Shown here in pieces: positions 1-26,785 of a stretch of DNA of 26,785 bases (its first letter is position 1; the number at the start of each line of letters is the position of its first letter). Source of the DNA: a virus; the IMG/VR virus record IMGVR_UViG_3300046413_001143, positions 1 to 26,785 of that record; one strand, written 5' to 3'. The notes under the pieces were generated by a model. It made no database searches. It saw nothing but the letters and a program-made list of their open reading frames with translations, and was not told where the DNA came from. Position numbers and translations under genes: made by a program.

Positions 1-989
1 ATAGCACCTTGCTTATCTAGTTGCTTTAAGATCTCATCAAAATCTCCTAATGCACCTGAACCAGGAGCAGCAGCACCAGCAAAACCAGAGTATACATTAC
101 CTCTTGCTTCGATAGCAGCAAATAAACCTTCAGAACCTTTGATGTTTTGAGCAGCACCACCTGGTCCAAAATTAGCACCAAAAGCTACTGTGTTAGCTTG
201 AAGTTCACCTTCAACCATAGCCATTTCTAAGTAATCTTCAAATCTTAATCTTGTTTCAGACTCAGACTTTAGATACCATAAATAACCAGATGTTCCGTCT
301 TCAGTAGCAACTTCGATCCAACCTATTTGAGCGGTATCAGATCCACTTAATTCATAGTTATCTTTTAAGATAATTGGTGAATTAAAGTATCTTGTGAAAC
401 CTGGCTCAATAGCTCCAGCCATTCCGTTACTTCCTTTTGGAAATTCAGATCCATATACGAATACACTACAAGTACCTCCAGTAATAGCGGCAGGTGCACC
501 AGCAGCATTTGTTTCGTATAAAATACAATCAATTGTATAACCGTTAGTAGTTACACCAGAAGTTCTATCAGTTACTAAAGCTTTAGCAGAAGATAAACCT
601 GTAGCGTTATCAGTAATTAAGATAGTGTTACCATCTCTAATTGCTGAAGTAGCTGGGTTATCTGCACCAGGCGTAATAGTAATTGTAATACTTGAACCAG
701 CGTTAGCTGCTACAGCACAATTATCATATGCAATGTGTAATCTATTTTGTTCAGACCAAATTACTTGATCCGATGTCATTGGCATTTCAGCGCCAACCAT
801 TCGTAGGAAACCAGCTAATGTTCTGTTTCCATATCTTTCTACCTCTTGCTCATATAGCTCAGGTAGATATTGTTGTGCCCATGTATCAAAGTTTGCGTCA
901 GCAAAATCAATATAGTTATCTTGTACGGTAACTTGATTTGGCATTGGCGTAATTGATGCAGGGAACGAACCTCCTGTTGTAAAACTCAT
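1..989 (-). CDS. Major capsid protein (partial, C-terminus outside window)
   Basis: Open leftward frame of 329 codons from the ATG at 989 to the left window edge with no stop, so the C-terminal part is missing. The protein starts MSFTTGGSFPASITPMPNQV and continues with a stretch about residues 30-80 (WAQQYLPELYEQEVERYG, then GAEMPMTSDQVIWSEQNRLH) of the kind I associate with coat proteins of marine phages. A Gly/Ala/Thr-rich insertion and a region rich in LWYLKSESETRLRFEDYLEMA follow. It is the last visible gene of the leftward morphogenesis block, 15 bases after the scaffold-like gene and downstream of portal and terminase, the usual place of the capsid gene. The leader is A-rich with no Shine-Dalgarno sequence. 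Role: shell subunit of the head. The assignment rests mainly on gene order and sequence character. Confidence 0.75.
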   Translation of the reverse strand, partial: MSFTTGGSFPASITPMPNQVTVQDNYIDFADANFDTWAQQYLPELYEQEVERYGNRTLAGFLRMVGAEMPMTSDQVIWSEQNRLHIAYDNCAVAANAGSSITITITPGADNPATSAIRDGNTILITDNATGLSSAKALVTDRTSGVTTNGYTIDCILYETNAAGAPAAITGGTCSVFVYGSEFPKGSNGMAGAIEPGFTRYFNSPIILKDNYELSGSDTAQIGWIEVATEDGTSGYLWYLKSESETRLRFEDYLEMAMVEGELQANTVAFGANFGPGGAAQNIKGSEGLFAAIEARGNVYSGFAGAAAPGSGALGDFDEILKQLDKQGA

Positions 990-1004
990 GTTTTATTTTT
1001 TTTA

Positions 1005-2180
1005 TTATGATTTTTTCTTAATTTTCAACCTAGAACTATCAACTCCAGTAATTGCTCTTACTTTCCAGCCATTAGGCATAGTAGCTTCAGAAGCCACTGG
1101 TTTTACCTCGTTATTAATGTTTTTAGATTTTGCTATAACATCTCTAGTTGCATCGGCTTTGCCTTGCTCGTAAAAGTGCTGCGCTAATCTATCTGCATTT
1201 CTAGCTGCGTAAATAGCTTTATGATAATCTTCCATATTGGTTATGTTTCCTTCTTTGTCAGTAAATTTACTAATAAATTTAGAAACATCCGTTTGTGAGT
1301 TTATCATTTCTTGTGGGTTTGAAACACTATATCTAAAAGCTTTTTCTCCAACATTAAATTCAAAACCTTTGAATTGTTCTTGAAAAAAACTTTTTGTATT
1401 GTTTACAAACTCATTTCTTTTTTCTGTTATTTGTTGTTGTTCTTGGTTGTATCGTTGGAAAAAGTCCATAGCTTTTTTCTGCTCATTAGTAACAGATGGC
1501 CTCAACTTGATTTCATCATAATATTTACTTTTCATTTGCTCTAAAAAGTTCTTGGCTTTCGCAACTTCTTCTTTGTATGCAAGCTTTTGCTTACGTACAA
1601 ATCTTTCTTCGTCCGCTTCTTCATCAAAAGCAAAGTTATCTTCCATAACAAAAGTAACTTCTTCATCTGTAAGATGCGGTCTAGTCTTTTTATAATATTC
1701 TCTAACAAGTAGTTTATCGTCATACTTGTTATAATCTTTATTTAAAGTAACATAATCTTCTACAGTTCCACCTGTATCTTTCATGAATGTTACTAGCTTT
1801 TCTACGTTTTCAGGTAATTCAACACCTGTAACTCTTTCATCTCTTATAGCTTCTTGAGCTTTTTTCTCTAACTCTTTAGCTTCTTCTTTTACTGGCTTTT
1901 CATTTATTACCTCGAGTTCTTTGTTCTCATCTTTGTTTTCGACCTTTTTGGTAATTTCTTCAAGTCTTGGCTCGGATGTTCTCTCCTCCACTTTTTCCAC
2001 ATCTTTGGTTTGTTTATTCTCATCCACGACTCCTGTGCTTTGCTTTGGAACGGCATCTTCTTTTATTTCTAGTTTAGTTACTTTTTTTTCCTGTGTTAAC
2101 TTTTTAGGTCTACCAGGTTTTCTTTTCATTGTGAGAGGTTGTTTTGAATCCACCTCTGCCTCTGTTTTTACTTTTGACAT
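1005..2180 (-). CDS. Scaffold-like head assembly protein with an AT-hook-like motif
   Basis: A 391-aa, highly charged protein. Residues about 1-130 are Lys/Glu-rich low complexity with a KRKPGRPKK stretch (about 19-27) that matches the AT-hook core GRP flanked by basic residues. Residues about 130-350 look helical and coiled-coil-prone (YNQEQQQITEKRNEFVNNTK). The C-terminus is basic (KVRAITGVDSSRLKIKKKS). It lies between portal and capsid genes, where tailed phages usually carry scaffold and/or prohead protease. I see no protease motif, so scaffold is the best inference. The start is the ATG at 2180, after an ATATAATATAATATAA leader; 21 bases separate it from the portal stop. Alternative: another head-associated structural protein. 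Confidence 0.6.
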   Translation of the reverse strand: MSKVKTEAEVDSKQPLTMKRKPGRPKKLTQEKKVTKLEIKEDAVPKQSTGVVDENKQTKDVEKVEERTSEPRLEEITKKVENKDENKELEVINEKPVKEEAKELEKKAQEAIRDERVTGVELPENVEKLVTFMKDTGGTVEDYVTLNKDYNKYDDKLLVREYYKKTRPHLTDEEVTFVMEDNFAFDEEADEERFVRKQKLAYKEEVAKAKNFLEQMKSKYYDEIKLRPSVTNEQKKAMDFFQRYNQEQQQITEKRNEFVNNTKSFFQEQFKGFEFNVGEKAFRYSVSNPQEMINSQTDVSKFISKFTDKEGNITNMEDYHKAIYAARNADRLAQHFYEQGKADATRDVIAKSKNINNEVKPVASEATMPNGWKVRAITGVDSSRLKIKKKS

Positions 2181-2201
2181 AATATAATATAATATAAGTT
2201 A

Positions 2202-4583
2202 TTAAATATTTAAATCTTGATTTTGTTCAAAATTTATGGGTAATAAGTTGTTTTGTTTTTGATCAGCAATAGCACTTTGCTGAGTACCTACTATCTTAGT
2301 TCTTTTATCTTTTCTATTTTCAATTTCCAGTTCGCGAGAAGCTTCTGTATTTACTTTCTGTTGACCTAACTGCATGTTGTAGTTAAATTCTAATTCCATT
2401 AACTCACGTTTTATTTGAGCCTCTGTTCTCATTCTTTCTATCTCAAATTGAGATTTACCTTTTTCAAACTTAAGTTTAGTATCTAGTTGAGCTTCTGATT
2501 TTTGTACTTCTGCAAGAGCGGAAGCTTCACTTGCTTGAGCGTTAGCTTGTCCTTGAGCTTGAATATTAGCTAAGTTAGCAGCTTGCGCAGCTTCTGCAGC
2601 TTTCTTACGTTTTAGCTTAATCATTTGATTAGCTAGCTTTAAGTTTCTAACTTGCCTAATATCTATAGCATCTTCTAAATTTATACTACCGCTAGACAAT
2701 GCTGCTTGAATGTTCTGCTCTAATTGCTCTTTTTCTTTTTCATCTGGAACTAAGTCAAAGTAAATGCCAAAATCATACAGGTGTATAGTTGACAAATCCT
2801 CTAATTGACCAACGTTCCATGTTGAAATGCTATTTTTTAAAGCTTCTTTTGTTAAATCAAATTCAATACTATCAGAAGTTCTAAGCACTATGTTTTCACA
2901 AGTTTTAACAGTTAAATACAAATAAGCATTTAATATATGTTTTGTTGCTGTATTAGAATTAGCAGCTGCAAGTTTTTGTAAACCTACTAAAGAATCTGAG
3001 TTTGGCATACTACCATCTCTAGCTTCATTAAGTCCGGTTACGTCTCTTATCATTTGTAAATAATACTGATATGTAGATATTAAAGAATTTATTTTTTGAC
3101 CACCATCACTTTTAACTAATTCTTGTATTGGTATTCTACCTGGATTAGGATCACCTTCAGTTGTCATTGATCTACCTAATATACTACCAGTTTGAAAATA
3201 CATATTCAAAGCTTCTTTAGCATTATACGTAGTACCGTTTCCTAAGTCTACCTCAGCTAAACCATCAACATCTAAATAAACACCATCAGGTATTACTTTA
3301 GATATTACTTGCTGTATTTTTAAATGAGTTAACTGTATCATATCTGCAAAACCAGTCATACGACTTACAAGGCTTTCTATTCTGCCACCATACATTTTAG
3401 GGCAACAGATATTATAATTCATATTTACTTTAACTAAGTTAGATTTTGGCCTTGTCATATTTTCAGCCATTTTCCACTCTAACATCATATCGTAACCTAA
3501 AACTTTAGCGCCACTATAAAGTACTTCAATTGACCTACTAACTCTATCAAAGTTTTCATTTTCATTTGGATCAAAAGTATCTGGTTTTTCTAAAGCTTTT
3601 TCTAAACCTGTGGTAGTTCTTTTTATTTTAAAAACCTGCTCACTAAAAGTCTTGTATTCAAAATAAAGTATATAAATATAATTACCATCTCTTTTGCCAT
3701 TTCTGTTATATAAGAAGTTTCCATTACCTTGATAGTCTTGTAGCTTTTTAAGTTCTTCACCTGTTAAGTTAGGAAATTGTTTCTTACAGTCTGCTAAAGA
3801 TAATGCTTTTACTTCGCCTACATACCATAGGTCTTCAAAATTTGGATCTTCACTATATGAATAAACTAACTTAGAAGGGTCTACATAATCAACTTTAACA
3901 CCTTCAGCTTTGTTCCAAGTTGTTTTAACAGCTCCAATACCTAGTATTACTAAATCTTCTATTACACGTTTTTTCTTTAAGTTATATCTATTAAACTCTA
4001 AAGTATTGTTAATAGCTTCTTCACAAGCTATTTCACTTGCTTGCTTATAGCTTAACTGCATATGAAGATCAAGCTCTTCTTTATTTTCTGGTAATTCTTC
4101 TGGCTTGTTAGTATTGAATAAATCCATACTCAACACGCTTTGTATTTGTGCTAAAAATTCTTTTGCTTGCATATCTCTCAATATGTCTTCTGCGTATTTA
4201 GATCTAATACGTCTTGATTCTGGATCTTGTGCAAAAGCTTTAATATCATAAAGCTTATCATCCATACCGTTAACTACTATGTCTACAAACTTAGGTATAA
4301 TAGGAACAGGTTTCCAGTCTAAATTTAAATAACTTAAGTCACCGTTAATAGCTAGTTCATCTTTGTATTTTTGAACTGGTTGTTCTGCTCTAGCATATAA
4401 TCTACGTAGCCTAAAATTATTGTAATTGCTATTAAACCTGTTTTCAACTCCAGATCTAGTTCCACTAAACCAATCACCTTCAATAGCCATACCAACTTGG
4501 CGGCCATAGTCCATGCTTTGTTTAGCTTCATCAGGTACTACCTGATCTGGAAAAGAACTATAAGTGTTTGTAATTTTCGTCAT
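2202..4583 (-). CDS. Portal protein
   Basis: A 793-aa protein directly after the terminase gene (3-base gap), the normal order terminase-portal-scaffold-capsid. The N-terminal half has features of large portal proteins: WKPVPIIPKFVDIVVNGM near residue 90, a conserved region with IGAVKTTWNKAEGVKVDYVD, and the stretch ARDGSMPNSDSLVGLQKLAA past the middle, which resembles the wing/stem region of podovirus-type portals. The last roughly 130 residues are Ala/Gln/Glu-rich and likely coiled coil (ANLANIQAQGQANAQASEA). Role: dodecameric ring at the capsid vertex for DNA entry and exit and tail attachment. Function is assigned from gene order, length and these regions; it is fairly secure. Confidence 0.85.
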   Translation of the reverse strand: MTKITNTYSSFPDQVVPDEAKQSMDYGRQVGMAIEGDWFSGTRSGVENRFNSNYNNFRLRRLYARAEQPVQKYKDELAINGDLSYLNLDWKPVPIIPKFVDIVVNGMDDKLYDIKAFAQDPESRRIRSKYAEDILRDMQAKEFLAQIQSVLSMDLFNTNKPEELPENKEELDLHMQLSYKQASEIACEEAINNTLEFNRYNLKKKRVIEDLVILGIGAVKTTWNKAEGVKVDYVDPSKLVYSYSEDPNFEDLWYVGEVKALSLADCKKQFPNLTGEELKKLQDYQGNGNFLYNRNGKRDGNYIYILYFEYKTFSEQVFKIKRTTTGLEKALEKPDTFDPNENENFDRVSRSIEVLYSGAKVLGYDMMLEWKMAENMTRPKSNLVKVNMNYNICCPKMYGGRIESLVSRMTGFADMIQLTHLKIQQVISKVIPDGVYLDVDGLAEVDLGNGTTYNAKEALNMYFQTGSILGRSMTTEGDPNPGRIPIQELVKSDGGQKINSLISTYQYYLQMIRDVTGLNEARDGSMPNSDSLVGLQKLAAANSNTATKHILNAYLYLTVKTCENIVLRTSDSIEFDLTKEALKNSISTWNVGQLEDLSTIHLYDFGIYFDLVPDEKEKEQLEQNIQAALSSGSINLEDAIDIRQVRNLKLANQMIKLKRKKAAEAAQAANLANIQAQGQANAQASEASALAEVQKSEAQLDTKLKFEKGKSQFEIERMRTEAQIKRELMELEFNYNMQLGQQKVNTEASRELEIENRKDKRTKIVGTQQSAIADQKQNNLLPINFEQNQDLNI

Positions 4584-4586
4584 TTA

Positions 4587-6809
4587 TTATATTATTTGTG
4601 AAAAGGATCCTTTATTATTATATCTACGTATTCCTAAGTTAATGTTTTGTTGAACTCTAGTAGGAACTGGTCTATATTTGTTTTTATTACAAGCCATAAT
4701 GGCTAATCCTGAACTAATAGAAGCATCATATTTAGTTCTATTATTAATATTAAACCTACTCCAGTCATCTAAAGTTTTTTGAAAATACATATCACCTACT
4801 TTGTTTTCAAGTTGGCCTACGTAATTTTCAATATAATATTCAATAGCAGCAGCGTGTGCTTGCTTAATGTCTTCGCTTGAGTTAGGTATACCACCTATTT
4901 CTCTTTCAGCTACAGATAATTTGTTGTATATTTTATCAGGACGATTCATACTAAAACCTCTATAACCTCTACGTTTTAAATAATATAATAATCTTGGTTT
5001 ATTGTTTTCAGCAAGTATTGGCATACTGTAAAATGCTAAGGCCATTAATACATCTTCAAAAAATATTTCAGCTGTCTGAGGTCTAGCTATATACTCTAAG
5101 AAAAAATGATTAGGTGGTGCGTCTTCCATAGAAAACTTTGTTAATCCATGAAGTGCTCCTTTAGAGCCGCGACCATCAACAGTACCGCTAATGTCGTAAG
5201 AATCACAGCCGAAAGCTCCAATATGTTCGTTACCTGGATATTTAGTTCCATTTTTTGTTATTATATTATTTTGCAGCTTTAATGGTGGAACCCATGAAAC
5301 TAAAAACCTACCGTTTTTGTTTGGGTAAAATTCTACTTGAGAATCTTTAACTCCATCTAACCATTGAAAACTACCTTGTGCTACAGAAGATATATTATTT
5401 AGTTCTTCGTTAATATCTATTTGTTGATATATTTTAGTTAAATTAAACAAACTATCTTTAGTTTCATCTCTAAATGCGTGAGCTTCAGTTCTTGGAAATT
5501 GTCTGTAGTACTCGTTTAAAGCATCTTGATCAGATTTTAATCCATCAACTTCGTTGTTCCAGTGTTGTATAACTCCTGTTGTAATATATCCACCATCAAT
5601 TGTTTTGACTGGATCTTTTGGGTTTGTAAAGATAGGTAGTCCGAAAGAATCCATGAATCCTTCGTAGTTCCACTCCATAGGTATGAACAAGCTATAGAGC
5701 CCAGAAGTTGTTTGTCCGTTTTTATTTCTTTTTGTAACGTCTGAATTGTAGTATAGTTTTTTAAAGTTGTCTCCACCTTTGTCTAAAGCGTTTGAAGTTG
5801 AGCCCATCATACATTTACCGACGATTCTAGAACCAAGTCTTAATGTAGTTTTTGTAACTCTCCAGTTGTTTAATATATTATCAGGTCTTTCCCATTTACC
5901 ACTTTCGTCATGAGCTAGTATTTTTAGCTTTTCACCATCATAAGAGTTGTCACCTGTGTTTTTCCAGTCAATAGTTGTATCAAGTCCGTCTAGTTCTTTA
6001 AGCTGTTCATTGCTTTCCATCTTTCTTCTAGTAAGCTTGGATGCTGGAACCCTATATGCCAACTCAGTCTTTGGCCGATCCATACCGTCTTGAATTGGTT
6101 TGAAGAAAAATGGATAGTTAACAGATATTGGTACAACCTTATCCGTAAACATTTTTTTAGCATCAGCACCTGACTTAGAGAGTATACCAAATCTACAGTC
6201 TGAGGATATTGTGGCTTGATTAACAAGTTCTGAGCTTGCCATAAAGCTAAATCCAGATCGTCTGTTTTTAAGGTAACAAATTCCGTAACACCTATGGTCT
6301 GCTTTACAGGCTTCCCAAAATATAAAGAATAATCTATTTGACTCTCTGTATTCTGGCGCTCCAATGTCAATTTTTGACCATTGCAAGTACATGTAATGAG
6401 TACCAGTAATGTAAGTATCAATACCATTATTACAAAACCAAAATCCTTTTTCTCGTCTAGTAAATTCATTATCAATATAATCGTACCATTTTTCTTTAAA
6501 ATCTAAAGAGTATTCTTCCCAGTCAAATCTTGTTTTAATTCGTTGTAGCTCTTTTGGGTATTCAAATTTTGCCCATCGTTGCTCCTCTTTTTTTTCGCTT
6601 CGTTTAAACGGTTCACTTGCTGCTGGTAGAGCAATGCGGAGACCTTGTATTTCAATGATTGTTCCAATTTTACCTGTTTTACTTATTACTACAAAATCAT
6701 ACTCCACATTATAACCATACTCCCACTTTTTAAATCTATTGTTTTTAGCTAATATCTTGGGGTTAATAACATCTTTTATTTCTTTACAAAGAGTTTGTTC
6801 GTAAATCAC
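4587..6809 (-). CDS. Terminase large subunit (ATPase-nuclease)
   Basis: A 740-aa protein with the two expected domains. The ATPase part has a deviant Walker A at about residues 180-189 (LKNRRSGFSF, equivalent to the usual GxxGxGKS/T position), a Walker B LKILAHDE at about 295-302 with the catalytic acidic pair, and a coupling motif GKCMMGSTSN at about 331-340. The nuclease part begins around FGCDSYDISGTVDGRG with an RNase H-type Asp near 536. Role: packages concatemeric DNA into the prohead through the portal and cuts it. The start overlaps the stop of the upstream 90-aa gene by 4 bases (ATGA), suggesting translational coupling. It is longer than many TerL proteins (often 450-600 aa) because of an N-terminal extension of about 100 residues. 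High confidence. Confidence 0.93.
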   Translation of the reverse strand: MIYEQTLCKEIKDVINPKILAKNNRFKKWEYGYNVEYDFVVISKTGKIGTIIEIQGLRIALPAASEPFKRSEKKEEQRWAKFEYPKELQRIKTRFDWEEYSLDFKEKWYDYIDNEFTRREKGFWFCNNGIDTYITGTHYMYLQWSKIDIGAPEYRESNRLFFIFWEACKADHRCYGICYLKNRRSGFSFMASSELVNQATISSDCRFGILSKSGADAKKMFTDKVVPISVNYPFFFKPIQDGMDRPKTELAYRVPASKLTRRKMESNEQLKELDGLDTTIDWKNTGDNSYDGEKLKILAHDESGKWERPDNILNNWRVTKTTLRLGSRIVGKCMMGSTSNALDKGGDNFKKLYYNSDVTKRNKNGQTTSGLYSLFIPMEWNYEGFMDSFGLPIFTNPKDPVKTIDGGYITTGVIQHWNNEVDGLKSDQDALNEYYRQFPRTEAHAFRDETKDSLFNLTKIYQQIDINEELNNISSVAQGSFQWLDGVKDSQVEFYPNKNGRFLVSWVPPLKLQNNIITKNGTKYPGNEHIGAFGCDSYDISGTVDGRGSKGALHGLTKFSMEDAPPNHFFLEYIARPQTAEIFFEDVLMALAFYSMPILAENNKPRLLYYLKRRGYRGFSMNRPDKIYNKLSVAEREIGGIPNSSEDIKQAHAAAIEYYIENYVGQLENKVGDMYFQKTLDDWSRFNINNRTKYDASISSGLAIMACNKNKYRPVPTRVQQNINLGIRRYNNKGSFSQII

Positions 6810-7078
6810 TTGCTTCTCCCTTCTGCAAAACCTTTAAATGACTTTACTTCTTTTGTTTTATCTTCGCCATTTAATGCAGCTTCTTCTTCTTCAATACGTT
6901 GTAGTATTTCAAACGCGTCCATAATACAAAGCTTTTTAGTTGCTGCAGCATTCTTTAATCTATCAGCGCTTATGTCTTCACCTGTATCTACTATAGGCTC
7001 TTTAGCAACTTTAATTAACTCATTAACTGCTTTTTGTCCAGCTTGGATTATATTCTTTCTCGTCTCCTTTGTTTTCAT
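6806..7078 (-). CDS. Small conserved protein before terminase (possible small terminase subunit)
   Basis: A 90-aa, helical, charged protein. Its centre, SADRLKNAAATKKLCIMDAF followed by EILQRIEEEE, looks like a conserved helix pair that I associate with small proteins just upstream of terminase genes in marine phages. Its stop overlaps the terminase start by 4 bases. Its own start at 7078 lies 56 bases inside the preceding gene in another frame. No later Met would keep the conserved part, so the long overlap seems real. Position suggests a role in packaging, possibly as small terminase subunit, but I see no defining DNA-binding motif. Function is therefore inferred from context only. Confidence 0.6.
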   Translation of the reverse strand: MKTKETRKNIIQAGQKAVNELIKVAKEPIVDTGEDISADRLKNAAATKKLCIMDAFEILQRIEEEEAALNGEDKTKEVKSFKGFAEGRSK

Positions 7079-7616
7079 GAGTTAAAGCTATATTATTTGA
7101 TTTCATACAATAAAGTCGTTCATCACCTATAATAAACTCAAACTCTGAGTTAGGTGTAAACGTTACAAGTGTTCCAGGTGTTATTCCTACGTCTTCTAAG
7201 GAACTATTGCTATATCTAACTATACCAACGTTAGGTTTCTCTTTTAGTGTGTTAAAACTATCTGTATCATGTACTGGTGAAATAAAGCAATAGTCATTAA
7301 AAGCCTTACCATTATACATGTATATCTGGTTAGGTGCACAAAAATATAAGTCGTCTTTAAAATAAGTTGCGCTATTACGTTCTTTACCTTTTTGATCGTA
7401 CCATCTTCTAAACAAGTTATGATGTACATATAACTTATCTCCAACTTTAATAGGTGAGCTATAAGCAGCTGGTATAGAAACAACAACTGCTTCTTTGCTC
7501 ACGAATAGGTGGTTTTCTATAGTGGTATTAATAATAAGTGTTTTATCACCTACTTTTCTTATATTGTCATATCTTGATTTAAGAGGTTTGACAATAAAGC
7601 TATATAAGCTTTTCAT
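7023..7616 (-). CDS. Tandem GroES-like (Cpn10-fold) protein
   Basis: A 197-aa protein that reads as two successive co-chaperonin-like barrels. Copy 1 (about 5-101) begins YSFIVKPL, has VVVSIPAAYSSPIKVGDKLY (compare GroES VxAVG...VKVGDxV) and ends FKDDLYFCAPNQIYMY. Copy 2 (about 107-180) begins DYCFISPV, has VGIVRYSN and GITPGTLVTFTPNSEFEF, and ends DERLYCMKSNNIAL (compare GroES EYLIMxExDILAI). No typical GroES mobile loop (GGIVL) is obvious in either half. It stands in the head gene block two genes before terminase, far from the canonical GroES gene at 14767-15027. Possible roles are a co-chaperonin variant for the phage GroEL or a structural protein using the same fold. The fold call is from pattern reading, not from a search. 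Confidence 0.6.
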   Translation of the reverse strand: MKSLYSFIVKPLKSRYDNIRKVGDKTLIINTTIENHLFVSKEAVVVSIPAAYSSPIKVGDKLYVHHNLFRRWYDQKGKERNSATYFKDDLYFCAPNQIYMYNGKAFNDYCFISPVHDTDSFNTLKEKPNVGIVRYSNSSLEDVGITPGTLVTFTPNSEFEFIIGDERLYCMKSNNIALTHENKGDEKEYNPSWTKSS

Positions 7617-7840
7617 TAATATTTAAGATCGTATTCAACAGATATAGCCATATTATTATTAAACTTTTTCCAAGGAAGTACTTCGCTAGATTTAGTTATA
7701 AAAATATTATATGAATTGTCTTTATCGTCAAACAAAATATTAGATATTGTATGACCACCATAAACTTCTTGATCTAAAGAATAATGCATAGCATCATTTT
7801 TATAATCAGAACCTATACTAATCTTCCTTATTACTGACAT
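7616..7840 (-). CDS. Small conserved hypothetical protein
   Basis: A 74-aa protein from the ATG at 7840 (MSVIRKISIGSDYKNDAMHY) to 7618-7616. An upstream in-frame ATG at 7879 would add 13 residues but deepen the overlap with the preceding gene to 62 bases, so 7840 (23-base overlap) is preferred. The sequence has a compact beta-rich look with GGHTISNILFDDKDNSYNIF and a conserved-looking ending VLPWKKFNNNMAISVEYDL. It shares one base (7616) with the next gene at its stop. I recognise the general pattern as a small protein seen in head regions of related phages but know no function. It may be a regulator or a minor virion protein. Confidence 0.65.
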   Translation of the reverse strand: MSVIRKISIGSDYKNDAMHYSLDQEVYGGHTISNILFDDKDNSYNIFITKSSEVLPWKKFNNNMAISVEYDLKY

Positions 7841-8090
7841 CTTCTTCGTTTCTTGTCCAATCACCAGTTTGAAGATCAATATTTATATGACCATACTTAT
7901 CTTGTAATTCTTTTTTAGTACCATCTACTGTAACATTAGCATCAGCTAATTCATGAAGTAGTGCATGTTTTTTAGATTCAAGATAACCTAACTCCATTAG
8001 TATAGAATTGACTTTATTTTGTTGTTGTTGAATTTTATCTAGTTCTGCTTTGGTAACTTTACCACGCATTCTATTCTTTATATTTGACAT
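7818..8090 (-). CDS. Small coiled-coil protein, unknown function
   Basis: A 90-aa protein. Residues about 12-60 form a likely coiled coil (AELDKIQQQQNKVNSILMEL, then ESKKHALLHELADANV), followed by a short conserved-looking tail LQDKYGHINIDLQTGDW. This layout (helical hairpin plus YGxINIDLxTG) resembles small proteins encoded near terminase genes in other Bacteroidota or marine phages, but no function is known to me. The start at 8090 follows the A/T-rich leader AATTAAATCAA with no Shine-Dalgarno sequence. The stop lies inside the following gene. Confidence 0.65.
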   Translation of the reverse strand: MSNIKNRMRGKVTKAELDKIQQQQNKVNSILMELGYLESKKHALLHELADANVTVDGTKKELQDKYGHINIDLQTGDWTRNEEDVSNKED

Positions 8091-8119
8091 TTGATTTAAT
8101 TTAATTGTTTGTTTTTGTT

Positions 8120-8680
8120 TTAGTATATTGCTACTAAATTGGAACCTGATACAACACCTTTTGCTAACATAGGTGCTTTGTCTCCTACAACTGTTCCTGG
8201 TTGTACTTTTGGAAATACTACGTTTGTACCTGCTTCTGTTATTATTTCAACACTTTGTTCTGCATTACCATTATATATTACAGCTCCTCTATCATTAGTA
8301 GCTAAACCTGGTAAAGTTAAACCATCTGCTAAAACAGTAAGTTTAGCACCTGTCCCACCACTAGTTGCTGCATCAAGTGTGATTAAATTATTTACATCAT
8401 AGCCACTACCTGCTGTTATAATTTCTACAGCTTGTAATGTTCCAGCTGCTGACACTTCAGTTATGTTAACTTGAATACCTGTTCCACCACTAGGGGTAGT
8501 TGCACCTGACTGGCCAAGCGTATCGCCTACATCTGATTGATCATAACCAGATCCGACTACACTTATACTAACAGCTTCTATTGCTGGTATTCTTATATTT
8601 ATTGCCCCAGCTATAACTGCCGCAGCGTCGTGGCCAAACACTCTTGGTTGAGCCATCATATTTCCTTCTAAACCTCTCAT
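8120..8680 (-). CDS. Gly-rich repeat structural protein (tail or head decoration candidate)
   Basis: A 186-aa protein with two internal repeats. Each has GSGYD (residues 43-47 and 91-95) followed about 20 residues later by a GGTG turn, with alternating beta-prone segments (VNITEV, LTVLAD). GSGY...GGTG repeats are common in surface-exposed beta structures of phage tail and decoration proteins. The N-terminus MMAQPRVFGHDAAAVIAGAI is non-repetitive. Met8 or Met9 are possible alternative starts. The gene stands between the holin-like gene and the coiled-coil gene, all leftward. Virion structural role inferred; exact part unknown. Confidence 0.6.
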   Translation of the reverse strand: MRGLEGNMMAQPRVFGHDAAAVIAGAINIRIPAIEAVSISVVGSGYDQSDVGDTLGQSGATTPSGGTGIQVNITEVSAAGTLQAVEIITAGSGYDVNNLITLDAATSGGTGAKLTVLADGLTLPGLATNDRGAVIYNGNAEQSVEIITEAGTNVVFPKVQPGTVVGDKAPMLAKGVVSGSNLVAIY

Positions 8681-8682
8681 GT

Positions 8683-9132
8683 TTATTTATTTATTTTTGT
8701 TATTTTTTCAGCACCACGACTTCCGAAGTATGCTACGTAAACTGTTACCAGCAATGTTTTTAATAAGTTTATCCATGACTCATCTACATCAAATTGTAAA
8801 TGAAATGAATCTACAGCCATCATAAATACAGCTGATGTAGTTAAAAATATTAAAGCTAACGGTCTAGTGTTTTTACTTAACCAAGAATCTGATTTCATAT
8901 CAGATCTCCATCTGCTAGATACTTCTTTCATTTCAGCTATATCTTGTTCTATAAGCTTCATAGCCTGCTCTTTATCTACTTCATCAATCTTACTATCACT
9001 TGATATAAGATTTTTTACTACACCAAGAGTTCCTTGATTAGGTAATACGTCGCCTAACGCTTGTAAAACTTTAGGAGCTTTACTAGCTAAAAATGCTCCT
9101 ACTTTAGTTTCTTTAAATGTTTTCTTTTCCAT
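8683..9132 (-). CDS. Holin of the GTA three-helix type
   Basis: A 149-aa protein. A soluble helical N-terminus (about 1-75) ends with SRWRSDMKSDSWLSKNTRPL, the signature I know from the gene-transfer-agent holin family (E..RW..Dm.sD.WLSk..RPl). Two hydrophobic segments follow at about 91-107 (PLALIFLTTSAVFMMAV) and 119-138 (WINLLKTLLVTVYVAYFG). The C-terminus is basic. Role: forms the membrane lesion that lets the phage amidase reach peptidoglycan. It lies in the same leftward unit as the amidase but separated from it by the metallopeptidase-like, Cys/basic and spanin-like genes. A second small membrane protein at 11695-11847 is an alternative or additional holin. Confidence 0.75.
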   Translation of the reverse strand: MEKKTFKETKVGAFLASKAPKVLQALGDVLPNQGTLGVVKNLISSDSKIDEVDKEQAMKLIEQDIAEMKEVSSRWRSDMKSDSWLSKNTRPLALIFLTTSAVFMMAVDSFHLQFDVDESWINLLKTLLVTVYVAYFGSRGAEKITKINK

Positions 9133-10554
9133 TTAAATATCGAATTTTTGATTATTTAATTCTGCTATTTTCTTTTGAAGCTCTGCTTCTTTTCTATTAA
9201 TTTCATTAGTGTGAGCACCTTTAATTCTTCCATCTTCGTCTCTATATTCAGCGTTTAATTTATCTATTGCTTCTTGCTTTTTTAACTTTTGAGTATTAGT
9301 TCCTGTAAATATATCTGGAAATGCCTCTTGAGCTTTAGCTAACTCTGTTGAAGTTAGTTCATAATTACGCTTCTTTTGTTTAGTGTTTTCTCCAGTAATA
9401 GCTTTTCTAAGATCACTATATTGTCCACTAGAACCTTTCATACCTGCTTTTGCAGCTGCTTCTTTTTGTTCTTCAAGTAATTGCGCAAGTGTGACGTCAC
9501 CAGAGGCGACTGGGTCACTAGTTCCTGTTTTTGGCTTGTCATAAACAAACTTCATGTTATCCATAGCTGCCGCAGTTGATCCATATTCTTTTACTAAAGC
9601 TTTAAAGTCTTGACCTGGTTTTAATGTTATACTACCACTACCGTATTCAATCTTTGGTAAATCACCACCTTTAGTAAAAAGATCATCATAGTAATTATAG
9701 CTTGCCATTTTATCTTTATACTCTTTTTCAACTTTGCTAAGCTGATTTCTAAATTTTGCGTTGTATTGCTCAGCGCTCATGCCAGAAGGTTTGTTTTTAA
9801 AACTTGAAGATTGTTGTATAGAGTCAACGCTTCCACTTGCACCTTTAGTGAGTCCTTGCCAATTTATCCTGCCTTGATCATCTCTTTTAATATCTATAGT
9901 ACCTTGCCCATCACTATTACGCCTATGAATTAACTTCCCTGTTTCAGGAGAAAAATAAACCGTATCTCCTGCATAAGGTGTTCCAGAAGGTGTTGGATCT
10001 CCTTCATTTAAAGCAAAAGGTGTAAACTTTTTAATCATAGTTGGTCCAAAGTTTTCATTCATTGAAACTTTACTTTTATCACGTTTTCTCCCAAATTTAT
10101 GTCTAGAACCAATTTTTTGAAAAGCAAGTGGTGTATCATCTTTCATATTAGGTGGTCCATCTAACTTATTAGGATTAGGCCTCATATCTTTTTCTTCTAA
10201 ATTGTCACCAGCTTTATAAGCATCTTTTTCCCAAGGTAAAGACTTATCACTTTCATTAAAGTTTTTTCTGTCAACTTTTTTAACACCTTTGCCATCTAAA
10301 TTGTGGTAAACAGCATTATCATCATAAGCTAGTTTACCATCCATCATATCTTTTAAATGGTGATCCTCGTGAGACTCCGCTTCTTTTCTAAGTTTAGAAT
10401 TTAAAGGAATATTTTTATTAACGATCATAGTGCCGTTATCATTAGCTTTAGCAACTAAACCATTATCATCGCCAACATTATCAGGTGTAAACGGAACTTC
10501 ATACCTTGCAACGGGATCTATACCGTAAGGTGCTTTTAATTTAAACTTTGCCAT
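9133..10554 (-). CDS. Large protein with N-terminal HExxH metallopeptidase-like region
   Basis: A 473-aa protein starting MAKFKLKAPYGIDPVARYEV. An in-frame ATG at 10644 exists, but it lies 90 bases inside the upstream gene, while 10554 begins one base after that gene ends. Residues about 58-66 read EAESHEDHH, a zinc-protease HExxH with both His and the Glu. They are followed by KDMMDGKLAYDDNAVYH and, about 45 residues on, LPWEKDAYKAG, a typical place for a third Glu ligand (about residue 109). The remainder is charged, low-complexity and helical, ending in a Lys/Glu coiled-coil tail. Family knowledge: short HExxH...WExxAY domains occur in phage virion and lysis proteins. Role could be prohead/virion processing or peptidase during entry. 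Metal binding is inferred from the motif. Confidence 0.6.
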   Translation of the reverse strand: MAKFKLKAPYGIDPVARYEVPFTPDNVGDDNGLVAKANDNGTMIVNKNIPLNSKLRKEAESHEDHHLKDMMDGKLAYDDNAVYHNLDGKGVKKVDRKNFNESDKSLPWEKDAYKAGDNLEEKDMRPNPNKLDGPPNMKDDTPLAFQKIGSRHKFGRKRDKSKVSMNENFGPTMIKKFTPFALNEGDPTPSGTPYAGDTVYFSPETGKLIHRRNSDGQGTIDIKRDDQGRINWQGLTKGASGSVDSIQQSSSFKNKPSGMSAEQYNAKFRNQLSKVEKEYKDKMASYNYYDDLFTKGGDLPKIEYGSGSITLKPGQDFKALVKEYGSTAAAMDNMKFVYDKPKTGTSDPVASGDVTLAQLLEEQKEAAAKAGMKGSSGQYSDLRKAITGENTKQKKRNYELTSTELAKAQEAFPDIFTGTNTQKLKKQEAIDKLNAEYRDEDGRIKGAHTNEINRKEAELQKKIAELNNQKFDI

Positions 10555-10555
10555 A

Positions 10556-10897
10556 TTAACATCTCCAACGTTTTCTAGCTGCTTTACCTCTCTCACCAGT
10601 CCAACTTTTTGATCTAGCACAAAAAGATTTTCTTCTAGCAGCATCTTTACTTCCAGGTTTTACATTCTTCTTCGTCACAGGAGCAGAAAGTGTGCTACCT
10701 GGATTTTGTTTTTTATATTTAGCTCTACCTGCCGCTGTCATACCAGCACCCTCTTTAACAGACAAAAAGTTTCTACCTTTACCTTTTGTAGTTTTACGTA
10801 GAGAAGGTCCACTTGACTTTCTACAACTACCTTTCTGTCCAGCGCTAGTGCCAGGAACTCTTTCATAACCTTTCCAACAAGATAAACCGCCTACCAT
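10556..10897 (-). CDS. Basic cysteine-containing protein
   Basis: A 113-aa, strongly Lys/Arg-rich protein. The N-terminal module CWKGYERVPGTSAGQKGSC has Cys7 and Cys25. The C-terminal module AAGRAKYKKQNPGSTLSAPV then RRKSFCARSKSWTGERGKAA and the end WRC holds Cys93 and Cys113. Both modules resemble short basic peptides recurrent in marine phage genomes (RRKSFCAR pattern), here joined in one protein. The start overlaps the stop of the spanin-like gene by 7 bases; the next gene begins one base after its stop. Likely a DNA-binding or virion-packaged basic protein; the Cys pattern could bind zinc. Function not established. Confidence 0.6.
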   Translation of the reverse strand: MVGGLSCWKGYERVPGTSAGQKGSCRKSSGPSLRKTTKGKGRNFLSVKEGAGMTAAGRAKYKKQNPGSTLSAPVTKKNVKPGSKDAARRKSFCARSKSWTGERGKAARKRWRC

Positions 10898-11304
10898 TTT
10901 TTCTTCTTGCTAGGAACTTCAACTTCTTTAACTATAACGGTTGTTTTAGGTTTTCTATTTTTTAGTTCCTCTAATTGTTTATTTAGCTCTTCTAACTTTC
11001 CATCTGCCTCAGTTCCGTCTTTTACTAAAGTAGAAGTAATTTTAACTTCTTCTTTTAATATATCTTGAGTTGCTTCTAATACTTCAACTTGATCTTTTAG
11101 TTGTATTATCATCTTCTCATTCCAAGTTTCTTTTAGCTCATATTCTAAACGAGTAACTTCTATAGGTGGTAATTTTCTAGCTTCTTCAATATCTGCTTGC
11201 AACGTGTAATACATACCTACAAAAGAGGCTGTAACCATTATTATTGCTACTACAGTTTTTAAGTCAAGTTGTATATTTGTGTTCTCAGATATTTTTGTAC
11301 TCAT
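10891..11304 (-). CDS. Membrane-anchored coiled-coil protein (inner-membrane spanin candidate)
   Basis: A 137-aa protein from the ATG at 11304 (MSTKISENTNIQLDLKTVVA). Upstream Mets at 11313 and 11340 would only lengthen the overlap with the amidase gene. One membrane segment at about 15-35 (VVAIIMVTASFVGMYYTL) is followed by a long charged coiled coil (VEVLEATQDILKEEVK, LEELNKQLEELKNRK) and a basic end KKKKW. This N-terminal anchor plus periplasmic coiled coil is the shape of an i-spanin, and the position right after the amidase fits a lysis cassette. No lipoprotein partner (o-spanin) is visible. Alternatively a structural membrane protein. Confidence 0.55.
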   Translation of the reverse strand: MSTKISENTNIQLDLKTVVAIIMVTASFVGMYYTLQADIEEARKLPPIEVTRLEYELKETWNEKMIIQLKDQVEVLEATQDILKEEVKITSTLVKDGTEADGKLEELNKQLEELKNRKPKTTVIVKEVEVPSKKKKW

Positions 11305-11698
11305 TGGTTGCATCAAATGACGGGCATGCTTTATTAGCAAACTCGTTGTGTGAATATATAGTTGCTTCAGGGTACATAGCTTTTAATGTTCTAATAACAG
11401 CTAGTAGTCCTTCTTTTTGTTTTTCGTTTCTAGTATCTTTCGGGGTCTTGCCATCCTCTTCAACACCACCACAATAACATATACCGATAGAATTACGATT
11501 ATGCCCTGAGCAATGAGCCCCGATTTTAGCTATGTCTCTACCTTTTTTAATATTTCCATTTATATCGATGTAGAAATGATAGCCTATGTCTGACCAGCCA
11601 CGACCTTCAACGTGCCACTTTCTTATAGTGTCAACACTTATATCTTGGCCTTCTCTTGTAGCTGAGCAGTGAATAATTATTTCTTTAATACCTCTCAT
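11285..11698 (-). CDS. N-acetylmuramoyl-L-alanine amidase, T7 lysozyme type (endolysin)
   Basis: A 137-aa Amidase_2/PGRP-fold enzyme from the ATG at 11698 (MRGIKEIIIHCSATREGQDI); a longer frame to 11782 runs into the upstream gene and is not needed. Zinc ligands are His10 (IIIHCSAT), His117 (SHNEF) and Cys125 (KACPSFD). The catalytic-type Tyr40 (GYHFYI) and Lys123 are also present; the 117-123-125 spacing equals T7 lysozyme 122-128-130. The core GAHCSGHNRNSIGICYCGG is diagnostic. Role: cuts the amide bond between MurNAc and the stem peptide at lysis. There is no signal peptide, so export through a holin is expected. The start overlaps the stop of the small membrane protein gene by 4 bases. 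Confidence 0.93.
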   Translation of the reverse strand: MRGIKEIIIHCSATREGQDISVDTIRKWHVEGRGWSDIGYHFYIDINGNIKKGRDIAKIGAHCSGHNRNSIGICYCGGVEEDGKTPKDTRNEKQKEGLLAVIRTLKAMYPEATIYSHNEFANKACPSFDATNEYKNI

Positions 11699-11847
11699 TT
11701 GTTTTTTAATAAATACCACTTGTGAGCAGTATAACCTAGTGTAGTTAGTAATAATAGTATAGATAATACAGGTTCTAGCCATCCTAGACTAACAACCGTA
11801 GCTGATGTTATATTTAAACAATATAACTTTAAATCTTCTATTCCCAT
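11695..11847 (-). CDS. Small membrane protein, holin candidate
   Basis: A 50-aa protein from the ATG at 11847 (MGIEDLKLYCLNITSATVVS). A longer in-frame version to 11901 would overlap the preceding small gene. The stretch LEPVLSILLLLTTLGYTA forms one clear membrane helix; LNITSATVVSLGW may be a second shorter one. It ends in a basic YLLKNK tail. It is directly coupled (ATGA overlap) to the amidase gene. The pattern DLKLY...LLLLTTLGYT..KWY resembles small membrane proteins placed before amidases in Bacteroidota phages. Holin function is inferred from size, topology and position. Confidence 0.6.
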   Translation of the reverse strand: MGIEDLKLYCLNITSATVVSLGWLEPVLSILLLLTTLGYTAHKWYLLKNK

Positions 11848-11851
11848 TTTT

Positions 11852-12016
11852 TTATTTGTTTGCATTAAGCACTGCGTTGCCTTTATACTCAATATTGTCA
11901 ATCTTTTTTAACGTTGGCATTATTGTAGAATTATTAGAAACCATTGTTCTTGTTCCTAGTGGTTTTTGTCCACACTTTAGTTTCTTACCTGCAGGCTGTT
12001 GATTCATATATTTCAT
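11852..12016 (-). CDS. Short basic protein before the lysis genes
   Basis: A 54-aa frame from the ATG at 12016 (MKYMNQQPAGKKLKCGQKPL) to the stop at 11852, 4 bases before the small membrane protein gene. Met4 (12007) is an alternative start. The sequence is Lys/Asn-rich with one Cys and no hydrophobic segment. It fills what would otherwise be a gap in a fully coding arm, which supports it as a real gene. I do not recognise it. It may be a small virion or regulatory peptide. Confidence 0.45.
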   Translation of the reverse strand: MKYMNQQPAGKKLKCGQKPLGTRTMVSNNSTIMPTLKKIDNIEYKGNAVLNANK

Positions 12017-12065
12017 GTTTTTATTTTAACGTGTTATTATTATAATTACATTATTTATTAATGTT

Positions 12066-13667
12066 TTACGATCTTTTTTTTCTAGCATCGTATTTTAAAT
12101 CACCAGCTAGCTTTGATATATGCTTTTCATCATCTAGCATTTGTCTATTACTACCGCCGTGGGTATTATCATACTTAACATCTCTTTTTAAATAACTCAT
12201 ATGAGCTGCATCATCTCTCTCTGTAGCTTTTAAATTACCTTTAGTAACTTTAGTTTTTAAATGATCATTTTCAAAAGCTTTAAAAGCACTTCTCATACTT
12301 GGCCCGTCGCCATACATACCTGGAGCAGCTTCTATTTTAGCTTTTAAATGCTCAGGTAATCTATCTTGATTACCAACTAAAGCTTTGCTTGGTCCATCGT
12401 ACATTGGTGGCGCATCTTCTGTTTTATCTTCTTTTTTCTTAAGACTATCTCCTAAACTTTCCATGCCTTCTTGCATTTTTCTACCGCCTTTTGCTATCTC
12501 TTCACTAGAAGTATCTATAGCTCTGCTAGGATTAGAATAAGCAGCAAAAGATCCTTGCTGTTGAGGTTGAGGAAATATTGGCGCTTGAGGCGTTGTAGTA
12601 GCTACTTGCTGTTGAGGTTGAGGTTGTGGATTAGGCATACCTTGTCCACTAGCTATATCGTTAAACTGTGCATTTCTTTGAAAAGTAGTTGCTGGTACCT
12701 TGTTCATTGGTTGAGCAATATTAGGGTCATTAGTAAGTATATTACTTTCTACAGGTCTACCCGCTCTATTTTTTATTTGTTCTGGCTCTGCCATATTTTG
12801 GTTTGGCTGTATCATCGGAAAGCCAGATCCTTTACTATTTACTTGTTTCATATTTAATCCTTTTGATTTTTTATATTCTTCCATTTCTTTTTCACTAGCT
12901 TTCATTCTGTCAATCATGCCTTTTGTTTCATCATCAGCAAAATTATAGGTAACATAATCAAAAGCGTCTTTAGTGCTAGCGCCTGCTCCCATTAAAACTC
13001 TATGTGCTTTTCTTTCGTTAGGGCTAAAGCCTGTGTAATTAAATTTTGTATTTTTTAATGTTTTTTTAGTTTCATTAGGCCTAAAGTAATTATCTAAATC
13101 AAAATTTGAATAATCATCTTGGACAAAACTACCAGTATTACCAATATTAACTTCAGCGCCTGGACTAATATCTGCTTTTTTAGATTTGTTTTCTATTTTT
13201 GTAGGAATATCAAACTTTAAATTCCTATAATCTTCAGGATTAAATCCAGCTTTTTTAGCTGTTTTTCTAAAATCTTTTTCATCTTTCAACAAGTTAAACA
13301 TATCTTTTGCTTTGCCTCTATCTTCAGCTGTAATATCTTTAGTACTTGCATTTTTTAATCCTCTTGCTTGACGTAGCTTTTTATTAAACTCTTTTTCTTC
13401 AGCTCTACGATCTTGCCTTAAACTTTTTCTAGTTATGTCTGCAGGTTTTTCTTCTGACTTATCAATATTGTCAAGAAGTTTTCCATTAATTTTATTTTCA
13501 GAATCTGTATCATTTGCTTTTGTAGGATCTTCTGTAGTTTCACCATCAGCAGTTTTATTAAATATAGAATTTATATCCGGCATTTTAAAATCTGTTGGAT
13601 TATAATTTCTAGTAGCTCTTTTAGGATCTCTAAAGCTTGCAAATGGACTTTCTTTTTTATATGGCAT
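12066..13667 (-). CDS. Large disordered virion-like protein with C-terminal repeats
   Basis: A 533-aa, mostly hydrophilic protein starting MPYKKESPFASFRDPKRATR. The first 200 residues are Lys/Asp-rich. A central part (about 330-390) is Gln/Pro-rich (MPNPQPQPQQQVATTTPQAP). The end has two imperfect repeats, AAHMSYLKRDVKYD and EKHISKLAGDLKYD. The segment APPMYDGPSKALVG followed by APGMYGDGPSMRSAF is a short-motif style common in unannotated virion proteins of marine phages. No enzyme motif is visible. It overlaps the preceding gene by 11 bases. Inferred to be a structural, injected or head-internal protein; low certainty. Confidence 0.55.
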   Translation of the reverse strand: MPYKKESPFASFRDPKRATRNYNPTDFKMPDINSIFNKTADGETTEDPTKANDTDSENKINGKLLDNIDKSEEKPADITRKSLRQDRRAEEKEFNKKLRQARGLKNASTKDITAEDRGKAKDMFNLLKDEKDFRKTAKKAGFNPEDYRNLKFDIPTKIENKSKKADISPGAEVNIGNTGSFVQDDYSNFDLDNYFRPNETKKTLKNTKFNYTGFSPNERKAHRVLMGAGASTKDAFDYVTYNFADDETKGMIDRMKASEKEMEEYKKSKGLNMKQVNSKGSGFPMIQPNQNMAEPEQIKNRAGRPVESNILTNDPNIAQPMNKVPATTFQRNAQFNDIASGQGMPNPQPQPQQQVATTTPQAPIFPQPQQQGSFAAYSNPSRAIDTSSEEIAKGGRKMQEGMESLGDSLKKKEDKTEDAPPMYDGPSKALVGNQDRLPEHLKAKIEAAPGMYGDGPSMRSAFKAFENDHLKTKVTKGNLKATERDDAAHMSYLKRDVKYDNTHGGSNRQMLDDEKHISKLAGDLKYDARKKRS

Positions 13668-14103
13668 TTGTTCTTGTTTTATCTCTGTTAACGAAAGATA
13701 TAGCCTTAGCTGTAACTTTCCAAGAGTATTTATTATTACTCTCTAATAATTTAGTGGGCATATCTTCTTCACCTAGCATGATACGGTACATACGACTGAT
13801 TAGTTGTTTACACTTATAGGAAACTTTATATATATGATATTTTTGGGTAGTGCGATTTCTTTCTCTCCACACGACTATCCACCCTTGTTTCAATAATCTG
13901 TTCCAGCGTCTATTATCCCAACTATATGAGTACGTACCTTTTTTAAAATCATCCTTGGTAAAGTGTTCTATTGCATCTAAGTATACTAATAGTTCTAAAT
14001 CTGCATCAGTTAGACCACTTGTCTTACACGCCCACTTTCTAATAATTCTATAATGTTTTAGTAAGTTTAATTCTTTTAAATCTTTAGAAGTTAATCTTCT
14101 CAC
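13657..14103 (-). CDS. Winged-helix-like DNA-binding protein
   Basis: A 148-aa protein with a predicted helix-turn-helix plus wing. Helices lie in LLKHYRIIRKWACKTSGLTD and ADLELLVYLDAIEHFTKDDF; a recognition-like helix is SWDNRRWNRLLKQGW; a beta wing is IVVWRERNRTTQKYHIYKVS. Another helix follows (KCKQLISRMYRIMLGEEDMP). This order resembles MarR-type transcription factors. It overlaps the next gene by 11 bases and shares one base (14103) with the preceding gene. Sitting in the late block, it may tune late transcription or be a virion-associated DNA-binding protein. The fold is inferred from pattern only. Confidence 0.55.
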   Translation of the reverse strand: MRRLTSKDLKELNLLKHYRIIRKWACKTSGLTDADLELLVYLDAIEHFTKDDFKKGTYSYSWDNRRWNRLLKQGWIVVWRERNRTTQKYHIYKVSYKCKQLISRMYRIMLGEEDMPTKLLESNNKYSWKVTAKAISFVNRDKTRTNAI

Positions 14104-14765
14104 TATTTACCTCTCTTTGCTTTTCTATTAGACTTTTTAGCTGATCTTTTATTTTTTCTAATAGATTTTTTATCTGCTTTTTTATCTTTTCTAGCAGATT
14201 TTTTAGCTTGTCTTTTGTCTTTGCCTTTTAGTCCAGATGCTTTTATAGCTTTCTTTTTGTTTTTAAACTCATCTTTAGCTGCTGCTTTAGCCTCTTTTTT
14301 AGCATCTCTTATTTGGCCTTTATTTTCCCTAGACTCTTGTCTTCTCTCTTTACCAGTCATATCATCGCTATACTCATTTTCAAAGCTGCCTGCTATGTTT
14401 TCACCTTGACTAAGACCTTCTCTTTCTGCTTCTGCTGCTGCTGCTTCTTCTTCTGCTGCTGCTGCTTCTTCTTCTTTAGCTTTAGCTTCAGCTGCTTCTT
14501 CTTTTGCTTGCTTTCGCATTTCAAAGTAATCATCCACTTCTTCTCTTGAATAGTCAACATCGTTAGGTACTTCATCCTTAGGCCCTAAACTAGTTTTAGC
14601 AGCATTAGAAGTGTCTTCATCTAAATCTTCAGGTGAAGGAGGTTCTTCTGTATTATCTTCCCCAGCCACTACTACAGCAAAAGGTGCTTTCATTGCGATT
14701 CCTTTTCTAAATGTCTGGGCAAATGACCCGCCTTTAAACTTTTTACCTTTTCGTAGTCTACTCAT
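14103..14765 (-). CDS. Low-complexity Glu/Ala and Lys-rich protein
   Basis: A 220-aa protein in three parts: a basic start (MSRLRKGKKFKGGSFAQTFR); an acidic middle about 37-115 with two EEEAAAA blocks; and a very basic tail about 140-220 made of short Lys/Arg/Ala/Ser units (KKSIRKNKRSAKKSNRKAKR). The acidic middle is encoded by near-perfect GCT/TCT triplet runs (as read on the + strand). The bipolar acidic-basic make-up suggests binding to DNA or to basic/acidic virion partners. It stands between GroES and the winged-helix-like gene. No family is recognised. Confidence 0.55.
   Translation of the reverse strand: MSRLRKGKKFKGGSFAQTFRKGIAMKAPFAVVVAGEDNTEEPPSPEDLDEDTSNAAKTSLGPKDEVPNDVDYSREEVDDYFEMRKQAKEEAAEAKAKEEEAAAAEEEAAAAEAEREGLSQGENIAGSFENEYSDDMTGKERRQESRENKGQIRDAKKEAKAAAKDEFKNKKKAIKASGLKGKDKRQAKKSARKDKKADKKSIRKNKRSAKKSNRKAKRGK
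14428..14475. repeat. Triplet microsatellite inside the low-complexity gene
   Basis: A run of GCT and TCT triplets in which the block of four GCT and three TCT triplets occurs twice in tandem. It encodes the two EEEAAAA blocks of the 220-aa protein on the minus strand. Such runs are prone to slipped-strand length change, always in steps of whole codons here. Confidence 0.75.
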
Positions 14766-14766
14766 A

Positions 14767-15027
14767 TTACAAAACTATTACCACATCAAACTCTTTGATG
14801 ACTTTGTATTCTTTATTATTTAGCTCTATGTTGAAGCCAGACGACCTATCATAGTAAATAGCATCATCTTTTACTATACCTTCAACATTAGTACCGACAG
14901 CTACAACTGTAGCTTGTCGATACCTTATATCTTCTCTTTGTTGCTCACCTAGTATTAATCCACCTTCTGTTTTAACTTGGTTTTCTTTTACTGGTTCAAT
15001 CACTATATACTTACCTATTGCTTTCAT
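14767..15027 (-). CDS. groES: Co-chaperonin GroES
   Basis: An 86-aa protein from the ATG at 15027 (MKAIGKYIVIEPVKENQVKT); an ATG at 15036 would add three residues and a longer overlap with GroEL. GroES features: the N-terminal strand KYIVIEP, a mobile loop TEGGLILGEQQRED with the Gly-Leu-Ile-Leu contact tripeptide for GroEL, QATVVAVG, a DDAIYY strand, and the end EYKVIKEFDVVIVL. Between AVG and the next strand only about 8 residues are present where bacterial GroES has about 15-20, so the roof hairpin is missing, as in T4 gp31. It is encoded after groEL, reversing the bacterial groES-groEL order, with a 17-base overlap. Role: heptameric lid of the folding chamber. Confidence 0.9.
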   Translation of the reverse strand: MKAIGKYIVIEPVKENQVKTEGGLILGEQQREDIRYRQATVVAVGTNVEGIVKDDAIYYDRSSGFNIELNNKEYKVIKEFDVVIVL

Positions 15028-16564
15028 CTCTAACATTATTAATTACACAATCAGTTGATAATATAGTGGTTGCTACTGAAGCCGCATTAATTAACGCGCT
15101 TTTAGTAACTAATAAAGGATCTATAATTCCGGCTTTTACCATATCTACCGTATTTCCTGTAACCACGTCTAATCCTCTACCATCTTCATCTGGATCTACG
15201 TATTCTTGTATACCAGCATTGCGCAATATTGTTTCATAAGGTTTACGTATAGCACAATATAATACTTCTTCACCAATACTTTCTGGCTTTAAATTTTGAG
15301 AAGCATTTAATAAAGCAATACCGCCTCCAGAGACAATACCGTCTTTTATTGCGGCTTTAGTGGCGCAGATAGCATCTTCTACTCTATCTCTTTTTTCTTT
15401 TAATTCAATATCAGAATTAGCGCCTATTTTAACTGTAGCAACTTTAGCTTTTAATCTAGCTAATCTTTTTTCTATTTGAATTACTTTATTTGGGTTGTTT
15501 TCTTTTTTAAGATCTTGTTGTAGTTTATTTGTAACTTCTTCAATACTTTCGTTTGTTTCAACTTTTATTATTGTTTCGTTTTTATCTGTTACACTACTTA
15601 AACACCTTCCTAAGTAATCAGGTTGTATGATATTCATATCGTCACCTAAATCTTCGTTGATTAATTTAGCACCTGTTAACAAGCATAAGTCACTAAGTGT
15701 TTCTGCTTTACTAACACCATATGTAGGTGCGTTGATAATATTTATCTTTATATTACCTTTCATCTTATTCATTGCTAAAGCATTCATAACTTGCTTATCA
15801 ACGTCAGCAATGATTAATAAGCTCTCGTTGTTTTTAATTACATATTCTAATACCGGTTGTATTTTCCTAATGTTTTCTACGTGAGATTCTACTATTAGTA
15901 CTAACGGGTTATTAAGTTCTGCAATACCTCTGTTTTTATCAGTAATAAAATTATTACTAATTAAACCTTTTTCATATTGAACACCGTCAATGAGCTCTAC
16001 TGTTGTTTCTGGTTGGTTGTTTATTTCCATAATAACAACACCTGTTTCGTCAACCATATCAAAAGCTTTACCTATAGTACTACCTAGCTCAATGTCGTTG
16101 TTAGCTGATATTGTTGCCACTTGTGTAATTTTTTTACCACTTACAGTTTTAGAGTTTTTTGTTATGTACTCTATTGTTTTAACAACACCTTTATTAATAC
16201 CTTCTTTCATGGCTCTTACATCGTCTAATAAACTATGTGACTCAGCTTCTTTTAATATAGCATGAGCTAGTATAGTAGCTGTTGTAGTCCCATCACCCGC
16301 TTCTTTTACTGTACGTTGAGCAGCTTGCTTTATAAGTGTAGCACCTATATTTTCTAGCGGATCTCTTAGTGTTATACTGTTTGCTACGGTAACACCATCT
16401 TTTGTTATTTGTGGAGAGCCTGTGTTGTCTTCTATTATAACACACTTACCACTTGCGCCTAGTGTTGAGCCTACTGCATTTGTTAGTTTCTCAACACCAG
16501 TTAACACTTGACTTTTAGCTGTTTCACCAAAAGCCAAGTCTTTAACTAGCTTTATTTCTTCCAT
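15011..16564 (-). CDS. groEL: Chaperonin GroEL
   Basis: A 517-aa group I chaperonin, shorter than the usual about 540-550 aa. The nucleotide site is intact: DGTTTATILA at about 91-100 and Asp397 in RVEDAICATKAAIKDG, followed by GIVSGGGIALL. The apical domain is present at about 190-375 with SNNFITDK and the KMKGNIKINIINAPTYG stretch. The C-terminus stops at CVINNVRDESNR and lacks the Gly-Gly-Met tail of bacterial GroEL. Role: ATP-driven folding, presumably of phage virion proteins given its place between fibre and head genes. The A/T-rich leader (TTAATTAAATATA) has no Shine-Dalgarno sequence. It is well separated from host-type sequence and probably an old phage gene. Confidence 0.96.
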   Translation of the reverse strand: MEEIKLVKDLAFGETAKSQVLTGVEKLTNAVGSTLGASGKCVIIEDNTGSPQITKDGVTVANSITLRDPLENIGATLIKQAAQRTVKEAGDGTTTATILAHAILKEAESHSLLDDVRAMKEGINKGVVKTIEYITKNSKTVSGKKITQVATISANNDIELGSTIGKAFDMVDETGVVIMEINNQPETTVELIDGVQYEKGLISNNFITDKNRGIAELNNPLVLIVESHVENIRKIQPVLEYVIKNNESLLIIADVDKQVMNALAMNKMKGNIKINIINAPTYGVSKAETLSDLCLLTGAKLINEDLGDDMNIIQPDYLGRCLSSVTDKNETIIKVETNESIEEVTNKLQQDLKKENNPNKVIQIEKRLARLKAKVATVKIGANSDIELKEKRDRVEDAICATKAAIKDGIVSGGGIALLNASQNLKPESIGEEVLYCAIRKPYETILRNAGIQEYVDPDEDGRGLDVVTGNTVDMVKAGIIDPLLVTKSALINAASVATTILSTDCVINNVRDESNR

Positions 16565-16596
16565 TATATTTAATTAAATTATATTTATATGAATAC

Positions 16597-16887
16597 TTAC
16601 TCGAAGGTTTTAACTACTTTCGGTCCTTTGGTAAACTCTAGCTTTTTAGTGTAGTGCTCAATAGAACTGTCTATTGCAGCTTCTGCGCCTGCTATTGTTT
16701 CTCTCCTGGTAACATCGATCCAATCATCTGAATCTAACTGCTTGTATTCGGTTTGTAAAAACCCATTAGGTAGTTGAACTATTCTCCAGTTTTTCTTCTG
16801 AACAATATGTTTCCATAACTTAATGGTTTCTTCGTTTGGTTGTGGTGCACTAGACCACGTATTAGTGCGGGTATATAAAAACGTCAT
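16597..16887 (-). CDS. Small conserved hypothetical protein
   Basis: A 96-aa protein. The N-terminal part has a strand-rich pattern (KKNWRIVQLPNGFLQTEYKQ). The C-terminal part, WIDVTRRETIAGAEAAIDSS followed by IEHYTKKLEFTKGPKVVKTFE, looks highly conserved: I associate this ending with a small protein recurrent in marine phages. No function is known to me. It lies between GroEL (32-base gap) and the nucleotidyltransferase, with a 59-base upstream spacer holding a short palindrome. Confidence 0.65.
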   Translation of the reverse strand: MTFLYTRTNTWSSAPQPNEETIKLWKHIVQKKNWRIVQLPNGFLQTEYKQLDSDDWIDVTRRETIAGAEAAIDSSIEHYTKKLEFTKGPKVVKTFE

Positions 16888-16922
16888 TGTATTTGGTTTA
16901 AGTTAAACGTTGGTTATTATAT

Positions 16923-16938
16923 ACTATCACTTGATAGT
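16923..16938. promoter_or_regulatory. 16-base palindrome between genes
   Basis: ACTATCA, two central bases, TGATAGT: a perfect 7-base inverted repeat 9 bases beyond the stop of the nucleotidyltransferase gene and 36 bases before the next start on the leftward transcript. No T-run follows, so it is not a classical terminator; an operator or processing hairpin is possible. Confidence 0.35.
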
Positions 16939-16946
16939 TCGGTTAT

Positions 16947-17369
16947 TTAATATTTTTTCTTTTTAAAAGCTTTAGTTTCTTCTATATTACCTGGATAATA
17001 CTTGTTTGTTATTAAAGAATATTTAGGTAGATCATAAGTTTCTCCAAATTGAGTCCAGTTACCATTGTCTAAATCTTTAGCGGTGTAATAAGTTATGTCC
17101 ATTATAAAGAAATTACCTAGCTCGTTTTCAGGTCTATATATACCATTTACATAGCTTGTAATCTCTCTTGGATGTAGTTGACAACATGGACATCTTTTTA
17201 TTTCATTTACATAAATACCTACGTCTAAGTCTGAATCAACTTTAAAATCACCACTTACTCTACTGCCGTAAACTACTATATCTAAATACTCTTTATCACC
17301 TACTATTTCTATTATTCTATTTAGAAGTTTAGCTTTGTCTTGATTATCCCAGTGTTGTATTAATTTCAT
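16947..17369 (-). CDS. Pol-beta-type nucleotidyltransferase
   Basis: A 140-aa protein with the minimal nucleotidyltransferase signature VVYGSRVSGDFKVDSDLDVG: Gly35-Ser36 and the metal-binding Asp47 and Asp49, with a third acidic residue likely at Asp91 (FFIMDITYY). A CPCC cluster (Cys60, 62, 63) followed by HP is inserted after the second strand and could bind a metal. The substrate is unknown: members of this superfamily transfer nucleotides to RNA, proteins (AMPylation) or small molecules. It ends one base before the S74 fibre gene's stop region (2-base spacing). It may modify host tRNA or protein. The catalytic fold is secure; the role is open. Confidence 0.8.
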   Translation of the reverse strand: MKLIQHWDNQDKAKLLNRIIEIVGDKEYLDIVVYGSRVSGDFKVDSDLDVGIYVNEIKRCPCCQLHPREITSYVNGIYRPENELGNFFIMDITYYTAKDLDNGNWTQFGETYDLPKYSLITNKYYPGNIEETKAFKKKKY

Positions 17370-17370
17370 G

Positions 17371-18270
17371 CTATAACTGCTTAAACTCTACGTCTATCAT
17401 GCTATAGTCTACCATGTCATAACCACCTTTATCTACACTAACAGCTCTCCATGGAACTTCGTCTGACATAACGCCTTGAAATTTACCTGTGCCATAATTA
17501 TTAGCGTATTTGACTTTATATTGAAACTCGTATATGTTAATTCCACTTGGTGATTGACCTATAAGCTTGATGTTTTTCTTTAATCTTCTATCACTACTAG
17601 TAACTGATGTAACAACACCATCTTTTATTACAAATGTTAAAGAAGCAGAGTTGTTACCATTTCTAACTGTAAAGGTAGATGTTATACCTGCTGAATTATC
17701 AGAAGATTTATACTTAGCTCTTATTGATCCTGTACCAACACTAGTGCCATCGTCTACAGTTACAGACGATCCATCTATTACTATTTGAGGAGAAGAATCA
17801 TTTGCTGGTCCTCTTAGTTTTAAAGAGCCACCTGTTCCGCCTCCTACAAAAGTAGTTTGACCATCTGATATTAAACAATATTCTGACCCTGTCATGCCTT
17901 GTGTTCCTAAAAAGCCATAATTAGAACTACCGGCCCAAATTCCTATTTCCATACCACCATCACTACCAGGAAACACTGTATTACTACTAAATGTTTTAAT
18001 ACCTGCTACTGTTTGGTTGGTTGTTGTAAGCACTGCTCCACTAAGTGAATCTATATATCCAGCACCATTTGTTAATTGATTGTTGTTAGTAGGTATCGTA
18101 GCGCTACTAAAAGCATTAGTACCTAGATCTTTTTTTTTAATTATTCCAGACTCTTCAAACAGAGCACTTACTGTTTCTTGATTTGCTGCTGCAATACTAG
18201 ATAGGGTTAGTGTGCTAGAAAAAGTACTAGCACCACTAACTGTTAATCCGTCTATAAATGTTACTGCCAT
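17371..18270 (-). CDS. Tail fibre/adhesin with Peptidase_S74 intramolecular chaperone
   Basis: A 299-aa protein starting MAVTFIDGLTVSGASTFSST. The N-terminal 200 residues are Ser/Thr/Gly-rich beta-type fibre sequence. The last 74 residues begin at Ser226 with SDRRLKKNIKLIG and continue YEFQYKVKYANNYGTGKFQG and MSDEVPW, the pattern of the endosialidase-type S74 chaperone domain; autocleavage is expected at the Ser of SDRR. Role: host recognition, with the C-terminal domain guiding trimer folding and then cleaved off. The N-terminus MAVxFxD is shared with the 560-aa fibre upstream, suggesting common attachment. Confidence 0.85.
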   Translation of the reverse strand: MAVTFIDGLTVSGASTFSSTLTLSSIAAANQETVSALFEESGIIKKKDLGTNAFSSATIPTNNNQLTNGAGYIDSLSGAVLTTTNQTVAGIKTFSSNTVFPGSDGGMEIGIWAGSSNYGFLGTQGMTGSEYCLISDGQTTFVGGGTGGSLKLRGPANDSSPQIVIDGSSVTVDDGTSVGTGSIRAKYKSSDNSAGITSTFTVRNGNNSASLTFVIKDGVVTSVTSSDRRLKKNIKLIGQSPSGINIYEFQYKVKYANNYGTGKFQGVMSDEVPWRAVSVDKGGYDMVDYSMIDVEFKQL

Positions 18271-18296
18271 TTAATTTAATTTTATTTTATTTTTTG

Positions 18297-19979
18297 TTAA
18301 TCTATAACAGTTATTAAAGCTGTTATGTCTCCAGCTGATAAACTTGTTGCCGTAGTAACTGTTACTACATTAACAGAAGTTCTAACAACTTTAGCAAATA
18401 CTGTTTCAAAAGTACTACTGTCATATAATTGTACTATAACTTTTTGACTATTTAAATTGTGTGTAAACGCGTGTGAGGTACCGCTGCCACTATTTGTTCC
18501 ATCAAACTCTCTTGCTGTTATTCTAGCATCTACTTCTGTATCAAAATCCGTAACAGCTGTATGTGGTATTGCTATTGTTTGATTAACAGCGGAAGTTACT
18601 TGACCTTTAGCATTTATCGCAATCTTTGACACTGCAGTAGCAGATCCATAAGTAGCTGCTGTTACTCCTGAATCTTTAAGTGTAACTTCACCTGCAGCAC
18701 TAACATCAAAGCTAGCAACTGTAAAACTTGCAATACCAGGTGTTATGTTTGTAGCTAAACCTATGTTGTTTTGAACAGTTACCCAATTTGCTAGTGTAGT
18801 TGGATTATCTTGTTGTGCTATTAAGAAATCACCTACTTCAACAGTTTCAGTAAAGAAAGAACCAGCTGCTGTTACAACATATGCCCAACCTTTCTTAATA
18901 CTTGCTGATGGAGATGAATCAAGATCTGGCGTGTTAGTAGCGGCATTGTAGCCTCCTTGAAATACTAAGTTACCAACTATATTTGTATCAACATAGTTTT
19001 TAGTAGCGGCATCTTGAGCAGCTGTTGGATCTAATAAGCTAGTTATTTTCTTACTATTAAAATTTACGTTGCCAGTTGGAGCACCCCATACACTTAAAGG
19101 TACGTTCTCCATTGTTATTAACCCTTGATTTGATCCATCATTAAGAAAAACAATTTTATCTTCTGCCGCAGAAGCTAAACCAACATCACTTAATTCTTCT
19201 AAGTCTAAAGTAAAAGTTGCAGTATCAGTTGCTGAAGTAGCTGTGTCTATACCAACGCCACCTGTTAAAGTTAATGTATTACCATCTGATATTGTTTGGT
19301 TTGAACCACTATCACCTGCAACTGTAAAAGAACTCATTGATCCAGATCCTGTAGCTGCAATGGTTACTTGACCAGAGCCGTTGTTAGTAGTTGTAATACC
19401 TGTACCTGCTGCTAAAGTTATAGTACCTGAGTTTGCTATAGTAGAATTACTACCTGATGTCGATGCTAATGTTATGCCATCATAAGGTCTTGCATTTGCA
19501 ATAGTTATAGTTCCAGATCCATTGTTAGTAGTTGTAATACCCGTGCCTTCAGCAAAAGTCATTGTACCACCTGCTGTAACAACACTTGGAGATCCACTAC
19601 TTGCTGCAAACTCATATTCAATACTTGCGGGGTTAAAAGTAGTCCACGGTACATTAACAACAGCTTGATTGCTTGAGTTAAGTTGTATACCATATGTTCT
19701 ACCTGAAGTAGTTGAAACTAAATTAGCTGCAACTGATTGATCTGTATCAGAAAAAAGTTTTACTGATCCTAAAGTAGTTGAAGTAGCTGCTTCTACTGTA
19801 GTATCTGCTGTTAAGTTTACCCAAGTTGATCCACTGTAATACTTCATCGTATTACTCGTAGTATTAAATATTACATCTCCCGCGTTTGCACTTCCAGGGT
19901 CTGAAGCTAAATTTTCTAATCTAGCGTTTAATAACTGATTGTCGTTTAAATCTAAGTTATCTAAAAATTTTACTGCCAT
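18297..19979 (-). CDS. Tail fibre protein
   Basis: A 560-aa Ser/Thr/Ala/Gly-rich beta protein. Residues 1-56 (MAVKFLDNLDLNDNQLLNAR to MKYYSGSTWVNL) form an N-terminal module typical of fibre attachment. Residues 145-161 and 192-208 are near-identical repeats (GTGITTTNNGSG...TIA). The stretch DPTAAQDAATKNYVDTNI and then KGWAYVVTAAGSFFTETVEV with GDFLIAQQDNP are motifs shared by many marine phage fibres. The end (about 506-560) starts THNLN and resembles the end of the 163-aa protein. Role: host receptor binding. There is no S74 domain; the next gene supplies one. Confidence 0.8.
   Translation of the reverse strand: MAVKFLDNLDLNDNQLLNARLENLASDPGSANAGDVIFNTTSNTMKYYSGSTWVNLTADTTVEAATSTTLGSVKLFSDTDQSVAANLVSTTSGRTYGIQLNSSNQAVVNVPWTTFNPASIEYEFAASSGSPSVVTAGGTMTFAEGTGITTTNNGSGTITIANARPYDGITLASTSGSNSTIANSGTITLAAGTGITTTNNGSGQVTIAATGSGSMSSFTVAGDSGSNQTISDGNTLTLTGGVGIDTATSATDTATFTLDLEELSDVGLASAAEDKIVFLNDGSNQGLITMENVPLSVWGAPTGNVNFNSKKITSLLDPTAAQDAATKNYVDTNIVGNLVFQGGYNAATNTPDLDSSPSASIKKGWAYVVTAAGSFFTETVEVGDFLIAQQDNPTTLANWVTVQNNIGLATNITPGIASFTVASFDVSAAGEVTLKDSGVTAATYGSATAVSKIAINAKGQVTSAVNQTIAIPHTAVTDFDTEVDARITAREFDGTNSGSGTSHAFTHNLNSQKVIVQLYDSSTFETVFAKVVRTSVNVVTVTTATSLSAGDITALITVID
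19381..19531. repeat. Direct repeat within the fibre gene
   Basis: The 20-base sequence TTGTTAGTAGTTGTAATACC occurs exactly at 19381-19400 and 19512-19531, with similar flanks, and codes (minus strand) for the repeated GITTTNN segment of the 560-aa fibre. It is a possible site of recombination between fibre repeats. Confidence 0.7.
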
Positions 19980-19983
19980 TTTT

Positions 19984-20475
19984 TTAGTTTAAGTATGCTT
20001 CCCCTGAAAAAGGAGCACTGAATGTTATTACTAATGAATTAGTATTTGTATAGGTTACATCACCTATTACAATTTGTTTACTTGTATCTACTACAGTTAC
20101 TGATGGAAACTTGTTTAAATTATGTGTTATGTTCCACGTAGCTGAAGGTACGCCTTGTGTAAATACAAAGTTAGCATCATCATTTAACGATGCTATTGAA
20201 ATCTCGTTAGCGGATAATGAAGTTAAACTTATACCAGTACTTGCTTTTAAACGTACTGAAGAAACTGTTGCATCGCTGTCTGTTAGTTTTATATCCGCAT
20301 AGTTTGACGGCGAGGCTACAACTTCCGATGTTAATGTATAAGTAGTGTTTACTAAAGTTTTAAGATCAGTTAGCTTAACTTGTTTTGTACGCTTACCGTC
20401 TCCCATGTCGGAGATGATCATTCGATCTTCCCCGACGGGAGTAGTTTTTAATGGGTAAGAATATATAACAGCCAC
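19984..20475 (-). CDS. Tail/fibre-associated protein
   Basis: A 163-aa protein starting MAVIYSYPLKTTPVGEDRMI. The N-terminal YSYP...D.MIISDMGDGKRTKQVKL pattern is one I know from short fibre/baseplate-linked proteins of cyanobacterial and Bacteroidota phages. The C-terminal 47 residues begin WNITHNLN and are beta-rich, similar to the end of the next fibre (THNLN...V.V.D). It stands first in the fibre cluster, 4 bases before the 560-aa gene. Likely a connector or small receptor-binding protein. Confidence 0.65.
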   Translation of the reverse strand: MAVIYSYPLKTTPVGEDRMIISDMGDGKRTKQVKLTDLKTLVNTTYTLTSEVVASPSNYADIKLTDSDATVSSVRLKASTGISLTSLSANEISIASLNDDANFVFTQGVPSATWNITHNLNKFPSVTVVDTSKQIVIGDVTYTNTNSLVITFSAPFSGEAYLN

Positions 20476-20484
20476 AAAATGATC

Positions 20485-21510
20485 TTATTTCTTGTGACCC
20501 ATTTTAGGTCCTTTCATATGCTTTGATAAGATCATGCCAGGTCCTGACATTCCAGGTCTTCCACTTTGTCTTGTGTAGTTACTCATGTTTCTTCCTGAAG
20601 CTTGGTTACCATATTGAATTCTCATCATTGATGGTCCGCCTTTCATACCTGCTCTCATCATAGGCATAGACTTTTTAGCCATAGCATTTCCATCAGACAT
20701 AGATCCTAAGTTAGCTCCTTTGCCTCTCTCTTCTTTCTTAGCTTCTCTCATAGCTTGCTCATCTTCCATACCAGGTCCGAATTTTTTGTATGCTGCTTTA
20801 GCGTCACTCTTAATAGGATCTACTATGTTATCTTTAACAAAGTTCTCTCCAAAAGTTTTGTTCTTAGCATCTACTACTGATTTAGCAGCAGATTTTACTT
20901 TTTTCTTACCTGCTTTATATAAAGTACTAGCTTCATCTGCAAAAGATTTTGCTCCATATTCAAAACCTGCTTTTACATTTTTAGCAGCTTGCTTCATATC
21001 TTTCATCATAGCTGGTTGCTTGCCCATTTCTGGTTGACCACTAGCTGCAGATACTACTGCTTTAGCTCTTTTCTTTACTTCTTTAGCTACACCTTTAGCT
21101 TTACCACCAGCTTTCTTAGCGGCTTTACCTACTGCTTTAGCAGCTTTAACCCCTGGATTTGCTTTAATAGCTTTAGTCGCCGCTTTACCTACTTTTTTAG
21201 CTCCAGCTTTAGCTTTAGCTTTTACTTTCTTTCCAATCTCTTGTCTTTTAGCTTTATTTGCTGCTGCTTTCTTTCTTAATTCTCCAGCTCTTGCTGTATT
21301 TTTAGACGCTTTATCTTTTTTTACTCCTGCTTTAGCTCTTTTTACTGCAGCTTTAGCTCCTTTTCCTTTAGCTTCTAATTTATCAGCTCTTTTTTCTTTT
21401 CTGTCAGCACGCTTTTCTTGTCGTGCAGCTCTTTTATCTTTAGCTTTAGCTCTTCCTTTTTTAGAAAGACGCTTACCTGCGACTGCTGCCGCTACTACTG
21501 GTAATGCCAT
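20485..21510 (-). CDS. Histone H1-like Lys/Ala-rich basic protein
   Basis: A 341-aa protein. Residues about 12-160 are almost only Lys, Ala, Arg and Gly in H1-like units (VGKAATKAIKANPGVKAAKA, VGKAAKKAGGKAKGVAKEVK). The middle (about 165-260) is helical and mixed charge. The C-terminal 70 residues are Met/Gly/Pro-rich with repeats such as KKSMPMMRAGMKGGPSMMRI and GPGMILSKHMKGPKMGHKK. The start MALPVVAAAVAG is short and hydrophobic. It is the first leftward gene after the divergent control region. Probable role: DNA compaction in the head or on host/phage DNA. It has resemblance in composition only; homology to histones is not implied. Confidence 0.6.
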   Translation of the reverse strand: MALPVVAAAVAGKRLSKKGRAKAKDKRAARQEKRADRKEKRADKLEAKGKGAKAAVKRAKAGVKKDKASKNTARAGELRKKAAANKAKRQEIGKKVKAKAKAGAKKVGKAATKAIKANPGVKAAKAVGKAAKKAGGKAKGVAKEVKKRAKAVVSAASGQPEMGKQPAMMKDMKQAAKNVKAGFEYGAKSFADEASTLYKAGKKKVKSAAKSVVDAKNKTFGENFVKDNIVDPIKSDAKAAYKKFGPGMEDEQAMREAKKEERGKGANLGSMSDGNAMAKKSMPMMRAGMKGGPSMMRIQYGNQASGRNMSNYTRQSGRPGMSGPGMILSKHMKGPKMGHKK

Positions 21511-21613
21511 AATTGTTTTTTTAAGTTTTTTGTTTTGTGTTATAGTTATAATTCTTCACCTTACGGTATAATATAGTTATTTACATGTATTTATTATAAT
21601 TTACCCTGGCTAA

Positions 21614-21671
21614 TAGTGACACTTGCCTGTTATTAGTACTTATTATAAGGCTAATGTCACTACTTTTTTTT
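21614..21671 (+). terminator. Large imperfect inverted repeat followed by T-run
   Basis: Arms TAGTGACA (21614-21621) and TGTCACTA (21655-21662) pair perfectly. After short mismatches GCCT (21625-21628) pairs with AGGC (21648-21651). Eight T follow from 21664. On the + strand this is terminator-shaped, yet no rightward gene lies to its left, so it may end a short rightward RNA, insulate the arms, or be an operator. Confidence 0.4.
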
Positions 21672-21840
21672 ATTATTAGAAGTATAGAACTATAGGGCTG
21701 CCCCACCACAATATAATTTTGTGTAAAATAGAAAATGAAATATTTTATTGCGGGTCCCCCATGTTTTTCAGAATATTATTATAATACTTTGATTGATCGC
21801 GATATATTATTGTGTCGATGCGTTTAGTAAATAAACATAC

Positions 21841-21867
21841 ATAGAAAATACGATACACAATGGATAA
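21841..21867 (+). promoter_or_regulatory. Rightward leader motif, copy 1
   Basis: ATAGAAAATACGA, 8 bases, GGATAA. It is the most diverged copy at the 5' end but keeps TACGA and the exact 8-base spacing. It lies 28 bases before the ATG at 21896. Confidence 0.5.
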
Positions 21868-21895
21868 CTAAATGTAAATAAATAATAATTAAACT

Positions 21896-22024
21896 ATGAA
21901 TAAAATAAAAATAAATATCGAGCTACTAATATTAAAAATATCTTTAATAGCTTTTGTATCAACAGTTATATATATGATAACTAACTTTGGAATAATTAAC
22001 TACATTTCCTTTAATGGAATTTAA
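21896..22024 (+). CDS. Small membrane protein
   Basis: A 42-aa frame MNKIKINIELLILKISLIAF to the stop at 22022-22024. A single hydrophobic segment (ISLIAFVSTVIYMITNFGII) predicts one membrane helix. The start follows the AAACT leader (TTAAACTATG) seen again before the next gene (AAAACTATG), which supports it. It is the first gene of the rightward arm. Unknown function; tiny membrane proteins are common among phage early genes. Confidence 0.45.
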   Translation: MNKIKINIELLILKISLIAFVSTVIYMITNFGIINYISFNGI

Positions 22025-22100
22025 TATAGTAAATTATTAAGATAATGTGTGTTGTACTTCTAAACTAAAATAAACAGTCAAACAAACATACACTCTTTGC

Positions 22101-22127
22101 AAACTAAAAACGAACTAACTTGGATAA
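22101..22127 (+). promoter_or_regulatory. Rightward leader motif, copy 2
   Basis: AAACTAAAAACGA, 8 bases, GGATAA. It sits in a 147-base spacer (22025-22171) otherwise made of A/T-rich sequence, 44 bases before the ATG at 22172. Confidence 0.5.
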
Positions 22128-22171
22128 CTAAATAAATAAAATAAATATAAACTAAATAAAAATATAAAACT

Positions 22172-22408
22172 ATGAAAACTAATAACTTAACTACTAAAAG
22201 ATTTGTAATAAGAAAATCTTTACTCGGAAATAATACAGTAATAACTTTTACTAACAATAAAAATGTCACGTTCACTTACGATCACGACGAAATTTACTCA
22301 ACATTTCAACAAAAATTTGAAGAAATGCCATGTTTCCAACAGTATAAATCTTATACAAATAGTAATACTGTTCCAAAATTCTGCAGAGAATTAAGTGAAA
22401 TATCTTAA
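22172..22408 (+). CDS. Small early protein, unknown
   Basis: A 78-aa protein (MKTNNLTTKRFVIRKSLLGN). The first 50 residues look beta-rich (TVITFTNNKNVTFTYDHDEI); the rest is helical with two Cys (MPCFQQYK, KFCRELSE). The start follows AAAACT. It forms its own unit between motif copies 2 and 3. I do not recognise a family. Confidence 0.6.
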   Translation: MKTNNLTTKRFVIRKSLLGNNTVITFTNNKNVTFTYDHDEIYSTFQQKFEEMPCFQQYKSYTNSNTVPKFCRELSEIS

Positions 22409-22477
22409 AAAACAAAAGTCTTAGTTGATAGTAATACTTTAGAGACTATAAATATAACGAACATATTACTCAGCACA

Positions 22478-22521
22478 TAGCCGAAATGGTTGGAAGTGAG
22501 ATTCGATTTCTCACTCGGTTA
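22478..22521 (+). ncRNA. tRNA acceptor/T-arm-like RNA element
   Basis: TAGCCGA (22478-22484) pairs with TCGGTTA (22515-22521) as a 7-bp outer stem with one G-T. GTGAGA (22496-22501) pairs with TCTCAC (22509-22514) around the 7-base loop TTCGATT, which is a T-loop consensus sequence. The two stems abut on the 3' side like acceptor and T arm. The 11-base 5' bulge AATGGTTGGAA contains a D-loop-like GGTTGG. No anticodon arm or CCA is present. It could be a deleted tRNA, a tRNA mimic or a terminator-like hairpin. Confidence 0.35.
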
Positions 22522-22522
22522 C

Positions 22523-22549
22523 AAACTAACTACGAAAGTCGTAGGATAA
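22523..22549 (+). promoter_or_regulatory. Rightward leader motif, copy 3 (with internal hairpin)
   Basis: AAACTAACTACGA, 8 bases, GGATAA. Only in this copy the variable bases complete a 6-bp hairpin, CTACGA-AAG-TCGTAG (22530-22544). It lies 29 bases before the ATG at 22579, directly after the tRNA-like element. Confidence 0.55.
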
Positions 22550-22578
22550 TAATATAAAACTAATTAAAATAAATAACT

Positions 22579-22779
22579 ATGTATAATCCAAATAATCCTT
22601 CAAACTGGTCTTGGTCAAAAGCTTTTGACGAAATGGAAAAGACTGTAAATCAAGCTGAACTTACTCAGCAATGTATAAATCACGTTCTCAATTATCCCGG
22701 AGAAGCTAACGGTGTCTTCATGACATTAAGTAAATCTCAACAAGATGATGTTTATGAACTACTAAATGAAATATTATGA
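22579..22779 (+). CDS. Small early protein, unknown
   Basis: A 66-aa, acidic, helical protein (MYNPNNPSNWSWSKAFDEME) with GVFMTLSKSQQDDVYELLNE at the end. First gene of a three-gene unit; its stop overlaps the next start by 4 bases (ATGA). The leader is AAATAAATAACT. No family recognised. Confidence 0.6.
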   Translation: MYNPNNPSNWSWSKAFDEMEKTVNQAELTQQCINHVLNYPGEANGVFMTLSKSQQDDVYELLNEIL

Positions 22780-22994
22780 CTCATAATCTAAATACGACTA
22801 TTAACAAAGTAGCTTTGGAAATATTCAACAAGAATTATAATGAGTTAAATAAAACTCAAAAACAAACTTGTAATAAAGAAATGGTTGATAATAAAAAATG
22901 GTTAGCTCCTTTCTGGAAACAACCAGGTTATCAAAGTGAAACCGATAAACTATGTGAAGAACTAGGAATTTTTAACTATAAAACTAATAAATAA
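22776..22994 (+). CDS. Small early protein, unknown
   Basis: A 72-aa Asn/Lys-rich protein (MTHNLNTTINKVALEIFNKN) with a Trp/Pro segment KKWLAPFWKQPGYQ and an acidic helix ETDKLCEELGIF. Translationally coupled to the preceding gene. Its end CEELGIF resembles MEELGIV in the next protein, which may be chance. Confidence 0.55.
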   Translation: MTHNLNTTINKVALEIFNKNYNELNKTQKQTCNKEMVDNKKWLAPFWKQPGYQSETDKLCEELGIFNYKTNK

Positions 22995-22999
22995 TAAAT

Positions 23000-23164
23000 A
23001 TGATAGATAACTATGAATTTGAAATATACTATGGTGAAATGGAAGAACCACTATATTTAACTAACGACAAAAACTATATTTGCGATGAAATGAAAGATTT
23101 CATGGAAGAACTAGGAATAGTAATGGAAGAAGTAATATATAAAGTAGAACTAATTACAAACTAA
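23000..23164 (+). CDS. Small acidic early protein
   Basis: A 54-aa frame MIDNYEFEIYYGEMEEPLYL to LITN, starting 5 bases after the previous stop. It is strongly acidic with two beta-like strands and a helix (CDEMKDFMEELGIVMEEVIY). Its stop codon lies inside leader motif copy 4. Unknown function; acidic DNA-mimic-like composition is worth noting but unproven. Confidence 0.5.
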   Translation: MIDNYEFEIYYGEMEEPLYLTNDKNYICDEMKDFMEELGIVMEEVIYKVELITN

Positions 23165-23184
23165 ATACGACGAGAGATGGATAA
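23158..23184 (+). promoter_or_regulatory. Rightward leader motif, copy 4
   Basis: AAACTAAATACGA, 8 bases, GGATAA, then 7 bases to the ATG at 23192. An ATG at 23177 overlaps the motif itself, so the later start is preferred. Confidence 0.6.
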
Positions 23185-23191
23185 TAACAAT

Positions 23192-23449
23192 ATGAAATAT
23201 ATAAACACAGATAACTTAACAGCAATCGATTACGGTGATGGTAGTATCAAACTCATGATCTACAACAAACATAAATCTCCTTATGGTTACTCACCTCGCG
23301 ACTTAGTTGTCTCACTGTTTGGTGTTTCAATGAAAGAATTTACGTACAACTATGTACAACAAGAAGTAGACAAAGTGTATTCTACTTTCAACTATGATGA
23401 AATACACGAACTAATAACTAAAATAAATAACAATGACAAAAACTCTTAA
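23192..23449 (+). CDS. Small early protein, unknown
   Basis: An 85-aa protein from the ATG at 23192 (MKYINTDNLTAIDYGDGSIK). An in-frame ATG at 23177 is rejected as start because it lies inside the leader motif. Beta-rich first half, then a helix pair (KEFTYNYVQQEVDKVYSTFN, YDEIHELITKIN). First gene of the longest early unit. It overlaps the next gene by 17 bases. Not recognised. Confidence 0.6.
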   Translation: MKYINTDNLTAIDYGDGSIKLMIYNKHKSPYGYSPRDLVVSLFGVSMKEFTYNYVQQEVDKVYSTFNYDEIHELITKINNNDKNS

Positions 23450-23597
23450 AAAAATAGCTACATATCTAACAGAGTGGCACATGTTAAAAATATACGCTAC
23501 CATTATGACTACATGTTTCTTATGTATATGGATACCAACTATGTTTGTAGCAATAAAAAATATAATAACACAAGTAATAATACCACTATTTAAATAA
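23433..23597 (+). CDS. Small membrane protein
   Basis: A 54-aa frame MTKTLKKIATYLTEWHMLKI to the stop at 23595-23597. An amphipathic basic N-terminus is followed by a long hydrophobic segment (YATIMTTCFLCIWIPTMFVA). It starts within the previous gene and ends one base before the next start. Probably a single-pass inner-membrane protein; role unknown. Confidence 0.5.
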   Translation: MTKTLKKIATYLTEWHMLKIYATIMTTCFLCIWIPTMFVAIKNIITQVIIPLFK

Positions 23598-23598
23598 T

Positions 23599-23820
23599 AT
23601 GAAACTAACTAACGAAGAAAAAGACGAAATTACTTGGAGAGTAGTTGACTCACTATACGAAAAACTAGCTAACGAGCTAGAATATGAACTACAAGAACAT
23701 GAAAACTTTCCAGAAACTAACGATGCTTACATGAATTTATTCAATGAAATGACTGTAAAGATAGTAAAGTATATGAGAAGTGAACTATTTCAACCAATGA
23801 CTAATGAAGATTTAAAATAA
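23599..23820 (+). CDS. Small acidic helical early protein
   Basis: A 73-aa protein (MKLTNEEKDEITWRVVDSLY) dominated by Glu-rich helices (EKLANELEYELQEHENFPET) with a short end ELFQPMTNEDLK. Packed head to tail with neighbours. No family recognised. Confidence 0.55.
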   Translation: MKLTNEEKDEITWRVVDSLYEKLANELEYELQEHENFPETNDAYMNLFNEMTVKIVKYMRSELFQPMTNEDLK

Positions 23821-23824
23821 TAAA

Positions 23825-23995
23825 ATGACAGAACAACAAGCAATTGAAGCAATCGCTAATGATATACAGGATGGTATCTACGGTTGGACACAGAAATGTG
23901 GAACAGAGTGGCAGAAGTGGACATACTCGCTAATGCAAGCAAGAAAAATATATGAAGGTGAACTAATAATAGATTTAGAAAATGGGAGTAATTAA
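23825..23995 (+). CDS. Small early protein, unknown
   Basis: A 56-aa frame MTEQQAIEAIANDIQDGIYG to LENGSN, 4 bases after the previous stop. A Trp-rich centre (GWTQKCGTEWQKWTYSLMQA) lies between two helices. It overlaps the next gene by 14 bases. Not recognised. Confidence 0.5.
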   Translation: MTEQQAIEAIANDIQDGIYGWTQKCGTEWQKWTYSLMQARKIYEGELIIDLENGSN

Positions 23996-24173
23996 TAGAG
24001 CGCATGAGTGGGATGCTTTGAACAATATCACTAATAGTGAGTTTGAAGATTCTAAAACATTAAAAGCAGTAATGTTCTTAATGATACGAGAAAATGTAAG
24101 AAAAATACCTAACGATCAAGAATTAGGTAAACAAATAAGAAAAATAATATTAAACTTTGATAAAAATAATTAA
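23982..24173 (+). CDS. Small early protein, unknown
   Basis: A 63-aa helical protein (MGVINRAHEWDALNNITNSE) with KTLKAVMFLMIRENVRKIPN and a basic end. Its start is embedded in the preceding gene. Not recognised. The 98 bases after it contain no ATG-started frame longer than about 15 codons. Confidence 0.5.
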   Translation: MGVINRAHEWDALNNITNSEFEDSKTLKAVMFLMIRENVRKIPNDQELGKQIRKIILNFDKNN

Positions 24174-24271
24174 AATATTAATTAAATGGATAGTATGTTT
24201 CACTATAGCTTACTATACTAACGCACCATTTCTGGCGTGTATGATAACTAACTTTAAATATAAACTAAAAT

Positions 24272-24415
24272 ATGAAAACAATTAAATTTTACCCAAGTGA
24301 CAGGTCACTTATTAAACTAGATGGAAAAATGTATAGAGGATATACAATTAGTAATATACCAGATGACATTCAAGGCTGGTTTAACTACAAAGGATTAACT
24401 TTTGTTACAAATTAA
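24272..24415 (+). CDS. Small early protein, unknown
   Basis: A 47-aa frame MKTIKFYPSDRSLIKLDGKM to FVTN, beta-rich (YRGYTISNIPDD, GWFNYKGLTFVT). The leader AACTAAAATATG resembles other starts in this arm. Its stop lies inside leader motif copy 5. Not recognised. Confidence 0.5.
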   Translation: MKTIKFYPSDRSLIKLDGKMYRGYTISNIPDDIQGWFNYKGLTFVTN

Positions 24416-24435
24416 ATACGAACACTATTGGATAA
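24409..24435 (+). promoter_or_regulatory. Rightward leader motif, copy 5
   Basis: AAATTAAATACGA, 8 bases, GGATAA, then 7 bases to the ATG at 24443. Spacing to the start is the same as in copy 4. Confidence 0.6.
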
Positions 24436-24442
24436 TATATAC

Positions 24443-24676
24443 ATGAATACAACAACAATACAAACAAAAGCATGTAAATGTGGCGAAAAGCTACATCCAG
24501 TAAGAATTAAGTACGGTTATAGTACATGTGTACCATGTTCTACCGTCGAGCGTTATGGTTGCGCTCCAGTTATCAACCATAAAACTGGCAATAGTATACA
24601 AATACTTAGTCGTGAAGATGCTATTAAAATAGCAAAACTAACTAGACGAAAAGGTTATGGTACTATGCTAAGATAA
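24443..24676 (+). CDS. Small zinc-finger protein (TraR/DksA-like zinc site)
   Basis: A 77-aa protein from the ATG at 24443 (MNTTTIQTKACKCGEKLHPV); an upstream TTG in frame lies in the leader motif and is rejected. CKCG and, about 15 residues later, CVPCS give a CxC...CxxC zinc site with the HPVRIKYGYSTCVPC spacing seen in TraR/DksA-type fingers. The tail INHKTGNSIQIL...RRKGYG is of a type I associate with Bacteroidota phages. Such proteins may bind RNA polymerase, so a transcription role is plausible but inferred. Confidence 0.65.
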   Translation: MNTTTIQTKACKCGEKLHPVRIKYGYSTCVPCSTVERYGCAPVINHKTGNSIQILSREDAIKIAKLTRRKGYGTMLR

Positions 24677-24740
24677 CACGAAATAGCAAAGGCATCGCGC
24701 CGCGGCGTAGCTCATACTCACAAGGTATGGGCTTTTCGTG
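24677..24740 (+). ncRNA. GC-rich structured element between early genes
   Basis: CACGAAA (24677-24683) pairs with TTTCGTG (24734-24740). Directly inside on the 3' side AGCTCATAC (24709-24717) pairs with GTATGGGCT (24725-24733, one G-T) around a 7-base loop TCACAAG. The 25-base 5' insert (24684-24708) holds the palindrome GCCGCGGC (24699-24706). The G/C richness is unlike the surrounding AT-rich arm. It ends 4 bases before the next ATG, so it may be a cis-acting leader or processed RNA. Confidence 0.4.
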
Positions 24741-24744
24741 GTAG

Positions 24745-24891
24745 ATGAATAAAATAACAAAACAACTCGAAAACTTGTATTCTTGGACAAAATTCTATCA
24801 AGATCGAGGTAATAAAGAACAAATAAGAAAGTGTCAAACTGAAATCGCACAGTTAAAACAAGCGTATAATAAATTAAAATCTAAAAAATGA
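24745..24891 (+). CDS. Short coiled-coil protein
   Basis: A 48-aa frame MNKITKQLENLYSWTKFYQD to KLKSKK, basic and helical, likely a short coiled coil (CQTEIAQLKQAYNKLKSKK). It starts 4 bases after the structured element and its stop overlaps the next start (ATGA), which supports it as a gene. Unknown function. Confidence 0.5.
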   Translation: MNKITKQLENLYSWTKFYQDRGNKEQIRKCQTEIAQLKQAYNKLKSKK

Positions 24892-25172
24892 AAGATACTA
24901 ACGCTATCGAACAAGCATTAAAAGACAAATGCAAAAAAGAAATAGAAGGAGTAGTTAACGTATTTATGAATGAACTTGAAGTAAAAATCAGAGGTGAATA
25001 TAATGGAGCTAATTATTATGACATCCAAGAACCACTTGGTAAAAGATCATTTCATGTAATGGGTACTGAACAACTAAAAAATGTATTGTTAAAAATGATA
25101 CAAGGTGCTCATCTTGAATCTATGGTTGCAGTTAAATCAAAAGAATTAATTAAAAAACTTGAATTAGTATGA
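24888..25172 (+). CDS. Small helical early protein
   Basis: A 94-aa protein (MKDTNAIEQALKDKCKKEIE). A helical start, then a short strand region (KIRGEYNGANYYDIQEPLGK), then helices to the end (KNVLLKMIQGAHLESMVAVK). Overlaps the next gene by 4 bases. Not recognised. Confidence 0.6.
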   Translation: MKDTNAIEQALKDKCKKEIEGVVNVFMNELEVKIRGEYNGANYYDIQEPLGKRSFHVMGTEQLKNVLLKMIQGAHLESMVAVKSKELIKKLELV

Positions 25173-25561
25173 AAAATAGAACACTAAATGAAATTAGACA
25201 ATCAAAAGAATATCAGATTGCTAAAGAAACAGTAGGTAAATACGAAGATTGTACAGGTGACGTTAAAACTGGTCACGCTGCTGTAGCTTTAAAAGAATTA
25301 AAAGGTGAAAACTTTTATAAAAATCCTTTTTCTCATGCAGATGTAGACAAAACTGTTGAAACAATAGTAGAAAAGCTAGATGGTCACATGTATGACTTAA
25401 TATTTCAAGCAGTTTGTGATGAAATGAATAATCACTATGTGTTTGACTCAACAGAATACTTAACTCAAGCAGGTTTAGAACTATTTGAAGACGAATGGTT
25501 CGAGTTTTATCATGAAAATCATGGTAAAATAATTCATAAACTACTACAAAACTTAAAATAA
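25169..25561 (+). CDS. Early protein, unknown
   Basis: A 130-aa, mildly acidic protein (MKNRTLNEIRQSKEYQIAKE). Mostly helical; segments VETIVEKLDGHMYDLIFQAV and LELFEDEWFEFYHENHGKII are likely structured helices with clustered aromatic residues. Last gene of its unit, 3 bases before leader motif copy 6. Not recognised. Confidence 0.6.
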   Translation: MKNRTLNEIRQSKEYQIAKETVGKYEDCTGDVKTGHAAVALKELKGENFYKNPFSHADVDKTVETIVEKLDGHMYDLIFQAVCDEMNNHYVFDSTEYLTQAGLELFEDEWFEFYHENHGKIIHKLLQNLK

Positions 25562-25564
25562 TAC

Positions 25565-25591
25565 AAACTAAATACGAACACTAAAGGATAA
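25565..25591 (+). promoter_or_regulatory. Rightward leader motif, copy 6
   Basis: AAACTAAATACGA, 8 bases, GGATAA, then 6 bases to the ATG at 25598. It is the copy closest to consensus; here AAAGGA could also act as a weak Shine-Dalgarno sequence. Confidence 0.6.
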
Positions 25592-25597
25592 TATAAT

Positions 25598-25819
25598 ATG
25601 TTATACGATAAATTAAAACCACATATCAAAGCCAAGTTGAAAGAAAATGCTGAAGAGTATAAGTCTGTAAACTGGCTATTTGATAAACTAAAACAAAAAG
25701 ACAATTATTCTGAATTAACTATTGACGACATAAGATCTCTCTGTACATTTGGCGATGTATGGTATCATGATCTCACTCAGTCACAGATTATATGGGGTGA
25801 ATGGCTAATAAATAAATAA
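25598..25819 (+). CDS. Small early protein, unknown
   Basis: A 73-aa protein (MLYDKLKPHIKAKLKENAEE) of alternating helices with a Trp/Tyr-rich end (TFGDVWYHDLTQSQIIWGEW). First gene of the last visible unit, directly behind motif copy 6. Not recognised. Confidence 0.6.
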   Translation: MLYDKLKPHIKAKLKENAEEYKSVNWLFDKLKQKDNYSELTIDDIRSLCTFGDVWYHDLTQSQIIWGEWLINK

Positions 25820-25821
25820 AT

Positions 25822-26175
25822 ATGAACGAAGAAAAACTAGCAATAGATACACTAACAGCACTAGGCGCTAAAGACACATCAAGTCCATCTCAAACAAAAA
25901 GAGGTACAACTTGCTTTACATTACCTACAGGCACGTGTATATCTGAACACAAAACAGGTTATATTAGAAAAAATCTACTAAACAAAAATGGTAGTATTTA
26001 TACCTGTTATCAACTAAATCCGCAATATAAATCTGCTCACAAAGTAGTATCAAGAGATGGTAAGCTATATGAATGGAATTATAATAAAAGAATGTTGATA
26101 AACAATAGAGCTGAAAGGCTAAAAAGACTTGTATTATATGCAATTAAAGATATAAATCAAGCAAATGGAAAATGA
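25822..26175 (+). CDS. Small early protein, unknown
   Basis: A 117-aa basic protein (MNEEKLAIDTLTALGAKDTS), mixed beta and helix, with two well separated Cys (TTCFTLPTGTC) and a KRMLINNRAERLKRLVLYAI basic helix near the end that could contact nucleic acid. Starts 2 bases after the previous stop. Not recognised. Confidence 0.6.
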   Translation: MNEEKLAIDTLTALGAKDTSSPSQTKRGTTCFTLPTGTCISEHKTGYIRKNLLNKNGSIYTCYQLNPQYKSAHKVVSRDGKLYEWNYNKRMLINNRAERLKRLVLYAIKDINQANGK

Positions 26176-26254
26176 TGAACGAGACTTAGCGTTAATACTA
26201 TTTGCATTAGCGCTAATATTTTACACAACTATACTAACTATAAAATTAATTTAA
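26165..26254 (+). CDS. Tiny membrane peptide
   Basis: A 29-aa frame MENDERDLALILFALALIFY to KLI: an acidic N-terminus and one hydrophobic helix (ALILFALALIFYTTILTI). It overlaps the previous gene by 11 bases and ends directly against the next ATG, which argues for translation. Unknown role. Confidence 0.4.
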   Translation: MENDERDLALILFALALIFYTTILTIKLI

Positions 26255-26707
26255 ATGGAATCAAAAGAACCAACAAACGAAAAAATAATAGAAGCTGTAA
26301 AAAGTTATTACGGCTTAAAAGTAGATGACAATGCATGGGATAATGCAGATGTTTACGCTTATGAAGAAACAACTGCAGATGGTTATTCTGTATGGGTAGT
26401 AACTCACGACATGAAAAGCATATGTGTATCTGAAGATGTATATTACTATGAAAGTGATGTACCATCAGCTATCATGGAAATGGTAACAAACTCTAATGGC
26501 TACTGTGTACTATACGCAGATCAATACTTTCTAGATGATATATACTTTGATGATATGTTACTAGAAGAATTTGCAGAAATAGCAGATAAGATATATGACG
26601 AAATTATGAATGATGATGAAGCAGATTATGGCTTTGACATGGCAGAAATACTATGGCTCAAAGAAGAATTTACTGAGTCAGAAGAAATTAATCAGACTGT
26701 TAGTTAG
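26255..26707 (+). CDS. Acidic early protein, unknown
   Basis: A 150-aa, strongly acidic protein (MESKEPTNEKIIEAVKSYYG). The centre has strands (GYSVWVVTHDMKSICVSEDV, GYCVLYADQYFLDD); the rest is Asp/Glu-rich helix (EIADKIYDEIMNDDEADYGF). High negative charge and small size fit DNA-mimic or host-inhibitor proteins, but nothing proves this. Last complete gene in the window. Confidence 0.6.
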   Translation: MESKEPTNEKIIEAVKSYYGLKVDDNAWDNADVYAYEETTADGYSVWVVTHDMKSICVSEDVYYYESDVPSAIMEMVTNSNGYCVLYADQYFLDDIYFDDMLLEEFAEIADKIYDEIMNDDEADYGFDMAEILWLKEEFTESEEINQTVS

Positions 26708-26749
26708 TTAATAGTAGTTTAGTTTACACGTTAGCTCGTGCTTTCCCTT

Positions 26750-26785
26750 TAACTCTCCTGTAAAACCTTTAGGAGTTGAGAGTTA
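26750..26785 (+). terminator. Hairpin at the right window edge
   Basis: TAACTCTC (26750-26757) pairs perfectly with GAGAGTTA (26778-26785); an inner alternative pairs CTCCT with AGGAG. It lies 42 bases after the last stop and may end the rightward unit. Any T-run would be outside the window, so terminator is only a candidate. Confidence 0.4.

Follow-up and report, generated by a model that had tools for sequence, protein, structure and literature searches.

Six copies of a bipartite element in the rightward, small-gene arm of the window are probably promoters read by the phage's own sigma70-family factor. The family to which they belong very probably switches on the small-gene and replication operons of many flavobacterial phages, which form a large, uncultured marine group, and its most likely recogniser, judging from sequence, is a phage-encoded sigma factor. 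In the mechanism proposed here, GATAAT would serve as the -10 element, and WTACAAACTAAATACGA, 8 bp 5' of the GGATAATA block, would form a -35-type element for recognition that extends into the spacer. Transcription would begin at a purine 7 nt 3' of GATAAT, and the recogniser would consist of host core RNA polymerase and the phage sigma70-family protein, possibly aided by an adjacent HTH protein. In this way the phage could steer the polymerase to the operons for its small genes and for replication, bypassing the host consensus. If the phage sigma must be made first, the promoters would be delayed-early or middle.

Six copies and the units they precede

The window (the whole stretch of 26,785 nucleotides that was analysed) is an entire virus record yet a fragment, in which the capsid gene is truncated at the left end; a tRNA search of it found none. 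When up to three mismatches are allowed, the pattern has exactly six matches in the window and none in 100 dinucleotide-preserving shuffles.

21896..26707, + strand: small-gene arm served by the six motif copies; orthologues in the close relative G014 have their own motif copies
21837..21869, + strand: copy 1, degenerate, ATACATAGAAAATACGA-N8-GGATAACT; 2.4 bits, still the sixth-best site of the window; before the ORF at 21896-22024
22097..22129, + strand: copy 2, TTGCAAACTAAAAACGA-N8-GGATAACT; 23.6 bits; before the ORF at 22172-22408; predicted +1 at about 22135
22519..22551, + strand: copy 3, TTACAAACTAACTACGA-N8-GGATAATA; 37.0 bits; unit 22579-23164; predicted +1 at about 22557
23154..23186, + strand: copy 4, exact; 45.2 bits; unit 23192-24415
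24405..24437, + strand: copy 5; 45.6 bits; unit 24443-25561
25561..25593, + strand: copy 6, exact; 45.3 bits; unit 25598-26707

The first-pass annotation had placed six copies here, all on the + strand and with a fixed 8-base spacing, and the sequence agrees on positions, strand and spacing. A scan of both strands with a matrix built from relatives ranks the six copies as the top six sites, the next best scoring -17. An exact match to the shared motif is limited to copies 4 and 6; one mismatch is present in each of copies 2, 3 and 5 and three in copy 1 (ATAGAAAATACGA), and the conserved element is longer than first described, with TTAC before and TA after GGATAA. The equivalent first copy in G014 is likewise weak.

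The distances from GGATAA to the ATG, described earlier as 6-7 nt in copies 4-6 and 28-44 nt in copies 1-3, were measured as 7, 7 and 6 nt and as 28, 44 and 29 nt, respectively. In copies 4 and 5, the predicted +1 coincides with the A of the ATG (at 23192 and 24443, respectively), so that leaderless messages are predicted, and in copy 6 the ATG (at 25598) is one base nearer than in those two. The ORFs upstream of copies 4 and 5 (23000-23164 and 24272-24415) each take their stop codon from the TAA within the copy. The division of the arm into six units is right within the extent of the contig. Copy 3 is overlapped by the inverted repeat CTACGA-AAG-TCGTAG. Every promoter of the N4 type has a hairpin of 5-7 bp with a 3-nt loop; when the sequence is read directly, copy 3 alone of the six has one, and an N4-type virion RNA polymerase hairpin promoter was rejected.

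Promoter anatomy and predicted transcription starts

Copies of the element share an upstream element, a -10-like GATAAT and, in 98% of cases, a purine at the expected +1. Among 296 copies selected without an ATG constraint, A makes up 0.60 of the bases at offset +5, G 0.38, T 0.02 and C 0; as this offset is the position expected for +1 after GATAAT, the purine is read as the initiator. An ORF start lies within 100 nt of the motif in 485 of 516 distinct copies. These phage genes are preceded by a repeated candidate -10/-35-type element with a putative initiator at the expected distance. The ORF starts exactly at offset +5 in 127 of the 485 copies, which places the predicted +1 on the A of the ATG, and approximately one transcript in four would be leaderless. 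A start-stop, an ATG followed by a stop codon, is found at offset +3 in 90 copies; its interpretation as a translated uORF was set aside, since the predicted +1 falls on the G of the ATG.

The initiator also bears on whether the element might act in RNA, as an element shared by 5' UTRs and bound by a phage or host protein (the second guess of the first-pass annotation) or as a translation signal. The copies do sit before gene starts, and some have GGA shortly before the ATG. However, the distance between the motif and the ATG ranges from 0 to more than 60 nt, yet the purine stays at offset +5. This position implies a start 3' of the motif, which would then be absent from the RNA. Moreover, the N8 bases are variable and there is no Rfam match, which makes the RNA reading a poor fit and improbable.

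By eye, copy 5 looks like a T7 promoter, and AAATACGA-N8-GG resembles TAATACGACTCACTATAGGGAGA, as would be expected if a phage single-subunit RNA polymerase read the element. This is very improbable, since the purine lies at offset +5 instead of GG, and GGATAA differs from genome to genome in its first G. PF00940 is absent from 26 motif-bearing records, as well as from 13 motif/sigma records and the window (T7 positive control, 1e-109), and the two giant virion proteins scanned have no polymerase family match. A virion polymerase in the giant ORF was also rejected, the DFDGD motif being absent from five motif-bearing genomes and two relatives.

Distribution of the element and the phage sigma factor

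In IMG/VR, the full element, WTACAAACTAAATACGA-N8-GGATAATA, belongs to a clade of phages of approx. 60-70 kb, kin of Elemovirus and the Cellulophaga podoviruses, with 1-20 copies per genome. All copies lie on a single strand in every full record searched, the reversed-pattern control giving zero, and they sit in the small-gene/replication arm, with no copies in the structural arm. The bias also appears in an unbiased set, in which GATAATA occurs 0-60 nt upstream of ORFs 426 times on the sigma strand vs. 22 times on the other. In a scan of 84,980 species, only six stretches contain the motif (three of them phage-like), with one or two copies per chromosome. Three Flavobacteriales/Flavobacteriaceae MAG chromosomes have perfect copies 5' of genes, and it might be asked whether phages exploit a host alternative-sigma promoter, for example, one used in stress. 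Such an origin has very little probability: the element is nearly absent from bacteria, it diverges between phages, and the F. psychrophilum sigma54 -24/-12, TAnnTTGY and ECF CGT box sequences differ from it (PMC9723704). The chromosomal copies were likewise rejected as a host regulon, as there are only one or two per genome. Nevertheless, the few bacterial chromosomes with perfect copies are without the phage sigma, which counts against the preferred reading.

A sigma70-family gene is present in 25 of 26 motif-selected records vs. none of 18 more distant relatives; conversely, 32 of 37 sigma-selected records contain the motif vs. none of those 18 sigma-less relatives, and in four of the five sigma records lacking it, the sequence has diverged but the N8-NGATAATA layout is kept. 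The protein is assigned to PHROG_351, contains Pfam regions 2 and 4 and has sequence matches to SigA/RpoD and FliA; its predicted structure, a moderate model (pLDDT 75.8, pTM 0.46), matches sigma-A chains in Foldseek. The co-occurrence is at the level of the clade, as primase, ERF, exonuclease and HTH206 are distributed alike, and in comparisons of sigma with motif distance and of residue mutual information, neighbouring clade proteins score as high as sigma. The window fragment contains no sigma gene; G014 has one, encoding a protein of 249 aa, which suggests that the window's own phage encodes it outside the fragment. Together with strand bias, anatomy, the tight link to gene starts and the near-absence from bacterial genomes, the co-occurrence lends good support to the phage-specific promoter family that the first-pass annotation had favoured.

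At 17 bp, the upstream element exceeds the length of a typical -35 box, which may point to the involvement of a further activator. The HTH206 gene adjoins sigma at 74 of 80 loci, and association tests do not decisively separate the two. Thus, a phage activator such as HTH206 might bind the 17-bp element and recruit the host holoenzyme, as T4 MotA does, while sigma serves other genes. This appears unlikely, though less so than the alternatives above. GATAAT is unlike the TAnnTTTG of flavobacterial sigma-A (PMC9723704, PMC6847099), and because of this mismatch, the sigma-A of the host would make an ill-suited partner. Furthermore, the structural arm yielded no other repeated, promoter-like motif that sigma might serve; the top word examined in a 7-mer enrichment for a late-arm promoter turned out to be coding. 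A second conserved element lies in the divergent region:

21617..21659, no strand assigned: 43-bp inverted repeat TGACA...TGTCA

In relatives, the HTH206-sigma operon also has its start codon within reach of this repeat, the two overlapping. No RNA covariation was found beyond its fixed half-sites, and it is therefore unsupported as an RNA stem.

Among sigma phages, the upstream element varies between genomes and is common to the copies inside one genome, whereas the spacing and GATAATA are kept (likeness within exceeds that between genomes by 0.045; the SD under permutation is 0.006). It is possible, if tentative, that flavobacterial phages hold an orthogonal sigma/promoter series in which lineages shift the upstream element at all promoters together and keep the -10, many mRNAs are leaderless, and single chromosomal copies could put a host gene under the sigma of an infecting phage. 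Such a natural series, with diverged specificity and constant architecture, would make joint change of a promoter set and its sigma testable. A large, mostly uncultured marine phage group would also gain an annotated transcription program, along with candidate Bacteroidota-phage promoters that avoid the host consensus.

Comparison with known promoter systems

The closest parallels are phage sigma factors with promoters of their own. The sigma gp47 of phage 7-11 (phiEco32-like) reads GTAAtg-(16)-aCTA before late genes, as shown in vitro (PMC8948821). Both systems have a phage sigma-like protein, bipartite promoters common to several operons and a start a few bases past the -10-side element (here predicted). 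However, the present element differs in sequence and layout and serves the small-gene/replication arm, not the structural one, and its promoter role is deduced from sequence. The phiEco32 sigma gp36 likewise has dedicated promoters (middle/late, with a start 6-8 bp past the element), but it lacks region-4 homology and reads a single element, tAATGTAtA, without a -35 (PMC8948821, PMC4331800), whereas the element described here has a long upstream part and its putative sigma a detectable region 4.

Flavobacterial sigma-A promoters (-33 TTTG/-7 TAnnTTTG; PMC9723704, PMC6847099) belong to the probable host group, but the phage motif mismatches their consensus, as the first-pass annotation had already noted, and lacks this arrangement; in six genomes, TTG-N18-22-TAnnTTTG shows no overall enrichment relative to a Markov model. 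Leaderless messages make up only 5.5% of mRNAs in F. psychrophilum (PMC9723704, PMC6847099), whereas the share of motif copies with a start codon at the predicted +1 suggests that they are far commoner in these phages. The likeness to T7-type promoters (AATACGA...GG and repeated one-strand copies) is superficial, as no polymerase gene was found in the phages searched and the predicted start site and bipartite layout differ. Phage sigma/promoter pairs are already known; what is new is this version in Bacteroidota phages.

The six copies and their carriers

With up to three mismatches allowed, AAACTAAATACGA-N8-GGATAA (N8, an eight-base spacer) has exactly six matches in the window. They all fall on the + strand within 21841-25591, and 100 shuffles of the window at the same tolerance produced no match. 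A position matrix built from relatives and run over both window strands places the same six sites at the top (45.6 to 2.4 bits; next site, -17), so the six copies described in the first-pass annotation are borne out; of their sequence identity only part stands, since only two copies, 4 and 6 (numbered left to right), match exactly, copy 1 being degenerate. The record, although a complete IMG/VR contig, is a fragment, as shown by a capsid gene truncated at its left end.

A slightly degenerate pattern finds at least 118 stretches in IMG/VR, many contigs carrying several copies on one strand. Because the window terminase shares 63% identity with that of MW202828 and 45% with that of Elemovirus, followed by those of Maribacter phage Panino, Cellulophaga phages phi13:2, phi38:1 and Calle, and Tenacibaculum phage Gundel, the carriers are a clade related to flavobacterial podoviruses; its gene content includes TerL, a P22-like portal, GroEL and GroES. 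Each of five near-full relatives (63-68 kb) has 7-12 copies, which share one strand and are confined to the small-gene and replication arm, with none in the structural arm; MW202828 and Elemovirus hold none. We found no prior description of the motif in the open-access literature.

Several features accompany individual copies or genomes. One promoter contains an inverted repeat in which both sides have changed between phages (CTACGA-AAG-TCGTAG, CAACGA-TAG-TCGTTG and CAACGA-CAC-TCGTTG; window 22523-22549, G014 5755, G001 55912). Sequences resembling a tRNA T-arm (e.g., GTTCGATTCCTGC) abut some copies upstream, in related loci L007 and L045 and at about 22480-22522 of the window, where ARAGORN calls no tRNA. 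A short G+C-rich stretch (GCATCGCGCCGCGGCG...) at 24680-24744, amid a 33% G+C genome, separates ORFs 24443-24676 and 24745-24891; in the close relative G014, the counterpart of the gene that follows seems instead to have a motif copy to itself. Giant virion ORFs occupy the same genome position in G014 (43516-52641, 3041 aa) and MW202828 (741-12320, 3859 aa); those of motif-bearing phages and motif-less relatives share no blastp similarity, and no polymerase domain was found in them.

Anatomy and predicted start site

Alignment of the copies lengthens the element to WTACAAACTAAATACGA, then eight bases under weak constraint, then GGATAATA. Within 100 nt downstream of 485 of the 516 distinct copies is an ATG that starts a reading frame of 35 or more codons; in 127 of those 485 it sits exactly five bases past GATAATA. 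Among the 296 copies where no ATG holds that position, 98% have a purine (A or G) there and none has C, and the preceding base is mostly T or A. With GATAAT at -12 to -7, this purine would be +1, and the simplest reading of such sequence patterns is a promoter with its putative start site there. In about a quarter of cases +1 would coincide with the first base of the ATG, so that a leaderless mRNA is predicted. Copies 4 and 5 fit this arrangement exactly (ATG 23192 and 24443), and their internal TAA doubles as the stop codon of the preceding gene; in copy 6 the ATG is one base nearer. Counted without bias, GATAATA sites directly 5' of ORFs number 426 on the strand of the arm vs. 22 on the other. 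The second guess of the first-pass annotation, an RNA element of the 5' UTR, is disfavoured because transcription is predicted to begin 3' of the motif.

Exactly 3 nt past GATAATA, 90 of the 516 copies in relatives have an ATG with an immediate stop codon (mostly ATGTAA), which probably serves as an initiator sequence, not as a translated uORF.

The motif lacks TAnnTTTG, the sequence read by the flavobacterial primary sigma (PMC9723704, PMC6847099), in line with the first-pass annotation. A T7-type promoter was also rejected: there is a resemblance without the polymerase, PF00940 finding nothing in motif-bearing records (T7 RNAP control, 1e-109).

A phage sigma factor and concerted divergence

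A 249-aa protein encoded by motif-bearing genomes contains sigma70 regions 2 and 4 (Pfam 2.5e-5 and 1.3e-3) and matches PHROG_351 'RNA polymerase sigma factor' (3e-20). Its family profile finds SigA/RpoD chains of the PDB (6.5e-9) and, over residues 27-240, FliA, and its predicted model (pLDDT 75.8, pTM 0.46) matches sigma-A chains in fold (E 1.5e-6). The gene is present in 25 of 26 motif-selected records (broken or split frames in two of the 25). It is absent from all seven named relatives (MW202828 plus six cultured phages) and from all 11 Elemovirus-like contigs. Conversely, the motif occurs in 32 of 37 sigma-selected records and in none of these 18 sigma-less relatives; the reversed-pattern control gave zero matches. 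Across 80 sigma loci, all 186 motif copies found (186/186) lie on the sigma strand.

Four of the five sigma records without the pattern carry diverged versions in the same layout.

Diverged upstream versions by related phage locus, each followed by N8 and NGATAATA
TTCGAAACnTAATACGA: L175, also L203 and L218
ACACGGACTTAATAAAA: L195
CCCCTAACTAATTACTA: L226
ATATAAGTTTGACACGA: L240

The base preceding GATAATA is likewise typical of the lineage, and upstream elements resemble each other more inside a genome than across genomes (difference 0.045, exceeding all 1000 permutations; SD 0.006). A whole promoter set moving in concert points to a putative cognate trans-acting protein. The recogniser is probably the phage's own sigma. 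Residue-association tests do not set sigma apart from neighbouring proteins, and the main live rival is that an activator, such as the HTH protein encoded beside sigma (HTH206), works on the long upstream element.

A host regulon is rejected, since only six stretches turned up when 84,980 species of bacteria and archaea were scanned. Three of the six are phage-like; the other three lie in chromosomes of Flavobacteriales/Flavobacteriaceae, which hold one or two copies apiece and lack this kind of sigma. The chromosomal copies, perfect or near-perfect (G029:C2:984323, G030:C2:141676 and 160149, G031:C1:4274), precede a paralogous small secreted-protein gene or a TerB-like gene and could be phage-derived or responsive to phage sigma.

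Proposed circuit and known systems

In relatives, the HTH206-sigma operon opens with another element, an inverted repeat of 43 bp (TGACA...TGTCA); the HTH206 start codon falls within its right arm. The repeat lies near that codon in 67 of 74 loci, with the same end base in over 60 of those, and it recurs in the divergent region ahead of the structural arm. It is missing from MW202828 and Elemovirus, and a reversed-sequence control of 1.19 Mb gave 2 matches. It looks like an operator.

Positions of the 43-bp repeat, TGACAnTAGCC...GGCTAnTGTCA, in the window and related phage contigs
Window: 21617-21659
G014: 6910, 63966
G026: 15266, 15618, 6668
G010: 3042, 64256
G001: 55351, 61887
G013: 14125, 5835

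Contig G010 has two non-identical HTH206-sigma pairs (3078-4447 and 64292-65661), and G014 carries duplicated early genes that each have a promoter copy of their own.

Plausibly, the sigma operon would be expressed first, the small-gene and replication units would then be switched on through the motif, and the structural arm would be controlled separately. Given this order, the 'early promoter family' of the first-pass annotation remains a putative promoter family but would belong to the delayed-early or middle class rather than the immediate-early one.

Some phage sigma factors are known to have promoters of their own, among them 7-11 gp47 (GTAAtg-(16)-aCTA) and phiEco32 gp36 (tAATGTAtA) (PMC8948821, PMC4331800), and the motif and phage sigma form, by inference, the same kind of system. 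The motif differs from both in sequence, has a much longer upstream element, sits in the small-gene arm, diverges lineage by lineage and has frequent predicted leaderless starts; the leaderless fraction in F. psychrophilum is 5.5% (PMC9723704).
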